DNA of 64,000 bases, taken from positions 124,001 to 188,000 of the forward strand of contig JAJDCD010000004.1 of NCBI GenBank assembly GCA_029261035.1, written 5' to 3'. A program made the position numbers and the translations under genes. The notes beneath the pieces are model-generated. The model had not been told where the DNA came from, searched no databases, and saw nothing but the letters and a program-made list of their open reading frames with translations. Shown here piece after piece: positions 1 through 64,000 of this stretch. Position 1 is the stretch's first letter. Every line of letters begins with the position of its first letter. The DNA is from Candidatus Omnitrophota bacterium. Its GTDB lineage: Bacteria > Omnitrophota > Omnitrophia > Omnitrophales > JACROU01.

Positions 1-665
1 TCCCTTTGGAGTTTAACTTCATTAATTATTTGAGGTCTTAATTGCACATGACAGGCTCCACAAATGTCTCCTGTAATACTTGCCATAGCAACACCTTCTC
101 TTTTCTTTAAAATCTTGTCGTACAATTCTTTCACTTCTTTTTCAATAGGCTCTAAATTTTTTAAGCGTTCTTTCTGAAGAGATTCTATCTTAACCTTTGC
201 CTCAGAAGCTTCTTTTTCCAACCCTTGCTTTTGTTGCTTTAATTTTGCTTCTTCTTCATCTAACTTTTTCTTTTCAATATTTTTCTCTTGGTTGAGTTCT
301 TCAACTTTATCCCACTCACCTAACAGGGCTTCTTCAACCATAGCTTTATCTGCTTTAATCGAAGATATTTGCTCTAGCATTGCAGCGTATTCTTTGTTGG
401 TCTTAAGTTGAACCAGTTGCCCATCCAACTTAGTCATTTCATCATCCTTCTTACCTAAATCTAATTCTTCTTCTTTTATCTTTAACTTTAATTGGATCAC
501 CTTCTCATCCAACTCATTAAACGTCTGCTTCTTTAACTCAAATTCATTATCTAACTCTTCCAACCTCTCAGGTAAACCCTCCAAAAAAACTTCTAAATCA
601 TAAATTTCTTTATCCAAAACCTGAACCGATTTAAGTATGTCTATATCTTTATTTACCTCTGTCAT
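1..665 (-). CDS. C4-type zinc-ribbon coiled-coil protein (partial, 3' end off window)
   Basis: Reading the minus strand from the ATG at 665 gives an open frame to the left edge (221 codons). It begins MTEVNKDIDILKSVQVLDKE and runs as a long charged heptad-rich coiled coil for about 180 residues. The visible end contains CGACHVQLRPQIINEV, the first CxxC half of a C4 zinc ribbon, so the second CxxC must lie beyond the edge. This matches the DUF164/CT398-like family of putative nucleic-acid-binding zinc-ribbon proteins, usually about 240 residues, so only roughly 20 residues are missing. A good sigma-70 promoter lies upstream at 764-791. The biochemical role of the family is not settled. Confidence 0.85.
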   Translation of the reverse strand, partial: MTEVNKDIDILKSVQVLDKEIYDLEVFLEGLPERLEELDNEFELKKQTFNELDEKVIQLKLKIKEEELDLGKKDDEMTKLDGQLVQLKTNKEYAAMLEQISSIKADKAMVEEALLGEWDKVEELNQEKNIEKKKLDEEEAKLKQQKQGLEKEASEAKVKIESLQKERLKNLEPIEKEVKELYDKILKKREGVAMASITGDICGACHVQLRPQIINEVKLQR

Positions 666-763
666 TCTCAGTATCCTCTTTTATCACTAGAATTAAATAT
701 AGGGCACAAAAGCACAATAAGCCTATACAAGGTGACTACCCTTGAATCACCAAATAGCCTCAT

Positions 764-791
764 ATTATAGTGGCATACTTGAGTACGTCAA
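764..791 (-). promoter_or_regulatory. sigma-70 promoter for the zinc-ribbon gene
   Basis: On the minus strand a TTGACG -35 (786-791) and a perfect TATAAT -10 (764-769) are separated by 16 bp. The promoter points at the ATG at 665, leaving a leader of roughly 90 nt. It is one of the few promoters here with a clear -35 box. Confidence 0.65.
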
Positions 792-803
792 CATCGAATA
801 CCG

Positions 804-1469
804 TTAAAGGTTCATCTGATGTAGATCAGATTCTAGCTCCATAAAACTGGCTAATTCTGACTCTGTGAGACGGCCCATTTTATAAAAAAATGAGGTCAGG
901 GAGATATCGCTGGCTTTGATGCTACTCTCGTCAGCACTTACATTCTCATGCTGTTGAGATTCTCTTTCTACTGGCTGGTTTAAAGGGGCTACTTCTTCAT
1001 ATTCTTGCGTATTTTGATTGTGAATATCTTGCTCCAAAGCAGAGTCTAAATTTTTCTTTAAGCATTCTTCCACTAAGACTCTATCTTCTTTCTGAGATAA
1101 TGTAAGCTCAAAAATCTCAATCTTATCTTCAATCGATGAACATGTTTGAATAAGACCTGCAGAAATGCGCTCACCCACAATAACCAATCGGGTTTCGTTG
1201 GACTGTTCCAATCCAATCACTAAATGTTGCCACTTTACTTTGAATTCTAAAAGAGGAAGTAATACATCAAGTTCATAGGCAGGTTTCCACAAACACACAA
1301 AAATTAAACTTCCCTCTTTTTGTAAGATCCATGTAATTTCTTCTTTTGATAACCATGAAGGAATATCTTGAAATGTGTAATTTGGATAAATCTCTTCGAT
1401 AACAGATTTGGCGATAGGTTTCAGTTGTTCAACATCCGTTCCTAAAGATTTTACAAATTGAATTTTCAT
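804..1469 (-). CDS. Hypothetical protein, third gene of the ParA-CBM48 cluster
   Basis: A 221-residue soluble protein that I do not recognise. There is no signal peptide or membrane segment. The first ~140 residues look like an alternating alpha/beta fold with hydrophobic strands (GSLIFVCLW, HLVIGLE, RLVIVGERI). A low-complexity acidic linker (about 145-185) follows, then a short helical tail containing TSFFYKMGRLTESELASFMELE. It lies 9 bp after the stop of the 290-residue gene and is probably co-transcribed with it and with the ParA fusion, so a role together with those proteins is the best guess. No catalytic motif is visible. Confidence 0.6.
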   Translation of the reverse strand: MKIQFVKSLGTDVEQLKPIAKSVIEEIYPNYTFQDIPSWLSKEEITWILQKEGSLIFVCLWKPAYELDVLLPLLEFKVKWQHLVIGLEQSNETRLVIVGERISAGLIQTCSSIEDKIEIFELTLSQKEDRVLVEECLKKNLDSALEQDIHNQNTQEYEEVAPLNQPVERESQQHENVSADESSIKASDISLTSFFYKMGRLTESELASFMELESDLHQMNL

Positions 1470-1478
1470 AATGAATAC

Positions 1479-2351
1479 CTATACCTTAACAAATGTAGAT
1501 TCTAATTTATTCAAAAATCGAATTTGGTCTAATGAACCTACTTTAATTTTTTGCTTTGCAACTTGAGACTTAAATAAAACATCCCAATTTAACTTTGAAA
1601 TGGCATTAGAAGAAATTCCAATTTTTTCCATCTTTGTCGACACAGCTCCAATACACCGAAGCGAAACAACTAAGTATTGAGAAACAATCTCTGAAAATCT
1701 AGAAAACACCTTCTCAACATCATCATCTGTCATTACAGCATCAAAGATGATAAACACTTCCAATTCTTGATTCACATACTGACAGGATTTAATAATTTTA
1801 TAAGCACTTTCTAGCTCATAGGCTAAAGGCTGAACAACCAGAACTAATTTATCCAAAACCTTTATAAGTTGTTCAATGCCCATATTTTCATTTCGAAAAG
1901 GGTCTAAAGCAATCAAAGAGCCTGGCATAGCCATAGAATGCATTTGCTTTTTTTGATTATCGATTTCATGGCTGCCTTCCGGATAAGTTTCTTCCGAAAT
2001 ATCAAGCCAATAAAAATTATTGATTAACTTTTGTTTTTTTTCATTCCGATACACCCAGTCATATTCTGAATTTTTAAATAAGCTTTCCACCATCTCAATG
2101 TCTCGAGATAAGGGTTGGCTAGTAACAAAATAGGTCTGCTCATAATATTGAGATAAAAAAGAAGAAAAAAGAAGATTGAAAATTAGAGTTTCTTCTTCTC
2201 GAAAAGGAGAAACGAAACTAACTAATTGCGACTTATTTAATGATTTAGTAGGCTCTTTTTTTTGAGACACTTCTCCGCTCGAAGAGGCTTTCGAAAGAAA
2301 AACATCAACAACTTGTTTTAGTTCATTTTTAGATTTCTGGGGTTCGCTCAT
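1479..2351 (-). CDS. Probable pseudo-ATPase of the ParA/MinD/FlhG type, P-loop lost
   Basis: A 290-residue soluble protein overlapping the 3' end of the ParA fusion by 23 bp. After a ~40-residue polar N-terminus comes VSFVSPFREEETLIFNLLFSSFLSQ, at the position and with the strand-loop-helix pattern where MinD/FlhG proteins carry the deviant Walker A loop; the KGGxGKT residues are absent. Further on, SLIALDPF, KLVLVVQPLAYELESAYKII and LEVFIIFDAV resemble the later strands of the same fold (the FlhG pattern vTtPEptsltDAYaliK). I infer a nucleotide-binding-dead paralogue that may pair with the upstream ParA. The fold assignment is by eye only and needs a structure-based check. Confidence 0.55.
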   Translation of the reverse strand: MSEPQKSKNELKQVVDVFLSKASSSGEVSQKKEPTKSLNKSQLVSFVSPFREEETLIFNLLFSSFLSQYYEQTYFVTSQPLSRDIEMVESLFKNSEYDWVYRNEKKQKLINNFYWLDISEETYPEGSHEIDNQKKQMHSMAMPGSLIALDPFRNENMGIEQLIKVLDKLVLVVQPLAYELESAYKIIKSCQYVNQELEVFIIFDAVMTDDDVEKVFSRFSEIVSQYLVVSLRCIGAVSTKMEKIGISSNAISKLNWDVLFKSQVAKQKIKVGSLDQIRFLNKLESTFVKV

Positions 2352-3642
2352 TAATCGTCTCTTGTATCGATTTGTTAGTCGTGTCTATAACAGAATCAAT
2401 TCCACCGTAGACATTAGATTCTGTTAAATTGTTGTTAGGATCAACCATCCATTCTCCGTCGACAATAAATTTGTAACGATACTTTCCTGGTGTTAAGGGA
2501 ATATACTTTCTCCACATACCCTTTTCCCCATCTGAGCACTCCATTGCTTCATTAACCCAATTATTAAAATCACCTGCAATTTGCACCATCTTAGCATTCT
2601 TTTCTAAATACCCGAACTGAACTCCATTTTCTTCTAAAACAGGGTACATCTCACTTTCATTCTGGATATGACTCATTTGCTCCAGAAAAGACTCTTCCTC
2701 TGATTTTGCTGGATCTTCAGGACTACCCTCCTTAAAAAAAGCCTTCTCAAATTCTTCAGATAGTTTTTCTTTGCTCATTCCATTAGTACTATTTAACGGC
2801 TCTTCTTCCGATTCTAAGGTTGAATCTAAATGAGCATTAGAATCATTAACTTCATCCTTCTGTTCTTTTAAGAAAATTTCTGATTTTTTTTCAATCAGCT
2901 CGGAGGCCAGGCTTACATAATCATGAAAACCCTTACTCTTTCGATCAAAATCACAAATAGACATCCCTGCAGTAATGGCCTCTTTCAATTTAATATTTTG
3001 ATGAATCACTGTATTAAAAAGCTCCTGACCACACTCTGCTTGTAACTGAGCCAATATGCTTTTATTAAAGTTAGAATTTGAATTAAACATAGTGAGCAAA
3101 ACATGAACCTTAGCTGAATGCTTTAAGGTTTCTTCAATTAATTGCACTGTCTCTTTTATCTTTCTAAAGCCTTGAACCGAAAAATCAGAAGGCTCGACAG
3201 GAACAATCAATTCTTGAGAAGCTCGAAGGGCATTAAAGGTAAGTAAACCAAGATTCGGAGGGCAATCAATAATGACATAATCGTATTGATCTCCTACAGA
3301 CAAAACTTTTTCCATCAACTTTTCTTCTCTACCATAAACTCCAGATAACTGTTGTTCAATGGCACTCAAAATAATCTGCGATGGAACTAAATGAAAGTTA
3401 GAATTAATGTAAAGAACAATTTCTTCTAAAGAGGTTGCCACCTGCGCAGGGCTTAAAACATCATATAAACTTTTTTGAATTTTATCCGTATCGTAACCCA
3501 AACCCATTGTGGAATGACCTTGTGGGTCCAAGTCAATCAGAAGTGTTCTTTTTCCTAAAAAGGATAAACTAGAAGCAAGATTAATTGACGTTGTAGTCTT
3601 TCCACAGCCACCCTTTTGATTCGCAATCGAAATCACTCTCAT
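2329..3642 (-). CDS. ParA-family ATPase fused to a C-terminal CBM48/AMPK-type glycogen-binding domain
   Basis: 437 residues. Residues 1-253 are a complete ParA/Soj ATPase: the deviant Walker A KGGCGKTT (9-16), LLIDLDPQGHST (switch I/A'), YVIIDCPPNLG (Walker B) and VEPSDFSVQG. An acidic linker spans about 254-340. The C-terminus is an E-set/CBM48 domain: VQIAGDFNNW, GKYRYKFIVDGEWMVDP. Three of the four glycogen contacts of AMPK-beta (Trp in FNNW, Lys in YKF, Trp in GEW) are kept; the last Asn position looks like Asp/Ser. ParA proteins position chromosomes, plasmids or polar cargo, and CBM48 binds alpha-glucans or acts as a protein-interaction module. There is no parB or parS here, so this is probably not the chromosome partitioning ParA. 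The SD AAGGAG fits the ATG at 3642. Confidence 0.85.
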   Translation of the reverse strand: MRVISIANQKGGCGKTTTSINLASSLSFLGKRTLLIDLDPQGHSTMGLGYDTDKIQKSLYDVLSPAQVATSLEEIVLYINSNFHLVPSQIILSAIEQQLSGVYGREEKLMEKVLSVGDQYDYVIIDCPPNLGLLTFNALRASQELIVPVEPSDFSVQGFRKIKETVQLIEETLKHSAKVHVLLTMFNSNSNFNKSILAQLQAECGQELFNTVIHQNIKLKEAITAGMSICDFDRKSKGFHDYVSLASELIEKKSEIFLKEQKDEVNDSNAHLDSTLESEEEPLNSTNGMSKEKLSEEFEKAFFKEGSPEDPAKSEEESFLEQMSHIQNESEMYPVLEENGVQFGYLEKNAKMVQIAGDFNNWVNEAMECSDGEKGMWRKYIPLTPGKYRYKFIVDGEWMVDPNNNLTESNVYGGIDSVIDTTNKSIQETINERTPEI

Positions 3643-3683
3643 AGACGTCTCCTTGCCCTAACATACACACACTTTTAGAGCTC

Positions 3684-3696
3684 TGCTATTATAGCA
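3684..3696 (-). promoter_or_regulatory. Extended -10 promoter within a 13-nt palindrome, upstream of the ParA fusion
   Basis: The minus strand reads TGCTATAATAGCA, an extended -10 (TGn-TATAAT) that is also a perfect palindrome around its central base. No -35 match is visible 16-18 bp upstream. It lies about 45 nt before the ATG at 3642. The palindrome could be an operator overlapping the -10, or chance. Confidence 0.5.
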
Positions 3697-3772
3697 AAGG
3701 TTCTTTGAAAGGCGCACTTATTTTAAGTAAAAAGACTCAAACCTTTTTAAGAACTTTTTTAATGCATCTATT

Positions 3773-5035
3773 CTAAGATTGTATTTTGTCTTGAGGTTTA
3801 TTTTGACTCTTAATTTCTTTTTTGATTCTGGAATCGTAGTATGCAAACATATTTTTTTTAAACGCGTTCAAAAAAGCATCTACAACTTTAGGATGGAATT
3901 GCTTACCTTTGTTTGTTTCTAGTTCATTAATTGCAAAATCCAGCGGAAAACCTTTTTTATAACATCGAGACGATATCATGGCATGAAAAGCATCTACAAC
4001 AGAGATAATTGAAGACTCAATAGGAATTTCATCTCCTTTAATCCCCCTAGGATAACCCGATCCATCATAGTTTTCATGATGACAACGAATAATATCCGAC
4101 ACTTCTTTAAAGTCTGTTAAGGGTTCTAAAATCTTAACTCCTTTATCCACATGTTCTTTCATAATGCTCCATTCTTCCTCATTTAGACTCCCCTCTTTCT
4201 TCAAAACCGAGTCTGGTATTCCAATCTTACCCACATCATGTAATCTCAAAGAAGCGGACAGAACAACTCGTTTTTTTCCAGATAAGTCTAATCCCAATTC
4301 CTCCGCTGTCATAATACCTAACTTTTCCACAGCTTCTAAATGCCCAAATGTGGAAGAATCTTTCATTCGTACTTCCTGTGCTAAAGACAACATAATTTCA
4401 TAATAGGTCTGTTGTTCTTTATCTCTCAAAACTTTGTTCTCTTTTAGTTTTTCTTCTAACTCTGCATTACGTTTAACCAACTCCGTTTGTGTTTCAGCAT
4501 TTTTAATAGTCATAGCAGAATCATTGGCTAGAGTTTCAAAAAACTGAATTTCTTCCTCCAAAAAATCTTCCCCTGTTTTTTTATTCCCCAAAATAAGAAT
4601 CCCCAAAAGCTCTTCATGATAAAAACAAGGAATACACAACGATGCATTCAAAGAGATCATCAACTCTTTAATTTTTTCAATTTCTTTTAAATCTTGTGGA
4701 CTTAATTCAGAATGCTTAACGCGATTAAACGATTTTAATTTCTTCAAACAAAAATAACCTTCCAATATCTGCAACTTATCTTTCTTTTCAAGAAACCATA
4801 GAATGAGAGGGTGATCTAAATCAATCCGCACCAAATGAATAGGAATTCTATCCTTACCCTTAGAATCAATAAAAGAGTATCTCTGCTTCGAAGATTCATA
4901 CACAAGCATGCTCGCTTGAGTCAAATTTGATTCGCGTGCTATAAAGCGAACCACCATCCTCAAAAGATTATTAGGGTTTTTAAATCGAACCATACTTCTT
5001 GCAGCATTTTTTAACGCTTCTGAATAATTAATCAT
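3773..5035 (-). CDS. GAF/HD-GYP cyclic-di-GMP phosphodiesterase
   Basis: 420 residues. An N-terminal GAF domain (about 20-180) has the segments SMLVYESSKQRYSFIDS, LCIPCFYHEELLGILILGNK and FFETLANDSAMTIKNAETQ. A short coiled coil leads to an HD-GYP domain (about 210-395). The metal-site motifs are present: LRLHDVGKIGIPD (HDxGK), MKEHVDKG, RCHHENYDGSGYP (HHE..DGxGYP) and VVDAFHAMIS; the usual DAFDAM is DAFHAM, but the first, metal-binding Asp is kept. HD-GYP enzymes hydrolyse c-di-GMP to GMP or pGpG, and the GAF domain probably senses a ligand. The gene is 29 bp downstream of a lone receiver and histidine kinase, so it is a likely output of that pathway. Cytosolic; no membrane segment. Confidence 0.92.
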   Translation of the reverse strand: MINYSEALKNAARSMVRFKNPNNLLRMVVRFIARESNLTQASMLVYESSKQRYSFIDSKGKDRIPIHLVRIDLDHPLILWFLEKKDKLQILEGYFCLKKLKSFNRVKHSELSPQDLKEIEKIKELMISLNASLCIPCFYHEELLGILILGNKKTGEDFLEEEIQFFETLANDSAMTIKNAETQTELVKRNAELEEKLKENKVLRDKEQQTYYEIMLSLAQEVRMKDSSTFGHLEAVEKLGIMTAEELGLDLSGKKRVVLSASLRLHDVGKIGIPDSVLKKEGSLNEEEWSIMKEHVDKGVKILEPLTDFKEVSDIIRCHHENYDGSGYPRGIKGDEIPIESSIISVVDAFHAMISSRCYKKGFPLDFAINELETNKGKQFHPKVVDAFLNAFKKNMFAYYDSRIKKEIKSQNKPQDKIQS

Positions 5036-5064
5036 AACCTCTCAACACCTTTCCTTAAGTAAGC

Positions 5065-5430
5065 CTAAGCAATCGAAGCTAATTTCTGACGCACATCATT
5101 TTCTAAATACTCTAAACTCAACGGTTTAGTAATGTAGTTATCCGCACCCATACGAACAGCTTCTTCAATTTTTTCTGTCGTTTCAATAGCCGTTACCATA
5201 ATCACCTTAACCTTTGGGTACTTATCTTTAATTTCCTTCAATACCTGAAGACCATCAATCCCAGGCATTTTAATATCTAAAAGACACACATCCGGTTGAA
5301 CTTGGGCTATTTTTTCAAGAGCATCAAAACCAGAACATGCCGTATCTACACTAAACTCTCTTTCTTCAAAAAAACATTTAAGGAAATCACAAATTTCCTC
5401 TTCATCATCCACAACTAGCAATTTAACCAT
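5065..5430 (-). CDS. Stand-alone response regulator receiver (CheY/Spo0F-like)
   Basis: 121 residues, a single receiver domain without output domain. Acidic pocket D8/D9, phospho-acceptor D52 in LLDIKMPG, T80 in IMVTA and K102 in ITKPLS are all present, so it should be phosphorylatable. It sits between the histidine kinase (16 bp upstream) and the HD-GYP gene (29 bp downstream). The natural reading is that it receives phosphate from the kinase and acts by protein contact, perhaps on the HD-GYP protein or as a relay. A strong SD (GGGGAG) precedes the ATG. Confidence 0.93.
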   Translation of the reverse strand: MVKLLVVDDEEEICDFLKCFFEEREFSVDTACSGFDALEKIAQVQPDVCLLDIKMPGIDGLQVLKEIKDKYPKVKVIMVTAIETTEKIEEAVRMGADNYITKPLSLEYLENDVRQKLASIA

Positions 5431-5446
5431 AATTACTCCCCTTTGT

Positions 5447-6994
5447 TTATTTACCTTGATCTAACACAACCGATTCTAAATCATTACGAGAATCAGCCTC
5501 ATCTTGAACCATCTCGTTTTCTACTTCTATCATCATTGGCAAACGAATACTCACACAAGTGCCACGACTCGGGTCACTCTCGATGGAGATCCCCCCTTTA
5601 TTTCTTTGAATAATCCTTTGAACGACAAATAACCCCAAACCTAAACTATTATGTTTGGTTGTATAAAAGGCGTCAAAAACATTTGATATCACCTGATCCT
5701 CAATTCCACACCCCGTATCCTCAACCCTTATCTCAAGAATCCCTTCAGCGGCATCATGTTTCAAAATAACCGTAATTTCCCCTTCTTGCTCTACGGACTG
5801 AACCGCATTTAATATCAAGTTCAGAAAAACTTCTCTAAACTCATCCAAATGACCTTTGAATTTAGGCAAATCACTGTCGATCTCTTTTTGAATATTTATC
5901 TTTTCCAGAGAAGTCTGATAAGAAATTAACTCAAATGTATCGTCAATAATTGTTTCAAAAGGAATTTGCTCTTCATGCTCAGGACTTGTTCTAGAAAATA
6001 AGAGTAATTTCCTCGTAATATCGGCTGCCCTAGTTGTTTGTTCAACGATCCCTTTTAAATCCTCTTCAGATTTTTGAGTTAGAAAATTTTTTCCCTTATT
6101 CAAAAGTAACATTTGAGCTTTTCCAGAAATAATCGTTAATGGATTATGAATTTCGTGAGCAATTCCTGTCGCCAATTGTTCCATCGCTGAAAATTTATTA
6201 GAATGCATAATATGAGACTGAAATTCTTTAAGTTCCTCATATTGGCTTCTGATGTGTTCGTATTTAATCGCATTCTGTAAACTCGTATTTAATTTCATAG
6301 CAAAATCGTTGAAGAGTCTTAACTCGTTATGAAAGAAAGGTGTATGGGATGGTTTAGAACTTACCGAAATAAATGCTTTTAATTCCCCCTTATCCAGGAT
6401 GGGAATGATTAGCTGCGCTCTAAGAAGCTCAAAATCCGAATTCAACTGAGATGCCTCAGGCCAATTCATGGACTTCAATGTATTATCTCTTAAAATTGGA
6501 AATCTACTATTTTCTAACTCCTCCACAAGCTTAGAATTCGTATCTATCTTAATTTTCTTTGAATCATTAAGGTTAAACCCGACAAGAGAGCGTGGAACAA
6601 ATTTTCGAAGCCCCTCATCTTTAACAAGAAACGCAACATGCTTAACATTGAAAAGGTCATAAAACGTATTAACTAATAAATTAGAAAATTCCCTTAAATC
6701 CAAACTCGCATTCAGATCTTCGATAGAGTTTATCAAAATACTCTGAAAACCAACCTTCTCCTTAAAAATAAACTCACGAAAAACAAAATTTAAAAAGTGA
6801 TCTAAAGGTTTATAAGCAATTATGCAAACAATGATGATAAGTCCGACGTCAGATGCGAACTGTAAGGAAGGTTTTACAGGAAGAAAGGTAAAAACAATAT
6901 TTTTAAGTTGTAAAATGGCTATCGATAAAAAGAATAAGCTGATAAGCTTCATCCCTTTTTTTAAAGCAATTTTACGTTTCCTTAGATATAGCAT
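5447..6994 (-). CDS. Membrane-anchored sensor histidine kinase with GAF domain
   Basis: 515 residues. The N-terminus has two hydrophobic segments (about 14-33 and 48-62), then a GAF domain (about 90-245: LIINSIEDLNASLDLREFSN to AFISVSS and FNDFAMKLNTSLQNA). A dimerisation/HisKA helix carries the phospho-His in GIAHEIHNPLT (about residue 280). The HATPase_c domain has the N-box NLILNAVQSV, the G1 box VEDTGCGI and the G2-like GLGLFVVQRI. It has no receiver of its own; the adjacent lone receiver is the obvious partner. SD GGAGG stands 4 nt before the ATG. The domain set resembles NtrB-like kinases, but the signal is unknown. Confidence 0.93.
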   Translation of the reverse strand: MLYLRKRKIALKKGMKLISLFFLSIAILQLKNIVFTFLPVKPSLQFASDVGLIIIVCIIAYKPLDHFLNFVFREFIFKEKVGFQSILINSIEDLNASLDLREFSNLLVNTFYDLFNVKHVAFLVKDEGLRKFVPRSLVGFNLNDSKKIKIDTNSKLVEELENSRFPILRDNTLKSMNWPEASQLNSDFELLRAQLIIPILDKGELKAFISVSSKPSHTPFFHNELRLFNDFAMKLNTSLQNAIKYEHIRSQYEELKEFQSHIMHSNKFSAMEQLATGIAHEIHNPLTIISGKAQMLLLNKGKNFLTQKSEEDLKGIVEQTTRAADITRKLLLFSRTSPEHEEQIPFETIIDDTFELISYQTSLEKINIQKEIDSDLPKFKGHLDEFREVFLNLILNAVQSVEQEGEITVILKHDAAEGILEIRVEDTGCGIEDQVISNVFDAFYTTKHNSLGLGLFVVQRIIQRNKGGISIESDPSRGTCVSIRLPMMIEVENEMVQDEADSRNDLESVVLDQGK

Positions 6995-7206
6995 AGGCCT
7001 CCTTTTGAAATGCCTAATACTAAAACTGGAAAAAAAATTATTTATCTGAATGCTGTTTGGATATCAAAAATACGCCCGAGAATGAAACTCTATAAAAAAA
7101 GATAACTCAAACACTTCCAGAAGTCAAATTATCGGCTACATTCTATACTATCTGAATCTTTGATTACCTAAAAGATTAAATTCAGAACTTCAAATCGATT
7201 AATCTT

Positions 7207-8052
7207 TTATAATCTATTTAGAACTCCTTTTATTAATTTGTCTAATTTAGGACCAGCTGACTGAGCCGTTTTTATAATTTCTTCAATATTAATAGGCTCT
7301 AATGACTCTGGAATACACATATCCGTAATAACACTTAAACCTAATACTTTCAGTCCTGCATGAACAGCCACAATAACCTCTGGAATAGTTGACATCCCCA
7401 CCATATCCGCTCCCCAAGTACGCATCATTCGATACTCTGCTCTCGTTTCTAAACAAGGACCCGTGACCCCTACATAAACCCCTTTGTGGAGATTAAGACC
7501 TTGCTCTGTAGCAACGTCCTCAGAAAGACGCATAAGCTCTTTCTGATACGGCTCTATCATATCCGGGAACCTGGGGCCTAGCTTTTCATGATTAGGCCCA
7601 ATCAAAGGATTTAAACCCATAAAATTGATATGATCCTCAATCAAAACAATATCCCCTTTTTGGTACTGAGAATTTAACCCACCAGCAGCATTAGAAACAA
7701 TCATGATATCAATGCCCAATGCTTTCATTACTCGAACCGGAAACGTAATCTGCTTTAATGAATGACCTTCATAAAAATGATAACGACCTTCCATCGCCAT
7801 AATAGTTTTACCGGACAATTGACCAAACACAAGCTGCCCCGTATGCGAAATTACGGTCGAAGAAGAAAAGTGCGGAATTTCTTCATAAGGAATCGTAATC
7901 TTATTTTCAATCTGTTCTGTAACCTTTCCCAAGCCTGTTCCAAGGATCAAACCCAGGGTTGGAATCATCTCACCTAATTTCGATTGCAAAAAAACTTTGG
8001 CTTCCTCGACATCTTCTAAGGTTGTTGGTTTTTCAATTTGGTCTATACTCAA
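7207..8052 (-). CDS. punA: Purine nucleoside phosphorylase (trimeric class)
   Basis: 281 residues, the usual length for the trimeric NP-I family. Phosphorolysis of purine (deoxy)nucleosides to base and (deoxy)ribose-1-phosphate in salvage. Visible motifs: LGLILGTGLG (phosphate loop), FSSSTVISHTGQLVFG, MEGRYHFYEG, VSNAAGGLN, GPCLETRAEYRM (catalytic Glu of FET) and GADMVGMSTIPEV. The base-specificity position that is Asn in human PNP (VITNK, N243) reads Asp here (VITDMC, D244), which could widen use towards 6-aminopurines. It ends the operon, with its ATG overlapping the DUF167 stop by 4 bp. Confidence 0.92.
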   Translation of the reverse strand: MSIDQIEKPTTLEDVEEAKVFLQSKLGEMIPTLGLILGTGLGKVTEQIENKITIPYEEIPHFSSSTVISHTGQLVFGQLSGKTIMAMEGRYHFYEGHSLKQITFPVRVMKALGIDIMIVSNAAGGLNSQYQKGDIVLIEDHINFMGLNPLIGPNHEKLGPRFPDMIEPYQKELMRLSEDVATEQGLNLHKGVYVGVTGPCLETRAEYRMMRTWGADMVGMSTIPEVIVAVHAGLKVLGLSVITDMCIPESLEPINIEEIIKTAQSAGPKLDKLIKGVLNRL

Positions 8053-8270
8053 ATTTCAATCTCCACTAATTTATTATTACTTTTCAGCCCTTTAACTAAT
8101 TCAACCTTACTCTTAGCAACACCAAACTCTTTACTCAAAAGCTTAATTAGCTCTAAGTTTGCTTTACCTTCTGTTGCTGGTGCATTTACATGGACAATAT
8201 AGTTATCTTTTTCGATTTGAACAATTTTTCTTACTTTAGAATTGGGTTTTACTTTAACTTGAATCAACAT
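8049..8270 (-). CDS. yggU: DUF167/YggU family protein
   Basis: 73 residues covering the whole small alpha/beta domain: VKVKPNSKVRKI, YIVHVNAPATEGKANLELIKLLSKEFGVAKSKVELVKG and the terminal basic stretch. The APxxGKAN motif is the family hallmark. Function is unknown. It overlaps the phosphorylase start by 4 bp and follows yggT by 9 bp; the yggS-proC-yggT-yggU order is a widely conserved bacterial gene string. Confidence 0.9.
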   Translation of the reverse strand: MLIQVKVKPNSKVRKIVQIEKDNYIVHVNAPATEGKANLELIKLLSKEFGVAKSKVELVKGLKSNNKLVEIEI

Positions 8271-8279
8271 ACTTCTATT

Positions 8280-8576
8280 TTATCGCATCGCAACACTTAG
8301 ATCCATCAAACTACCTACTAGAAAAATTTGAATGAACTTAATCACTAAAATAGCAATTAATGGAGAAAAGTCCAAACCAATCGGAGGAACCACTCTTCGG
8401 ATTGGAGACAAAATAGGTTCCGTAACTGTATCTAGAAATCTTACGATTGGATTATATGGATCTGGATTGACCCAAGAGATCAATGCTCTAATCAAAATAA
8501 TCCAAAATAAAATTTCTAATACAGAGTTCAATATATATGCTAATGCTTTTACTAAATTACTAAGAACAAACATCAA
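8280..8576 (-). CDS. yggT: YggT family small membrane protein
   Basis: 98 residues with two hydrophobic segments (about 8-30 and 70-90) and the YggT core ILIRALISWVNPDPYNPIVRFLDTVTEPILSPIRRVVPPIGLDFSPLIAI, a signature I recognise from the N- and C-terminal repeats of longer homologues; this is the single-repeat form. It probably sits in the inner membrane. Some relatives are implicated in osmotic tolerance or division-site placement, but no function can be read from the sequence. It lies in the yggS-proC-yggT-yggU string. Confidence 0.92.
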   Translation of the reverse strand: MMFVLSNLVKALAYILNSVLEILFWIILIRALISWVNPDPYNPIVRFLDTVTEPILSPIRRVVPPIGLDFSPLIAILVIKFIQIFLVGSLMDLSVAMR

Positions 8577-8601
8577 AACCTCCCATAAATTCTCTTATCT
8601 A

Positions 8602-9402
8602 TTAACTTTTCCCTAATTGTTCGCCGCGTTTCACTGCGGATTGAATTACCTTTGAAAAGGTTTGCTCAAATTTCTTTTCTGAAAAAACTTTAAGGGCCGC
8701 TTCTGTTGTCCCTCCCTTAGAAGTGACTCTTTGCTTTAATGTTTTTGCATCCAAATCAGATGTCGCTGCCAAAAGAGATGCTCCTAACGCTGTTTGTTTT
8801 GCTAAGAGTGTTGCTTGTTTAACCGTAAGACCTCTCTTCACACCTTCCTTAGTTGCCAATTCCATCAATAAAAAATAATAAGCAGGACCACTTCCACTTA
8901 ACGCGGTAACAGCATGAAAATGTTTTTCATTCAAAACGATAACTTCTCCACAGCATTCAAAAATTTTTATAGCTGAAGAAAGTAATGGTTTGTGCCCAGC
9001 CAATGCTGTAATCGACTCGCCCACTGTCGCTGCTAAATTGGGCATACAGCGAACAACTTGTACTTTTGAACCAAAGTTCTTTTTTAATACCTGAACTGAA
9101 ACTCCTGCTAAAATAGATATAATCTTAAGATTCTTTGGCTTTAGCCCTCGAACTATTTCTGCAATTTCTTTTAAGTTTTGAGGCTTCACAGCAAGAACAA
9201 TAACATCCGATTTTTCAACTAAAGACTTAATTTCTTTAATCCATTTAACTTTCAATTCTTTTTGTAACGCTTTTGGATTTTTAGAAATTACGTCATATAC
9301 ATATACTTGCGAAGGCGAAATTAGTTTTTGAAATAAAACACCTCTAATAATAGCCTCTCCCATATTACCAACACCGATCACACCTAATGACTTAAGTTTC
9401 AT
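8602..9402 (-). CDS. proC: Pyrroline-5-carboxylate reductase
   Basis: 266 residues, standard length. Last step of proline synthesis: reduces 1-pyrroline-5-carboxylate with NAD(P)H. The N-terminal Rossmann motif is GVIGVGNMGEAIIRG. VVLAVKPQNL, VRCMPNLAATVGES and the C-terminal dimerisation signature SGSGPAYYFLLMEL with TSKGGTTEAAL are all intact. It lies 20 bp after yggS in the conserved yggS-proC-yggT-yggU string. Confidence 0.96.
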   Translation of the reverse strand: MKLKSLGVIGVGNMGEAIIRGVLFQKLISPSQVYVYDVISKNPKALQKELKVKWIKEIKSLVEKSDVIVLAVKPQNLKEIAEIVRGLKPKNLKIISILAGVSVQVLKKNFGSKVQVVRCMPNLAATVGESITALAGHKPLLSSAIKIFECCGEVIVLNEKHFHAVTALSGSGPAYYFLLMELATKEGVKRGLTVKQATLLAKQTALGASLLAATSDLDAKTLKQRVTSKGGTTEAALKVFSEKKFEQTFSKVIQSAVKRGEQLGKS

Positions 9403-9422
9403 TCTTTCTCCTCACTATAAAT

Positions 9423-10097
9423 TCAATAAACTCTTTCACCAAAAATAACGGTTCCTAAACGAACCATTGTCGCACCCTCTTCAACCGCTATGGAATAATC
9501 ATGGCTCATCCCCATAGATAATTCTTTTAATTCTAACTTGTGATATTGAGCTTGCAACTCCTCACGCAAACAGCGTAATTCCTTAAAACAGTTTCTTATG
9601 ATGCTTAGATCATCAGAGTGTGGCGCCATCGTCATAAGTCCTTTTACCCGAATCCGGTCCAATTCTAGTATCCGCCCTAAATCAGACTCGACCTCAGAAG
9701 GCTTAAATCCATATTTCGTTTCCTCACCAGAAACATTAACTTGTAACAATACAGAAACTGTAACATCAACCTTCTCTGCTATTTTCTGAATTTCTTGTGC
9801 TAAACGAACACTATCGATGGAATGAATTAAAAACGTCTGTCCTACCAAATCCTTAACTTTATTCGTTTGAACATGCCCTATCATATGCCAACGGATATCT
9901 GACGGTAGTTCGGATTTCTTCCTCAAAAGCTCTTGGATCCGGCTCTCTCCAAAATCTCTAACCCCTAGATCATAAGCCTCTTTAATTTTATCTATATCCA
10001 CTTTCTTACTTACTAGAACTAGTTGGCAAGCCTCTGTACTTGAATTATTTAACCCCATTAAAGCATTCTGCACTTTAGTCAAATTATTCTGAATCAT
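9423..10097 (-). CDS. yggS: YggS/PLPBP family pyridoxal-phosphate homeostasis protein
   Basis: 224 residues, typical. The fold is alanine-racemase type III with the PLP-binding lysine K31 in LVLVSKKV, followed by GVRDFGESRIQELLRK, IRWHMIGHVQTNKVKDLV, IHSIDSVRLAQEI, LLQVNVSGEETKYGF and SMGMSHDYSIAVEEGATMVRLGT. These proteins carry PLP without a known enzymatic reaction and balance the PLP pool. The 5' end overlaps the DUF4340 gene by 14 bp, so it is translated from the same message. Confidence 0.94.
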   Translation of the reverse strand: MIQNNLTKVQNALMGLNNSSTEACQLVLVSKKVDIDKIKEAYDLGVRDFGESRIQELLRKKSELPSDIRWHMIGHVQTNKVKDLVGQTFLIHSIDSVRLAQEIQKIAEKVDVTVSVLLQVNVSGEETKYGFKPSEVESDLGRILELDRIRVKGLMTMAPHSDDLSIIRNCFKELRCLREELQAQYHKLELKELSMGMSHDYSIAVEEGATMVRLGTVIFGERVY

Positions 10098-11463
10098 AAC
10101 TCACTCCTAAATGAGAAATGATGTCTAATAGAATCAAAACGTCCTTTGGTGCCAATCGAAGTATTTTAACATCATTTAAATCATCATGACTACCGCTTTT
10201 CACATATCCTTCAGATTTTTTTTCTTTTCCCGTAAGCTTAGCTTCAAAAACAAATGAGTCTTTTGTTTTCAATTTCAAAAAAATAGGGTCCATTTCATTC
10301 AAAACATCCCACTTCTCTTTTTTTTCTTGAGAAACATACTTTAATTCTTCAAAGGTATGCATCAAGTTCTGAAGCCAAGTTAGAGCCTCTGGATTTAAAG
10401 AATCTTCATTTTCCCACCATTGATTCTCAATTTTTTCAAAAGAATTGATTTGTTCATTGTGTTTAATATCTACCCTATTAATACCACCCAAGCTTTCCAT
10501 CCATAAACGGCGATCGTAAAAATCTTCTGCTTTTCGGTTTAAATGCTTAGAAAAACGGGAATGGATCATTGCCAAAGGAACTTTTTGGTCAATATGAATA
10601 TAAAGCCCTGTTAACTCTCTAGAAGCATAGCCCAAATAAACTGTTTGGGGTTTCTGATTATAAAAAGAAAGCCTCACGTATTGCCTCTTATTTTTCAACC
10701 CCCACTTATCAGAAGTCCAGTCTTCCCCATCCACATATTGCGCAATAGACACCGAACGCAAGAATTTAATATAGGCTTCAACTTCTTCCGAGTTTACTTT
10801 CTCATTTTTAAAGATCGAATTCGGATTAAAACCCCATCCGTTTTCAGAACGCACTAAATCAAAATATCTCCCAGAATGCGCAATCCGAATACTTTTCACA
10901 TCCCTTGGAACAAAACTAAACACTCCTCTTCGTCTTAAAGAATCCACAGATTTATCTAATGATTTTTTCAAATCTTCAGTAAGGTAAAATACCTGGGTGC
11001 TCCCATCCCACTTCGCATAATACAAATCTCTCAACTTCAACTTCTGTCCTACGATCAAAGTATGATGAGCCCTAGACACAGTCGAGCCGACAACGAGTTT
11101 AAATAAAGGTTCATCAAATCCATAAGCTGCCCCTGTATCCTGAGAAAGAAACCCTTTTCCTTTTTTCCCATATCTCAACGACGTCAAGATACTCCCTACT
11201 GTTGCAGCATCACAAATTGTTTCTGTAGGCTCACTCATAAACCAATCTTCTTTAACTAATTGCATTCTAATAGTTTTCTCGCCTAAACGTTCAAAACTTA
11301 AATAGTTGATTCGATCTTGAATGGGGAGAGGAAAAAGAACTTCTGCTTGAATAAATTCCTGAAACAAATCCTTTTTATCTTCATTAATCACTTTAACTAC
11401 TAAGTAGCCTACACCTAAAGCAACACATAAAATTAAAAGAATGGTTGTTCTGATTGTTTTCAT
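10084..11463 (-). CDS. DUF4340 domain-containing membrane-anchored protein
   Basis: 459 residues. One N-terminal membrane anchor (about 5-27, TTILLILCVALGVGYLVVKV) is followed by an extracytoplasmic region containing DUF4340-type repeats, for example FGSILTSLRYGKKGK-like, GFDEPLFKLVVG and YYAKWDGSTQVFYLTEDL. Each has the strand pattern of a loop reading a pseudo-residue, SVDSLRRRGVF. The gene overlaps its GldG-like neighbour by 4 bp. DUF4340 proteins are regularly the fourth gene of Gld-type ABC clusters and are presumed to work with them at the envelope; substrate unknown. Confidence 0.88.
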   Translation of the reverse strand: MKTIRTTILLILCVALGVGYLVVKVINEDKKDLFQEFIQAEVLFPLPIQDRINYLSFERLGEKTIRMQLVKEDWFMSEPTETICDAATVGSILTSLRYGKKGKGFLSQDTGAAYGFDEPLFKLVVGSTVSRAHHTLIVGQKLKLRDLYYAKWDGSTQVFYLTEDLKKSLDKSVDSLRRRGVFSFVPRDVKSIRIAHSGRYFDLVRSENGWGFNPNSIFKNEKVNSEEVEAYIKFLRSVSIAQYVDGEDWTSDKWGLKNKRQYVRLSFYNQKPQTVYLGYASRELTGLYIHIDQKVPLAMIHSRFSKHLNRKAEDFYDRRLWMESLGGINRVDIKHNEQINSFEKIENQWWENEDSLNPEALTWLQNLMHTFEELKYVSQEKKEKWDVLNEMDPIFLKLKTKDSFVFEAKLTGKEKKSEGYVKSGSHDDLNDVKILRLAPKDVLILLDIISHLGVSYDSE

Positions 11464-12992
11464 TTTTTAATCGTTTTTTTATAGCGAATCCAACGAAAAA
11501 TAGTTCCAAGTAAAAGAATGCTGCACGGAAGATACACTGTAGGGGTCCAAAAAAGAATTTGCTGATCTCCTGACTTGAGGACAAGAGGCGTATTAGGTCT
11601 TTGTTTATCCTGTATCCGTACTAAAGATAATTCGTCCGTAAGCCAAGCAATACTATTTAATATGAGATCCCGATTACCTGAGACATTGATATTGTTATTA
11701 ATCACAAAATCTGAATCGCCAAATACAATCAATTTGTATTTTGTTTTTTGATGCCTCTGCAACTTAAGGTCTAATTCTGGAAAAGCCGTAACATTATCAT
11801 CCTCGTTAGATTTTTCTGAGGAGGTTAACAAATCAAGGTTGTTTAACATAACATCAATTTTTGGAGTCTCACCCCCCTTAGTTGTTACTTTATCCACGCC
11901 CCCCACTTGACCTTCAACAACACAAGCAATAGAAACAGGCCCTTTCAAATCTTCAGAAATATCTAAAAACGCTTCCCCCTTTTCTAACTCTAGAACGTTA
12001 GACTCGGCCCAACTTGTTCCACTTGTAAAAGCTAAAGGAATTACAGAAACTCCAGGCGGAATAGCTTTTGATGGAGTCACTGAACGTGTTACGGGTAGCA
12101 AAGAAGCCAAAGTAAAATCGCGCGTTACAGGATGATCAGCATATTGAGTAACGACGGGAACTAACAGGTCTGCACCTAAAGCTTTCCCAAGTTTATCCAC
12201 AATAATGTTTTCTCCTAAATCAACACCCTTACGTCTGACCCATGTCTCAAAGCGAATTAAACTATCTGGATTTACAGGATCAATAAGTATCAGTAAGTTA
12301 CCACCTTCCATTAAATAACGTTCCAAAGAGTCCATTTCCAATTCAGAAAAGTCTGCTTTTGGGCCAAGAACAAGAACTACATCAGCATCTTCAGGAACGC
12401 CTCTATCATCTAAAACTAAATCGTCAACCGCATAGTTTTCATCTTCCAACTTCTGAGCAAGAGCCAAAGCCCCTCTTTTTGTTTTGCTAGTCATCAAAGA
12501 CTCTCCATGCCCTTTAACAAAATACACTTTCTTTTTTTCTCCTCGAATAACACGTAAAAATGCATTCGTCATTCTTTCTTCGCTAACTCCTTTAAGCCGT
12601 TCCGTTCGATCCATCACCTCAATGAGAACAACGCCATATTCATCCACACGGTATTTCTGGGTCATAGAAGGTGTTTGATCTGGGTCATAGATAATGACTT
12701 GTAGCTTTTTTAATTTAGACTCATAACTCTTCATTAATTCCCTAAAGACTTCCCTCTCTCTGGAATTGGATCTAAAAAAGGCTATCACTCTAACAGGTTC
12801 GTTTTCGATTTCTTGTAACACTTTGCCTGTAACACTTCCTAAACTAAAAATACGATTAGAGGTAAGATCAAATCTTAAGTTAAATTGAGTAACAATCCCA
12901 TAAGCAAAGCAAATTAATATTGTTAAAATTAAAAAGCTAATTCCAATATGAAATTTTCCCCAAAATTTAAATCGGCTTAAAGGTTGCTTCAT
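11460..12992 (-). CDS. GldG-like ABC-associated envelope protein
   Basis: 510 residues, with a membrane helix near the N-terminus (about 13-34) and one at the C-terminus (about 480-500). Between them is the extracytoplasmic ABC-transporter auxiliary domain: NLRFDLTSNRIFSLGSVT, VRVIAFFRSNSREREVFRELM, YDPDQTPSMTQKY, VLVLGPKADFSELEMDSLERYLMEGGNLLILIDP and LIVFGDSDFVINNNINVSGNRDLILNSIAWL. This is the GldG/DUF4350-like pattern. It overlaps both neighbours by 4 bp, so the four genes are one translational unit. In Bacteroidetes GldAFG serve gliding; outside that phylum the role is unknown, and nothing else here points to gliding. Confidence 0.88.
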   Translation of the reverse strand: MKQPLSRFKFWGKFHIGISFLILTILICFAYGIVTQFNLRFDLTSNRIFSLGSVTGKVLQEIENEPVRVIAFFRSNSREREVFRELMKSYESKLKKLQVIIYDPDQTPSMTQKYRVDEYGVVLIEVMDRTERLKGVSEERMTNAFLRVIRGEKKKVYFVKGHGESLMTSKTKRGALALAQKLEDENYAVDDLVLDDRGVPEDADVVLVLGPKADFSELEMDSLERYLMEGGNLLILIDPVNPDSLIRFETWVRRKGVDLGENIIVDKLGKALGADLLVPVVTQYADHPVTRDFTLASLLPVTRSVTPSKAIPPGVSVIPLAFTSGTSWAESNVLELEKGEAFLDISEDLKGPVSIACVVEGQVGGVDKVTTKGGETPKIDVMLNNLDLLTSSEKSNEDDNVTAFPELDLKLQRHQKTKYKLIVFGDSDFVINNNINVSGNRDLILNSIAWLTDELSLVRIQDKQRPNTPLVLKSGDQQILFWTPTVYLPCSILLLGTIFRWIRYKKTIKK

Positions 12993-13765
12993 TTACTTAA
13001 CACTCTCATTTCAAGTCTCATAATAGTAGCCATAAGAAAAAATAACGTTAACAAAGAATAATAAATCACATCCTTCACCTCTAAAACTCCTTTAACCAGA
13101 CTCCTATAATGATTCAAAGCTGAAAGGTGTCCTGTCCAACTAAGCCAAGAAGATTGATTCAAGCCTTCGATCCAACCAATAACCCACAAAAACATCATTA
13201 TCGAAAAAGCAACAACAGCAGCTACAATTTGGTTCTCTGTTAAACTAGAACAAAAAATACCAATTGCCATAAAAGAAGCTCCTAGCAACATCACTCCCAG
13301 AAAGCCTGTCAGCACCGTTCCCCATTCAAAATACCCTCCAACCATCTGAATTAATATTGGGTATAAAAATAAAGGGAACGCCATAAAGAAAAACAATGTC
13401 ATCATAGACAAGTATTTACCCACCACAACTTCCCAATCTCTCACTGGAAGAGTCAACAAAAGCTCTAAAGTCCCTTGTTTTTTTTCTTCAGAAAAACTTC
13501 TCATCGTTATTACCGGAACAAAAAAGATAACCAGTACAGCAACATTAGAATAGAGATGCGTTAGAACCATCTCCGTAAGATTGAAATTAAGGTTCTGGAT
13601 CCCAGGGTTTTCATTCCACTGCTGAGACATAATAGAAAAAGAAGCCGTTAGAGAAAGAAAAAAATAACTCGCAATAGATATAAATAGCGCCACCAATAAA
13701 TAAGCTATAAACGAATGCAGCAGTTGAAACACTTCTCTTTTGTATATTGTAAAAACAGGTCCCAT
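12989..13765 (-). CDS. ABC-2 type permease, GldF-like
   Basis: 258 residues with about six hydrophobic helices. Conserved segments are VPVITMRSFSEEKKQGTLELLLTLPVRDWEVVVGKYLSM, typical of ABC-2/NatB/GldF permeases, and IFCSSLTENQIVAAVVAF. It is the membrane partner of the ATPase 15 bp upstream. The substrate is not evident. Confidence 0.92.
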   Translation of the reverse strand: MGPVFTIYKREVFQLLHSFIAYLLVALFISIASYFFLSLTASFSIMSQQWNENPGIQNLNFNLTEMVLTHLYSNVAVLVIFFVPVITMRSFSEEKKQGTLELLLTLPVRDWEVVVGKYLSMMTLFFFMAFPLFLYPILIQMVGGYFEWGTVLTGFLGVMLLGASFMAIGIFCSSLTENQIVAAVVAFSIMMFLWVIGWIEGLNQSSWLSWTGHLSALNHYRSLVKGVLEVKDVIYYSLLTLFFLMATIMRLEMRVLSK

Positions 13766-13780
13766 AACTTAATATCCTAT

Positions 13781-14761
13781 TTAAATGTGTGTTGACGCTT
13801 TTTCTTGATTTCGTACTAATGCTAAAAAAACGTCTTCTAATTTCGATTCCTCTTCGACCATCTCTCTAATTTCTATATGATCATGAACTAGCTTCTCAAG
13901 TACTTGAGAAAGAATCTCGGCCTTTGGATTTGAAACAATTCTATAAAAATTATATTCTTCCAAACTCTTCAGTTTAAGAACGGATTCAACTCCTGTAATA
14001 CTTTTCAACAAAACCATTACCTTTTCATCATTTCCTTTTACTCCCAAACGATAATAACGTTTTACCTTTAAGCGATCTGTCAACTCACTGGGTTTTCCAC
14101 TCGCCAGAATTGTTCCTTGATTCATAATAAGAACACGGTCAGCCACCTTTTCAACTTCCGACAACAAATGGGTAGATAGAATAACAGAAGAGTCTTTATT
14201 TAATTTCTTGATCAATTGCCTCATTTCTACTGTTTGCTCTGGGTCCAACCCTGATGTCGGTTCATCCAACAAAATAAGCTTAGGTTTACCCAAAATAGCC
14301 TGAGCTAACCCCACTCGTTGCTTAAACCCCTTAGATAACTTTCCTATCAAATGAGATTCGACAGATTCCAAAGACAAGAAATTCAACACTCGATCTAACT
14401 CTTCTTTTCTTTTTTGTTTATGAAGACGTTTCATATTGGCTATAAAAATCAAAAATTCTTTCACCGTCATATCTAGATATAGAGGAACATTTTCAGGAAG
14501 GTAACCAATCTGTTTTCTAGAAAGAATAGGGTGTCCAACTAAGGAAAACCCATTAACAAAAATCTCACCTTGTGTTGGGGGAAGAAAACCTGCCAACATT
14601 CTTAAAGTGGTTGTCTTACCGGCTCCATTAGGACCTAACAACCCTAATGTTTCTTGAGGATGCAGCTTAAAAGTTAAATCAGTAACAGCATCAAAAGTAC
14701 CAAAGGTCTTTTTTATATGATTAACTTCTAGAATAGATAAAGGTTGGTTTATTTCTGACAT
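13781..14761 (-). CDS. ABC transporter ATP-binding protein, GldA-like
   Basis: 326 residues. Walker A GPNGAGKTT, Q-loop IGYLPENVPLY, signature LSKGFKQRVGLAQAI, Walker B LILLDEPTSGLDPEQ and H-loop ILSTHLL are all present. A ~90-residue C-terminal extension (DRLKVKRYYRLGV to LEDVFLALVRN) is the usual DrrA/GldA-type tail. It is the first gene of the Gld-type unit, 48 bp downstream of tyrS. Confidence 0.94.
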   Translation of the reverse strand: MSEINQPLSILEVNHIKKTFGTFDAVTDLTFKLHPQETLGLLGPNGAGKTTTLRMLAGFLPPTQGEIFVNGFSLVGHPILSRKQIGYLPENVPLYLDMTVKEFLIFIANMKRLHKQKRKEELDRVLNFLSLESVESHLIGKLSKGFKQRVGLAQAILGKPKLILLDEPTSGLDPEQTVEMRQLIKKLNKDSSVILSTHLLSEVEKVADRVLIMNQGTILASGKPSELTDRLKVKRYYRLGVKGNDEKVMVLLKSITGVESVLKLKSLEEYNFYRIVSNPKAEILSQVLEKLVHDHIEIREMVEEESKLEDVFLALVRNQEKASTHI

Positions 14762-14809
14762 TAATATTCCCGAAACTAAGGTTTGATTTTTTAGAATTGA
14801 TGATTTGGA

Positions 14810-16018
14810 CTAAGCTTTACAAACTCTTGCAAATTTTCTCTTCCCACACTGAATAATTACTTCTTGATCTAAATCAATTTCAAGCTTCGTATCCGTTATT
14901 TTTTCTTGATTAACTTTCACCCCACCCTGTTCTATTAGCCGGCGCGCTTCAGATTTACTACTAACAAGCTTGATTTCAAACAACAAAGGGCCTATTTCCA
15001 TCGAACTCTCTTTAAAAGTAAATAAGGGCATATCCTCAGGTAATTTTTTATTCTTAAAAATATGCTCAAATCCTTCATAAGCTTCTTCTGCTCGAGACTC
15101 ATCATAATAAAGTGAAACGATTTGCTTTGCTAATTTAACTTTCATTTCTTTGGGGTGAATTTTTTCTTTATTCAAATCATTCTCTAAAGCATCACATGTA
15201 GCTCGATCCCAACCCGTAAAGTAGCGCATATATCGAAGCATTAAAGTATCTGAAACAGACATGACTTTACCAAAAATTTCTGAAGGCTCCTCTTGAACTC
15301 CAATATAATTACCCAAAGATTTCGACATTTTTTGCACACCATCCGTTCCTTCAAGAATAGGTAATGTTAAAACAGCTTGAGGAAACTTGCCATAATCCCT
15401 TTGTAATTCACGGCCCACTAATAAATTAAATTTCTGATCCGTACCACCTACTTCTACATCCGAATCCACAACCACAGAATCATAACCCTGAAGCAGGGGA
15501 TATAACAGTTCAATCACGGCTATGGGTAGATTCGATTTAAAGCGCTTATTAAAATCATCTCGCTCCAGGAGACGCGCCACAGTATATCGAGAAGTCAATG
15601 TAAGGAATTCCGTTGGAGACAATGCATCCAACCATTCGGAATTGTATCGAACCTCAGTTTGTTTTTTATTTAAAATTTTAAAAACTTGTTCTTGGTAAGT
15701 AATTGCATTTTGTTTAACCTCTTCTTCAGATAACGCTTTACGCGTTTCCGAAACACCTGAAGGGTCTCCAATACGCGCTGTAAAATCTCCAATAATAAAT
15801 ACAACAGTATGTCCAAGCTCTTGAATTTCACGAAGCTTTCTTAAAGGAACCGTATGCCCCAAATGAATATCCGGAGCTGAAGGATCTGCGCCATACTTAA
15901 CCCGCAAAGGCCTTTTCTCTTTCGCAGCGATTTCTAGCTTTTTAGAGAGTTCTTCTTCAGAAATAAGCTCTTCCGCACCCTCTTTAAATACATCAATCTG
16001 ATCTTTGACTGATTTCAT
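14810..16018 (-). CDS. tyrS: Tyrosyl-tRNA synthetase
   Basis: 402 residues. Class I signature HLGH in APDIHLGHTVPLRKL, the second signature KMSKS in GVQKMSKSLGNYIG, tRNA/Tyr pocket residues in YPLLQGYDSVVVDSDVEVGGTDQKFN, and a C-terminal S4 RNA-binding domain (LVSSKSEARRLIEQGGVKVNQEKI). It matches the TyrZ-like short bacterial form. It lies 106 bp from rpsA with a terminator in between, so it probably starts its own transcript. Confidence 0.96.
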   Translation of the reverse strand: MKSVKDQIDVFKEGAEELISEEELSKKLEIAAKEKRPLRVKYGADPSAPDIHLGHTVPLRKLREIQELGHTVVFIIGDFTARIGDPSGVSETRKALSEEEVKQNAITYQEQVFKILNKKQTEVRYNSEWLDALSPTEFLTLTSRYTVARLLERDDFNKRFKSNLPIAVIELLYPLLQGYDSVVVDSDVEVGGTDQKFNLLVGRELQRDYGKFPQAVLTLPILEGTDGVQKMSKSLGNYIGVQEEPSEIFGKVMSVSDTLMLRYMRYFTGWDRATCDALENDLNKEKIHPKEMKVKLAKQIVSLYYDESRAEEAYEGFEHIFKNKKLPEDMPLFTFKESSMEIGPLLFEIKLVSSKSEARRLIEQGGVKVNQEKITDTKLEIDLDQEVIIQCGKRKFARVCKA

Positions 16019-16059
16019 AACATCCTCATAAAAGACAATTGATTTTATCTAAAACAAAA

Positions 16060-16090
16060 AAAGGTCGCTCTAAAAAATAGAGCGACCTTT
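16060..16090 (-). terminator. Rho-independent terminator of rpsA
   Basis: A perfect 12-bp stem (AAAGGTCGCTCT with AGAGCGACCTTT) encloses a 7-nt loop. On the minus strand it is followed by a T-run (TTTTTTTGTTTT). It starts 35 nt after the rpsA stop and separates rpsA from tyrS. Confidence 0.9.
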
Positions 16091-16124
16091 GTAAAACAGA
16101 ACTACTCGATATAATTAACGACCA

Positions 16125-17750
16125 TTAAGATGCGCTAGAAACAGCTTCTTCAATAAGTCCTAATGCAATCTTACGACCTTCCACATCGACCGTTAAAATA
16201 TTTACCTCAATTTCTTGATCCACTTTAAAAGAATCTTCTAAGTTTTTAGATTGAGACTCAGGAATCTTTGAAATATGAAGCAAGCCTTCAAAGCCGCCCA
16301 CTAATTCAAGAAAAACACCAAAGTTTATTACTTTAGATACCTTTCCCTTAATAACAACCCCTTCTTTAATTTCTTCTGGTATAGAAGGCCATGGGTCTTC
16401 TTCTAACTGCTTAACTCCAAGAGATATTTTTCTTTCGCCAATATCCACAGAAAGGATTTTAGCTTTTACTTTATCTCCTTTATTCACAAATTCGCTAGGA
16501 TGATTGATTTTTTTCACCCAAGACATATCAGAAATGTGAACGAGCCCACCAATTCCTGGTTCTAGCTCAACGAAAGCACCGTAATCGGTAAGATTACGAA
16601 CTTCACCTTCAATAGTCTCACCCTCTTTATACTTGTCGTTAGCTTCACTCCATGGATTTTGTTCAATTTGCTTAATCCCAAGAGCAATTTTACGGCTTTC
16701 TTTATCGCAGCTCAAGATGATAGCTTCAACCTCATCACCAATCTTAAGAATCTCAGATGGATGCGTAATACGTTTCGTCCAAGAAAGCTCACTGATATGA
16801 ACTAGTCCTTCAATTCCTTTTTCAATTTCAATAAAAGCACCATAAGGAAGAATGTTAACTACTTTCCCTTTGACTCTTTCATTAATTGGGAATTTATCAC
16901 TCACACCATCCCAAGGAGATGCTTGGCATTGTTTTAGACCTAATGAAATTCTTTCTTTCACTTTGTCAAAACCAATAACCTTTAAATCCAACTCTTGGTT
17001 TAAAGAAACGATTTCACTTGGGTGAGAAATACGCCCCCAGCTAATATCCGTGATATGAAGCAGACCATCAATACCGCCTAGGTCAATAAAAGCACCAAAG
17101 TCTGTAATGTTCTTAACACGACCTTTAACAATTTGGCCTTCTTCAATTTCACCCAACATTTTACTGCGCGCTTCTTGCTTTTCACCTTCGAGAAAATCTT
17201 TTCTACTTAAAACAACATTCTTTCTCTTAGAGTTAATTTTTACGATTTTAAATTGACCACCTTGCCCTAAAAATTGGTCAAGATTTTTAGTTGGTTTCAA
17301 AGCAACTAAACTAGCAGGTAGGAAAGCTTCCATCCCAACATCAACCATAAAACCACCGCGAACTTTTCTGAAGATTCGGCCTTCTACAACATCCCCCTCT
17401 TCCATCTTAGAAAGGATGTCATTCCAACATTTGACCTTATCTGCTTTTCTTTTAGAAACAACAACCATTCCTTCATCATCTTCTTGGTTCTCTAAAAGCA
17501 CATCAATCTTCATTCCAATTTCCACTGTATGCGGATCTGTAAACTCATCTAACTTTAAAACACCTTCTGATTTATAGCCAATATCGACTAACACCTCTTT
17601 ATTGCTTAAAGCAACTACCTCTCCCGAGATAATTTCACCTTCAGCAAAATTCTTAAAGGTGTCTTCGTATAGAGCTAACGTACTTTCAGAAGTTGTTCCT
17701 TCTTCGAGTTCGCTTTCAGTTTTGTTAAGTTCAAGTTCAGTTGATACCAT
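16125..17750 (-). CDS. rpsA: 30S ribosomal protein S1 (six S1 domains)
   Basis: 541 residues with six successive S1 domains, starting near GEIISGEVVALSNKEVLVDIG, GDVVEGRIFRKVRGGFMVDVG, GQIVKGRVKNITDFGAFIDLGG, NERVKGKVVNILPYGAFIEIE, GETIEGEVRNLTDYGAFVELE and GVVIKGKVSKVINFGVFLELV. Domains 3-6 are the canonical RNA-binding type and the first two are diverged, as in other S1 proteins. It brings mRNA to the 30S subunit. Located after the aromatic cluster and cmk/plsC position, its usual place in many bacteria. SD GAGGAGG lies about 11 nt before the ATG, a long spacing. Confidence 0.95.
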   Translation of the reverse strand: MVSTELELNKTESELEEGTTSESTLALYEDTFKNFAEGEIISGEVVALSNKEVLVDIGYKSEGVLKLDEFTDPHTVEIGMKIDVLLENQEDDEGMVVVSKRKADKVKCWNDILSKMEEGDVVEGRIFRKVRGGFMVDVGMEAFLPASLVALKPTKNLDQFLGQGGQFKIVKINSKRKNVVLSRKDFLEGEKQEARSKMLGEIEEGQIVKGRVKNITDFGAFIDLGGIDGLLHITDISWGRISHPSEIVSLNQELDLKVIGFDKVKERISLGLKQCQASPWDGVSDKFPINERVKGKVVNILPYGAFIEIEKGIEGLVHISELSWTKRITHPSEILKIGDEVEAIILSCDKESRKIALGIKQIEQNPWSEANDKYKEGETIEGEVRNLTDYGAFVELEPGIGGLVHISDMSWVKKINHPSEFVNKGDKVKAKILSVDIGERKISLGVKQLEEDPWPSIPEEIKEGVVIKGKVSKVINFGVFLELVGGFEGLLHISKIPESQSKNLEDSFKVDQEIEVNILTVDVEGRKIALGLIEEAVSSAS

Positions 17751-17792
17751 TAGGATTGTATCCTCCTCAGAATATAATAAATTTGGGTTGTG

Positions 17793-17819
17793 ATTATATC
17801 ATATGTCCTTTAAAAGGAC
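17793..17819 (-). promoter_or_regulatory. rpsA extended -10 promoter with an upstream palindrome
   Basis: The minus strand reads TGATATAAT (17793-17801), an extended -10. Immediately upstream, at 17805-17819, is the palindrome GTCCTTTTAAAGGAC, which fills the -35/spacer region where no -35 consensus is visible. It may be an operator for autogenous or growth-rate control, or a chance inverted repeat. Confidence 0.5.
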
Positions 17820-17862
17820 AGAGAAAATAAATTAACACTATAACTATATACTATGAAACAAC

Positions 17863-19044
17863 TTAAAGATTTACCCGGCTCTCATCTAAAGCTTTATTTT
17901 CATCCCTCAACTTCAAAAGAGCTTCACGAATCCTCCCCTGTACTATATGAACCTTATCTTTAGATACAGGCAAAGACATCAAATCATCTAAGAATACAGG
18001 GGGGCCAAAAACCAAACTCACAGGAGTTTTGTTAACCTTAGACCCACCTCTAGACAGAGCCTTCTCAGTCCCCTCCATCCACGCTGGAATAATAGGAGCC
18101 CCCGTTCTTAATGCCATAAGAGCAGCCCCAGGCTTAATAGATCCTAACTCAAGATCTTTACTTCTAGTTCCCTCAGGAAACACACACAACGCATGTCCAC
18201 TTATAATTAAACGCACAGCGAGCCGAATAATCGAGGTAATATCTCCTTTTCCTCTTTTAATCGCAAACGCGTTCAAACTTTCAATAAACCATTTGAACAT
18301 AGGTTTTTCAAACAAAGTATCTCTCGCCAAAAAACTCAACATCTGCTTAGCGCCAAAACCCAAAATCACGGGGTCTAAATGACTCCTATGATTGCTAGCC
18401 AAAATATAACCTCTGTCCTTAGGAAGGTTTTCTTGCCCTGAACTCCTAAGATTAAACATAATCGGATCAATAACTCTAATTCCAAATTGATACAAAAACC
18501 AATACATAAATTTCCAACTTCTCGGCTTTTGATGAATCTCATTTAAAATATGAAGATGTATTTCATTCTCCGTTTTTCCATCCACACATACAAATTTCTT
18601 TTTTTCAGTTTTATCAAAAGCTTTTTTCTTAGAAAACAAATAAATACAAGATGTTAAAGAACTATAAAAAGGTTGAACAAAATCACCAGACACAACAGCA
18701 TTCAAAGAACCTACTAAATTCTTGTGGACAGAATTTATTTTTTTCCCAACACCTCTATATTCTGTCAATAAGAGCATCACCTCTTTAAACTTAGACTCCT
18801 CTATTTGAAAGTTCACAGATTCCTTTGAGGAATGAAGGTTTTCTAATATTTCAAAAGGAAGAGAATCTACAAATAGAACAACTTCTTCTTTGTCATGAGG
18901 ATTAATTGATTTTTCTAAAATTTGGTTGGCTAAATACTGATAAGTCAGAGTCGTGTCTAAATAGAAAGCATCTAAACGCTTTGCTAATAACTCCGATTGT
19001 GTTTGAACATAAGAAAGAGAATCTCCTTCAACAACAATAATCAT
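17863..19044 (-). CDS. Degenerate cytidylate kinase domain fused to 1-acyl-glycerol-3-phosphate acyltransferase (PlsC)
   Basis: 393 residues. The C-terminal ~220 residues are PlsC: NHRSHLD (HX4D, about 218-224), FKWFIESLNAFAIKRGKGD, FPEGTRSKD (about 290) and IPAWMEGTEKAL. It should acylate lysophosphatidate to phosphatidate at the membrane. The N-terminal ~170 residues follow the order of cytidylate kinase: MIIVVEGDSLSYVQTQSELL where the P-loop GPAGAGKST belongs; AKRLDAFYLDTTLTYQYLA matching the YLDTGAMYR helix; then LVGSLNAVVSGDFVQPFYS and CIYLFSKKKAFDKTE matching the GRDIGTVVFP and ASxExRA segments. The P-loop and the LID/RDxxDSxR part are missing, so no kinase activity is expected. It sits 15 bp after tyrA and before rpsA, where cmk and plsC are often adjacent. 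Confidence 0.85.
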   Translation of the reverse strand: MIIVVEGDSLSYVQTQSELLAKRLDAFYLDTTLTYQYLANQILEKSINPHDKEEVVLFVDSLPFEILENLHSSKESVNFQIEESKFKEVMLLLTEYRGVGKKINSVHKNLVGSLNAVVSGDFVQPFYSSLTSCIYLFSKKKAFDKTEKKKFVCVDGKTENEIHLHILNEIHQKPRSWKFMYWFLYQFGIRVIDPIMFNLRSSGQENLPKDRGYILASNHRSHLDPVILGFGAKQMLSFLARDTLFEKPMFKWFIESLNAFAIKRGKGDITSIIRLAVRLIISGHALCVFPEGTRSKDLELGSIKPGAALMALRTGAPIIPAWMEGTEKALSRGGSKVNKTPVSLVFGPPVFLDDLMSLPVSKDKVHIVQGRIREALLKLRDENKALDESRVNL

Positions 19045-19059
19045 AATGTATACCTGGCA

Positions 19060-19890
19060 TCATGAATTCAGCTTCTTCCGTTTTTTTTCTGCGCTCGAAA
19101 GCAGCTTCTTTACAGAAGACCATTTCTTCCCTTTCGACAATTTTATAAAATGATCCAAAGTTTTCCTGTATTCTTTTAAGGAAGAAAGAAGAAATGGATT
19201 CGATGAAACAATATCCACCCATAACCCAGCATCCCCTTGAGCCACACGTGTCACATCTTTAAACCCAGCACCACCAAACTGGATATTTTTTGATGGTATA
19301 GACTCGATCAAAAGAGAAGCCATCACATGAGGTAAATGACTTATATCCCCGACAATCTTGTCATGATCCTTACTCGATACAACAGAAACACGGGCAGCGC
19401 CTGCTTTTTTCCAAAAAAGACTCACTTTTTTTATATCTTTTAACGTTCCATGATCTCGCGTCACAAAAACCAAAGACTTCTCATACAGCCTCGCTTGCGC
19501 CGAAGACAAACCTGATCGATGCCCACCCGCCATAGGATGAGAGCCAACAAAATTCACCTTTTTTAATTTTGCTTTTTTAATTTTGTCTACAATGGATTTT
19601 TTTGTACTACCAACATCCGTAACCAACACTCTACGACTCACGGCTTTATCAATTCTTGAAACAGTCTCAACAATTTTAGAAACAGGAACACAAACACAAA
19701 TCAACTCAACATCGTGAGGGATATCAGAAAATGCATTAATTCCTTTAAAAATAATTTTTGTATTCTTTGCTGTTCGAAGCTTCTTCTTATCCCGAGACAA
19801 ACCCCACACTTCGTACTTTTTTCCTAACGACAAACCCAAAGAAGCACCCATCAAACCCAAACCTACAATCAATACCTTCTTCTTTTTCAT
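19060..19890 (-). CDS. tyrA: Prephenate dehydrogenase
   Basis: 276 residues. NAD(P) motif VLIVGLGLMGASLGLSL, then LVTDVGSTKKSIVD, NFVGSHPMAGGHRSGLSSAQARLYEKS (the substrate-binding HPMAG motif) and HLPHVMASLL. It converts prephenate to 4-hydroxyphenylpyruvate in tyrosine synthesis. No ACT or mutase domain is attached, so feedback may act elsewhere. Part of the pheA-hisC-aroF-tyrA operon. Confidence 0.94.
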   Translation of the reverse strand: MKKKKVLIVGLGLMGASLGLSLGKKYEVWGLSRDKKKLRTAKNTKIIFKGINAFSDIPHDVELICVCVPVSKIVETVSRIDKAVSRRVLVTDVGSTKKSIVDKIKKAKLKKVNFVGSHPMAGGHRSGLSSAQARLYEKSLVFVTRDHGTLKDIKKVSLFWKKAGAARVSVVSSKDHDKIVGDISHLPHVMASLLIESIPSKNIQFGGAGFKDVTRVAQGDAGLWVDIVSSNPFLLSSLKEYRKTLDHFIKLSKGKKWSSVKKLLSSAEKKRKKLNS

Positions 19891-19950
19891 ATTTTCCTTT
19901 AATTAAAAAGTTTAGCTAAATACAAAAGTTATTTTCTAACGATTGAGTAT

Positions 19951-20967
19951 TTAAATTTCCCTGCCGACCGCTCCTGCAACCTTCTTCAACTCAGCCATCA
20001 AAAGAGCAAATTTTTCAGGAAGCAAAGACTGCGCCCCATCACTAAAAGCATCCACAGGATTATTATGCACTTCAATCATAATCCCATCAGCCCCACCCGC
20101 CAAAGCAGCTTTCGCCAATGGCCCTACATAATCCCAACGCCCTGTCCCATGAGAAGGGTCAACCAAAATAGGTAAATGTGTTTCGCTTTTCACAACAGGA
20201 ATGGCATTGAGATCCAATGTATTTCGTGTTGCTGTTTCAAAAGTTCTAATACCTCTTTCAGCAAGCATTACATTAAAGTTTCCTTTGGACAATATATACT
20301 CTGCCGAAAGCAACCACTCTTTAACGGTAGAGCTCAGTCCTCGTTTAAGTAGGGTTGGTTTTTTTGAAATACCCACCTCTCTCAATAAATCAAAATTCTG
20401 CATATTACGAGCTCCAATTTGTAACATATCCGCATACTTAGCAACTATTTCTACTTGTCTCGTATCCATCACTTCTGTGACAACCTGTAGCCCAACCTCG
20501 TCTGCCACTTCTCTCAAATACTTCAACCCCTCTTCCCCTAAACCTTGGAAAGCGTATGGAGATGTTCTTGGTTTAAACGCTCCTCCACGCAAAAAAGTAG
20601 CCCCCGACTTTTTAACTTCCTTCGCAATCAAATAAAGCATATCTCTATTTTCAACAGAGCAAGGCCCCGCCATCACCACAACTTTTTTGCCACCCACAAT
20701 GGTTCCATCATTCATTTTAAATGAAGAGCTCTCATCTTTAAACTCACGGCTCACCAATTTATAAGGCTTTTCTATAGGAACAACACTCTCTACTCCAGGA
20801 AACGTTTCTAAAGATTCAACTCGAACTTTCCCCTCTTCTCCAATAACACCAATCACAGTTTTCTCAACCCCTCGAGAAATATTAGGGGTAAACCCTAGGT
20901 CTTTAACTTTTTGAACTACATGTTCTAGCTGAACAGGAGTTGCGCTTTTTTTCATTACAATAATCAT
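19951..20967 (-). CDS. aroF: 3-deoxy-7-phosphoheptulonate synthase, type I-beta with ferredoxin-like regulatory domain
   Basis: 338 residues. First step of the shikimate pathway (PEP + erythrose-4-phosphate). Residues 1-75 form the ferredoxin-like regulatory domain ([20 protein letters not shown] to [12 protein letters not shown]), as in Thermotoga maritima DAHP synthase. The TIM-barrel core contains [70 protein letters not shown] and [12 protein letters not shown] (metal-site Cys, His, Glu and Asp present). The FL domain suggests feedback by Tyr or Phe. It sits 60 bp before tyrA. Confidence 0.95.
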
Positions 20968-20982
20968 GTTTTTTCCTTATCC

Positions 20983-22062
20983 TTATTTTCCTAACAAACT
21001 CTTCAACTCTTTGATGAATATCCTATTCTCTGCCATAGTTCCAACAGAAACTCGAACCCATTCATTCATTCCGTAAGCTGCCATATCCCGTATGATGACC
21101 CCTTTTTTCAAAAGAGCTTGGAACAACTTCTTGCTGCTCGTCTTAACACAAACCAATACAAAGTTTGCTTCACTCTCAATATAAAAAAGTCCCATTGCTT
21201 TAAATTGTTTTTCTAAATAATTCCTACCGTCCACAACTACTTTTTGAGTTTGCTTCAAAAACGTTTTATCCGTCAAAGCTGCTATCCCTGCGACCTGAGC
21301 TAAATGATTCACATTAAAAGGCTGTCTTATTTTATGTAGATAACTTATTAATCGTTCATTCGCTACCCCAAAGCCTAAACGAAGGCCCGCCAATCCATAA
21401 GACTTTGAAAAGGTTCTTAGAACAATGAGATTATATTTATCTATTAACTTCAATGTGTTGGGATAATCTTTCGCTGTCACAAAATCAAAATAAGCTTCAT
21501 CCACACAGACAACAACACTCTTAGGTATGTCCTCAAGAAAATTTTTTAAATTTTCTCCATTAACATAAGTTCCCGTTGGATTGTTCGGGTTTGCAATAAA
21601 AACCACCTTAGTACTTTTATCAATTTTTCGACTCAATGCCATTAAATCATATTTAAAATTTTTCATCGGAACCGAAACATACTCTGCTCCAGCAACTTGT
21701 GTCACTAAAGGATAAACCAAAAAAGAAATATCGGATGAAACAACACAATCCCCCTCTCTCACAAATCCGCGAATCAAAAATTCAATAATTTCGTTAGACC
21801 CATTTCCCACAATAATTTGAGCAGGCTTCACCTTATGGTATTTTGCTATTGCTTTTTTTAACTCTTGGATTCCTCCATCAGGATATACATTCACGAGCCC
21901 AGCATTTTTCTTTATCGCATCGATTGCTTTCCTAGATACACCCAAAGGGTTCTCATTACTCGCAAGTTTAATTACCTTTTTTATACGGTATTGCTTTTGA
22001 ACTTCATCTATCGGCTTCCCCGGTTCGTACGGGTGAATGGAATCAACATATTTTTTATACAT
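20983..22062 (-). CDS. hisC: Histidinol-phosphate / aromatic aminotransferase
   Basis: 359 residues from the ATG at 22062, preferred over the upstream GTG at 22074 because AGGTG lies at a suitable distance and homologues start with YKKYVDSIHPYEPGKP. Fold-type I PLP enzyme: LASNENPLG, YPDGGIQELKKAIA, IIVGNGSNEII, FIANPNNPTGTY, VDEAYFDF, LRTFSKSYGLAGLRLGFGVA (PLP lysine in SFSKxxG) and an Arg near VRVSVGT. In this operon it probably transaminates phenylpyruvate and 4-hydroxyphenylpyruvate as well as, or instead of, imidazole acetol-phosphate. Confidence 0.93.
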   Translation of the reverse strand: MYKKYVDSIHPYEPGKPIDEVQKQYRIKKVIKLASNENPLGVSRKAIDAIKKNAGLVNVYPDGGIQELKKAIAKYHKVKPAQIIVGNGSNEIIEFLIRGFVREGDCVVSSDISFLVYPLVTQVAGAEYVSVPMKNFKYDLMALSRKIDKSTKVVFIANPNNPTGTYVNGENLKNFLEDIPKSVVVCVDEAYFDFVTAKDYPNTLKLIDKYNLIVLRTFSKSYGLAGLRLGFGVANERLISYLHKIRQPFNVNHLAQVAGIAALTDKTFLKQTQKVVVDGRNYLEKQFKAMGLFYIESEANFVLVCVKTSSKKLFQALLKKGVIIRDMAAYGMNEWVRVSVGTMAENRIFIKELKSLLGK

Positions 22063-22120
22063 AATGCAAAACACCTTTTTATTAATAATCAGTGGGTTTA
22101 AATCAAGAAATATTTAGAAG

Positions 22121-23182
22121 CTACTGAGAAGGATAGGAACCCAACACTTTCAAAAAGCGCACTTTCTTTTCCATCTCTTTTAACATTTTTTGCACTTTAG
22201 GATCATCAACATGTCCTTGGAAATCAATGAAAAAGAAATAATCCCAAACCTTCTTTTTTGAAGGGCGAGACTCTATCTTAGTCATATTGACCTTGCTTTT
22301 TCTTATGGGTTCTAACATTTCATACAACGCGCCTACCTTATCTTTAATCGAAACCATAAGAGAAGTCTTATCTTTTTTTGTTTTTTTAGGTACGGACTCT
22401 CCTATAACAAGAAACCGAGTTCTATTCCCAGAACTATCCTCTATTTTCTCTGCCAAAATATCCAAACCATACATCGTTGCAGCTAATTTACTACCAATAG
22501 CAGCGGACGCCGTTTCTTTTGATGCTTTCTGTGCCGCTTGAGTCGTGCTCATCGTTTCAATCAATTCGACTCTAGGTGCATTTTTTTTAAGCCATGTACG
22601 GCACTGGCCGAATACTTGTGGATGCGAATATATTTTTTCAATGTCCTTTAAAGCTGCCTTAGACATTAAATTATGCTGAATGTTCTGCACAATTTCTGAA
22701 CAAATTTTCAATTCCGAGTCAACAAACATATCCAATGTATAATTCACAACACCTTCTGTTGAGTTTTCAATTGGGATAACACCATAATCCGCATTTCCTT
22801 TTTCTACCTCAGTAAAAACATCTCCAATATTAGAACAAGACATATAACTCACACTAGAACCAAACTTAGAAATTGAAGCTAAATGAGTGAAGGTGGCTTC
22901 AGGTCCCAAATAAGCAATCGTCATAGGATGTTCTAAGGCTAAAGCAGCAGACATAATTTCTCTATATACCGCTTTTAAAGAATCTTGAGGTAAAGGACCT
23001 TTCTCTGCTAACTTAGCAATCTTAGCATAGACCTGACTTTCACGATCCGGAGAATAAATAGGAGTCCCATTATCCTTTTTATGATCCCCAATCTTCAACG
23101 CTACCTTTGTCCGTTCATTCAGGTAATGAATAATTTTTTTATCCAAAGTATCGATTTTTTTTCTGTATTCGTCTAAGCTCAT
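22121..23182 (-). CDS. pheA: Bifunctional chorismate mutase / prephenate dehydratase (P-protein)
   Basis: 353 residues from the ATG at 23182; an in-frame TTG at 23203 would add seven residues, but AAGGA fits the ATG. AroQ chorismate mutase (1-85: RKKIDTLDKKIIHYLNERTKVALKIGDHKK), prephenate dehydratase (about 92-265: IAYLGPEATFTHLA, GVIPIENSTEGVVNYTLDMF, IYSHPQVFGQCRTWL, GNRTRFLVIG) and a C-terminal ACT domain (KDKVGALYEMLEPIRKSKVNMTKIESRP, with the Phe-binding ESRP motif). Phenylalanine feedback is therefore expected. First gene of the aromatic operon. Confidence 0.95.
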   Translation of the reverse strand: MSLDEYRKKIDTLDKKIIHYLNERTKVALKIGDHKKDNGTPIYSPDRESQVYAKIAKLAEKGPLPQDSLKAVYREIMSAALALEHPMTIAYLGPEATFTHLASISKFGSSVSYMSCSNIGDVFTEVEKGNADYGVIPIENSTEGVVNYTLDMFVDSELKICSEIVQNIQHNLMSKAALKDIEKIYSHPQVFGQCRTWLKKNAPRVELIETMSTTQAAQKASKETASAAIGSKLAATMYGLDILAEKIEDSSGNRTRFLVIGESVPKKTKKDKTSLMVSIKDKVGALYEMLEPIRKSKVNMTKIESRPSKKKVWDYFFFIDFQGHVDDPKVQKMLKEMEKKVRFLKVLGSYPSQ

Positions 23183-23234
23183 GTGATGTTCCTTTTTCTT
23201 CAAATTTAAAGTAATCTAAAACCTTCTTACAACG

Positions 23235-23337
23235 TGTCATTCCCGAAACCTTTTGTCGGGAATCCATGATATATCAAACATAACTATACGTTTTACCAAA
23301 ACCTAGATCCCCGACACAAACATTCGGGGATGACAAA
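23235..23337 (+). repeat. Palindromic GTCATTCCCG/CGGGGATGAC element
   Basis: Two short hairpins in inverted orientation: TGTCATTCCCG...CGGGAATCCA (23235-23266) and AGATCCCCG...CGGGGATGACAA (23305-23336), separated by about 38 bp. The gap between pheA and scpB is filled by it. Further copies lie at 28490-28571 and 51342-51447. The outline is that of a small non-coding MITE-like repeat. Confidence 0.7.
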
Positions 23338-23346
23338 CTGTCCTAA

Positions 23347-24270
23347 TTAAACCTCTTCAGGGTTTTCTTTATTCTCTTCTTCAGAAGGAGTTTCTTCTTT
23401 TGGCTCTTCAGGCATTTCAAACTTCGTATTCGCACTCCCAATAACATCTGTAATCTCCGCCAAAACCTTATCTCTTTCTTCAGAGCTAGGGGTATCATCA
23501 ACTTCTACAGCATCTTTGTTCTCTTCTTCAACAGGAGCTTGATCTTGAGTTTTCTGTTCCAACTCCAACTCTTCTTTGTTAATCATAGAAGCAACCAGCT
23601 CTTTAATTTCACTTATATTTGGCAAATCGTCCAAAGACTTTAATCCAAAATGTTCTAGAAATTTTTCTGTAGTTCCGTACAACATAGGTCTTCCTGCAAT
23701 TTCTTTTTTTCCTACAATCTTAATTAAATTTCTATCCAACAATGTAGACAACACTCCAGAAACATTAACCCCTCTTAACTCTTCTATTTCCACACGTGTA
23801 ACCGGCTGTTTATAAGCCAAAATCGCCAAAGTCTCTAACGCAGATTGTGTTGCTTGCTTCTTCTTTTTCTCGAGCTCCAACTTCATAATCCAAGGAGCAT
23901 ATTGAGGATGAGTCGAAATTTCGTAACCACCCGCTAACTCTTGAACACGAAAACTCAATCCTTGCTCTATATAGTATTCCCCAAGCTCCTTTAATGCTTT
24001 TTGAAACTCAGAGGGTTTAAACCCCTTTACTACCTTTTTCATTTCTTTTAAAGGGACTGGCTTGTTCGAAACAAACAAAAGAGCTTCAATAATTCGCTTC
24101 ATAGAATCAAAATCAACTTCTGATTTTTCTTCATAAGTCTCAACATGAGTTTCCGAAACATCTTCACCCGTTGGAAGTTGTTCTCTAATCTCCCCTTCAA
24201 TCTCTTTTCTCAACTCTTTAAGTTCTTTTTCTTTCTCTTTTTGCTTTGCTTCCTTCACACTGTTTCCCAT
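23347..24270 (-). CDS. scpB: Segregation and condensation protein B
   Basis: 307 residues. The winged-helix core (about 55-205) contains MKRIIEALLFVSNKPVPLKEMKKVV, YEISTHPQYAPWIMKL, QSALETLAILAYKQPVTRVEIEELRGVNVSGVLSTLLDRNLIKIVGKKEIAGRPMLYGTTEKFLEHFGLKSLDDLP. Acidic low-complexity arms of about 50 residues before and 90 after the core make it much longer than usual (~190). With ScpA and SMC it forms the bacterial condensin. It overlaps no neighbour, 12 bp from scpA. Confidence 0.94.
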   Translation of the reverse strand: MGNSVKEAKQKEKEKELKELRKEIEGEIREQLPTGEDVSETHVETYEEKSEVDFDSMKRIIEALLFVSNKPVPLKEMKKVVKGFKPSEFQKALKELGEYYIEQGLSFRVQELAGGYEISTHPQYAPWIMKLELEKKKKQATQSALETLAILAYKQPVTRVEIEELRGVNVSGVLSTLLDRNLIKIVGKKEIAGRPMLYGTTEKFLEHFGLKSLDDLPNISEIKELVASMINKEELELEQKTQDQAPVEEENKDAVEVDDTPSSEERDKVLAEITDVIGSANTKFEMPEEPKEETPSEEENKENPEEV

Positions 24271-24282
24271 AACACGCCCCCT

Positions 24283-25137
24283 TTAAGCAATAGTATTCAG
24301 TTGTTTTCTTACGAGTTTGATTTCCCCAAACATTCCGGCCTGCGCCACACGGACATGTTTCTGTTTCACAATTTCTAATAACGCTAAAAATGTTGCAATA
24401 ATTTCATTCTTTGATGCCGGCCCTCTAAATAGCTCCGAGAATAAGACTTCTTTCTTCTCGATGATCAAATCTTTAATGTAATCCATTTTTTGTTCTATCG
24501 AAACAACTTCTTCAAACACCTCATGTTGAACGTCCTCTTTAGAATGCGTTTTTAACACATGGTGGAACGCTTGAATCAAATCGTAAAGATCCGCATCAAA
24601 CTCTTCTTCCACCTCTGGAGCTTTATAATCTTCTCCAAAATAATAATCGCTAATCTGACGCGTGAAAATTTGATTTCTCTCCGCTTCACGAATTCCAAGT
24701 TCTTTAGCCGCTTCCTTAAACGCTTGGTATTCTAAAAGCTTTCTAACCAGCTCTGCTCTTGGATCCAAACCGTCCTCATCATCATCATCTTGGTCATCCT
24801 CAGGCAACAACATTTTTGATTTAATATATAAAAGCGTTGAGGCCATCACCAAAAAATCTCCAGCAATATCCAAATCCATCTGACGCATCTGATCAATATA
24901 ATCCAAATACTGCTTTGTAATCTCGATCATGGGAATATCATAGATATTAATCTCATTTTTTTTAATTAAATCTAACAACAAATCTAAAGGGCCTTCATAA
25001 GCCGTCAACTTTACAGACAAGGAACTCTCTTCTTTTCTACCAAACAGAGGGGTGTCCTTTTGATTCAACGACTCTTCCGTTTGCTGTAATTGTTGTTGTT
25101 CAGTCCCATCTTTTTCGTTTTGATTTTCTTCAATCAT
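24283..25137 (-). CDS. scpA: Segregation and condensation protein A (kleisin)
   Basis: 284 residues. The N-terminal SMC-binding region is LTAYEGPLDLLLDLIKKNEINIYDIPMIEITKQYLDYI, then DIAGDFLVMASTLLYIKSKMLLP, an acidic loop DDQDDDDEDG, LVRKLLEYQAFKEAAKEL, and a C-terminal winged helix FSELFRGPASKNEIIATFLALLEIVKQKHV. A ~40-residue polar N-terminal extension is unusual. Bridges the SMC heads; partner of the downstream scpB. Confidence 0.94.
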   Translation of the reverse strand: MIEENQNEKDGTEQQQLQQTEESLNQKDTPLFGRKEESSLSVKLTAYEGPLDLLLDLIKKNEINIYDIPMIEITKQYLDYIDQMRQMDLDIAGDFLVMASTLLYIKSKMLLPEDDQDDDDEDGLDPRAELVRKLLEYQAFKEAAKELGIREAERNQIFTRQISDYYFGEDYKAPEVEEEFDADLYDLIQAFHHVLKTHSKEDVQHEVFEEVVSIEQKMDYIKDLIIEKKEVLFSELFRGPASKNEIIATFLALLEIVKQKHVRVAQAGMFGEIKLVRKQLNTIA

Positions 25138-25154
25138 TTTTTATCCTCGGCTTA

Positions 25155-25250
25155 TTAGCGTAGAGCGTTTAGCTTGGAGCGTATAGGTTTCCTTTGTCTT
25201 TTTTAGGCAAAAGATCTATCCGCTCCACGCTATGCGCTAAACGCTAATTA
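25155..25250 (+). repeat. Inverted pair of the AGCGTTTAGCGTAGAGCG repeat
   Basis: The left arm (25155-25187, TTAGCGTAGAGCGTTTAGCT...) and right arm (25214-25250, ...CGCTATGCGCTAAACGCTAA) are imperfect inverted copies of the same roughly 33-bp sequence, separated by 26 bp. The right arm runs into the trpS stop codon. Other copies: 26305-26329, 26471-26499, 28430-28461, 42491-42523. Confidence 0.75.
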
Positions 25251-26222
25251 TATCCCTACTTTTTCTTTCGCTTCTTGAAGCGTCGCACTCGCAATTACTC
25301 TTGCTCGCTTCGCCCCTTCTTCTAAAATATCCGCTATTTTTCCTTTGTCCTTTTCCAACTCTTTTCTTTTTTCATAAACAGGCTCTAAGAATTTATTAAG
25401 CTCTTTCATTAAACTCTTTTTATCATCCACACAACCTAACTCAGCACTTCGACATCCTTGCTCAATACTCGGGATTAAATCCGAATTAAAAATCTTTTGA
25501 TAATAAAACACAGGACAAACTTCAGGATCCCCTGGGTCGTCTCTTCGTTTTCTCTGAGGGTCCGTCACCATACCCTTAATTTTCTTCTCTACTTCTTCTG
25601 GAGAATCAGACATGTAAATACAATTATTGTACGACTTACTCATCTTACGACCATCTGTACCAGGCAATTTTTTAACCTGGGTCAACATGGCTTGAGGTTC
25701 AGGAAATACCTCCCCGTACAAATGATTAAAACGTCTCGCAATTTCTCTCGTCAATTCCAGGTGAGGCAACTGATCTTCTCCCACCGGAACAAAATCCGCT
25801 TTGTATAACAAAATATCCGCGGCCTGTAACACAGGGTACCCTAAGAACCCATGCGTGTGTAGATCCTTACCCTTTAACTCCTGAATCTGATCTTTATAAG
25901 TTGGATTTCTCTCCAACCAAGAAAGTGGCGTCATCATCGATAACAACAAAGCTAATTCAGCATGTTCTTTAACTTGGCTTTGAACAAAAATAGTACACTT
26001 CTCAGGATCCAAGCCCCCTGCAAGATAATCTAAAACGACTTCTATCACATTATTTCTAATTTCAGAATGAGATTCGTACTCCGTCGTTAAGGCATGCCAA
26101 TCGGCAATCATAAAAAAAGCATCTTCTTCTTGAATCTTTTTCCAATTATCCAAAGCTCCTAGAAAATTACCTAAGTGCAACTTGCCTGTTGGCCTCATCC
26201 CACTTAAAACTCTTTTTTTCAT
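25248..26222 (-). CDS. trpS: Tryptophanyl-tRNA synthetase
   Basis: 324 residues from the ATG at 26222 (MKKRVLSGMRPTGKLHLGNFLGAL). A GTG eleven codons upstream keeps the frame, but family proteins begin at the SGMRPTG strand. HIGH motif as HLGN, KMSKS in DGRKMSKSYNNCI, and the Trp pocket around VGEDQLPHLELTREIARRFN. Activates Trp and charges tRNA-Trp. The upstream leader holds a small palindrome CACCTAAATAGGTG (26253-26266). Confidence 0.95.
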   Translation of the reverse strand: MKKRVLSGMRPTGKLHLGNFLGALDNWKKIQEEDAFFMIADWHALTTEYESHSEIRNNVIEVVLDYLAGGLDPEKCTIFVQSQVKEHAELALLLSMMTPLSWLERNPTYKDQIQELKGKDLHTHGFLGYPVLQAADILLYKADFVPVGEDQLPHLELTREIARRFNHLYGEVFPEPQAMLTQVKKLPGTDGRKMSKSYNNCIYMSDSPEEVEKKIKGMVTDPQRKRRDDPGDPEVCPVFYYQKIFNSDLIPSIEQGCRSAELGCVDDKKSLMKELNKFLEPVYEKRKELEKDKGKIADILEEGAKRARVIASATLQEAKEKVGI

Positions 26223-26304
26223 ATTATCCGATCCCAATAGACTCAATATAAACACCTAAATAGGTGCCCTAAACCTAATAAACAAACGGCATATTATAGC
26301 ATAA

Positions 26305-26499
26305 AGAGCGTGTAGCGTAGAGCGGATAGTACGTAATTAGTCCGTTTTATGTCATTATTGGGGAAGCAAGAATCCGATACTCCAAAAGAATTAAGGCTAG
26401 AAACAATAGGCAAGGCCTGTATCCCCAACTTTAGAGGGGATGAAAATTTTGAATATAAAGACAGAAGACCCTATCCTCTATGTGCTAAACGCTCTACAC
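26305..26499 (+). repeat. Inverted pair of AGCG repeats flanking a 141-bp spacer
   Basis: AGAGCGTGTAGCGTAGAGCG (26305-26324) and its inverted relative CTATGTGCTAAACGCTCTAC (26479-26498) lie at the two ends of the trpS-uppP gap. The right copy runs into the uppP stop codon (CTA at 26499-26501). The spacer has no convincing gene. Confidence 0.6.
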
Positions 26500-27329
26500 T
26501 AGAAGAAGGAAATAATGAGTGTGATAAAACCCACAAAAAAGCAGTAATAGGAAAATAAATAGAAATTGCCTCGGATAACGATTCTTGAAAGGATCTTAAT
26601 CGCCACCAAACCAACAACAAAAGCCACCAAAGCACCAATTATATAAAGAAAAATCTTATCTGTAGCAAATTGAGAAATGTCTTTTAATTTAAAGACAAAG
26701 GCACCTAAAATTGTAGGAATAGAAAGAATAAAGGAAAAGCGAAATGCCAAATCACGACTCAAACCCAGCTTCAACCCTGTCGCAATCGTCATTCCAGAAC
26801 GAGAAACACCGGGCAAAATTGAAATAGCTTGAGCAAGCCCAACAATAAAAGCATCTTTCATTGAAAGGTCGTTCAACGATTTTTCATTGTACGGAGAAAC
26901 GCGAGTCAATAAAATAACCCCTCCTGTAAAGATAAGAGAAAGCCCCACAACCAAAAGAGAGTTAAAAGACTGCTCTATTTGATCCGAAAAATAAACTCCG
27001 ACACAACCTGCTGGAATCACAGCTATCAAAGCATAAATGAATAATTTTAAATTTTGATTCCGATACATAATATCTTTTACTCGGTTTCCATCAAAAAGTT
27101 CACCAAAAGCACTAAGGCTATCGAAAAGGATGTTCAGAAGATCTCTATGGAAATAAACAATAACAGACATTAAAGTTCCCATATGAAGCATAATATTCAA
27201 TTCCAACTGAGCTCCTTCAAAACCCAAAATTTTCTCCATAATCACAAGATGCCCTGAACTAGAAATAGGGAGAAACTCCGTAAATGCTTGAACAACAGCT
27301 AAAAATATAATTTGAATTAATTCGGTCAT
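26499..27329 (-). CDS. uppP: Undecaprenyl-diphosphatase (BacA/UppP)
   Basis: 276 residues with about eight membrane helices. Motifs: AVVQAFTEFLPISSSGHLVI (the E-rich and SSSGH motifs), HMGTLMSVIVYF, SILPGVSRSGMTIATGL (PGxSRSG phosphatase motif) and FSFILSIPTILGA. Recycles undecaprenyl pyrophosphate for peptidoglycan and envelope glycan synthesis; adjacent to GDP-mannose genes that feed the same lipid-carrier pathway. Confidence 0.95.
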   Translation of the reverse strand: MTELIQIIFLAVVQAFTEFLPISSSGHLVIMEKILGFEGAQLELNIMLHMGTLMSVIVYFHRDLLNILFDSLSAFGELFDGNRVKDIMYRNQNLKLFIYALIAVIPAGCVGVYFSDQIEQSFNSLLVVGLSLIFTGGVILLTRVSPYNEKSLNDLSMKDAFIVGLAQAISILPGVSRSGMTIATGLKLGLSRDLAFRFSFILSIPTILGAFVFKLKDISQFATDKIFLYIIGALVAFVVGLVAIKILSRIVIRGNFYLFSYYCFFVGFITLIISFF

Positions 27330-27338
27330 AACCGTCCT

Positions 27339-28412
27339 TTATAAATAATATTCCATTTTCTTTCGCTTCAATTCATCAATCACTTTTCTAATATCTTGCG
27401 CTCGATCTTTGCTTGCAACCAAAATAGCATCTTCAGACTCAACAACAATCAAGTCTGAAACCCCTACCAAAGCAACCAGCTTTGAATTTCCATGTACAAT
27501 ATTTTTTCCACTCTCAATAGAAACTATCTTTTGGATACTTGCATTCCTATCTTTATCTTTTGGCCACAACCCATCAAAAGCGGTCCAACTTCCCACATCC
27601 GACCAGCCAAAATCTCCAGGGATTACAAAAACATTTTTAGCTACTTCCATCAATGCATAATCTATTGAAATAGATTTCAGTTTAGGATACAGCTGCTTTA
27701 ACTTTGTTTTAAAGGACTTCTTCCCAATTTGATTTGCTATTTGAGATAATCCCTTAGAAAGAGCCGGTTGATATTTTTGTAGCTCCTCTAACAACAACGA
27801 AACTTTCCATACAAACATCCCACTATTCCAGTAATATCGTCTCGTTTGCACAAAACGCTTAGCTTTTGCAAGGTTCGGTTTCTCCACAAAACGTTTCACT
27901 TTATATACAGGAGTCCCTTTAATAGCCTCAGCCTTTTTACCTCTTTCAATATAGCCAAACCCAGTCTCTGGTGTCTTTGCAACAATACCAAAGGTTACAT
28001 GACATTGATTCGACTTAGCAGTCTGAATACCCGCACTTAAAACTTTTAAGAACTCTGTCTTCTGAGAAATAATATGATCTGCAGGCAAACAAACCATAAC
28101 TGCATTTGGATCTCTTTTATAAATAATAGAAGCCCCTAACCCAATCGCAGGAGCTGTATTTCTACCCACAGGCTCCACAACAAAATTTTTACTCGGAATT
28201 TGAGGAAGCACTTTTTTAATTTCTTTAAGCTGAACTTCCTGTGTCAGGATAATTATCCGCTCAGGGGGAATTGTAGAACGAATACGTGAAACCGTTTCCT
28301 CAATTAAAGTCTTCTTGGAACCAAACGAAAGTAACTGCTTTGGTTTTCTTAAACGACTCGCTGGCCAAAATCGAGTCCCTGCTCCACCAGCCATAATAAC
28401 TGCCCAATTCAT
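27339..28412 (-). CDS. manC: Mannose-1-phosphate guanylyltransferase
   Basis: 357 residues, the short form lacking a C-terminal phosphomannose isomerase domain. Nucleotidyltransferase motif VIMAGGAGTRFWPASRLRKPKQLL, then RIIILTQE, EPVGRNTAPAIGLGA, VCLPADHII, GFGYIERG, RFVEKPNLAKA, WNSGMFVWK and GDFGWSDVGSW. Makes GDP-mannose from mannose-1-phosphate and GTP. Nine bp from uppP. Confidence 0.94.
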   Translation of the reverse strand: MNWAVIMAGGAGTRFWPASRLRKPKQLLSFGSKKTLIEETVSRIRSTIPPERIIILTQEVQLKEIKKVLPQIPSKNFVVEPVGRNTAPAIGLGASIIYKRDPNAVMVCLPADHIISQKTEFLKVLSAGIQTAKSNQCHVTFGIVAKTPETGFGYIERGKKAEAIKGTPVYKVKRFVEKPNLAKAKRFVQTRRYYWNSGMFVWKVSLLLEELQKYQPALSKGLSQIANQIGKKSFKTKLKQLYPKLKSISIDYALMEVAKNVFVIPGDFGWSDVGSWTAFDGLWPKDKDRNASIQKIVSIESGKNIVHGNSKLVALVGVSDLIVVESEDAILVASKDRAQDIRKVIDELKRKKMEYYL

Positions 28413-28429
28413 TTTTTGTCCTTTGTCTA

Positions 28430-28461
28430 TTAGCGCATAGCGTTCAGCGGATAGCGGATAG
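28430..28461 (+). repeat. AGCGTTYAGCG family repeat, single copy
   Basis: The stretch TTAGCGCATAGCGTTCAGCG and on to ATAGG matches the arms at 25155-25250 and 42491-42523. It starts 18 bp upstream of the manC start codon and is followed by T-rich DNA, as in the other copies. Confidence 0.65.
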
Positions 28462-28489
28462 GCTCATTTGCCTTTTTCCCCGACCCAAT

Positions 28490-28571
28490 TGTCATCCCCG
28501 ACTTGATCGGGGATCTAGTGTCTTTTGCATTCAACTATCCAATGGATCCCGGATCATGTCCGGGATGACAA
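28490..28571 (+). repeat. Palindromic GTCATCCCCGA...CGGGATGACA element
   Basis: TGTCATCCCCGACTTGATCG at the left and CATGTCCGGGATGACA at the right form an 82-bp palindromic unit with a small hairpin in each half (CCCCGACTTGATCGGGG and CCCGGATCATGTCCGGG). It fills the manC-manB gap together with the AGCG repeat. Confidence 0.75.
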
Positions 28572-28586
28572 ACTACTTTTAAAAAG

Positions 28587-29945
28587 CTACTTTATTTTTT
28601 CCAGAAGTTCATTAACACGGTCTTCGATAGTTCTTCGGATCTCTTCAAGTCGCTTTTCGGTATTTGCTTCAAAACGCATAACAACGACAGGCTGGGTATT
28701 AGAAGCTCGAATCAACCCCCACCCATCTTCGAATGTAACACGAGCTCCATCAATGTCATTCACATTGAGACCTTGTCGTTTAAAACTTTCTGTAGCTTCC
28801 TTAACCAGTTCAAACTTTCGATCGTCAGAACATTCTCTTCGAATTTCAGGGGTAGCAAAAGTTTGAGGGATTTCCGAAAGCATTTCTGATAGTGATTTAT
28901 CCGAGTTTGCAACAATCTCTAATAACCGACAAGCCGTATAAACACCACTATCAAAACCAAACCATCTGTCTTGATAAAAAATGTGCCCACTCATCTCTCC
29001 CGCTAACTCAGAATCCGTCTCTTTCATTTTTGCTTTAATTAAAGAGTGCCCTGTTTTCCACATAATGGCTTTACCACCATGAGCTTCGATATCTTCATAC
29101 ATCAAGTTGCTGCATTTAACATCTCCAATAATCGTAGCTCCCTTTTTCCTTGATAAAACTTCTCTAGCAAGCAAGATCATCAAGCGATCACCAAACACGA
29201 TATTTCCTTCGTTGTCCACAACGCCAACACGATCACCATCTCCATCAAAAGACAATCCTAAATCCACCTTGGATTTTTTAACTTTCCCTATCAATTCTTC
29301 TAGATTTTTAGGGACCGTAGGATCTGCTGGATGATTAGGGAATGTTCCATCAAGCTCTGTGTACATTTCCTCTGTCTTACACCCCAACTTCTTAAATACT
29401 TCAGGAGCTACAACCCCCGCCATTCCATTCGCACAATCTATAATAATAGACAGTTTTTTCTTCAACTTAATTTGACTCACAATTTCATCAATATATTTAT
29501 CTAAAATTTTAACGGAAGATGCCTTCCCTTTCCCTTCAAGAAAAGTTCCAAGTTGCATCATCTTATACAACCCCTGAATCTCTGAGCCATGCATCGACGT
29601 CGTACCCACACAAATTTTTAAACCATTGTGATCCGGAGGATTATGACTGCCCGTCACCATAATTCCACCATCCACTTTCAAATGATGAATCGAATAATAA
29701 AGAGCCGGCGTCGTAACTAGACCTAAACGCTTTACATCCATCCCCGTCGAAGTGATCCCATCCACTAACGCTTTCTCAATTCTTTTGGAACTAACACGAC
29801 AGTCATGACCGACCGTCACAACTTTCTTCTTTGCATGCTTCAGCTGAGTTCCATAGGCTTTACCAATCGCTTCAACAACCTCTGAGGTCAAATCCGTATC
29901 AGCAACCCCTCTAATATCATATTCTCTAAAAATTTGTGGGTTCAT
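28587..29945 (-). CDS. manB: Phosphomannomutase / phosphoglucomutase
   Basis: 452 residues, alpha-D-phosphohexomutase family. REYDIRGVA at the N-terminus, active-site serine loop MVTGSHNPPDHNG, metal loop SFDGDGDRVGVVD, sugar-recognition loop AGEMSGHIFYQDRWFG and phosphate-binding RASNTQPVVVMRFEA. Interconverts mannose-6- and mannose-1-phosphate and/or glucose phosphates; with the adjacent manC it supplies GDP-mannose. Confidence 0.94.
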   Translation of the reverse strand: MNPQIFREYDIRGVADTDLTSEVVEAIGKAYGTQLKHAKKKVVTVGHDCRVSSKRIEKALVDGITSTGMDVKRLGLVTTPALYYSIHHLKVDGGIMVTGSHNPPDHNGLKICVGTTSMHGSEIQGLYKMMQLGTFLEGKGKASSVKILDKYIDEIVSQIKLKKKLSIIIDCANGMAGVVAPEVFKKLGCKTEEMYTELDGTFPNHPADPTVPKNLEELIGKVKKSKVDLGLSFDGDGDRVGVVDNEGNIVFGDRLMILLAREVLSRKKGATIIGDVKCSNLMYEDIEAHGGKAIMWKTGHSLIKAKMKETDSELAGEMSGHIFYQDRWFGFDSGVYTACRLLEIVANSDKSLSEMLSEIPQTFATPEIRRECSDDRKFELVKEATESFKRQGLNVNDIDGARVTFEDGWGLIRASNTQPVVVMRFEANTEKRLEEIRRTIEDRVNELLEKIK

Positions 29946-29960
29946 AATATACTTCCATTG

Positions 29961-30050
29961 TTTATAGCCATTCGCTTTTGGCTATTGGTTAATTCTAAAT
30001 TATGTCTGAACCGCCATACGACTGACTGCGCTAAAGCTTCGTCAGTTAAA
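29961..30050 (+). repeat. GCTTTTGGCTATTGG repeat and a short palindrome
   Basis: 29961-29990 (TTTATAGCCATTCGCTTTTG...) belongs to a family also seen inverted at 48167-48236 and at 53074-53100. The following ACTGACTGCGC...CGTCAGT is a small palindrome (about 30021-30049) whose interior resembles the tRNA-adjacent repeat. The gap 29946-30586 (641 bp) contains no protein gene; it holds this repeat, two tRNA genes and tRNA-associated repeats. Confidence 0.5.
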
Positions 30051-30084
30051 AAAGCTGTTCTTGTTTTAAATTATGCCTGGCCCG

Positions 30085-30128
30085 CCAGACGAAGCTGAGG
30101 GCACGAAGAGTGCCTTAGCGTAGTCTGG
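30085..30128 (-). repeat. tRNA-adjacent hairpin repeat at the tRNA-Leu 3' end
   Basis: CCAGAC at 30085-30090 pairs with GTCTGG at 30123-30128; the latter contains the tRNA's own encoded CCA (minus strand CCAGAC). Inside is GGCAC/GTGCC. On the minus strand the tRNA end runs directly into CCAGACTACGCTAAGGCAC. The same arrangement occurs at tRNA-Arg (53111-53153). Confidence 0.75.
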
Positions 30129-30211
30129 TGCAGGGAGGGGGACTTGAACCCCCACGGCCTTGCGGCCACAAGCACCTCAAGCTTGCGTGTCTGCCATTCC
30201 ACCACCCCTGC
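30126..30211 (-). tRNA. tRNA-Leu (GAG), CCA encoded
   Basis: The minus strand folds as a class II tRNA. The acceptor stem is GCAGGGG/TCCCTGC, with a G-T closing pair. The anticodon stem-loop is CAAGC-TTGAGGT-GCTTG, giving anticodon GAG. The long variable arm is GGCCGCAAGGCC, and the T arm is GGGGG-TTCAAGT-CCCCC. CCA is encoded. It should decode CUU and CUC leucine codons. Confidence 0.95.
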
Positions 30212-30398
30212 ACTTAAGTCAACCTCTTCACTTTGAAGGACTTGCAAGGGATTATATCGGAATAACCTATAGTATTCAAACTTCTTGATTTAAAGGGTAA
30301 TTCTCAATTTCCTCTGGCTCTCATCTCTTAATAACTTTTTTCTCAAAAACCTCTAGAAATTATGCAGATCTACCCTTAATATATACAACTCTTAAATA

Positions 30399-30472
30399 TG
30401 GGGAATGGTGTAATGGTAGCACGAGTGATTCTGGTTCATTTAGTCAAGGTTCGAGTCCTTGTTCCCCAGCCA
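30399..30472 (+). tRNA. tRNA-Gln (CTG), CCA encoded
   Basis: Acceptor TGGGGAA/TTCCCCA, D arm with GGTAGCAC, anticodon stem-loop AGTGA-TTCTGGT-TCATT (anticodon CTG), T arm CAAGG-TTCGAGT-CCTTG, discriminator G and encoded CCA. It lies on the strand opposite to almost all other genes. It decodes CAG. Confidence 0.95.
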
Positions 30473-30485
30473 CACACAACAAGTA

Positions 30486-30577
30486 TGTATGGCCGAGCCC
30501 TACTAAATTTTACTGATATGAGCCCTGTACCGACTACGAAGCGCTAGCGAAGTGTTCAGTCTGGTTCACGGGCCATA
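30486..30577 (+). repeat. Diverged hairpin repeat downstream of tRNA-Gln
   Basis: TATGGCC near 30488-30494 pairs with GGCCATA near 30571-30577. The inner part CCGACTACGAAGCGCTAGCG...TTCAGTCTGG resembles the CCAGACTACGCTAA...GTCTGG repeat that abuts tRNA-Leu and tRNA-Arg. Here it starts about 57 nt after the tRNA and does not use the CCA. Confidence 0.5.
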
Positions 30578-30586
30578 CTAACAGAT

Positions 30587-33500
30587 TTATGCCGCTTGTG
30601 CGATTTGACGGTAAGATTCAATTTGCTCCTGTATCTCAGCTAGCACTCCAAGAACACCCAGACCTACTATCCAAGAGCTCCCTACCTGATTTAACCCTAA
30701 TTTTCTTAAGACCCCTTCTCTATCAGAAGCCGCTAGTTGAGAAACTAATAGCAATACGGAAAATAAAGGCGCTTTATCTAATTTTCCTCCAATGACGGTT
30801 TCATCAAAAGAAACAGATAGCTTATCTTTTTGTAGCACAACTTCTTCTCTTTGACTTTTAGAATGAAGTTCTAAAACAGCCTGATTTTGAATCCATAAAT
30901 CATCATAAGGTAACGGCACGATTCCTTGAGCTTTGGCTAATTCCCAAAGCCTTCTGAGTTGAGGTGATTTCTGATCAAAGTCCAACATAAAAATAATTTT
31001 GTCTTTATTGGATAAATTCTGAATTAAATCTTCCAACTCTTCTTGAGTCTGTTCTTCTAAAAATTTTTGCGTTACTAGCAAAACTTTTGGATTATTATAA
31101 TTTTGAGGTTTTAGATTTAAATATCGAAGCATATCTTCAAATTGAATTTCTTTTTCATCTGCTAAAACAAAACCTTTTATCTCTTCTGGCCAAACTGCTA
31201 AAGCTTCAACATCAAAAATTAAATTAGTTACTTCTACTACCGCAACAACATCCCCTAAACTACTACCCAAACTTCTATTTATTCGTTGGCTTTCTCTTGA
31301 ATTATCCTCAACCATTCTAATGTTTTCTCCTAAAATAACTTCATCTCCAACTGTTATAGAATTTAAAAACCTCTTCCCCTTTTCAATACCCGGAACAACA
31401 GCTCTCAATTTTCCAGTTTTGCGAGAACCGTCATTTAAGGTTACGGTAACGGTAGATAATCTATTTATTATTTGTAAGAGTTCTCCAATTTTATTCGGAT
31501 TTTCAAAATAAGGAACCTCTTCTCCCATACTACTTGCCTGAGTTGATAAATCTTCTGAGAACACTCGGGTTCCTAAATTCAGTTTTTCATTAAATACCTG
31601 GGATAAGCCTGATGAATCAACAATCGTTCCGGTACGTCCTGGTCTTGCTTGAACAAAACGTACTATTTCTTCCACTTTGGGCCCCATACTCCCTTTTGGG
31701 AATTGACCTTCTTCTAAATATTTAAGAAGCTGTTTTGGCAAGGGGCGTGACAACACTTCTTCTTCGGGAGAGCCGAAGTTAATGGTAACTTTAGGAACAC
31801 CGGTTACAATCAATAAATGAGAGAAATCAAGTTCATGTGCTAATAGCTGTGAACTCCTATCTTTATCATTCACCCCCTCAACTTTGGTAATATCTCCTAA
31901 TTCATTCACAGACACAGGAATTCCTCCCCCACCAACAGCAACAACAACTTTTCCATCATTAACGGCTTCTCTAATATCTAATAAATCACTCTCTAGAATC
32001 GAATAAGGTTTAGGAGAAGGAACAACTCGACGGTATTTTTTAGGATCTTTAGGATCTTGAAGTCTTTGTTCTTTCAAATCCCAAAAGTTCACTTTCCTCA
32101 ATCTTTCTGATTGTGTCCTAGTGTAATACTCTCCAACCGGCTTCGTCGGATCAGAAAAAGCAGGGTCATCCTCCCGCACAATGACATGTGTTTTATTTAA
32201 ATGAAGTTTTGGCAAGCTGATTTGCAGTTCTGTTGAAAGTTCTTTCCAAGCTCTTTGAATATATCCAAAAATATTTTCTTGCGTCTGATCTACGATGTCA
32301 TATAAAGGCGGTAAACTATCTCTACGCCCGCTTGCAACCTCTGCTTCAAAGTGTTTTAGCAAATCTCCAACTTGAGGCCCGTTTCCATGAACCAATAATA
32401 TTTTATACCCCTGCCGATAAAGATCGACCACACCTCGAAGAGCCTCTTTTACATTTAAATACTGACTCTCAGAATCTCTCTTTCCAGCTCTAGGCCCCTC
32501 TGTCATAATAAATGCATTTCCACCCAAAGCAATCACAACTCTTTTCGATGCTCCTAAACTATCTCCAAAAAAACTCTGAATCTCAGTAGCCCTCTTCAAT
32601 AAAGACTTCCTCTCACCTGTCCCTGGCCCCTTAAAATAGAGCTGTCCTAATTTAAATTTTTTACCCCCATTATCAGCAGGATTGTTATAACGAATAACTC
32701 CATAAAGAGCTCCCATCTTTAACAGAACTCCAAAAGAAGATGTGCTCAATTTTGATGAGTTTGAAGCAGGTGCTGCCCAGTCATAAATACCTAATATTTC
32801 CCCATCTTTAAATAACTTAATTCCTACAATCTTAATAATATCTAATAACTCTCTTTTAGAAAAAACATCAAGCGCTTTAGCTTGAATAGGTTTTACTCCT
32901 CCTGATTTTCTGTCTAACAACATGAGGGGAATATCGAACCAAGCTGGTTTTTGCCCTAAAGAAGATGCTTTAATTGTTTCAATAGTCCCAAAAGCCAATC
33001 TCTGGCGCGCACTCACAACACGTTGTCCCATTAAAGCTACCTGAGCCTCATCAGACTGTGCCCATGACGCTTTCATCAATGTTGACTTTCTAAAGCCTCG
33101 AACCATTGATTCTTTATATTGAGAAGGTTTAAGCTCTGAAATCCGAGGTTGTATTGAGGAATAAGAAATCCGCTCCCTTTCAAAGAGTTTAGATAATCCA
33201 GATGTGTGAAATCCGCCCGAGACCAAGATGGCTTCCGAATGATTATTCTCTTTCAAATATTCTCTTATTTTTCTTAAAAAAGTCTCGTCCCTTTTCTCTA
33301 CTTCTTTGTAAAAAGAAAGAGCTTTGGATATCGCCTCGCCTACACCAAATTCTGAATAAGCTTTTGTTTGGACTAAGGTTTCATACCGTTTAGGCGTGAG
33401 TTCTAAAGCAAGCAAGTCTTGAGTTAAATGAAATTGATGTGTTTTGAGAATTAATTCCGATTGTTCTAAAGAGAGAGCTATTTTTTCCCAGAGTAGGTTT

Positions 33501-34573
33501 GCCATTCGATCCACTTCATCAAATAAACCTTCTGAAAAAATCTCAGATTGAAGAATTCGATTCCTAGAAAGAGCGCTTAGCTGTGGATAATCCTTAAAAA
33601 GAAAACCTCTATCCTTAAATCTTGAATAAAACTGCTCTAGTAAAATTCTTAAAGAAGAAACAGGAGAACCTCGAGTATCATAATCACTGGAAAATAAAAG
33701 TTCCTGCAATTCATGAGCCCAGGGTTGAGCCATCTCCTGTTTCAAAAATAGTTGTGTTATTTGATTCCATTCTGTTTTAGCTTGTTCTAAGTCTAATACT
33801 TGTTCTTGATTTTGAAGGGCATATAAACGAACTAAATTAGGATACTTCCATTGATGTTTTGCCTCTTTTAGATTTAACCCCAAGGTCTCTTCAGCCATCA
33901 AATATAAAAGATCTACATAAGAAGCCCAAGACTCTGATTCAGGTCTATTCAAAAAATAACGATAGAGCTTGAGAGATTTTTTACGAAACAACTTTGACGC
34001 TTGTTTATCTAGCAATAGTTTTTGTTTTTCCTTCCACTCAACTACTTGACTTTCTATCGCCATAACTTCCTGAAACAAATTAAAATTTTTCCTGTATTGC
34101 TCGATAGACTCAATACCAATAACTCTAAGGTTTCCATCTTGAAGCAAAGCAAGCTCCGCAGCATTAATTTCTCCTAGATCAACAAGGTGCTCCAGCACAT
34201 TTTCATTCAATAACGGATCTTGATCCAACTGAAGGTAACTAGAGTCTAACGTTTCAACAGCCCCCTCAAGAAAAACAATCTTCACTCCTCTTTCTTTGGA
34301 TAATCGTAAAATAAGCTCAGAGACTTTTCTTTGCCCCTGCGCATTACCATGAGCATCTTGAATATGGATAATATGAGGGTTTTCAGAAGTAAAGGATTGA
34401 GAAAAGAGCTTTTGGCTCTGAATTTTTGCTAAGACAGAAGGAATAGAAACTGCTGAAGTCATAGGTGCTGAGAGAGTACTTGAAGAAGCGAAACCTAAAC
34501 TATTTGAAGTTGCAACCAAACTCACAATTAAACTATAAGAAACTAATTTATATAAATATTGCTTTATGCCCAT
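30587..34573 (-). CDS. Large exported multidomain protein: ChaN/TIKI-like domain + carbamate-kinase domain + unknown C-terminus
   Basis: 1328 residues. Residues 1-30 look like a signal peptide (YLYKLVSYSLIVSLVATSNSLGFAS). Residues ~60-480 are a ChaN/TIKI-like region: IIHIQDAHGNAQGQRKVSEL, VKIVFLEGA and, near 454, VSGGFHTSGLSKLFE. Residues ~675-1000 are a full-length carbamate kinase-like domain: VVIALGGNAF, LLVHGNGPQVGDLL, VVAVGGGGIPV, VNDKDRSSQLLA, LLIVTGVPKV and KGSMGPKVE, all where ArcC has its nucleotide and phosphate sites. Residues ~1000-1328 are unrecognised, with a small beta-rich part (VTVTLNDGSRKTGKLR). Carbamate kinase uses ADP/ATP, so export would be odd; the kinase fold may be used differently. 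HIQDAH proteins are ones I associate with Omnitrophota. Monocistronic; an SD-like GGTGG precedes the ATG. Confidence 0.85.
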   Translation of the reverse strand: MGIKQYLYKLVSYSLIVSLVATSNSLGFASSSTLSAPMTSAVSIPSVLAKIQSQKLFSQSFTSENPHIIHIQDAHGNAQGQRKVSELILRLSKERGVKIVFLEGAVETLDSSYLQLDQDPLLNENVLEHLVDLGEINAAELALLQDGNLRVIGIESIEQYRKNFNLFQEVMAIESQVVEWKEKQKLLLDKQASKLFRKKSLKLYRYFLNRPESESWASYVDLLYLMAEETLGLNLKEAKHQWKYPNLVRLYALQNQEQVLDLEQAKTEWNQITQLFLKQEMAQPWAHELQELLFSSDYDTRGSPVSSLRILLEQFYSRFKDRGFLFKDYPQLSALSRNRILQSEIFSEGLFDEVDRMANLLWEKIALSLEQSELILKTHQFHLTQDLLALELTPKRYETLVQTKAYSEFGVGEAISKALSFYKEVEKRDETFLRKIREYLKENNHSEAILVSGGFHTSGLSKLFERERISYSSIQPRISELKPSQYKESMVRGFRKSTLMKASWAQSDEAQVALMGQRVVSARQRLAFGTIETIKASSLGQKPAWFDIPLMLLDRKSGGVKPIQAKALDVFSKRELLDIIKIVGIKLFKDGEILGIYDWAAPASNSSKLSTSSFGVLLKMGALYGVIRYNNPADNGGKKFKLGQLYFKGPGTGERKSLLKRATEIQSFFGDSLGASKRVVIALGGNAFIMTEGPRAGKRDSESQYLNVKEALRGVVDLYRQGYKILLVHGNGPQVGDLLKHFEAEVASGRRDSLPPLYDIVDQTQENIFGYIQRAWKELSTELQISLPKLHLNKTHVIVREDDPAFSDPTKPVGEYYTRTQSERLRKVNFWDLKEQRLQDPKDPKKYRRVVPSPKPYSILESDLLDIREAVNDGKVVVAVGGGGIPVSVNELGDITKVEGVNDKDRSSQLLAHELDFSHLLIVTGVPKVTINFGSPEEEVLSRPLPKQLLKYLEEGQFPKGSMGPKVEEIVRFVQARPGRTGTIVDSSGLSQVFNEKLNLGTRVFSEDLSTQASSMGEEVPYFENPNKIGELLQIINRLSTVTVTLNDGSRKTGKLRAVVPGIEKGKRFLNSITVGDEVILGENIRMVEDNSRESQRINRSLGSSLGDVVAVVEVTNLIFDVEALAVWPEEIKGFVLADEKEIQFEDMLRYLNLKPQNYNNPKVLLVTQKFLEEQTQEELEDLIQNLSNKDKIIFMLDFDQKSPQLRRLWELAKAQGIVPLPYDDLWIQNQAVLELHSKSQREEVVLQKDKLSVSFDETVIGGKLDKAPLFSVLLLVSQLAASDREGVLRKLGLNQVGSSWIVGLGVLGVLAEIQEQIESYRQIAQAA

Positions 34574-34724
34574 GCGTAACCACCGTAAATAAATTTGGGT
34601 AAAAGTCTAGCATAAGCACTTATGATTACAAGAGGTTATGTAATAAGAATCTATGATTTTTAGATTAAAACTATCTAAGTACTTGTGGTATAAGAATATA
34701 GATATAAAACAAGATTGCTTGGTA

Positions 34725-34748
34725 CCAGACACCTAAAGAGGTGCCTGG
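34725..34748 (-). terminator. Hairpin after the 130-residue exported-protein gene
   Basis: CCAGACACCT/AGGTGCCTGG form a 10-bp stem with one mismatch around a 4-nt loop, 10 nt after the stop at 34758. There is no strong T-run on the minus strand, so it may be a weak or factor-dependent terminator, or a processing hairpin. Confidence 0.4.
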
Positions 34749-34757
34749 CACTACAAA

Positions 34758-35150
34758 CTACGAGCGAGGAAGATTGGGTATTTCATAAGGCTTAGGAGGT
34801 GATTTTGGCTTTTCAGGGATTTTAGTCATCTCACCCGCACCCATAGCATCTAAAGCCGCTCTTTTTGCTCTAACCGCTTGCTGCATATCTCCAATTTCCA
34901 TATTCAGTTTAGAAATTTTGTCTTTATTGCGATCTCGATCTCTAGAACTTTGAATGTCAGCTCCAAATTCACTTTGTTCTCTAGCAATTCGTTGCTGTTT
35001 AAACCTCATCTCTTTTTCCAAATCTTCTATTTCATACTTCAATTGCTCTGCTTCTGATTTCGCTTCAGGCCGTTCACTTCCAGCATATAAAGGGCCCATA
35101 ACTAAACACAATACGATCAAACTCAAACAACTTTTTATCCATACATTCAT
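34758..35150 (-). CDS. Small exported coiled-coil protein
   Basis: 130 residues from the ATG at 35150, chosen because a perfect AGGAGGTG stands 5-6 nt upstream and a signal peptide begins at once (MNVWIKSCLSLIVLCLVMGPLYA, cleavage after LYA). The in-frame start at 35186 lies inside the pyrophosphatase gene. The mature part is a charged helix (SEAEQLKYEIEDLEKEMRFKQQRIAREQ and DKISKLNMEIGDMQQAVRAKRAALDAM) followed by a proline-rich tail PEKPKSPPKPYEIPNLPRS. Function unknown; likely periplasmic. It follows ppa by 10 bp. Confidence 0.75.
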   Translation of the reverse strand: MNVWIKSCLSLIVLCLVMGPLYAGSERPEAKSEAEQLKYEIEDLEKEMRFKQQRIAREQSEFGADIQSSRDRDRNKDKISKLNMEIGDMQQAVRAKRAALDAMGAGEMTKIPEKPKSPPKPYEIPNLPRS

Positions 35151-35160
35151 AACACACCTC

Positions 35161-35697
35161 CTATTTTGCTTTAGGTCTTGCACCATCTAAATAATCCTTA
35201 TTATACTTTTTTACGATCTCCAAAGCTTTTTCAGCATTTTCCCAACCCATAACAGCCGTTTCTTTCTCTTCCATTTCTTTATACCGGTTGAAAAAATATT
35301 CAATTTCATCTAACTGATGCTTGGGTAATTCATCATAGTCGTTAACATTTAAATAGTACGGATCCGTACAATGCACGGCAATAATTTTTTCATCTAGATC
35401 TTTCTCATCCCGCATTGTTAAAACACCAATGGGTCTTGACTCAATTAAACAACCGGTAAAAGTAGGCTCTCTTGTTAACACAAGAACATCTAAAGGATCA
35501 TCGTCAGGAGCATAGGTGGATGGAATAAATCCATAAGGTGCCGGATATGTAATCGTTGAATAAATAGTTCGGTCCAGTTTAAAAACTTCCCATTTAGGAT
35601 CATATTCATATTTACTTCGAGAACCTTGCGGTATCTCAATAATTGCATTCACCAAATTTATTTCTAATTTCCCTGCTGGTAATTCTGTTAAATTCAT
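35161..35697 (-). CDS. ppa: Inorganic pyrophosphatase (family I)
   Basis: 178 residues. Metal-binding signature DDDPLDVLV, with KYEYDPKWEVFKLDR, TITYPAPYGFIPSTYA, RPIGVLTMRDEKDLDEKIIAV and IEYFFNRYKEMEEKETAVMGW. Hydrolyses pyrophosphate from biosynthesis. It is preceded by the lysine-rich EF-like gene with 7 bp spacing. Confidence 0.95.
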   Translation of the reverse strand: MNLTELPAGKLEINLVNAIIEIPQGSRSKYEYDPKWEVFKLDRTIYSTITYPAPYGFIPSTYAPDDDPLDVLVLTREPTFTGCLIESRPIGVLTMRDEKDLDEKIIAVHCTDPYYLNVNDYDELPKHQLDEIEYFFNRYKEMEEKETAVMGWENAEKALEIVKKYNKDYLDGARPKAK

Positions 35698-35704
35698 CTT
35701 ACCC

Positions 35705-36403
35705 TCACTTTAAAAATTGTTTAGCATTATTCATTAACAAATTAGTTCCATATACATTCTTATTCACTACTTTATAGACAACATCTCTCTCTCGAACTTT
35801 GGACTTTGTAATAATTCCTATCTCTTCTCCTTTACTCGCCTGCTCCACATCTTTGCGATTAATCTGCATCGATTTAATCTTTTGCTTAAAATCGCTTGTT
35901 ACACCTTTAATATGGATTTGATCTCCAATTCTCAAGGTTCCTTTTTCAATCTTAATTATACCCGCTTTTACGCCAGAAAAGTAATGGGTAATCACTCCAA
36001 CTTGCTCTCCTAACCCTGAAGAAGCCTTGCCTTTCACTCTACGAAGGGCCTTTTTAACAGGCTTCTTCATTTTTTTCTTCTTCACCGCTTTTTTCTTTAT
36101 TTTCTTTTTTAAAGGCTTCTTTTTTAGAACTTTCTTAACTTTCTTCTTAGCGACTTTCTTTTTTGCCTTTTTTTTCTTAACCGCTTTTTTCTTAACTACT
36201 TTCTTTTTTTTGGCTTTTTTCTTAACAACCTTCTTTTTAACTTTTTTCTTCGTCACTTTCTTTTTAGAAACCTTTTTCTTAACAGGCCTCTTCTTCTTAA
36301 CGGTTCGCTTTTTTACGACCTTTTTCTTCTTACGTCTTTTAGGCTTCTCATCCTCACCCATCAAAACCTTAAATGCCCTAACCACTCGCTTAAATATTGG
36401 CAT
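35705..36403 (-). CDS. Lysine-rich (histone H1-like) protein with C-terminal EF-Tu domain 2-like barrel
   Basis: 232 residues. After MPIFKRVVRAFKVLMGEDEKP, residues ~20-120 are almost only Lys, Val and Ala/Arg in KKKVVKKK-type repeats, like bacterial H1-like tails. Residues ~130-232 are a beta-barrel resembling the small translation elongation factor-like proteins: VGVITHYFSGVKAGIIKIEKGTLRIGDQIHIKG, DFKQKIKSMQINRKDVEQASKGEEIGI and VRERDVVYKVV. The barrel suggests binding of RNA or a ribosome-associated partner; the tail should bind nucleic acid non-specifically. No GTPase domain is present. It precedes ppa in an apparent operon. The combination is unusual. Confidence 0.8.
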   Translation of the reverse strand: MPIFKRVVRAFKVLMGEDEKPKRRKKKKVVKKRTVKKKRPVKKKVSKKKVTKKKVKKKVVKKKAKKKKVVKKKAVKKKKAKKKVAKKKVKKVLKKKPLKKKIKKKAVKKKKMKKPVKKALRRVKGKASSGLGEQVGVITHYFSGVKAGIIKIEKGTLRIGDQIHIKGVTSDFKQKIKSMQINRKDVEQASKGEEIGIITKSKVRERDVVYKVVNKNVYGTNLLMNNAKQFLK

Positions 36404-36495
36404 AACAAACCATCCCTTTTTTAACGATAAGATGCATATCTATGGAGCTTTTGTTTTCACCCCCCTACCTGCCCCCACAAGATAATAACTTCAAA

Positions 36496-36579
36496 GCTCA
36501 GAGATTGCTCTTCGCCGCGAGTTCACAAAAGTGACAATCACTTTTGTGCTGTCTGAGCGCCGGAGAGCAATCTCTGAGC
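36496..36579 (-). repeat. Structured core repeat, copy 1 (3' of gltX)
   Basis: A perfect 16-bp outer stem (GCTCAGAGATTGCTCT 36496-36511 with 36564-36579), then the fixed core GCCGCGAGTT (36514-36523), a perfect inner hairpin (CACAAAAGTG/CACTTTTGTG), and the fixed core CTGTCTGAGCGCCG (36549-36562). It starts 19 nt after the gltX stop in the sense direction. A C-rich tract (36460-36478) lies to the left, as in the other copies; the ATCGA-loop hairpin of copies 2 and 3 is not recognisable here. Confidence 0.8.
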
Positions 36580-36597
36580 GTAAAACCAACTCCTTAA

Positions 36598-37920
36598 TTA
36601 TTCCTTAAAAGGAAGCTCCCCTAGATTTTCGATCACAAACCCTATTCTCTTAAGAACTTTCTCTTTTCCTAACAATTCCATAACCTCAAAAAGCCCCGGA
36701 CTCACACCCCAACCTGTAATTGCCACTCGTATCGGATGAATCAACGTCGCCGCATTCACCCCTAACGTTTCAGCCGTTTTCCGAACACACTCCTCTAAAC
36801 CTTTTTCTGTAAAGTCGCTCAACGCTTCACATGCAGAAAGAACAGAAGTGAGAATGCGACTAACTCCATCTACCTTTAAATATTTTTCAACAGAACTCTT
36901 GTCATACACCAAGGAATCACAAAAACAATAATCAGCTTGAATCAACACATCCTTCCACGTCTTAATGCGTGTCTGAAAAAGCATAAACACTTTCCTAACA
37001 TCTTCTTCAGAGCATCTCTCAGGAAAAAGTTTTCTGTTCTTCAAAAAAGACAACCCTTCTTCAGCACAATCTTCTGGCTTCATCTTTTTTAAATGTTCAC
37101 TATTAATATAGTTTAACTTTTTTTGATTAAATCCAGCATTCGCTGAATTAACACGTTTTAGAGAAAATTTCTTAATCAGAGCTTCTTTAGAAAAAAGCTC
37201 TTCATTTCCTCCTGGCCCCCAACCCAACAGAGCCAAATAGTTCAACAAAGCTTCTGGAAGATACCCTTCCTCTTGATAAGAGACTAAAGATACGTTGCCA
37301 TGACGTTTGGATAAAGGAGCTCCGTCATCCCCCACAATCAAAGGAAGATGCGCATACTTAGGGATCTTCCACCCAAAGGCCTCATACAAAAGAATATGCC
37401 TAGGTGTATTCGAAACATGATCTTCTCCTCGAATAACATGAGAAACCTCCATATCATGATCATCGACAACACATGCAAAATGATATGTTGGAAAACCATC
37501 CGACTTTAAAATAACTAAATCATCAAAAAGAGAAGCGTCGAATTCTATTTTCCCTTTAACCACATCCCAGAAGACGACTTGTTTATGAGGCATTTTAAAT
37601 TTTATTGCAGGCGTATCATCAACCTTGTAAGCCACCCCCTCAGCAACAAGCTGCTGAGCTAATTCTTGATAGCGAGGTAAATGCTCCGTTTGTCGTGAGA
37701 TGTCCCCATCCCACTCCATACCAATCCACTTCAAACTATTCAAAATCTCATGCGTAAACTCTTCAGCGGAACGCTCTTGATCCGTATCTTCTATACGAAG
37801 AACAAATTGGCCTCCTTGATTTCGGGCGTAGAGATAGTTAAACAAAGCCGTTCGCACACCTCCAATATGAAGATGCCCAGTGGGTGATGGGGCAAAACGT
37901 ACTTTAATGTTATTAGACAT
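36598..37920 (-). CDS. gltX: Glutamyl-tRNA synthetase
   Basis: 440 residues, a little short for the family (usually ~470-490). FAPSPTGHLHIGGVRTALFNYLYAR (HIGH motif), LRIEDTDQERS, YHFACVVDDHDMEVSHVIRGEDHVSNTPRH and LSKRHGNVSL (KMSKS variant) are present; the alpha-helical anticodon-binding part is C-terminal. Charges tRNA-Glu; whether it also mischarges tRNA-Gln cannot be told from the window. Directly follows the indolepyruvate oxidoreductase gene. Confidence 0.95.
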   Translation of the reverse strand: MSNNIKVRFAPSPTGHLHIGGVRTALFNYLYARNQGGQFVLRIEDTDQERSAEEFTHEILNSLKWIGMEWDGDISRQTEHLPRYQELAQQLVAEGVAYKVDDTPAIKFKMPHKQVVFWDVVKGKIEFDASLFDDLVILKSDGFPTYHFACVVDDHDMEVSHVIRGEDHVSNTPRHILLYEAFGWKIPKYAHLPLIVGDDGAPLSKRHGNVSLVSYQEEGYLPEALLNYLALLGWGPGGNEELFSKEALIKKFSLKRVNSANAGFNQKKLNYINSEHLKKMKPEDCAEEGLSFLKNRKLFPERCSEEDVRKVFMLFQTRIKTWKDVLIQADYCFCDSLVYDKSSVEKYLKVDGVSRILTSVLSACEALSDFTEKGLEECVRKTAETLGVNAATLIHPIRVAITGWGVSPGLFEVMELLGKEKVLKRIGFVIENLGELPFKE

Positions 37921-37949
37921 AATTAAACCTATGATTGAATAATGTTAGG

Positions 37950-40900
37950 TTAAGAAGCTTTAGATATCGGCTGAGGATCTACTTGCGATGCCGCATTCGC
38001 TTTAGAAAGTATATGAGTCACTTTTTTCTTCGCCTCATCCATTTTAGGATAGCGAACTTTTCTATAACCCCGAACATATTCAGGAGACTCAAAGATTGTG
38101 ACATAATCCTGGTAAGAGGTTTTTCCATTTAAAGTCAGCTCATCTACTAAATCAATGTACCAGTCTCTAAATTGTTTTTCTTTTCGATGCCAAGCTGGAA
38201 GTAGTTTTCTTAAAATTCTTAGATGCTTCATAATATTCAACATCCAATCCTTGGTTTTCATATCAAACTCTATATCCCAAGAACCAATCGTGAATTGAGG
38301 ACGATTAATATGTGTGTATTTCACTTTATCCCCTCGGTTCAGATCAATACCATATCGTTCCTTGTCTCTTCGATATTTCTCGACACTGGTTAGCAAATGA
38401 GCCACATAAATCTCGTCTTTAATCAACATCACTTTAGCCAAATACAAAATCACAGCTTTAGTAACAAGATAACCTTGTTCATCTTTATCTCGAAGATAAA
38501 TCGACTTAATTCTATCTAAGTATTTTTGCGCATAAGCTAGATCTTCAAACTGAATCAAATCATAAGTTCGAAGAGCAATTTGCAAGTTCGTTTCATCATC
38601 CAATTTTAGGAACTTCACAACCTCTTCAACGTTACGTTTGTACTCTTCAGCTATCTTCTTATTACTATTTTTTTGAGACAAAATTTCAAACTTATCATCG
38701 ATCATCTCTTTATATGTTGCTAAACTTTTTTCTTTCTCAAATTGAGCTGGGTTCTCAGCTACTTTTCTACCCAAGTTAAAAGCTCTTAAATTTTTCTCAA
38801 ATCCCCGTTTAGTTGCTGTTGCTTTAATTGCCCATTCAATATTTTCTAAATTTATAGGAAGCTCACCCTTTTGATATGCAATACCTAGCATCACAATATT
38901 AGAAAAAATAGTATTTCCTAAAAGCTTTTGAGCAATGTCAGAAACATTCACTCCAAAAAAACGTTCTCTCTTAGAAGAAGCACAAATCATTTCTTCTAAA
39001 TCTGAAGGGTCAAAATCGTCTTCACCCAACAACATCGTAATGGTAGGTGTTTTTGCTGTATTCACAACCGCCGCCGTGTAATCAGGGCTCCCAACGCGTA
39101 AATTAAGTTTAGGGTCAAAACTACGAACACTTTCGAGCAAATCAAGGCCTAAGACCAAGTTAGCTTTTCCGTAAGGAATAATTGGAGAAATAATATTTAG
39201 ATGATCTTTCTGTGTAAATGTAACGTGCGAATAAACTCCTCCATTACGAATCGCTAGTCCTTTTTTATCCGCAAAATCAACACGATAACCTTGCTTCAAA
39301 CCCGCTTGAACCAAAATTGCTGTAACCAAACCAATTCCCATGCCCCCCACACCTGCTAAATAGGCACTCCACGAATCATCAAACTTATTTAAGTTTGGCA
39401 AAGGCAAGTTAGACAAATCAACATCATCCATAGGATCTACTGGTTTTTTATTTCGAACAACAGTCAATTCTTCAAAAGAAGGGCATGCCTTAACACGAGC
39501 ACATGCTCCATCTGAAACACACAAAGACAAGTCTGTTGCAATCTTTGGGCCGTAGTGTGTTTTTTCAACCGTCAAACCAGGGCAACCTGTTGTTGTAGTA
39601 CACTCCAAACAATTTTCGCAAACTTCAGGAGTTACATTAACAAATGTTTTTTCAGGAAGAAAACCTTTATCCCGAATCACCGTTTGTTCATCCCGAATCA
39701 CTTGGCGATTATAAGTAATACCACACTCTTTATCCGCTATAACAATTTTAACCCCTTTTTCTAGAACGGTTTTTTCTAAAAGATCTCTATAGCTATCTCG
39801 ATATTCAGGGTTAACTCGATAAACTGGGATCTCACTATTTTTCGCCATCCCCTTAACCACTTCTTCAATATTTTGTTTAAAGGTCGACTCTCCCAAAATA
39901 TCATAATTCTGTCCCGGAGTTGGCTGATGCCCTGTCATCGCTGTTGTATCGTTATCTAAAATCATAACCATAATATCTTGGCCGTGTTTCATAGCATCCG
40001 AAATTGCAATCATTCCTGAGTGAAAGAACGTCCCATCTCCCATAAACACAATTTGCTTATTATCAATAAACGGATCAATACCTGCCCCCGTCGCAATACC
40101 GAGCCCCATACCGGAGTAATTATGCATCAAAGACTTATTCGGTTTAAACATCAACATCGTGTAGCAACCCGTATCTCCATGAAAAACTAAATCCACAGAA
40201 CCTTTAACACCATGATTCTTTTCCATATACTCGACATTCATAAAATTAGTTTTCATATCTAAGAAAACACTAGAAGAATCTCTATGGGGACATCCGGGAC
40301 AAAAAGCAGGTGTTCTTGTTGGAATTTGAATATCAAATTGAGATGTTTTCTCAATTAAATTAATTTCGCGCTCCCAATAAGAAATAACTTCTTTTTCCTG
40401 TTTCAATTCCATATGTTTTAAAAGAGGCACTAAAATTTCAATTAAGACAGAGGTGTTTAAACCTCGAGTCGAAGGAATTGGTGTTATCCCGCCAGGAAAG
40501 TTTTTTCCCCAAACAGAATTCCGTCTAGAAATTTTTCCTTTTTGTTCCGCCACTTTTAAAATTTCTGTGATTTGAGTTTCAATAAAACTTCTCTTCTCTT
40601 CCACAACAACGATATGGTCAACCTGATTAGAAAAATTCAAAAGAATCTCAGAATCAATGGGATAAGTTAACCCATATTTTAAAATAGGAATTTGTCCTCT
40701 AAGCCCTAATAATTCCAAAGCATGTTCCAAGTATCCATAAGCAAGTCCACTCGTAACAAAACCTATTCTTTCAACAGAACCTTCCTTCGCTGGGTTAATA
40801 ATTTTATCTAATTGTTGTTTGCGCACGTATTGATGCAACACCTCATAGCGCCCTTGCAACGTCTCTTCTCTTTCCGCTGTACGAGGAGAAAGAACAACTG

Positions 40901-41540
40901 TTTCTTCTACTGGAATTTTTTCTGTATCTAAAGTGACATGATTATGAGCATTAATTTCAGGATATTGATTTGGGGAAACTTCGACCGTTGCACCACCATC
41001 CGCTAAGTTCGTGGTCACAAGATAAGTTATGTAAAGGTTAGAACATTGAGAAGCCTCAAAACCGATTCGAATCCAATCCTTTAATTCTTGAAAAGTTGCA
41101 GGCTCCATTATTGGCATATGTAAATGTTGGGATAAAAATCGAGAATCTGTTGGAACTTGTGTGCTTTCAGACCATGGGTCATCACCCACAACAACCAGAG
41201 CGCCACCCTTACTGCCTGCTTTAGAAATATTCCCCAAAGCTAAACCGTCAGAGGCTACATGAAGACCTACACTCTTCATAACACAAAGACCTCGAATATC
41301 CGACATCTGAGAACCATTTAAACGCGCAACACCCAAAGCTTCATTATTGGCGATCTGAAGCAGAACACCTTTTTCCTTCAAAACTTCATCTGCTTGCTTT
41401 GCAATATTAAAGAAATCAGCCACAGGAGATCCTGGATACCCTGTAAGTAAACTGGCACCCCCTTCTAAAGCTCCCTTAAAGAGAAGCTCCGTCCCCGTGT
41501 ATGCTTGAATTCCTGATTCTTGAATAAATCGTTTGTCCAT
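37950..41540 (-). CDS. ior: Fused indolepyruvate:ferredoxin oxidoreductase (IorA-IorB single chain)
   Basis: 1196 residues, the single-chain form. Alpha part: TGYPGSPVADFFN, QIANNEALGVARLNGSQM, then the TPP half FCPGCPHRDSS, GDTGCYTMLMF, GMGLGIATGAGI, FMGDGTFFHSGM and DNDTTAMTGHQ. A Cys-rich Fe-S region (about 640-705) has CENCLECTTTTGC and CVSDGACARVKACPSF. The gamma-type part is GVGGMGIGLVTAILVQAGL, VDFADKKGLAIRNGGVYSHV. The last ~330 residues match the helical DUF6537 extension. Oxidatively decarboxylates aryl-pyruvates from aromatic amino acids to aryl-acetyl-CoA, reducing ferredoxin, or runs in reverse. 29 bp before gltX. Confidence 0.93.
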   Translation of the reverse strand: MDKRFIQESGIQAYTGTELLFKGALEGGASLLTGYPGSPVADFFNIAKQADEVLKEKGVLLQIANNEALGVARLNGSQMSDIRGLCVMKSVGLHVASDGLALGNISKAGSKGGALVVVGDDPWSESTQVPTDSRFLSQHLHMPIMEPATFQELKDWIRIGFEASQCSNLYITYLVTTNLADGGATVEVSPNQYPEINAHNHVTLDTEKIPVEETVVLSPRTAEREETLQGRYEVLHQYVRKQQLDKIINPAKEGSVERIGFVTSGLAYGYLEHALELLGLRGQIPILKYGLTYPIDSEILLNFSNQVDHIVVVEEKRSFIETQITEILKVAEQKGKISRRNSVWGKNFPGGITPIPSTRGLNTSVLIEILVPLLKHMELKQEKEVISYWEREINLIEKTSQFDIQIPTRTPAFCPGCPHRDSSSVFLDMKTNFMNVEYMEKNHGVKGSVDLVFHGDTGCYTMLMFKPNKSLMHNYSGMGLGIATGAGIDPFIDNKQIVFMGDGTFFHSGMIAISDAMKHGQDIMVMILDNDTTAMTGHQPTPGQNYDILGESTFKQNIEEVVKGMAKNSEIPVYRVNPEYRDSYRDLLEKTVLEKGVKIVIADKECGITYNRQVIRDEQTVIRDKGFLPEKTFVNVTPEVCENCLECTTTTGCPGLTVEKTHYGPKIATDLSLCVSDGACARVKACPSFEELTVVRNKKPVDPMDDVDLSNLPLPNLNKFDDSWSAYLAGVGGMGIGLVTAILVQAGLKQGYRVDFADKKGLAIRNGGVYSHVTFTQKDHLNIISPIIPYGKANLVLGLDLLESVRSFDPKLNLRVGSPDYTAAVVNTAKTPTITMLLGEDDFDPSDLEEMICASSKRERFFGVNVSDIAQKLLGNTIFSNIVMLGIAYQKGELPINLENIEWAIKATATKRGFEKNLRAFNLGRKVAENPAQFEKEKSLATYKEMIDDKFEILSQKNSNKKIAEEYKRNVEEVVKFLKLDDETNLQIALRTYDLIQFEDLAYAQKYLDRIKSIYLRDKDEQGYLVTKAVILYLAKVMLIKDEIYVAHLLTSVEKYRRDKERYGIDLNRGDKVKYTHINRPQFTIGSWDIEFDMKTKDWMLNIMKHLRILRKLLPAWHRKEKQFRDWYIDLVDELTLNGKTSYQDYVTIFESPEYVRGYRKVRYPKMDEAKKKVTHILSKANAASQVDPQPISKAS

Positions 41541-41649
41541 TTATTTCCCTTAACTATAGAATTATTTTGATTTAGATATCCCTATCCCAATTACGTCCTA
41601 TAAGAAGGTTAGAATAAGGTTCATAGAGAGCCTTTATTTCAGATCAAAA

Positions 41650-42483
41650 TCAGAAGGGTATTTTAAACTTTTCTTGCAGAGTTTGGAAGTAACTTCTTTT
41701 AGAACTTTTGATTAATTTGACAGGAGTTTCACTCTGAGTTACCTCTATAAGGTGATTTTCGCCTATTTGAAGGCTATTTTGGCCATCTGCCACTAAAAGC
41801 GCATGCTCTTCTGGAGCCCGACAAACGATCTTCGAAACGATCTTTTCAGAGCCAGGAACAACAATTGGCCTTAACGAGGACACATGAGGACAAATCGCTG
41901 TAATAATAATGCCGTTCATTCTAGGATGAACAATAGGCCCTCCAGCAGATAAAGAGTACGCCGTCGAACCTGTTGGCGTCGCAATAATAACTCCATCTCC
42001 AGAATAACTCGTAAAAGTTTCTGAGCCAATTTTTAACTCAACTCTCAAATAACGAGTCAAACCTTCCCTATTAATCACAATATCATTAAACGCTTGAAAG
42101 CGACGGTTCTCATTTGTCTTCTCATCTTTAACACGGCAAGACAACATCGTCCTCTCTTCAATTTTATACTCTCCAGAAAATACCGTTTTCAATTCTTCAA
42201 ACAACTCTTCTTTTTTTACTTCCGTAATAAATCCTAAATTTCCCAAATTCACACCCAAAACTGGAACCGAACGATGAACCATATGATGAGTCAAATTCAA
42301 AAGAGTCCCATCACCTCCCATACAAATCAAAAGTTCTGCACTCGCAAGAATCTCATCAATTTGAGTCGTCTCATTGTCCAAGACAGAGCAACTCCGTTTC
42401 TCAAGCCACTGCCTCAACTCTTGCAGCAACTCCAAAGCCCCCTCTTTATTAGAATTAATAACAATACCAATATTTTTCATCAT
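41650..42483 (-). CDS. nadK: NAD kinase
   Basis: 277 residues. The GGDGT motif is in LLICMGGDGTLLNLTHH, followed by VNLGNLGFITEV, FNDIVINREGLTRYLRVELKI, YSGDGVIIATPTGSTAYSLSAGGPIVHP and PHVSSLRPIVV. Phosphorylates NAD to NADP. Stands alone between the oxidoreductase and the structured repeat 3' of dxs. Confidence 0.95.
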   Translation of the reverse strand: MMKNIGIVINSNKEGALELLQELRQWLEKRSCSVLDNETTQIDEILASAELLICMGGDGTLLNLTHHMVHRSVPVLGVNLGNLGFITEVKKEELFEELKTVFSGEYKIEERTMLSCRVKDEKTNENRRFQAFNDIVINREGLTRYLRVELKIGSETFTSYSGDGVIIATPTGSTAYSLSAGGPIVHPRMNGIIITAICPHVSSLRPIVVPGSEKIVSKIVCRAPEEHALLVADGQNSLQIGENHLIEVTQSETPVKLIKSSKRSYFQTLQEKFKIPF

Positions 42484-42490
42484 TTGTCAC

Positions 42491-42523
42491 TATAGCGCAC
42501 AGCGTTTAGCGTAGAGCGTATAG
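42491..42523 (+). repeat. AGCGTTTAGCGTAGAGCG repeat upstream of nadK
   Basis: TATAGCGCACAGCGTTTAGC and GTAGAGCGTATAG form one copy of the repeat described at 25155-25250. It starts 8 bp upstream of the nadK start codon. Confidence 0.7.
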
Positions 42524-42581
42524 ATTCCTTTATCTTTAAATAAATTTATATTTATTGCGCGAAGCACCTTATCTACCTTAT

Positions 42582-42730
42582 AACAAAATTTGGCTCGATG
42601 CCAAACTTTGTTACCCCTCCCCACACAAAAAAATATGTGTACTCCCTAAGGAGGAGGAAGCATTCCTTACCGCCGCGAGTTGCGCAGGGCAAAGCCCGAG
42701 CATGTCTGAGCGCCGGAAAGGAATACTTCC
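42582..42730 (-). repeat. Structured core repeat, copy 2, with ATCGA-loop hairpin (3' of dxs)
   Basis: 149 bp. On the plus strand: a 13-bp hairpin AACAAAATTTGGC-TCGAT-GCCAAACTTTGTT (42582-42612), the C-rich tract ACCCCTCCCCACAC, 30 nt, then an outer stem (42656-42668 with 42718-42730), core GCCGCGAGTT, an inner hairpin GGGC-AAA-GCCC, and core TGTCTGAGCGCCG. The two imperfect stem positions (42588/42606 and 42661/42725) are A-C mismatches on the plus strand but U-G wobbles on the minus strand, which favours a minus-strand RNA. It begins 38 nt after the dxs stop. Confidence 0.8.
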
Positions 42731-42768
42731 GACGACTAAAACTTCCCACAACCACCCATTTTTTCCAA

Positions 42769-44655
42769 TTAACTTAAAGCAGAAAGGTCTTTAGTTTTAT
42801 CTAAAATAGTTTTGGAGATCTTTTCAGGAGTAAGACCAAACTTATCAAAAATAATCTCACGCTCCCCATGCTGAATCACCTCATCCGGCACAGCAATTCG
42901 CTGAACATCCACATTCCTCAACTCATTTCTTTCACAAAATTCCAAAACACGCGCCCCTAACCCACCCGAGTACACATGATCTTCAATCACCACCCATTTG
43001 GTAATAGACTCTGAAAGTTTTTTCAATAAAGTTTCATCTAGTGGCTTAGCAAATCTTAAGTTTACAACCGTCGCTTGAATCCCTTGTTCTCTTAACAACT
43101 CTCTAACCACGAGCGCTCTAGAAACAAAAGACCCTATCGCCAAAATTGCTACATCATTCCCATCTGCAACAATTTCACCCTCACCAATCTTAAAGAGGTT
43201 CTTTGCTTCCCCTTCAATTTCAGGAACATTTTCTTTAGGATAACGAATTGAAAACACACCTTGATGTTCTAAAGATAAACGCATCATCTGATTCATTTCA
43301 AAATCAGTCCAAGGACTACAAATCACAGAGTTAGGAATCACTCCTACATAACCAATATCAAACAAACCTTGATGTGTTGGACCATCAGGACCTACTACTC
43401 CAGCTCGATCCAAACAAAAGGTTACATTAACATCTTGTATTGTTACATCGTGAATCAGTTGGTCAAAAGCTCTTTGAAGAAAAGTAGAATAAATGGCACA
43501 AATGGGCTTTATCCCCGATCGGGCTAATGCTCCTGCAAATGAAACAGCATGCTGTTCAGCAATACCAACGTCAAAAAAACGATCTGGAAATTTATCTTGG
43601 AAGGGTCTCAACCCTGTTCCTTCTCTCATCGCTGCCGTAATTGCAACAACCTTAGGATCTTCCTCTGCTAGAAGTGTCAAATTATTCACAAAACAATTGG
43701 TATAACTCAAAGGAGCTGGAGTTACTGTTGCTTTTTTCTTTGGAGCTCCTGATTCCAAATGAAACGGCTGAACTCCATGAGAAGTTACAGGGTCTTTCTC
43801 TGCAAATTCACACCCTTTCCCCTTCTTAGTAATCAGATGAAGCAAAATAGGTTTTTTAATATCTTTGATATTTTTAAATAATTTAACCAGCTCTTTAACA
43901 TCATGGCCATCTACCGGACCAAAATAGCGAAAACCTAATTCCTCAAAAACAATCCCAGGCACTAATAAATTCTTAAAACCTTCCTCAGCATTCTTAACCA
44001 ATTTTCTTAACCGAGGAAAATTATTAAGTTGTTCTTCTAATTTTTTTCTAACGCGATTATAAATAGGGGCAGAAATAATTCTATTGAGATAAGTGCTAAT
44101 TGCTCCTACATTTGGAGAAATAGACATTTCATTATCATTGAGAATACAAAGAAAATCTGTTTTGATGTGGCCAGCGTTGTTTAAAGCTTCATAACAAACA
44201 CCACCCGTTAACGCTCCATCACCAAAGATAGAAACTATTTTTTCATCTCCACCCTTCAAATCTCGGGCAACCGCAAGACCTAAACCTTGAGACACTGCTG
44301 TGGAGGCGTGTCCAACACTAAAATGATCATGAACACTTTCAGTATGGCTCGTAAAACCACTTAAACCTTCATATGTACGAATCGTTTTCATTCGATCCCG
44401 CCTGCCCGTAATCAGCTTATGCGCATACACCTGATGACCCACATCCCAGACGAACTTATCTTTCGGAGAATCAAAAACATAATGAAGAGCCACAATCAAA
44501 TCAACCGTACCCAAAGACGCCCCTAAATGCCCCCCTGTTTCAGAGGTTATCTCTACAAGCTCTTCTCTTAAACCAGCGCACACCTCGGGCAATTGCTCTA
44601 TCGATAGCTTCTTTAAGTCTTCTGGGCTTTTAATCGTTTCAGACAATCGGGACAT
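42769..44655 (-). CDS. dxs: 1-deoxy-D-xylulose-5-phosphate synthase
   Basis: 628 residues. TPP motif GDGALTGGVCYEALNNAGH, substrate-site GHLGASLGTVDLIVALHYVFDSPKDKFVWDVGHQVYAHKLITGR, then the transketolase central domain (DVGIAEQHAVSFAGALARSG, YSTFLQRAFDQLIHD, DRAGVVGPDGPTHQGLFDI) and C-terminal domain (IVADGNDVAILAIGS, VVIEDHVYSGGLG). First enzyme of the MEP isoprenoid route, and the last gene of xseB-ispA-dxs. Confidence 0.96.
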   Translation of the reverse strand: MSRLSETIKSPEDLKKLSIEQLPEVCAGLREELVEITSETGGHLGASLGTVDLIVALHYVFDSPKDKFVWDVGHQVYAHKLITGRRDRMKTIRTYEGLSGFTSHTESVHDHFSVGHASTAVSQGLGLAVARDLKGGDEKIVSIFGDGALTGGVCYEALNNAGHIKTDFLCILNDNEMSISPNVGAISTYLNRIISAPIYNRVRKKLEEQLNNFPRLRKLVKNAEEGFKNLLVPGIVFEELGFRYFGPVDGHDVKELVKLFKNIKDIKKPILLHLITKKGKGCEFAEKDPVTSHGVQPFHLESGAPKKKATVTPAPLSYTNCFVNNLTLLAEEDPKVVAITAAMREGTGLRPFQDKFPDRFFDVGIAEQHAVSFAGALARSGIKPICAIYSTFLQRAFDQLIHDVTIQDVNVTFCLDRAGVVGPDGPTHQGLFDIGYVGVIPNSVICSPWTDFEMNQMMRLSLEHQGVFSIRYPKENVPEIEGEAKNLFKIGEGEIVADGNDVAILAIGSFVSRALVVRELLREQGIQATVVNLRFAKPLDETLLKKLSESITKWVVIEDHVYSGGLGARVLEFCERNELRNVDVQRIAVPDEVIQHGEREIIFDKFGLTPEKISKTILDKTKDLSALS

Positions 44656-44662
44656 GATCAGA

Positions 44663-45484
44663 CTACTTCTTTCTATTTAATATAAGATCTGCTATTTCTG
44701 CTAATCTTTTAGACTTTGAATTCAAAAATTGGATGCTCTTTTTTGCTTTAACCGTCACACTAGACGCTTCATTGAAAGCTTCATGACGGGACATTATACG
44801 TGTAAACCCGTCAGAGTCCAGTATATCATCCACAATTTGGAAGGTGAAACCGAGGTGACATCCATAATCATCCATTGCCTTCAAATGTTGCTTTGAAGCT
44901 TTAGCTATAAGTGCTCCAGATAAACAACTTACACGAATCAGCTGCCCCGTTTTCTGTATATTCACATAAGAAATCTCTGGCAGCTCTAAAGACTCTTTAT
45001 TCTCTAATTCTTTATCTACAACTTGCCCACCTACCATACCCATCGATCCTATAGCATGTGTAATTAAAGGAAGTAACTTATGAACAACCTTACTATCTTT
45101 AACCTCACTCAAAATTTGAAAGGCGATCGTCAATAGAGCATCCCCTGTTAAAACAGCATTCGCTTCTCCGAATCTCTTATGACATGTTGGTTTTCCACGA
45201 CGGTAATCATCATTGTCCATACAAGGAAGGTCGTCATGCACTAGTGAATAACAATGAATAAGCTCTAAAGCACATGCCGCAGGAAGCACATCTTTAAGTT
45301 TTCCACCCAAAGCCTCACATACTGCGATCGCTAAAATAGGACGAAAGCGCTTCCCTCCATTAAAAACAGAATAACGCATCGCTTGATGAATTGTTTTTGG
45401 GTAAGCTGTACTTTTAGGAAGGTAATTTTTGAGGGCCTCTTCCACAATTTTTTTATTTTTATCGAAATATTGTTTTAGTGTCAT
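44663..45484 (-). CDS. ispA: Polyprenyl (farnesyl) diphosphate synthase
   Basis: 273 residues. First Asp-rich motif DDLPCMDND in LVHDDLPCMDNDDYRRGKPTCHKRFGEANAVLTGD, and second DDILD in FQIVDDILDSDG. KRFRPILAIAVCEALGG and KTGQLIRVSCLSGALIA match short-chain synthases. Condenses IPP with DMAPP/GPP. Translationally coupled to xseB by a TAATG overlap and 7 bp before dxs, a classic xseB-ispA-dxs order. Confidence 0.95.
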   Translation of the reverse strand: MTLKQYFDKNKKIVEEALKNYLPKSTAYPKTIHQAMRYSVFNGGKRFRPILAIAVCEALGGKLKDVLPAACALELIHCYSLVHDDLPCMDNDDYRRGKPTCHKRFGEANAVLTGDALLTIAFQILSEVKDSKVVHKLLPLITHAIGSMGMVGGQVVDKELENKESLELPEISYVNIQKTGQLIRVSCLSGALIAKASKQHLKAMDDYGCHLGFTFQIVDDILDSDGFTRIMSRHEAFNEASSVTVKAKKSIQFLNSKSKRLAEIADLILNRKK

Positions 45485-45792
45485 TAAAAAAGGCTTCCCT
45501 CATCTTCATCTGATTTAGAAGATTTCTTTTTACGTGTTTTTTTTAAAGCTCCTGTAGATTCATCTTGTTCTAAATCAAAATCTTCAGTTTCAATCTTACC
45601 ATTCAATGCTTTGGTTAAAATTTCAACTTTTTTTTCAGCTTGGGTCAATTTCTCAGTACAAATTCGAGATAATTTCACCCCTTCTTCATATTGTTTTATC
45701 GCATCTTCCAAAGAAACATCCCCAGACTCTAACTGAGAAACAATACTCTCCAACTGATCAATTGCCTTTTCAAACTTTACTTCTCCGCTCAT
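45484..45792 (-). CDS. xseB: Exodeoxyribonuclease VII small subunit
   Basis: 102 residues. The XseB signature KFEKAIDQLESIVSQLESGDVSLEDAIKQYEEGVKLSRICTEKLTQAEKKVEIL is complete; a ~35-residue acidic/basic tail follows (SKSDEDEGSLF). Partner of XseA, whose gene lies just upstream but is separated by a 229-bp repeat-filled gap. SD GGAGGAGGTG is very strong. Confidence 0.94.
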   Translation of the reverse strand: MSGEVKFEKAIDQLESIVSQLESGDVSLEDAIKQYEEGVKLSRICTEKLTQAEKKVEILTKALNGKIETEDFDLEQDESTGALKKTRKKKSSKSDEDEGSLF

Positions 45793-45842
45793 AAAACACC
45801 TCCTCCTTTTACGCTTAATAATTTATTTCGGATTCAAACCGC

Positions 45843-45862
45843 ATTTCCGCACATGCGGAAAT
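45843..45862 (-). repeat. Small hairpin between xseB and the structured repeat
   Basis: ATTTCCGC-ACAT-GCGGAAAT is a perfect 8-bp stem. It lies inside a weaker outer pairing (AATTTATTT near 45820 with AAATAAATT near 45874), so the region upstream of xseB holds further structure beside the 149-bp element. Confidence 0.5.
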
Positions 45863-45874
45863 ACCTTCAACCAA

Positions 45875-46023
45875 AATAAATTAGGTGCTCGATGCACCTA
45901 ATTTATTATCCCTCCACACCCCCTAAAGAAGTAAAGAACCATGGAGTTACCCTCGCCGCGAGTTCACAAAAATCGCATTTCAATTTTTGTGCTGTCTGAG
46001 CGCCGAGGGTAACTCCATGGTTC
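45875..46023 (-). repeat. Structured core repeat, copy 3, with ATCGA-loop hairpin (3' of xseA)
   Basis: 149 bp, the same span as copy 2. Perfect 14-bp hairpin AATAAATTAGGTGC-TCGAT-GCACCTAATTTATT (45875-45907), C-rich tract ATCCCTCCACACC, then a perfect 19-bp outer stem (45936-45954 with 46005-46023) that reaches into the xseA stop codon (46022-46024). It encloses core GCCGCGAGTT, a perfect 9-bp inner hairpin (CACAAAAAT/ATTTTTGTG) and core CTGTCTGAGCGCCG. Stem sequences differ completely from copies 1 and 2. Confidence 0.82.
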
Positions 46024-47317
46024 ACAACAACCTCTTAACCTTCTCAACCCTCTTAACTTCCGACTCCACAACCCCCTTACCCAACTGCGTCCTAATCATC
46101 TCCCCAACCTTCAACTGCCCAGCTTCCCTAACCGGCTTCATCTTCTCATCCACCGTAACACTATACCCTCTAGACAAAATCCCCAAAGGACTCAAAGCAT
46201 CCAATTGGGCCAGTAATTTAGAAAATCCCGCTTTCTTTTGCAACAAAACATTACTCAACAAAGGAGTCATCTGAATTCGAGACAACTGAATTCTCTTATC
46301 CGATACCACACCCAAAAGATAATTCGACATCTGCCTCAAAAGCTCATCCAATCTCTGCCTTGCTTGTTCTACTAATCGCTCTGGTTGCGTCAGCGCATAA
46401 CTCTCTTTCGCATTCGTGATTCTCTCTTTTAAATCTTCTAAAAGATTCTTAACAGCCAAAAGCATTCTTTCTTTATTTTCTCTCAACTGCCCCAACAACT
46501 CATCTCGACTCGGAACCGCTATCTCAGCCGCTTGAGAAGGAGTCGCCGCTCTCTTATCCGCAACAAAGTCACTGATCGTCACATCCACTTCATGGCCCAC
46601 TGCAGAAATAATTGGAATTTCAGAATTAAAAATAGCACGCGCTACAACTTCTTCATTAAAAGCCCATAAATCTTCTAAACTTCCTCCTCCACGTCCCACA
46701 ATCAAAACATCACATAACTTATGCTTATTCATCGACTCAATCGCTTCTACAATTTCTTCTCGAGCACCGTCCCCTTGCACTTTAACGGGGTATAATAAAA
46801 TCGGTATCCCAGGGAACCTCCTCTGAGACACATTAATAATATCTCGAATAACAGCCCCTGTTGGAGACGTAATCACCCCAATTCTTTCCGGCAAAAATGG
46901 GATCTCTTTTTTATATTCTTCTTCAAACAAACCTTCATTCTTCAACTTTTCAATCAGCTGTCTCAAAGCCAGCTCTAAGGCCCCAACACCTTTCGGCTCT
47001 ACTCTCTCAACAACAATCTGATAATTCCCACGCTTTTCATAAACAGTCACTTTCCCAAACACCACAACCTGCAACCCATCTTTCATTTCAAAAGGAATTT
47101 TTGCGTTTACGTTTCTAAAAATAACTGCGGAAATTTGAGCTCCTTCATCTTTTAAACTCAAATACATATGTCCAGAAGAATGGTGTACTAGATTAGATAT
47201 TTCTCCCTCAATCCAAACAGAACCATACTGAGTTTCGAGAGAACGTCGAATTTGTCGGGTAATATCTGAAATGGAATGGATTGTTTTTTGTTGCTCATCT
47301 TTTTCTAAATCAAGCAT
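46022..47317 (-). CDS. xseA: Exodeoxyribonuclease VII large subunit
   Basis: 431 residues. OB-fold N-terminus (SVWIEGEISNLVHHSSGHMYLSLKDEGAQISAVIF), catalytic core ERIGVITSPTGAVIRDIINVSQRRFPGI, DVLIVGRGGGSLEDLWAFNEEVVARAI, IPIISAVGHEVDVTISDFVADKRAATPSQAAE, a coiled-coil region (about 285-365) and the C-terminal segment SPLGILSRGYSVTVDE. Degrades single-stranded DNA with XseB. Its stop codon forms the base of the structured repeat. Confidence 0.95.
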   Translation of the reverse strand: MLDLEKDEQQKTIHSISDITRQIRRSLETQYGSVWIEGEISNLVHHSSGHMYLSLKDEGAQISAVIFRNVNAKIPFEMKDGLQVVVFGKVTVYEKRGNYQIVVERVEPKGVGALELALRQLIEKLKNEGLFEEEYKKEIPFLPERIGVITSPTGAVIRDIINVSQRRFPGIPILLYPVKVQGDGAREEIVEAIESMNKHKLCDVLIVGRGGGSLEDLWAFNEEVVARAIFNSEIPIISAVGHEVDVTISDFVADKRAATPSQAAEIAVPSRDELLGQLRENKERMLLAVKNLLEDLKERITNAKESYALTQPERLVEQARQRLDELLRQMSNYLLGVVSDKRIQLSRIQMTPLLSNVLLQKKAGFSKLLAQLDALSPLGILSRGYSVTVDEKMKPVREAGQLKVGEMIRTQLGKGVVESEVKRVEKVKRLL

Positions 47318-47344
47318 AGATTCCTACCCAAAGTTTAAAGGTTG

Positions 47345-48139
47345 TTATTTCTGTAAAAATTCCTGCACACGTTCTATATGAGTTGCTTTACCTGTATTCA
47401 CATCAACATCAACAATTGCTCCACAAAGCCGTACATCTTCAGTAGCAACATCAAATTTAGAAGGAAGTTGATTTATAAATTTATAAAGAACAGGTTCGAT
47501 TTCGCGGCCAATAACAGATTGATGAGGGCCTGTCATGCCCGCATCCGTGATATAGCCTGTTCCTTTAGGCAACACTCGTTCATCCGCTGTTTGAACATGC
47601 GTATGGGTTCCAAACACACAAGAAACTTGTCCGTCCAAAAACCAACCCATCGCCACTTTTTCTGAAGTTGCTTCTGCGTGCATATCGACAACAATTACTT
47701 TCGCATGACCTTTTATTTCTTTTAAAATCCGTTTTACTTTTCTAAAAGGACAATCCAAAGGCTCCATAAAAACTCGTCCCATCAAATTAATCACAGCAAT
47801 AGGAACTCCACCCGGAGTTTCTGTAATCACATAACCACGCCCCGGAGTTCCATCAGGATAATTGGCAGGTCGAATAATACGTTCATCTTCCTCGACCAAA
47901 TCAACAGCTTCTTTTTTTCGGAAGGTATGATCCCCTAAAGTAACTAAGTCTGTTTCTCCTATAAAAATATCTTTAATCGTGGAAGGGGTTAAACTGGATC
48001 CTCCCGCAATATTCTCTGCATTCGAAATCACATAATCGACATTTTTATTCTTCTTAATTTCAGGAATCAGCTTCATACAAGCTTCTCGTCCTGGTTTTCC
48101 AACAATATCTCCAACAACTAAAATTCTCAAATTCGACAT
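47345..48139 (-). CDS. ymdB: YmdB-type metallophosphoesterase (TIGR00282)
   Basis: 264 residues from the ATG at 48139, supported by GAGGAG 4 nt upstream and the family start MSNLRILVVGDIVGKPGREA. Conserved: GDIVGKPG, NAENIAGGSSLT, TLGDHTFRKK (usually GNH), VDMHAEATSEKVAMGWFLDGQVSCVFGTHTHVQTADERVLPKGTGYITDAGMTGPHQSVIG. Homologues hydrolyse 2',3'-cAMP/cGMP in vitro and affect biofilm or sporulation. The metal ligands are present. Confidence 0.93.
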   Translation of the reverse strand: MSNLRILVVGDIVGKPGREACMKLIPEIKKNKNVDYVISNAENIAGGSSLTPSTIKDIFIGETDLVTLGDHTFRKKEAVDLVEEDERIIRPANYPDGTPGRGYVITETPGGVPIAVINLMGRVFMEPLDCPFRKVKRILKEIKGHAKVIVVDMHAEATSEKVAMGWFLDGQVSCVFGTHTHVQTADERVLPKGTGYITDAGMTGPHQSVIGREIEPVLYKFINQLPSKFDVATEDVRLCGAIVDVDVNTGKATHIERVQEFLQK

Positions 48140-48166
48140 AAGACTCCTCTTGTCCTGCTTATAGTT

Positions 48167-48236
48167 TATAGCTCTTGGCTTTTGGTTGAATTTATTATCA
48201 AAAAATGCTTTTACCAAAAGCTAAGAGCCAAAAACC
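48167..48236 (+). repeat. Inverted GCTTTTGG repeat
   Basis: TATAGCTCTTGGCTTTTGGT (48167-48186) and ACCAAAAGCTAAGAGCCAAA (48213-48232) are imperfect inverted copies separated by about 26 bp, forming a long hairpin in the ymdB upstream gap. Related sequence is at 29961-29990 and 53074-53100. Confidence 0.65.
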
Positions 48237-48240
48237 ATCC

Positions 48241-48804
48241 TTAGTTATGTATCACCAAATCCATCTGTAAATCATGCTCTTCAACGGGAAGTTCGCCGAC
48301 TAATTGAAAATCATATGCCAAACCCACCTTCATTACATGATGATTAAGCTGACTTAAAAACCGATCATAATATCCTTTTCCCCGACCCAAACGATGATTC
48401 TTCCGATCGAAGGCAACTCCTGGAACAAAAACTAAATCCAACTTCTCTATTGGAAACACAGAATCCCACTCTTTCGGTTCCAAAATACCATATTTACCTG
48501 GCTTCAAATGATCTAAGTCATGCAACTGAACTGGCAAAAGAGTCTCTTCACCAAGCTGAACAACCGGCAAAATCACTGTTTTGTTTTCTGACAAAGCGTG
48601 CTTAATTATTTCTCTCGTATCAACTTCTTCTTCCATTGATAAATAAAACATCACGACAGAAGCTTTTCTATAAGCTGTTAAGTCATGCACCAAACCATCA
48701 ATGATCTTACAGTTCTTAAACCGGTTTTCCTCAGACTGATGGCGTAATTTTTTTTTCAACGAATCTCTAAGCTTTTTCTTATTCTCTTGTATTTTTTGCT
48801 TCAT
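48241..48804 (-). CDS. fau: 5-formyltetrahydrofolate cyclo-ligase
   Basis: 187 residues from the ATG at 48804 (MKQKIQENKKKLRDSLKKKL), the usual length. The frame stays open to 48906, but that part reads through a dispersed repeat and has no family similarity. Motifs: VVMFYLSMEEEVDTREIIKHAL, VILPVVQ, KPGKYGILEP and the nucleotide loop DLVFVPGVAFDRKNHRLGRGKGYYDRFL. Converts 5-formyl-THF to 5,10-methenyl-THF with ATP. The SD is weak. Confidence 0.9.
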   Translation of the reverse strand: MKQKIQENKKKLRDSLKKKLRHQSEENRFKNCKIIDGLVHDLTAYRKASVVMFYLSMEEEVDTREIIKHALSENKTVILPVVQLGEETLLPVQLHDLDHLKPGKYGILEPKEWDSVFPIEKLDLVFVPGVAFDRKNHRLGRGKGYYDRFLSQLNHHVMKVGLAYDFQLVGELPVEEHDLQMDLVIHN

Positions 48805-48870
48805 AGAACCCATCATTTTAGCTAAGAATCCACATTCGTCCAAGCTTTTTAGTAACAAAGACTTTCTATA

Positions 48871-48983
48871 GTCATTGCGAGGCATTAGAAAGTCGAGCCG
48901 TGGCAATCTCAGATTAAGGGAAGAAAGGTCCGTCTCAAAACCAAGAGATTGCCGCAGCTCCTTTGTGGAAGCCTCTCAATGAC
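48871..48983 (+). repeat. Palindromic GTCATTGCGAGG...CCTCTCAATGAC element
   Basis: 113 bp with terminal inverted GTCATTGCGAGG (48871-48882) and CCTCTCAATGAC (48972-48983), and internal CGTGGCAATCTC against GAGATTGCCGCAG. A second, better preserved copy is at 51750-51855. The outline is MITE-like, without a transposase. Confidence 0.8.
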
Positions 48984-49011
48984 TGATTTATAAAAAACTA
49001 TCATCTGTCTC

Positions 49012-49020
49012 TGATATAAT
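49012..49020 (+). promoter_or_regulatory. Extended -10 promoter for the repeat-rich secreted protein
   Basis: TGATATAAT (TG at 49012-49013, TATAAT at 49015-49020), with no recognisable -35. It lies 48 nt before the ATG at 49069, which has a GAGGGA SD at 49058-49063. It is one of the few plus-strand transcription signals in the window. Confidence 0.6.
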
Positions 49021-49068
49021 ACGAGTCATTACCCACTTTCATCACTTATAAACTACCGAGGGACTACC

Positions 49069-51303
49069 ATGAGACATCTCCTTTTTGTTCTATTATTTTT
49101 AGTTATTTCTACCCCTTTTGCTGAGGCCAGCATTATCGGAGCATTAGAGAACGTAACTCGACAAATTGAGTCCGGAGGTTCATCTAGTAACAACACCTCT
49201 TCATCCTCCAGCTCAAGACCTTCTAGCACCACAAATACCAACCCCTCACAATATGAAACTCAATACCCAACACTCATGCCTTCAGACGGAAGCAGTGGCT
49301 CTGTTATGTCTATCGATCCAACAACAGGCACAGTGACTCAAAGCTCTTTAAATCCTGATGGCTCCAGAACGGTAACCGAAACAAACGCGGATGGAAATAC
49401 AACAGAAGAAGTAATCCCTGAAGATCAACCGGATAGTGCCTCTTCTCTAGATTCCGAAACCGGAATCACAACTACTTCCGTTGAAAACCCAGATGGGTCT
49501 CGTACTGTTATTGAAACGGATGCCGAAGGCAACATCGTAAGTTCAACACGTGTCCCATCAACGCAAACAACATCTGCCTCTGCTACAGATCCTGACACAG
49601 GCATCACAACAACATCTACTCGAAACGCAGACGGATCTAGAACCGTCACACAAACAGACGCGGATGGAAATGTTTTAAATACGCGGAATGAACCCGCTCG
49701 TGGTTCAGGAAGATCTTCTGCTTCTTCTACAAATACAGATACTGGCGTTACAACAACTTCAACTCGCAATGCCGATGGCTCTAGCACAGTTACAGAAACA
49801 GACTCTCAAGGTAATACCCTCAGTTCGCGCAACGAGCCCGCCCGAGGATCACGCCCAGACTCTGCATCCGCCACCGACACCCGTACAGGAAATACAACAA
49901 CATCCACTCGAAACGCAGATGGCTCTCGCACCGTCACTCAAACAGACTCTCAAGGAAATACTCTTTCAACACGAACAGAACCTAATAGAAATTCAACACC
50001 TTCTTTTGCATCTTCAACCGATTCTAATACAGGAATTACAACAACTTCGACTCAAAATGCCGATGGCTCTCGTACGGTCAATCAAACAGACTCTAATGGC
50101 AACCTTCTCAATTCTCGAAGAGAACCTGCTCGTGGCTCGAGTCCAAGCTCTGCTTCTTCAACGAACACCGATACAGGAGTCACTACAACATCGACTCGCA
50201 ATGCAAACGGCTCCCGTACGGTTACTGAAACGGACGAGCAAGGAAATACATTAAATACTAGGAACGAGCCTGCTCGTGGTTCCCGTCCAACATCTGCATC
50301 TGCCACAGATACAAATACCGGAATCACAACAACGTCCACTCGCAATACAGACGGTTCGCGTACCGTTACCGAAACAGACGAGCAAGGAAATACCTTAAAT
50401 ACAAGAAACGAGCCTGCTCGTGGTTCCCGCCCTACTTCAGCTTCAGCAACGGATACGAATACAGGCATTACAACAACGTCCACACGCAATACGGACGGAT
50501 CTCGTACCGTTACCGAAACAGACGAGCAAGGAAATACCTTAAGCACCCGAAACGAGCCTGCTCGTGGAACAACCCCCTCTTCTGCTTCTGCGACAAACCC
50601 AGACACAGGAATTACAACAACATCAACACGTAACCCGGATGGTTCTAGAACTGTGACTCAAACGGATAAAGATGGAAATGTGTTAAATACACGCAACGAA
50701 CCCGCCAGAGGAACAGGAACATCCTCCGCCTCTTCAACAAATACCGATACAGGTGTCACAACGACATCCACTCAAAACGCAGATGGGTCTCGTACGGTTA
50801 CAGAAACAGATAAAGACGAAAATGTTCTAGGCTCTCGCAACGAACCCGTATCAGGTACAGCCCCCTCTTCGGTAACATCAACAGATATGCTGTCAGGAGC
50901 ACAAACAACCTCTACTATGAATCCCGATAAAAGCAGAACCCTTATCTTAAAAGACAAAGATGGAAAAGTAATTTCGAAAGAAACTACATATGGGTCCACA
51001 GGAATCGTTTCTAAAGTAACTTATAATAAAGATGGAACAGCTTTATTTATTCAAAAGGATGGAAGAGGTAGAACACTGATGGAAAAATCCTTCGCAAAAG
51101 TGCTGCAACCTAAATTTAGAAATCAAGCCATTGATATTCTATTTAACGTATCTAGACCGCAGGTGTACTCCTTACCTGGTTTTGCCAGCGCTCCTGGTTA
51201 TCCAGCAACTCCAGACAAAACGGTTATCAATAATTCTTTAGGAGAAAAGATACAAGAGTACGAAGGCCCTCCTCGCGATTATGATGGGTCCAATTACCAG
51301 TAG
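49069..51303 (+). CDS. Secreted protein with twelve ~48-residue Thr/Ser-rich repeats
   Basis: 744 residues, one of only three plus-strand protein genes. Signal peptide MRHLLFVLLFLVISTPFAEAS, then a short Ser-rich stretch. Residues ~78-648 are twelve repeats (the last nine exactly 48 residues) with consensus SASATDTNTGITTTSTRNxDGSRTVTETDxQGNxLNTRNEPARGS. Each has a DGSRTV and a DxxGN turn, as in YD/RHS-like or other secreted beta-repeats. The last unit is diverged and followed by a unique ~95-residue end (KVTYNKDGTALFIQKDGRGRTL to EYEGPPRDYDGSNYQ). No LPXTG, membrane anchor or enzyme motif. Probably a fibrous surface or extracellular protein. Units 7-9 are nearly identical at the DNA level, so copy number is probably unstable. 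Confidence 0.85.
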   Translation: MRHLLFVLLFLVISTPFAEASIIGALENVTRQIESGGSSSNNTSSSSSSRPSSTTNTNPSQYETQYPTLMPSDGSSGSVMSIDPTTGTVTQSSLNPDGSRTVTETNADGNTTEEVIPEDQPDSASSLDSETGITTTSVENPDGSRTVIETDAEGNIVSSTRVPSTQTTSASATDPDTGITTTSTRNADGSRTVTQTDADGNVLNTRNEPARGSGRSSASSTNTDTGVTTTSTRNADGSSTVTETDSQGNTLSSRNEPARGSRPDSASATDTRTGNTTTSTRNADGSRTVTQTDSQGNTLSTRTEPNRNSTPSFASSTDSNTGITTTSTQNADGSRTVNQTDSNGNLLNSRREPARGSSPSSASSTNTDTGVTTTSTRNANGSRTVTETDEQGNTLNTRNEPARGSRPTSASATDTNTGITTTSTRNTDGSRTVTETDEQGNTLNTRNEPARGSRPTSASATDTNTGITTTSTRNTDGSRTVTETDEQGNTLSTRNEPARGTTPSSASATNPDTGITTTSTRNPDGSRTVTQTDKDGNVLNTRNEPARGTGTSSASSTNTDTGVTTTSTQNADGSRTVTETDKDENVLGSRNEPVSGTAPSSVTSTDMLSGAQTTSTMNPDKSRTLILKDKDGKVISKETTYGSTGIVSKVTYNKDGTALFIQKDGRGRTLMEKSFAKVLQPKFRNQAIDILFNVSRPQVYSLPGFASAPGYPATPDKTVINNSLGEKIQEYEGPPRDYDGSNYQ
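49300..51012 (+). repeat. Tandem 144-bp coding repeat (12 units)
   Basis: The spacing of the ACxGGxxTxACAAC anchor is 135, 138 and then exactly 144 bp from unit 3 to unit 12 (anchors at 49324, 49459, 49597, 49741 and onwards to 50893). Units 8 and 9 (roughly 50293-50580) are close to identical to each other, showing recent duplication. The reading frame is kept throughout. Confidence 0.85.
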
Positions 51304-51341
51304 ATTAGAAGAAGATTTTGTCATCTCCTCCTTGATCCATT

Positions 51342-51447
51342 TGTCATCCCCGAATGCTTTAATCGGGGATCCAGTCAGACAAAACGATTAATTTAGAAAT
51401 TAAATAAAGCACAAACACATGGATCCCCGCCTTCGCGGGGATGACAG
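51342..51447 (+). repeat. Palindromic GTCATCCCCGA...CGGGGATGACAG element
   Basis: A 106-bp unit with TGTCATCCCCGAATGCTTTA/ATCGGGGATCCA at one end and GGATCCCCGCCTTCGCGGGG ATGACAG at the other, the same type as at 23235 and 28490. The gap 51304-51884 (581 bp) holds no intact protein gene and is filled by four to five such elements and one pseudogene fragment. Confidence 0.75.
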
Positions 51448-51454
51448 AAAAGCG

Positions 51455-51518
51455 CGGGAAGATACAAGAATAGGACGGTCCACCTCGAAATTATGATGGA
51501 AAATTTTATGGGTAGATT
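51455..51518 (+). pseudogene. Degenerate copy of the 3' end of the repeat-protein gene
   Basis: GAAGATACAAGAATAGGACG and onwards to ATTATGATGGAAAATTTTATGGGTAGATT lines up without gaps with the end of the upstream gene (51243-51308: GATACAAGAGTACGAAGGCC ... ATTATGATGGGTCCAATT...TAGATT). About three quarters of the positions agree. The copy has an in-frame TAG early on. It starts just after the palindromic element at 51342-51447, so a duplicated gene end seems to have been split off and decayed. Confidence 0.6.
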
Positions 51519-51549
51519 TACGCTTGTCATTATTTAATTCAAAGACCCT

Positions 51550-51577
51550 AGATTCCCGCCTACGCGGGAATGACAAA
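51550..51577 (+). repeat. Half-element GATTCCCGCCTACGCGGGAATGACAA
   Basis: One hairpin arm (ATTCCCGCCTACGCGGGAAT) of the GTCATTCCCG family without its partner. A second orphan arm of the same type lies at 53042-53068 (GGATTCCCGCCTCCGCGGGA). Confidence 0.65.
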
Positions 51578-51592
51578 CACTTTTATTCATTC

Positions 51593-51729
51593 TTGTCATC
51601 CTGAACTAGCGCCTGCCCGCCGTCTTGCCCGCCACGAAAAACGGCGGGTCCGCCAGCTTATTAGGAGGATTGGGCGGGAAGGATCTCAGACTCAGAGATT
51701 CTTCGTCGCAAAGCTCCTCAGAATGACAG
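51593..51729 (+). repeat. GTCATCCTGA...CAGAATGACA element with an internal GC-rich hairpin
   Basis: TTGTCATCCTGAACTAGCG at the left and AAGCTCCTCAGAATGACA at the right bound the unit; inside are GCCCGCCGTCTTGCCCGCC and GGCGGGTCCGCC hairpins and GATTCTTCGTCGCAAAGCTC. A shorter relative lies at 57819-57887. Confidence 0.65.
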
Positions 51730-51749
51730 CTGTGTAGAAATTTAAATCC

Positions 51750-51855
51750 GTCATTGCGAGGCTAAAACAAAAAGAGCCGTGGCAATTTCAGGTTTTTACT
51801 TCTTATTCATCCCGAGATTGCCACGGCTCAATATGTCGATACCTCGCAATGACAG
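51750..51855 (+). repeat. Palindromic GTCATTGCGAGG...CCTCGCAATGAC element
   Basis: Terminal inverted repeats CGTCATTGCGAGG (51750-51762) and CCTCGCAATGACAG (51842-51855), with internal GAGCCGTGGCAAT pairing to ATTGCCACGGCTC: almost the whole unit is one long hairpin. Same family as 48871-48983. It lies just downstream of the lipase gene's 3' end. Confidence 0.8.
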
Positions 51856-51884
51856 TTTTTCTATAAGCTAATGGCTGACAGCTT

Positions 51885-52853
51885 TTACTGAACTTGAACT
51901 AAATAAGGTTTCATCGCTTTCATTAAAACCCAACTATCATTTGCTTCACCAAAGTGATCTTTGTCCGTATATAAAACATCGCCCGAAACATTCACACCAG
52001 GAATTTGATTGAGATCTTGACTATTAATCTTAACAACTCCATCGGACCAACTGCATTGTTCCCTTGAAGCAATTAAAGGACAACCGCTCCCAATAATAAT
52101 GGAGTACATAATCCCTTGTGGTAAAGGACGGCTGGAAAAATTATTTAAACCATCAATCTCGTCTTCAGGAGCTCCATTTAAATTAATATCCTTACTTTTA
52201 AATTCTTCAGGAGAATCAGGTTCGAGCCCCCCTTCTAAATAAATACTCTTCGGTCTTAAGTCTCGAACAGCATCACTCTTCGTATCTACCTTCCAAACAA
52301 GATTTCGAACGGTCTTTGGAATGATCTTAAGGGCTAATTTCTCTACATCAAAATTACTCCCTCTATGCGGAGTCCCTAAAGAAACAAATCCTCCAACATC
52401 CTCTTTATAATAATCTGATTGCAAATATTCTCTTATAGCCAAACCACCCATGCTATGCCCTATTAAAATTACTTTCTCGGCACGATTGAAAATTTTAATT
52501 TTTTCGATGACTGCCGCCAACTCTTTCCCTTGCTGAACAATCGCCAACTCCCCCGAAGAAAAGCTCAGCGTATAAATATGTGCAGGCTTCACTATTGTTG
52601 GAGAAACCACTACTTCTCCATCAATCAATTTAGGTTTCAGGTCAGCTCCTGTATCCCAACCCAAGTTATTAAATTCTTTAAAGGTTTTACTCTCTCTCCA
52701 ATAGTCTCCGCTATAGCCTAATCCATGAACAAAAATAATAGGATACTTCGGAAGATAAACTCCATCCCCAAAACCTTGTTGTTTAAACTGACTCTGAGCA
52801 GAAGAACAACCCACCAAAGTTAAACATAGAAAAATAATCATTAAATTCTTCAT
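51885..52853 (-). CDS. Lipoprotein alpha/beta-hydrolase (lipase-like)
   Basis: 322 residues from the ATG at 52853 (SD GGAGGA 5 nt upstream; the in-frame GTG at 52868 lies next to that SD). A lipoprotein signal MKNLMIIFLCLTLVGCSS has a LVGC lipobox. Lipase motifs: IFVHGLGYSGDYWRE (oxyanion hole), the nucleophile elbow ILIGHSMGGLAIREYL, FVSLGTPHRGSNFDVEKLA and a late His in DKDHFGEAND. It probably hydrolyses lipids or esters in the periplasm or at the outer membrane. It is flanked by repeats on both sides. Confidence 0.85.
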   Translation of the reverse strand: MKNLMIIFLCLTLVGCSSAQSQFKQQGFGDGVYLPKYPIIFVHGLGYSGDYWRESKTFKEFNNLGWDTGADLKPKLIDGEVVVSPTIVKPAHIYTLSFSSGELAIVQQGKELAAVIEKIKIFNRAEKVILIGHSMGGLAIREYLQSDYYKEDVGGFVSLGTPHRGSNFDVEKLALKIIPKTVRNLVWKVDTKSDAVRDLRPKSIYLEGGLEPDSPEEFKSKDINLNGAPEDEIDGLNNFSSRPLPQGIMYSIIIGSGCPLIASREQCSWSDGVVKINSQDLNQIPGVNVSGDVLYTDKDHFGEANDSWVLMKAMKPYLVQVQ

Positions 52854-52904
52854 TCTATTTCCTCCCACTTTTTATGTATTACGAATTATATCTAAATCAG
52901 GATT

Positions 52905-53016
52905 TCCCCTCTCCCTTTTTAAGGGAGAGGGCTAGGGTGAGGGTTTGAGTTGATTTAGAATTTACCATTAAACCACCCTCACCTTAATCCTCTCCCTCCA
53001 AAGGAAGGAGAGGAAA
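52905..53016 (+). repeat. CCCTCTCCC/GGGAGAGGG palindromic repeat
   Basis: CCCCTCTCCCTTTTTAAGGG and AGAGGGCTAGGGTGAGGG at one end, and ACCACCCTCACCTTAATCC with CTCTCCCTCC...GGAGAGG at the other, form nested hairpins over 112 bp. I recall similar sequences in many unrelated bacterial genomes. The gap 52854-53262 holds this element, an orphan ATTCCCGC arm, a GCTTTTGG repeat and tRNA-Arg. Confidence 0.7.
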
Positions 53017-53041
53017 ATTCAAAGACATTCACTTGTCTGCC

Positions 53042-53100
53042 TGGATTCCCGCCTCCGCGGGAATGACCGTATCACCAAAAGCCAATAGCCAAAAGCTAAC
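53042..53100 (+). repeat. Orphan ATTCCCGC hairpin arm followed by a GCTTTTGG-family copy
   Basis: GGATTCCCGCCTCCGCGGGA (from 53043) is half of the GTCATTCCCG element. ACCAAAAGCCAATAGCCAAA (from 53074) is an inverted copy of the repeat at 29961-29990. The two directly abut. Confidence 0.6.
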
Positions 53101-53153
53101 GTCTGGCCCGCCAGACAAAGCCAATGACACGCTAGTGCTTTAGCGTAGTCTGG
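53101..53153 (-). repeat. tRNA-adjacent hairpin repeat at the tRNA-Arg 3' end
   Basis: CCAGAC at 53111-53116 pairs with GTCTGG at 53148-53153, whose TGG is the tRNA's encoded CCA on the minus strand. An outer GTCTGG-CCCG-CCAGAC hairpin (53101-53116) follows. GCGTAGTCTGG beside the tRNA is identical to the tRNA-Leu copy, and the interior TTAGCGTAGTC is shared, while the loop sequences differ. Confidence 0.75.
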
Positions 53154-53227
53154 CGTCCCCGACTGGAGTCGAACCAGTGGCCTTCTCCTTAGGAGGGAGA
53201 CGCTCTATCCATCTGAGCTACGGGGAC
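53151..53227 (-). tRNA. tRNA-Arg (CCT), CCA encoded
   Basis: Minus strand: acceptor GTCCCCG/CGGGGAC, D arm GCTCAGATGGATAGAGC, anticodon stem-loop TCTCC-CTCCTAA-GGAGA (anticodon CCT), T arm CTGG-TTCGACT-CCAG, discriminator G and CCA. Decodes AGG. Confidence 0.95.
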
Positions 53228-53262
53228 TCTTAAAATATTCTTCTAATTTTTGTATAAAGGGA

Positions 53263-53796
53263 TCAATACTTTAATAGAGAAAAAACTTTATGGTCTTTAA
53301 CCTTAGACCTTCCCTTAAGAAAGGATAATTCAATGAGGTATCCTAGCGCTTTAATGTTTCCGCCCAAACGTTCGACTAGCTTTACCACAGCCTTTGAAGT
53401 TCCCCCTGTGGCTAAAAGATCGTCAATAATTAAAACGCGATCCCCTTTATTAATTGCATCTTTATGAATCTGAAGAGTGTCTGTCCCATACTCAAGCTTA
53501 TATGAAACGGAAGCTGTCTTATATGGAAGTTTCCCTTTCTTTCTTACGGGTACAAAACCCGCTCCTAAATGGCTTGCGATAATCGGAGCAAAAATAAACC
53601 CTCGAGACTCCACTCCAATAACAATATCAATTTTATATTTTTCAGCCTTTTCAGAAAAAAGATCACACGCCAACTTCAGAGAATCTGGGTCTTTAATTAA
53701 CGTTGTAATATCTTTAAAGATAACTCCCTTTTTAGGAAAATCTTTAACATCTCGGATCATCTCTTTAAGTCGGGCTATTTGAACTGTTGTAGACAT
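53263..53796 (-). CDS. apt: Adenine phosphoribosyltransferase
   Basis: 177 residues. [72 protein letters not shown] and the PRPP-binding motif [16 protein letters not shown] are intact. Salvages adenine to AMP with PRPP. Stands alone between tRNA-Arg and the sigma factor gene. Confidence 0.96.
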
Positions 53797-53960
53797 GGCA
53801 GGAGGCTCCTATGAAAATAAGAAACCAGAGAAAAGAAACAAGAAACCGAGAAACTTACTTGTCTGGTTTCGTATACCCTGACTTCTCTTCCCGGTACTAA
53901 TGCTTCATTATCAAATAAACTTGCAGTCTAAAAAGGGTCTATTAAAAACGAACCCTCTCG

Positions 53961-54869
53961 CTAATAAACGTAGTTTTCAAACTTATCGTCTTCAAGCAAT
54001 AACTTTTGACGAACTTTTTGCAGTGCAATTACTTCAATTTGTCGTACGCGTTCTCGAGTAATCCCAAATTGCTTCGCAGTTTCTTCTAAAGTGTGAGGTT
54101 CTTCCCCTTTTAAACCAAATCGAAGCACAATTACTTTTCGTTCACGATCATCCAAAATTTGCATAATTTTATCTATGCGTTGAGTCTTAAAAAATTCATC
54201 CGTATCTTTTAACGCACGGTCTCCATGCTCATCTTCAATCAAATCGATTAACTCTGCCGATCCATCAATACTTAAGGGTGTATTCAAAGAGCTTGGTTTA
54301 TTCGCAATATTTTCAATCTCTTTAATTTTTGCTTCAGGTACTTTCATATATTTGGCAATTTCAGCAGCCGTTGGATTACGATCCAACTTTTGCATCAAGG
54401 CATCTCGAACTTTTCTCCACTTAGAAACAATATCAAACATATAAACAGGAATACGAATTGTTTTCCCTTGATTAGAAAGAGATCTCATAATGGCTTGCTT
54501 AATCCACCAAGAAGCATATGTTGAAAAACGGTATCCTTTTTTATAATTAAACTTATCTACCGCACGCATCAAACCAATATTTCCTTCTTCAACAAGATCA
54601 GAAAAAGATAACCCTAAATTGGTGTAACGTTTTGCAATACTGATTACAAGACGCAAATTACTCTGAATCATTTTGTTTCTGGCTTGTTTTGCTCCGCGAA
54701 CTTTCGAATGCATTTTCTTTGCTAAATCAACTTCTTCTTGAGGAGTTAATAGAGGGATTTTCTCAATTTGTCTAAGGTAGATAGACATAGGAGTCTGATT
54801 TAATGTAATCTCAGACTGACTGGGTCTTTTTGGCTTGTGTGCTTTTGTAGTTTCAACTCGTTTGCGCAT
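53961..54869 (-). CDS. Sigma-70 family RNA polymerase sigma factor (RpoD/RpoS type)
   Basis: 302 residues. Region 1.2 (PMSIYLRQIEKIPLLTPQEEVDLAK), region 2 (RLVISIAKRYTNLGLSFSDLVEEGNIGLMRAVDKFNYKKGYRFSTYASWWIKQAIMRSL), region 3 and region 4 (LDDRERKVIVLRFGL, HTLEETAKQFGITRERVRQIEVIALQKVR). There is no region 1.1 or long non-conserved spacer, so by length it resembles RpoS or short primary factors; it could be the primary sigma of this organism. A basic N-terminus (MRKRVETTKAHKPKRPSQ) precedes region 1.2. Confidence 0.93.
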   Translation of the reverse strand: MRKRVETTKAHKPKRPSQSEITLNQTPMSIYLRQIEKIPLLTPQEEVDLAKKMHSKVRGAKQARNKMIQSNLRLVISIAKRYTNLGLSFSDLVEEGNIGLMRAVDKFNYKKGYRFSTYASWWIKQAIMRSLSNQGKTIRIPVYMFDIVSKWRKVRDALMQKLDRNPTAAEIAKYMKVPEAKIKEIENIANKPSSLNTPLSIDGSAELIDLIEDEHGDRALKDTDEFFKTQRIDKIMQILDDRERKVIVLRFGLKGEEPHTLEETAKQFGITRERVRQIEVIALQKVRQKLLLEDDKFENYVY

Positions 54870-54960
54870 TTATCTTCCTTATAAACGTTAGAGAAGATGA
54901 ATCATACGTGAATTTACGGCACGCAATGAAGAGGACTTGAATCTTTAGTATTTTTAATTC

Positions 54961-54988
54961 TGAGGGGCACCATACCTAGTGCCCCTCA
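54961..54988 (-). terminator. Hairpin after ppdK
   Basis: TGAGGGGCAC/GTGCCCCTCA is a perfect 10-bp GC-rich stem with an 8-nt loop, 12 nt after the ppdK stop. No T-run follows on the minus strand (GAATTAAAAATA), so it is only a likely terminator. Confidence 0.5.
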
Positions 54989-55000
54989 ATTAAATTAGAA

Positions 55001-57766
55001 CTATTTCTTTTTCTTTCTTAAACCTTGCTGTACAGAAGCTTGAGCTGCTGCCAAACGAGCAATCGGCACTCGGTAAGGAGAACAACTCACATAATCCATA
55101 CCCACAGAGTAACAAAAAGAAACAGAAGCTGGGTCGCCGCCCTGCTCTCCACAAATCCCAACTTTCAACTTTGGATTTGTTTTTCTTCCAAGCTCAATCC
55201 CTGTTCGAATCAACTGACCAACACCTTCAACATCAACGGATTGGAAAGGATCTTTTTCAATAATTTCTTTACTTAAGTAATTTTCTAAGAAAACAGCAGC
55301 ATCATCTCTAGAGAAACCATAAGCCATCTGAGTCAAGTCATTGGTTCCGAAAGAAAAGAATTCTGCATCTTCCGCTATTTTGTCTGCAATTAACGCAGCT
55401 CTAGGAACTTCGATCATTGTTCCAATCATGTAAGCTACTTTTGTTTTCTTTTGTTTAAAAACCTCTTCAATTACAGCAAGAGATCTTTTCTTTAAATACG
55501 CAAGTTCATTCTTAGTTCCAACCAAAGGAATCATAATTTCTGGAAGAACTTTAATTCCCTTCGCTTTTACATTAATTGCCGCTTCAATGATAGCGCGAAC
55601 TTGCATCTCATAAATTTCTGGATAAGTAATACCCAAACGACAACCACGATGACCCAACATCGGATTAAATTCACTCAATTGGTGAACCTTCTCCTGAATG
55701 GTCTCTAAAGAAACTTTCATTACTTTCGCCATTTCTTTTTGACTGTCAACTTCATGAGGCAAGAATTCATGTAAAGGCGGATCTAAAAGACGAACCGTTA
55801 CAGGAAGACCTTTCATTGCCTTAAATATTCCTTCAAAGTCTTTTCGTTGAATTGGAAGAAGTTTCAACAATGCTTTTTTTCTTTCTTCTAATGTATCTGA
55901 AAGAATCATGTCTCGCATTGCAATGATTCGGTCTGCTTCAAAGAACATATGCTCTGTTCGGCAAAGCCCAATCCCTTCTGCCCCAAAACGACGAGCAACC
56001 AAAGCATCATGAGGAGAGTCTGCATTCGTTCTAACGTTGATGTTACGGAATTGATCCGTCATCTTCATCAGCTTACCAAACGCTCCACCCAAAGCAGGTT
56101 CCACGGTCTTAACTTGTCCTAAGTAAACTTCACCTAAAGTACCGTCCAAGGAAATCCAGTCACCTTCTTTAACAACTTTTTTAGCTGTCTTAAATGATTT
56201 AGTTTTATAATCGATTACGATATCACTCGTACCCGCAACACAGGTTTTACCCATACCACGAGCAACCACAGCCGCATGAGAAGTCATTCCTCCACGAGCG
56301 GTCAAGATACCTTGAGCTGCATCCATTCCGGCAATATCTTCAGGAGAGGTTTCAACACGAACCAAAATTACCTTTTCTCCCTTTTTAGCCAACTCTTCAG
56401 CATGCTCTGCAGTAAATACAACCACACCACTTGCAGCCCCTGGAGAAGCAGGCAATCCCTTAGCAATTTTGTCTTTCTTTGCGTTAGGGTCAAATGTAGG
56501 ATGAAGCAATTGATCCAACTGTTTTGGATCCACACGAAGAATCGCTTCTTTATCGTTAATTAATTTTTCTTTCACAAGATCACAAGCAATATTAACAGCA
56601 GCCATCGCTGTTCTTTTACCTGATCTTGTTTGCAAGAAATAAAGAGTTCCTTCTTGAATCGTAAACTCCATATCTTGCATGTCTCTGTAATGTTTTTCCA
56701 ATCGGTCTTTAATCTGAACCAATTGCTTGTAAACTACTGGATTTTCTTTTTGTAATAAAGGAAGTGGTTTTGGTGTACGAATACCAGCAACAACATCTTC
56801 CCCTTGTGCGTTCATCAAATACTCCCCGTAGAAATAATTTGCACCGGTAGATGGGTCACGAGAAAAACAAACACCTGTTCCAGAGGTATCACCCATGTTA
56901 CCGAAAACCATTGCTTGTACGTTAACCGCTGTTCCGATTAACCCACGGATGTCATTCAACTCACGATACTTGTTTGCTCTTGGGTTATGCCAAGATTTAA
57001 ATACCGCATTGATTGACTTACGTAATTGGTCTTTTGGATTCGTTGGAAAATCTTCTCCAGTTTTCTTACGAACTAACTTTTTATATGAAGAAACAACTTG
57101 CTTCAAATCAGCTGTTGTTAACTCCGTATCTTGAGCTGCATTTACTTCTTCTTTCTTTGCTTCCAAGATATGTTCAAAATCATGATGATCAATTTCCATC
57201 ACAACGTTTCCAAACATTTGCATAAAACGACGGTAACTATCCCATGCGAATCGTTCGTTTCCTGTTTTTACAATCAGCCCTTGAACCGATTCTTCATTAA
57301 GACCCAAATTCAAAATCGTATCCATCATACCTGGCATTGAAGCTGCTGCACCAGAACGAACAGAAACAAGTAATGGATTATTAGAGTCACCAAATTTTGC
57401 ACCGAATGCTTTTTCTAATTTTTCGATATTCGTATTAATTTGCGCTTCTAGCCCTGATGGCCATTTGCGTCCACTCTTGTAATAAAGATCACAAACTTCT
57501 GTTGTGATTGTAAACCCTGGAGGAACCGGAATTCCCAAGTTAACCATCTCGGCCAAGTTAGCTCCCTTACCACCAAGAAGCTCTTTCATTCCTTGTTTAC
57601 CTTCAGATTTTTTGTTTCCAAAAAAGTATACGTATTTTGTCTTAGAAGCACTTTTAGCTTTAGACTTCTTTTTAGCAGGCTTTTTAGCTGCTGGTTTTGC
57701 TTTTGTTTTCTTCTTCACTGTTGTCTTCCCCTTTTTCTTAGGTTTTGCTTTCAATAATGTAGCCAT
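55001..57766 (-). CDS. ppdK: Pyruvate, phosphate dikinase with a basic N-terminal tail
   Basis: 921 residues. The first ~45 are lysine/alanine-rich low complexity (KAKPKKKGKTTVKKKTKA...), absent from typical PPDKs (~875 residues). Then the ATP-grasp domain (MKELLGGKGANLAEMVNLGIPVPPGFTI, LVSVRSGAAASMPGMMDTILNLG), the swivelling phospho-His domain (GILTARGGMTSHAAVVARGMGK, about residue 494) and the PEP/pyruvate barrel (GLCRTEHMFFE, MLGHRGCRLGITYPEIYEMQ, FFSFGTNDLTQMAYGFSRDDA, KVGICGEQGGDP with the catalytic Cys). Reversibly makes PEP from pyruvate, ATP and phosphate. Confidence 0.95.
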   Translation of the reverse strand: MATLLKAKPKKKGKTTVKKKTKAKPAAKKPAKKKSKAKSASKTKYVYFFGNKKSEGKQGMKELLGGKGANLAEMVNLGIPVPPGFTITTEVCDLYYKSGRKWPSGLEAQINTNIEKLEKAFGAKFGDSNNPLLVSVRSGAAASMPGMMDTILNLGLNEESVQGLIVKTGNERFAWDSYRRFMQMFGNVVMEIDHHDFEHILEAKKEEVNAAQDTELTTADLKQVVSSYKKLVRKKTGEDFPTNPKDQLRKSINAVFKSWHNPRANKYRELNDIRGLIGTAVNVQAMVFGNMGDTSGTGVCFSRDPSTGANYFYGEYLMNAQGEDVVAGIRTPKPLPLLQKENPVVYKQLVQIKDRLEKHYRDMQDMEFTIQEGTLYFLQTRSGKRTAMAAVNIACDLVKEKLINDKEAILRVDPKQLDQLLHPTFDPNAKKDKIAKGLPASPGAASGVVVFTAEHAEELAKKGEKVILVRVETSPEDIAGMDAAQGILTARGGMTSHAAVVARGMGKTCVAGTSDIVIDYKTKSFKTAKKVVKEGDWISLDGTLGEVYLGQVKTVEPALGGAFGKLMKMTDQFRNINVRTNADSPHDALVARRFGAEGIGLCRTEHMFFEADRIIAMRDMILSDTLEERKKALLKLLPIQRKDFEGIFKAMKGLPVTVRLLDPPLHEFLPHEVDSQKEMAKVMKVSLETIQEKVHQLSEFNPMLGHRGCRLGITYPEIYEMQVRAIIEAAINVKAKGIKVLPEIMIPLVGTKNELAYLKKRSLAVIEEVFKQKKTKVAYMIGTMIEVPRAALIADKIAEDAEFFSFGTNDLTQMAYGFSRDDAAVFLENYLSKEIIEKDPFQSVDVEGVGQLIRTGIELGRKTNPKLKVGICGEQGGDPASVSFCYSVGMDYVSCSPYRVPIARLAAAQASVQQGLRKKKK

Positions 57767-57818
57767 TTAATTCTTTCCTCCATTTATCCTTGTTAAATTC
57801 AAATTTCGTTTATTTTCT

Positions 57819-57887
57819 GTCATTCTGAGGAGCCTAGCGACGAAGAATCTCTTTGTCTAAGATCCTTCACTCCGTTCAGGATGACAA
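57819..57887 (+). repeat. GTCATTCTGAGGAGC...CAGGATGACAAA element
   Basis: TGTCATTCTGAGGAGCCTAG at the left and CACTCCGTTCAGGATGACAA at the right bound a 69-bp unit with internal GACGAAGAATCTC. It is related to 51593-51729 and fills the glyS-ppdK gap. Confidence 0.7.
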
Positions 57888-57905
57888 AAAACTAAAAACT
57901 CTGTC

Positions 57906-60059
57906 TTATAAATTAGAAATACAAGAAAGATCCGCAACCGAATCAACGTAAAGAGAGTTAATCTTTCTCAATAACGCCTGTCGATTCGCCCGCACTTTTT
58001 GATCTTCTGCATTCACAAGCACTCCATCAAAAAATTGATGAATCGGCTCATAAAAAATATCTCCATAAAACTCAGTTGCCTCAGCATAGTGCTTACCGAC
58101 AAGTTTTTCTTTAAACTGAGCTTCATTGGATTCAAACACTTCAAACAACTGCTTCTCTAAATTTTCTTGAAGCAACTCTTTCTTAATTTGGGTTGGAATC
58201 TCATCTTTAACACCTTTGAGAATTCGCCCCGTTCTTTCTACAACCTTGGCAGCTCGTGTGAACTTGCCTGTTTGCTTCTTAGCATATTTGTTCAGAAGTT
58301 CGAATTTCTGATACACATCGCTCAAATCATCAAACCCCGTCTCCAAAATCGCTTGCAAGATTTCGTAAGACTGCGTTCCTGATTTTGCTTCCAGCTCATA
58401 AACCAAACGTTCTTTAATAAAGGAGTTTAGCTTCTTCCCTGTCTCCGCATTAAACTCAGAAACTTTATTTCCATAAAGCTCTTTCGCCTTTTCGATCAAT
58501 GCCAATAAAGAAAAAGAAAAACCAAATGCACGAATGGTTTTAACAACACCCCCACAAGCACGTCTCAGCGCATACGGATCCTGGCTTCCCGTTGGGATTA
58601 ACCCAGAACCAAAAGCCCCTACTAATGTATCTAATTTTTCAATTATGGCTAACAGAGCACCCGTAGAATTCATTTGTTTCTTTAATGCAGAAAAACTTAA
58701 ATTCAGACTCTTAGGCCAATAATGGGCATCAATGGCCTTGGCTACTTCCGATCTTTCCTTACTGAAGGTAGCATATTCTGCCCCCATCACACCTTGAAGT
58801 TCAGGGAATTCAAACACCATCGAAGTAACTAAATCTGCCTTACACAGCTCGGCAGCACGGACCAAATCTTGTTTCTCTTGCTCTGAGATACCAATAGAAT
58901 CTGATAAGAATAAAGCAAGTTGCTTTAAACGTCCAGTCTTTTCGTAGACCGTTCCCAGTTTCCCTAAAAAGACAATTCCTTTAAGCTTAGACACCTTATT
59001 TTCCAAGGGTTCGCGCGTATCTTCCTGATAAAAAAACTGAGCGTCTCTCAAACGACTTTCAAGCACATTTTGATAGTCTGCAGAGACCTTTTTTGCATTC
59101 TTTCTTTTTCCATTCAAAACAGCCACAAACTCTGGCACCAACTTACCTTTTGTGGAGAAACAAGCAAAAATTTTCTGGTTCTTTTTCATACAGGTTGAAA
59201 GCACCTGACTCGGCAGCTTGAGGAAGCTTTTATCAAACGATCCCGAACAAGCAAATGGCTCTTCGACCAGATCCGTAATTTCTTCAACCAGCCCCGCGTC
59301 AAAGTAATCCGCATTCCACGATTTCTTCTTTGCCAGTTGGTTAATTTGTTTTACCACCAAAGAGCGTCTTTCTTTACGATTCAAAATAACGTGATTTTTC
59401 TTAAGAAGCTTTTCATATTCTGCAATGCGCTTCACTTTAAACTCTTTTGGAGAAAGAAAACGATGCCCTCGGGACACATTCCCCGTTTTAACTCCTGCAA
59501 ACTCAAAAGGAACCACTTTATCTTTATATAAAGACAACAACCAACGCACAGGTCGTGTAAAACGAATTCCTGTTTCTTCCCACCGCATATTTTTAGAAAA
59601 AGGTAGCTTTTGAATCAATGTCTTTAACAACTCTGGCACAATCGCTGTGGATTTTTTAGATGACTCAGAGACACGTGCAATAATGTACGTTCCCTTGTCT
59701 GTTTTTTCTTGAGTTGTTTTTGCTAGGGTTACACCTTTGGATTGAAGAAAACCTTGAAGCGCTTTTGTTGGCTTTCCATCTGCATCAAAGGCTTTATCAA
59801 CAGAAGGCCCTCTATGTACTTTATCGGATACCTTTTGCTTATCAGAAACACCCTCAAACAAAAATACAATTCGACGGGGCGTTGTATTAATCTGTAATGA
59901 GGAGTACTCCAAACGATACTCTTGAAACAAATCGCTCGCTAACTTCTCCCAAGCTCCCGATGTTACGAAACGCCAATGACTGAGAGGAAGTTCTTCAACT
60001 CCGATTTCCAGTAACAAACGATTACTCTCTGATTTTAATATTTTCTTTTTGTCTGCCAT
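57906..60059 (-). CDS. glyS: Glycine-tRNA ligase beta subunit
   Basis: 717 residues from the ATG at 60059, coupled to glyQ by a TAATG overlap; the open frame reaches 60134, but that part lies inside glyQ. N-terminal LLLEIGVEELP, NTTPRRIVFLFEG, GPSVDKAFDADGKPTKALQGFL, FSKNMRWEETGIRFTRPVRWLLSL, DLVEEPFACSGSFDKSFLKLPSQVL, LGTVYEKTGRLKQLA, FPELQGVMGAEYATFSKE, TGSQDPYALRRACGGVVKTI and a C-terminal anticodon-binding region. Forms the alpha2beta2 enzyme with GlyQ. Confidence 0.95.
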   Translation of the reverse strand: MADKKKILKSESNRLLLEIGVEELPLSHWRFVTSGAWEKLASDLFQEYRLEYSSLQINTTPRRIVFLFEGVSDKQKVSDKVHRGPSVDKAFDADGKPTKALQGFLQSKGVTLAKTTQEKTDKGTYIIARVSESSKKSTAIVPELLKTLIQKLPFSKNMRWEETGIRFTRPVRWLLSLYKDKVVPFEFAGVKTGNVSRGHRFLSPKEFKVKRIAEYEKLLKKNHVILNRKERRSLVVKQINQLAKKKSWNADYFDAGLVEEITDLVEEPFACSGSFDKSFLKLPSQVLSTCMKKNQKIFACFSTKGKLVPEFVAVLNGKRKNAKKVSADYQNVLESRLRDAQFFYQEDTREPLENKVSKLKGIVFLGKLGTVYEKTGRLKQLALFLSDSIGISEQEKQDLVRAAELCKADLVTSMVFEFPELQGVMGAEYATFSKERSEVAKAIDAHYWPKSLNLSFSALKKQMNSTGALLAIIEKLDTLVGAFGSGLIPTGSQDPYALRRACGGVVKTIRAFGFSFSLLALIEKAKELYGNKVSEFNAETGKKLNSFIKERLVYELEAKSGTQSYEILQAILETGFDDLSDVYQKFELLNKYAKKQTGKFTRAAKVVERTGRILKGVKDEIPTQIKKELLQENLEKQLFEVFESNEAQFKEKLVGKHYAEATEFYGDIFYEPIHQFFDGVLVNAEDQKVRANRQALLRKINSLYVDSVADLSCISNL

Positions 60060-60958
60060 TACTTTTTCTTCTTCCCTGACTTTAGTAACGGGAATCCTAA
60101 CACACGTCTTTTTTCTAAATAGGCCTCTGCACATCCTTTGGCAATACCTCTAACACGTCCAATATAGCGGGGCCGTTCAGTAACACTAATAGCACCACGG
60201 GCATCCAAAAGATTAAACGCGTGTGACGCTTTCATACAAAAGTCATAGGCGGGTAAAACAAGATTTTTTTCTAAAATACGTTTTGCTTCCGATTCGTACT
60301 CATCAAAGTGACGCAACAACATCTCGACATTGGCCTCTTCAAAATTAAAAGCGGAGAACTCTTTCTCCCCTTCTAAATGAACATCGCCATAAGTTTCTTT
60401 TCCATTCCAATCAATATCGAACATCGAATCTCTGTTTTGAAGAAACATCGCAATCCGTTCTAAACCATATGTAATTTCTATGGGGATCACTTCCAAATCA
60501 ATACCACCGCATTGTTGAAAATAAGTAAACTGCGTAATTTCTAAACTATCAATCCAAACTTCCCAACCTAAACCCCAAGCCCCTAAAGTTGGAGACTCCC
60601 AGTCATCTTCCACGAAACGTAAATCAAATTCATCCACGTTAATTCCAATATAACGAAGGCTTTCTAAATAAAGTTCCTGAATGTTTTTTGGAGAGGGTTT
60701 TAGAATTACTTGATATTGATAATAGTGTTGTGTTCTCAGTGGGTTCTCACCATAACGCCCATCCGTAGGACGACGCGAAGGTTCCACATAAGCGGCACTC
60801 CAAGGTTCCGGACCTAATGCACGTAAAAAAGTATGTGGAGAGAATGTTCCCGCACCTTTTTCCATATCATAAGGCTGTACAACGAGACACCCTTGGCGGG
60901 ACCAAAACTGGTTTAACCGCTGAATCAGATCTTGAAAAGAAATAGTTTTTGTAGGCAT
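60059..60958 (-). CDS. glyQ: Glycine-tRNA ligase alpha subunit
   Basis: 299 residues. Class II synthetase subunit: [163 protein letters not shown] basic KSGKKKK tail ends it. Catalytic partner of GlyS. Confidence 0.96.
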
Positions 60959-61058
60959 AAGAGCCAGCTATTCTAGCAAAAAGCACCTCTCAAATCAAGA
61001 GGACTAAGCCCTTTTGAACTCAAGACTTACACAGGGCTTTAATTCCCATTTTTATAAA

Positions 61059-61096
61059 AAAGAGGTGGTTCGGGTTTTATCCTCTACCACCTCTTT
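61059..61096 (-). terminator. Rho-independent terminator of the ComEA-like gene
   Basis: AAAGAGGTGGT/ACCACCTCTTT forms a perfect 11-bp stem with a 16-nt loop; on the minus strand the stem runs into CTTTTTTATAAA. It is 39 nt after the comEA stop. In the gap between comEA and glyQ nothing else is visible. Confidence 0.85.
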
Positions 61097-61135
61097 AACT
61101 GGGAAAACTCTAATCGTTAAGAAAATATGTTCAAT

Positions 61136-61426
61136 TTACACGCGAATCTGGCTTTTAATCCTCTCAAAGGTCTTGGGGCCAATACCCTTTACATTGACGA
61201 TTTCGTCAATAGAATCAAAGGTTTGATAGACCCTTCGATACTCCAGAATCCGATCCGCGTACTTAGGACCAATACCCGTAATTTGCTGCAATTCTTCCTT
61301 TGTGGCTGTATTGATATTGATCTGGGTTCCTTCAGGTTGAGGGATTTCCTCTGCATTTACTGAGGACACCCCCATCAAGGCCACCAGACCCAAACAGACT
61401 AGAATTAGCTTACTTCGATTCATCAC
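61136..61426 (-). CDS. comEA: ComEA-like helix-hairpin-helix protein, exported
   Basis: 96 residues. A signal peptide MMNRSKLILVCLGLVALMGVSSVNA is followed by two HhH motifs: ININTATKEELQQITGIGPKYADRILEYRR and FDSIDEIVNVKGIGPKTFERIKSQI. This is the DNA-binding domain of ComEA, which receives DNA during natural transformation; the short form lacks the SLBB linker. No other competence gene is in the window, so the link to DNA uptake is inferred from the family. Confidence 0.92.
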   Translation of the reverse strand: MMNRSKLILVCLGLVALMGVSSVNAEEIPQPEGTQININTATKEELQQITGIGPKYADRILEYRRVYQTFDSIDEIVNVKGIGPKTFERIKSQIRV

Positions 61427-61553
61427 ACCGTTCTCCTTTCGTATTAGAGTAAAAGGAGCTTAATTCATTATTGATTTATTGTCAATATTTAATTTAATAT
61501 ACTAAATATTCATATTTTGCGCTTTTTGTTTTTATTTTTCCCAATCATGTCTA

Positions 61554-61582
61554 TTGCTTAAACAGATCGATAGCGCTATAAT
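61554..61582 (+). promoter_or_regulatory. Sigma-70 promoter for the XRE-cupin regulator
   Basis: TTGCTT (61554-61559), 17-bp spacer, TATAAT (61577-61582). The SD GGAGG (61594-61598) follows within about 12 nt, so the leader is very short. Confidence 0.7.
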
Positions 61583-61606
61583 CTTTTCACTTTGGAGGAA
61601 GTAAAT

Positions 61607-62155
61607 TTGGATATCGGTTTTCGCATTCGACAAGTTAGGAAAGAAAAAAACATCACTCTTGTTGAGCTTTCTAAATCAACAGATGTTGCTCAAGCCACTC
61701 TCTCTCGTATTGAAACTGGAGATATGACGGGGACTTTAGAGTGTCATAGTAAAGTTGCCAACTCTCTCGGTATGAGTTTGAGCGAACTTTATGAAGGTAT
61801 CGATAACCGTTCTGCTAAAACCAAGATTACCAAAAATGGAACTGCCGAACTTCTTTCTAAAAGTACGGATCAAATCCGCAGCGAAATTTTAACTTCAAAA
61901 GCTTTAAAGAAAAAACTCCTCCCTATCAAAACAACTCTTAAACCAAATTCAAAGTCCGAACCTGAAAAGGCTGAGAAAGCGACTGAGAAATTTGTTTATT
62001 GTACAGAAGGTCAAATCACGGTTTATCTCAATAATGAAGGTCATGATTTAGAAACGGAAGAAAGTATTTATTTTGATGGGTCTTTACCACACAGCTTCGA
62101 AAACAAAACCGCTAAGGTTGCAAAACTCATTAGCGTTACTTCTCCACCCGCGTAA
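61607..62155 (+). CDS. XRE-family transcriptional regulator with cupin sensor domain
   Basis: 182 residues from the TTG at 61607, chosen because GGAGG lies 8 nt upstream; the first in-frame TTG (61592) would precede that SD. N-terminal XRE helix-turn-helix (IGFRIRQVRKEKNITLVELSKSTDVAQATLSRIETGDMTGTLECHSKVANSLGMSLSELYEG), a linker, then a cupin domain (about 105-180: EKFVYCTEGQITVYLNNEGHDLETEESIYFDGSLPHSFEN, keeping the metal-site His of PHSFEN). Probably senses a small molecule and binds DNA as a dimer. It has its own promoter and the opposite orientation to its neighbours. Confidence 0.9.
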   Translation: MDIGFRIRQVRKEKNITLVELSKSTDVAQATLSRIETGDMTGTLECHSKVANSLGMSLSELYEGIDNRSAKTKITKNGTAELLSKSTDQIRSEILTSKALKKKLLPIKTTLKPNSKSEPEKAEKATEKFVYCTEGQITVYLNNEGHDLETEESIYFDGSLPHSFENKTAKVAKLISVTSPPA

Positions 62156-62171
62156 ACTTTTTTAAATCGAA

Positions 62172-63254
62172 TTATTCCTGAGCCAAAACATTTTTATAAA
62201 TTTCTAATGTTTCTTTCGCTGTTTTTTCCCAGCTAAATTCTGCAGCTTTCATTTGTCCTTTATGCACCAGCTCTTTTCTTAATTGATCATCTACGAGTAT
62301 GTTTTCGATACCGATCGAGATTTCTTCTATGTCGTAAGGGTTTACTAGTTCTGCTGAGTCTTTGCCTAATTCTCCGAGACTGGAGTTGTTCGAGCAAAGC
62401 ACGGGTGTTCCGCAATGAAAGGCTTCGATGAGCGGTAAACCGAATCCTTCGTACAAAGAAACAAAAGCTACCATTTCGGCTGCGCTATAAGCACAGCTGA
62501 GTATTTCGTCCGAAACGAACCCGGTGGTGATGACGTCTTCTTCTAATCCGTTTTGTTTGACGGCCTTTTCGAACTCGCTACTTCCCCATTGTTTTGCGCC
62601 GACGACTAAGAGTTTGGGGATGTCTTTTCTTCTTTTTTTGACTAGGTTAAATGCTTCGAGGAGTCGGACTAAGTTTTTTCTGGGTTCGATGGTTCCGACG
62701 CACAGGACGAAGGGGTCTGTGAGTCCTAGTTCTTTTTCTAAGATTTGTTTTGCGATATCTGTTGGTTTTTTGACGATGTTGTTGTCGGGTGCGATGTAGG
62801 TTACGGATATTTTTTCGGGTGCGATGCCTAAGTGTTCGATGAGGTCTTTTCTTGAGTTTTCGGATACGGTGATGAGGTGGTCTGCTTTTTTAAAGCATTT
62901 TGGGAGCCATTTACTCCAGTAGTAGCGTGAGCTGAAAGACAAGTTTTGAGGAAATAGGTACCCGATGATGTCGTGGGCTGTGATGATGACTTTTGAGTGT
63001 TTGAGTTTTTTGACGCCGAAGCCGGGGACGTGGAAGATATCAGCGTTGGATTGCTTGATTATGCGTGGCAGGGTTACTGCTTCCCAGTAGAGGCGGTTTG
63101 GGGTTTTTAGGTCGCCTGTGATGTTGCCGCCTACCTTTCTTAGGTCTAGGCTTGGGTCGTTGATTTGTTCGATTGCCTTGATTAGATTGCCTACGTAACG
63201 TGGGATTCCTGTGGCGGTTCCGGTTAGGGTGTGGGTGTCTATGGTTAGGTTCAT
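62172..63254 (-). CDS. GT4-family glycosyltransferase
   Basis: 360 residues, GT-B fold. Early GIPRYVGNLI, DIFHVPGFG, VIITAHDIIGYLFPQNLSFSS and HLITVSENSRKDLIE; C-terminal donor half FVLCVGTIEPRKNLVRLLEAFNLV, VITTGFVSDEILSCAYSAAEMVAFVSLYEGFGLPLIEAFHCGTPVLCSNNSSLGELGKDSAELVNPYDIEEIS (the EX7E motif, E in EGFGLPLIEA). Probably transfers a mannosyl or glucosyl residue in polysaccharide synthesis. Base composition differs from its surroundings: the plus strand is G-rich here, giving C/A-rich codons, unlike other minus-strand genes. Confidence 0.93.
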   Translation of the reverse strand: MNLTIDTHTLTGTATGIPRYVGNLIKAIEQINDPSLDLRKVGGNITGDLKTPNRLYWEAVTLPRIIKQSNADIFHVPGFGVKKLKHSKVIITAHDIIGYLFPQNLSFSSRYYWSKWLPKCFKKADHLITVSENSRKDLIEHLGIAPEKISVTYIAPDNNIVKKPTDIAKQILEKELGLTDPFVLCVGTIEPRKNLVRLLEAFNLVKKRRKDIPKLLVVGAKQWGSSEFEKAVKQNGLEEDVITTGFVSDEILSCAYSAAEMVAFVSLYEGFGLPLIEAFHCGTPVLCSNNSSLGELGKDSAELVNPYDIEEISIGIENILVDDQLRKELVHKGQMKAAEFSWEKTAKETLEIYKNVLAQE

Positions 63255-63264
63255 TTTTTGGCCG

Positions 63265-63498
63265 CTATTTCGTTAATTGTATAGCAGCTGATGTCGCTGC
63301 TATCAGTATTAGAATTAAAAGGATTATGTATTTTCCTTTGTTTAGCTGGCGTTCTTGTTTTTTTAGCCAGCTTTTTACGATGGTTTGTTTTTTGTCGGAA
63401 TACTCGCCTTTTGTTAGGCGGGCTTCGACTGCTTCTTTGCCTAGGAGTTTTAGGCTCTTTTCGAATTCTTTCCAGTAGTGGGTATCTTCGTGTTCCAT
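63265..63498 (-). CDS. Small single-span membrane protein
   Basis: 77 residues, with GAGGA 6 nt before the ATG. A charged N-terminal part (MEHEDTHYWKEFEKSLKLLGKEAVEARLTKGEYSDKKQTIVKSWLKKQERQLNKGK) ends in one hydrophobic segment (YIILLILILIAATSAAIQL), so a C-in membrane anchor is likely. It lies 10 bp before the glycosyltransferase in the same operon and shares its unusual base composition. I do not recognise the family. Confidence 0.6.
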   Translation of the reverse strand: MEHEDTHYWKEFEKSLKLLGKEAVEARLTKGEYSDKKQTIVKSWLKKQERQLNKGKYIILLILILIAATSAAIQLTK

Positions 63499-63634
63499 GG
63501 TTATCCTCTTCGCTTTGCATGGGATTTAACGTTGGGGGTATTATACAGGAAGTGGGGGGATTTGGCACGAGTGGGGTGGTTGTTCGGTTCCCTTTGTCAT
63601 CTTTGGCTTGGTTGGGGATCTGGGGGTTTTGGAG

Positions 63635-63643
63635 TGGTATACT
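63635..63643 (+). promoter_or_regulatory. Extended -10 promoter before the right-edge gene
   Basis: TGGTATACT: TG at 63635-63636 and TATACT at 63638-63643. No -35 is evident. The ATG at 63661 is only 17 nt downstream with SD AGAGGA in between. Confidence 0.4.
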
Positions 63644-63660
63644 TTTAGTAGAGGACGAAA

Positions 63661-64000
63661 ATGGGAAATACAATAAAAATCAAAAAACATCCTACAAAAA
63701 ACAATCCTAATTATTTTTTAATAGATTCAGACTTTTTTGTTAATAGATACCTATCTAAACATTTGTCATATTTAAACCTAAACTCGGGAAATAGTGGTGA
63801 AGAATCAATAGAAAAAAGTGCTTTATGGTGGAATGAAATTAATTCTCAGCTAAAAAATGAAATAGCTTATCTATTTATTCCAAATGTTTGCATTTCAGAG
63901 ACATTTAAAGTCCTAGCTAAAAGACAATACGACAAAGATGAAAAAATCATTAAGAAATATAAATATTACAAGGAGTTAATCGATGAAATTTCAGAAGATC
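63661..64000 (+). CDS. Putative PIN-domain-like protein (partial, runs off right edge)
   Basis: An open frame from the ATG at 63661 (SD AGAGGA) to the window edge, at least 113 residues and no stop. It starts MGNTIKIKKHPTKNNPNYFLIDSDFFVNRYLSKHL. The pattern LIDSDFFVNRYL (acidic residues after a strand) and later PNVCISETFKVLAKRQYDKDE (strand, then SE in a helix) is what PIN-domain nucleases show, such as VapC toxins. Its A/T-rich composition differs from the G-rich stretch before it. The right half is missing, so this is a tentative call. Confidence 0.45.
   Translation, partial: MGNTIKIKKHPTKNNPNYFLIDSDFFVNRYLSKHLSYLNLNSGNSGEESIEKSALWWNEINSQLKNEIAYLFIPNVCISETFKVLAKRQYDKDEKIIKKYKYYKELIDEISED

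Follow-up and report, generated by a model that had tools for sequence, protein, structure and literature searches.

A large and apparently uncatalogued family of gene-end hairpins in several distantly related bacterial groups

Long nested hairpins sharing a fixed core stand immediately behind three minus-strand genes of a Candidatus Omnitrophota MAG (GCA_029261035.1), raising the question of whether such an element is a terminator, a 3'-end RNA structure or a mobile cassette. The window considered here is the whole 64,000-nt stretch analyzed, positions 124,001-188,000 of contig JAJDCD010000004.1.

Three nested hairpins in the window

A sequence-only reading of this DNA had described three copies of a shared core, set within outer stems and inner hairpins that differ from copy to copy while remaining paired. 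Sequences and coordinates were found to be as claimed (core spans 36514-36562, 42672-42715, and 45955-46005), and all three copies fold far more stably than shuffled sequence on both strands, with RNA folding z-scores on the two strands of -10.5/-8.5 for copy 1, -3.9/-5.2 for copy 2 and -9.7/-11.2 for copy 3. With up to two mismatches allowed, the right core strand TGTCTGAGCGCCG matches three times in the window against 0.28 expected, a number reached in 0 of 100 shuffles. The tandem G.A pairs proposed for the plus strand were judged sound. The parts of the three copies and the genes beside them are as follows.

36496-36579, plus strand: copy 1, complete nested hairpin (covariance-model match 36497-36578, 68.9 bits), 3' of gltX
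36496-36514, plus strand: copy 1, left arm of the outer stem, partner of the right arm at 36561-36579
36515-36523, plus strand: copy 1, left strand of the fixed core, CCGCGAGTT
36524-36549, plus strand: copy 1, variable inner hairpin, CACAAAAGTGA...TCACTTTTGTG
36550-36562, plus strand: copy 1, right strand of the fixed core, TGTCTGAGCGCCG
36598-37920, minus strand: gltX (NCBIfam equivalog TIGR00464), adjoining copy 1
42582-42612, plus strand: copy 2, TCGAT-loop hairpin, a home-genome module (folding compared with shuffles)
42656-42730, plus strand: copy 2, complete nested hairpin (covariance-model match, 51.2 bits), 3' of dxs
42673-42681, plus strand: copy 2, left strand of the fixed core
42703-42715, plus strand: copy 2, right strand of the fixed core
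42769-44655, minus strand: dxs (NCBIfam equivalog TIGR00204), adjoining copy 2
45484-45792, minus strand: xseB, on the other side of copy 3
45875-45907, plus strand: copy 3, TCGAT-loop hairpin (folding compared with shuffles)
45936-46023, plus strand: copy 3, complete nested hairpin (covariance-model match, 68.7 bits), between xseA and xseB
45956-45964, plus strand: copy 3, left strand of the fixed core
45993-46005, plus strand: copy 3, right strand of the fixed core
46022-47317, minus strand: xseA (NCBIfam equivalog TIGR00237), adjoining copy 3

The equivalog assignments confirm that the copies lie just 3' of minus-strand gltX, dxs, and xseA, and the stem of copy 3 does reach the xseA stop codon, which it overlaps at 46022-46024. 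The TCGAT-loop hairpin also folds well against shuffles, both in copy 2 (z of -5.5) and in copy 3 (z of -7.6); the 149-bp composites that these hairpins had been said to form with a C-rich tract and the nested hairpin are real, but belong to the home-genome version only, the core alone being common across phyla. No published family had been recognized from the sequence, and none was found in Rfam or in the literature searched. Rfam returned only tRNAs above threshold in the window, its other matches being sub-threshold and at chance level, while literature searches by sequence strings, partial in coverage, returned only unrelated papers.

Copy number, dispersal, and position at gene ends

In the home genome the core pattern CCGCGAGTT-N-TGTCTGAGCGCCG, in which both strands are fixed and the center is free, has 29 exact matches, against none for a reversed-pattern control. 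A shorter core pattern gave 35 copies, and the covariance-model search that the sequence-only reading had proposed gave 52, with further carriers in relatives. Inner hairpins in this genome are of a few kinds (CACAAAA..TTTTGTG, GCGCAG..CGAGC and a long GTGACAGTCAC form), and the outer stems are almost all distinct from one another. To the left of most copies stand extra modules, namely a TTTCGTTAT/ATAACGAAA hairpin, a C-rich linker and a hairpin with a GCTCGATGC loop, the last being the TCGAT hairpin of copies 2 and 3; GCTCGATGC lies to the left of 23 of 49 copies. Paralogues at unrelated genes have approximately 270-330 bp in common at 74-90% identity, ending near the foot of the outer stem, and the dispersed unit extends from about -210/-260 to slightly beyond that stem. 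In the home genome the element is thus part of a dispersed non-coding repeat of approximately 300 bp, whose near-identical copies are those expected of a MITE.

A right-hand gene was called for 28 home-genome copies, and in 26 of these it runs on the opposite strand with its 3' end facing the copy, mostly 17-57 nt from the core. In Atopobiaceae, where gene positions at these GC-rich loci came from codon-scored gene calls, the distance from the core to the end of an opposite-strand right-hand gene is 27-46 nt in 55 of 68 cases, 44 copies are antisense only and 11 sense only, and close pairs of copies are arranged minus-then-plus in 14 of 14 cases. Copies therefore stand behind stop codons, most of them oriented antisense to the gene and a minority in the sense direction, and many of them lie at gene 3' ends, as had been anticipated.

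An invariant loop between freely varying stems

Among the matches listed from a scan of 84,980 species genomes, the exact core was found in at least 103 stretches, from Olsenella, Thermophilibacter, Atopobium, Omnitrophota, Eisenbacteria, Planctomycetota, and one gammaproteobacterium; these scans require the exact core, so that their counts are lower bounds. In other phyla the same core sits inside long stems of other sequence. Sparse carriers have three to seven copies each and eight Atopobiaceae have six to 30 each, and 35 of 197 Coriobacteriales genomes match, against only a few matches for the reversed control. In the window's own order, nine of 47 genomes match the covariance model. The Omnitrophota stretches from the scan of species genomes share their element sequences with the order-level relatives of the window. 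Carriage by phages was considered and rejected, the window-type core occurring in 0 of 2.9 million viral contigs and a permuted 20-mer in one, as was spread of the window-type hairpin by plasmids, for which only weak chance matches were found. At 62 sites where Thermophilibacter provencensis is syntenic with copies in other Atopobiaceae, the core is kept at 13, inverted at four and, by exact pattern, absent from 45, some of which are degenerate. Insertion of the core into an already existing terminator stem was considered as well, but this comparison yielded no clean empty site.

What does not vary is an internal loop in which GAGTT lies opposite TGTCTGA. In a set of 89 copies the constancy of GCGAGTT is by construction, as it was required in the search; the right strand, which was allowed limited variation, is mostly TGTCTGA, with TGTCCGA and TGTTTGA as variants, and the C.C mismatch beside it is retained in 79 of 89. 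A classical kink-turn on the core strand was rejected by eye, tandem G.A pairs being present but a correctly placed 3-nt bulge absent. The loop also occurs in circularly permuted form (stem-TGTCTGA-GC-GNA-GC-GAGTT-stem) in Ilyobacter, Parabacteroides, Marinobacter, and one viral contig, groups that include Fusobacteria and Bacteroidota; these loci came from core searches and give no estimate of frequency, and the permuted core was found in none of the 47 genomes of the window's order. Ilyobacter has six permuted copies with loops GAA, GTA, and GCA, lying within a dispersed repeat of approximately 500 bp. The survival of the loop through permutation suggests that its two-strand geometry is what matters. 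Rfam gave a single TwoAYGGAY match at the permuted loci, beside rather than on the L231 element. Downstream of the permuted loop in Ilyobacter, Parabacteroides, and viral contig L226, a putative A-B-A'-B' pseudoknot of differing sequence can be drawn by eye at a handful of loci (helices CCTTGA/TCAAGG, CTTGAA/TTCAAG, and CTTGACC/GGTCAAG, with TCGC/GCGA); none was seen in the window copies.

The stems around this loop covary strongly. In a first alignment both sides change in 22 of 29 pairs; the score was reached by 0 of 500 shuffles, and slid controls collapse. In a set of 89 non-redundant copies, drawn from six groups, pairing at outer pairs 5-16 amounts to 96.2%, a value somewhat inflated because copies were admitted only with at least 8 of 12 outer positions paired, against 49% with right arms swapped among copies and 57% with swaps within groups; these pairs show two to four Watson-Crick types apiece. 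At orthologous loci of Atopobiaceae, 86 mutually non-independent pairwise comparisons gave 223 double compensating changes and 94 one-sided changes, and inner hairpins were unlike in 107 of 113 comparisons. Pairing is therefore kept in place while the stem sequence drifts, and the earlier claim that it is pairing, not bases, that is conserved has been upheld by covariation, arm swaps, and orthologous compensation.

Signals of the folding strand favor, though not decisively, the core strand, which is usually opposite to the mRNA, because its apical triloops are GNA in 28 cases and TNC, which would read GNA on the complementary strand, in none, and because G.T exceeds A.C among its mismatches. 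In Atopobiaceae outer stems the ratio is 30:12 after de-duplication (p=0.008), without clear dependence on gene orientation, and in other Omnitrophota it is 17:0, among copies that were not de-duplicated and some of which came through a wobble-tolerant model; the home genome is neutral at 13:12. The suggestion of a structured mRNA strand thus found no support in wobbles elsewhere or in the triloops. However, the mRNA strand gives the stabler fold in window copies 2 and 3, which counts against a mobile element folding on the core strand.

Known families and competing explanations

Several known systems resemble the element in part. Integron attC sites are imperfect palindromes 3' of genes whose active form is one folded strand, its stems variable but certain unpaired bases conserved, and the element is likewise a palindrome with variable stems 3' of genes; unlike attC sites in a cassette array, its copies are scattered over the genome behind housekeeping genes, and an attC identity was rejected as GTTRRRY/RYYYAAC core sites are absent, the core GTT being followed in the listed copies by CAC, GCG, CTT, CCG, or TCG. 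Intrinsic terminators also place a hairpin directly after the stop codon, but the hairpin here is nested and very long, its internal loop is fixed, and GC-rich lineages show no U-tract, the U-rich stretch on the mRNA side being weak in the home genome and absent in Atopobiaceae. REPs are palindromic, multi-copy, extragenic sequences found chiefly downstream of coding regions and often as opposite-orientation pairs (PMC3733652, PMC8266576), the pairs being typical of them (PMC3733652), and those of E. coli need a conserved stem bulge and are recognized strand-specifically as single strands (PMC3733652, PMC8266576). GTAG/CGTC-tagged REPs are alike in their extragenic position downstream of genes and in their inverted pairs; they are 20-50 nt long with family-conserved stems, whereas the element is 80-90 nt long with free stem sequence and one fixed loop in several phyla, and lacks the foot tag, the only enrichment in foot logos being for A on the 5' side of the stem (86% / 55%). 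Y1 transposases (PF01797) do not track the element either, being present in 36 of 47 genomes, with no match in one genome that has nine copies (G006). Membership of the tagged REP/RAYT families was rejected on tags, size, stems, and transposases together. The home-genome version resembles MITE-like repeats, being an approximately 300-bp dispersed non-coding repeat with paralogues 74-90% identical, and is unlike them in that its structure compensates in place.

Our preferred reading, at a probability of roughly 0.45, is a dispersed non-autonomous hairpin family of REP- or MITE-like behavior outside the tagged REP families. The recognized part would be the two-strand internal loop GAGTT/TGTCTGA, closed by G-C pairs, containing tandem G.A and lying between two helices of free sequence; the core strand may fold as single-stranded DNA, or as RNA made from it, and a trans-acting protein would bind the loop and disperse the element, by an insertion chemistry that is part of the proposal. 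Copies may have been retained directly after stop codons, at which a strong hairpin would do no harm or could serve to end the transcript. Copy number, the approximately 300-bp dispersal, presence in other phyla, turnover, minus-then-plus pairs, the signals of core-strand folding, and the dispersed repeat of Ilyobacter all speak for this reading. Against it, no mobilizing enzyme was found and the Y1 transposases do not track the copies, neither a clean empty site nor a target duplication was seen, the spacing from stop codons is tight and orientation follows the gene, the G.T/A.C count of the home genome is neutral, and the 223:94 excess of in-place compensation would be superfluous in a dead mobile repeat. 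Retention behind stop codons with such compensation suggests that the element is used there as well. A terminator or protective hairpin at the 3' end of the upstream mRNA, perhaps with a protein-binding loop, remains a serious rival, though on balance rather unlikely. The mRNA would carry the core's reverse complement, UCAGACA ... AACUC, and this explanation accommodates the 26 of 28 home-genome copies at the 3' ends of opposite-strand genes (usually 17-57 nt off), the antisense bias in Atopobiaceae (44 to 11), compensation at orthologous genes, the A-rich sequence before the home-genome stem (U-rich in mRNA, with the adjacent base A in 86%), and the empty terminator scan between gene stop and element at the three window copies. 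It fits poorly with U-tracts of at most one base in Atopobiaceae and Eisenbacteria, with GNA triloops and G.T wobbles that favor the other strand, with the sense-oriented minority, and with the location of copies 2 and 3 inside an xseA-xseB-ispA-dxs-NAD kinase gene run that strong termination would cut. It is better than the mobile reading on position and compensation and worse on strand signals and missing U-tracts; of the three possibilities named at the outset, a mobile cassette fits best in the home genome, where the approximately 300-bp repeat is seen.

Two further explanations carry less weight. The core strand might encode a mobile structured RNA of which the window copies are permuted, reduced forms, the fuller versions being those in which internal loops are stacked and an H-type pseudoknot follows downstream; GNA loops on the core strand and the permuted loop with a candidate pseudoknot behind it in Ilyobacter, Parabacteroides, and L226 are consistent with this, but the pseudoknot, drawn by eye at a handful of loci, was absent from the window copies as far as seen, and promoter signal is only at chance level. 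We consider this explanation improbable. More improbable still are neutral palindromes whose arms are kept complementary by polymerase template switching (quasi-palindrome conversion) and not by function: conversion would yield the 223 double against 94 one-sided changes, and long palindromes of other kinds abound at gene ends in T. provencensis, but conversion leaves unexplained why GAGTT/TGTCTGA never pairs and does not change between phyla or between its two permutations.

Returning to the dispersed hairpin family, we tentatively suggest a previously undescribed multi-phylum class, defined only by the two-strand loop in either permutation, with free helices, a putative protein partner, and compensatory maintenance at gene 3' ends. 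Gene ends in bacteria are poorly annotated beyond textbook terminators, and one invariant loop from Omnitrophota to Olsenella, permuted in Fusobacteria and Bacteroidota, implies a widespread, unnamed binding partner. More than 200 copies with strong covariation make these ideas directly testable, and Olsenella and Thermophilibacter can be cultured.

The gene ends of T. provencensis carry many other long palindromes with fixed motifs of their own, and the element is one family within this wider habit of gene-end palindromes.

Home-genome copies and their neighbours

Two of the gene-end nested hairpins, whose fixed core faces GAGTT with TGTCTGA, separate genes in the window: copy 2 splits dxs from an NAD kinase gene, and copy 3 splits xseA from xseB (45484-47317), which are usually neighbours. 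Several home-genome contigs break at or beside such elements (C1 at its start and C21 at its end; C16 and C19 each at the start), so the copy number may have been counted too low.

Other palindromes in the window

A second palindrome type occurs twice in the window (48895-48960 and 51774-51829), with arms GAGCCGTGGCAATCTC ... GAGATTGCC(A/G)CGGCTC and differing centres. Four long intergenic inverted repeats, among which the sequences TTGTCATCCCCGACT...GGGATGACAA and AGGGAGAGGGCTAGGGTGAGGGT are found, are also present:

25154-25248, inverted repeat, 33-bp stem
28489-28571, inverted repeat, 27-bp stem
48164-48235, inverted repeat, 23-bp stem
52922-52997, inverted repeat, 23-bp stem

Hairpins and permuted elements in other genomes

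Long hairpins end approximately 200 of the ~830 called genes in T. provencensis, an Atopobiaceae genome (1.2 Mb, stretches L332-L391), where several further hairpin families combine fixed inner motifs (TGACAAAGGTGACAGGG.., GTGCAAAAGTGCCTGTCCCC.., TTGGGGACTGTCCCCAA, CCAGCTCAC..GAAGTCGCTGG) with variable outer stems, one family enclosing an ordinary terminator in its loop. The permuted loop (TGTCTGA-GC-GNA-GC-GAGTT) is carried on Ilyobacter pILYOP01 by a dispersed repeat of ~500 bp (L227, L403-L407), in which an H-type pseudoknot is possible, GTTACTTTT/AAAAGTAAC interleaving with CCTTGA/TCAAGG. On a Marinobacter plasmid (L231), a TwoAYGGAY RNA (1226-1350; 43.6 bits against a cut-off of 43) lies ~150 bp from the permuted element.
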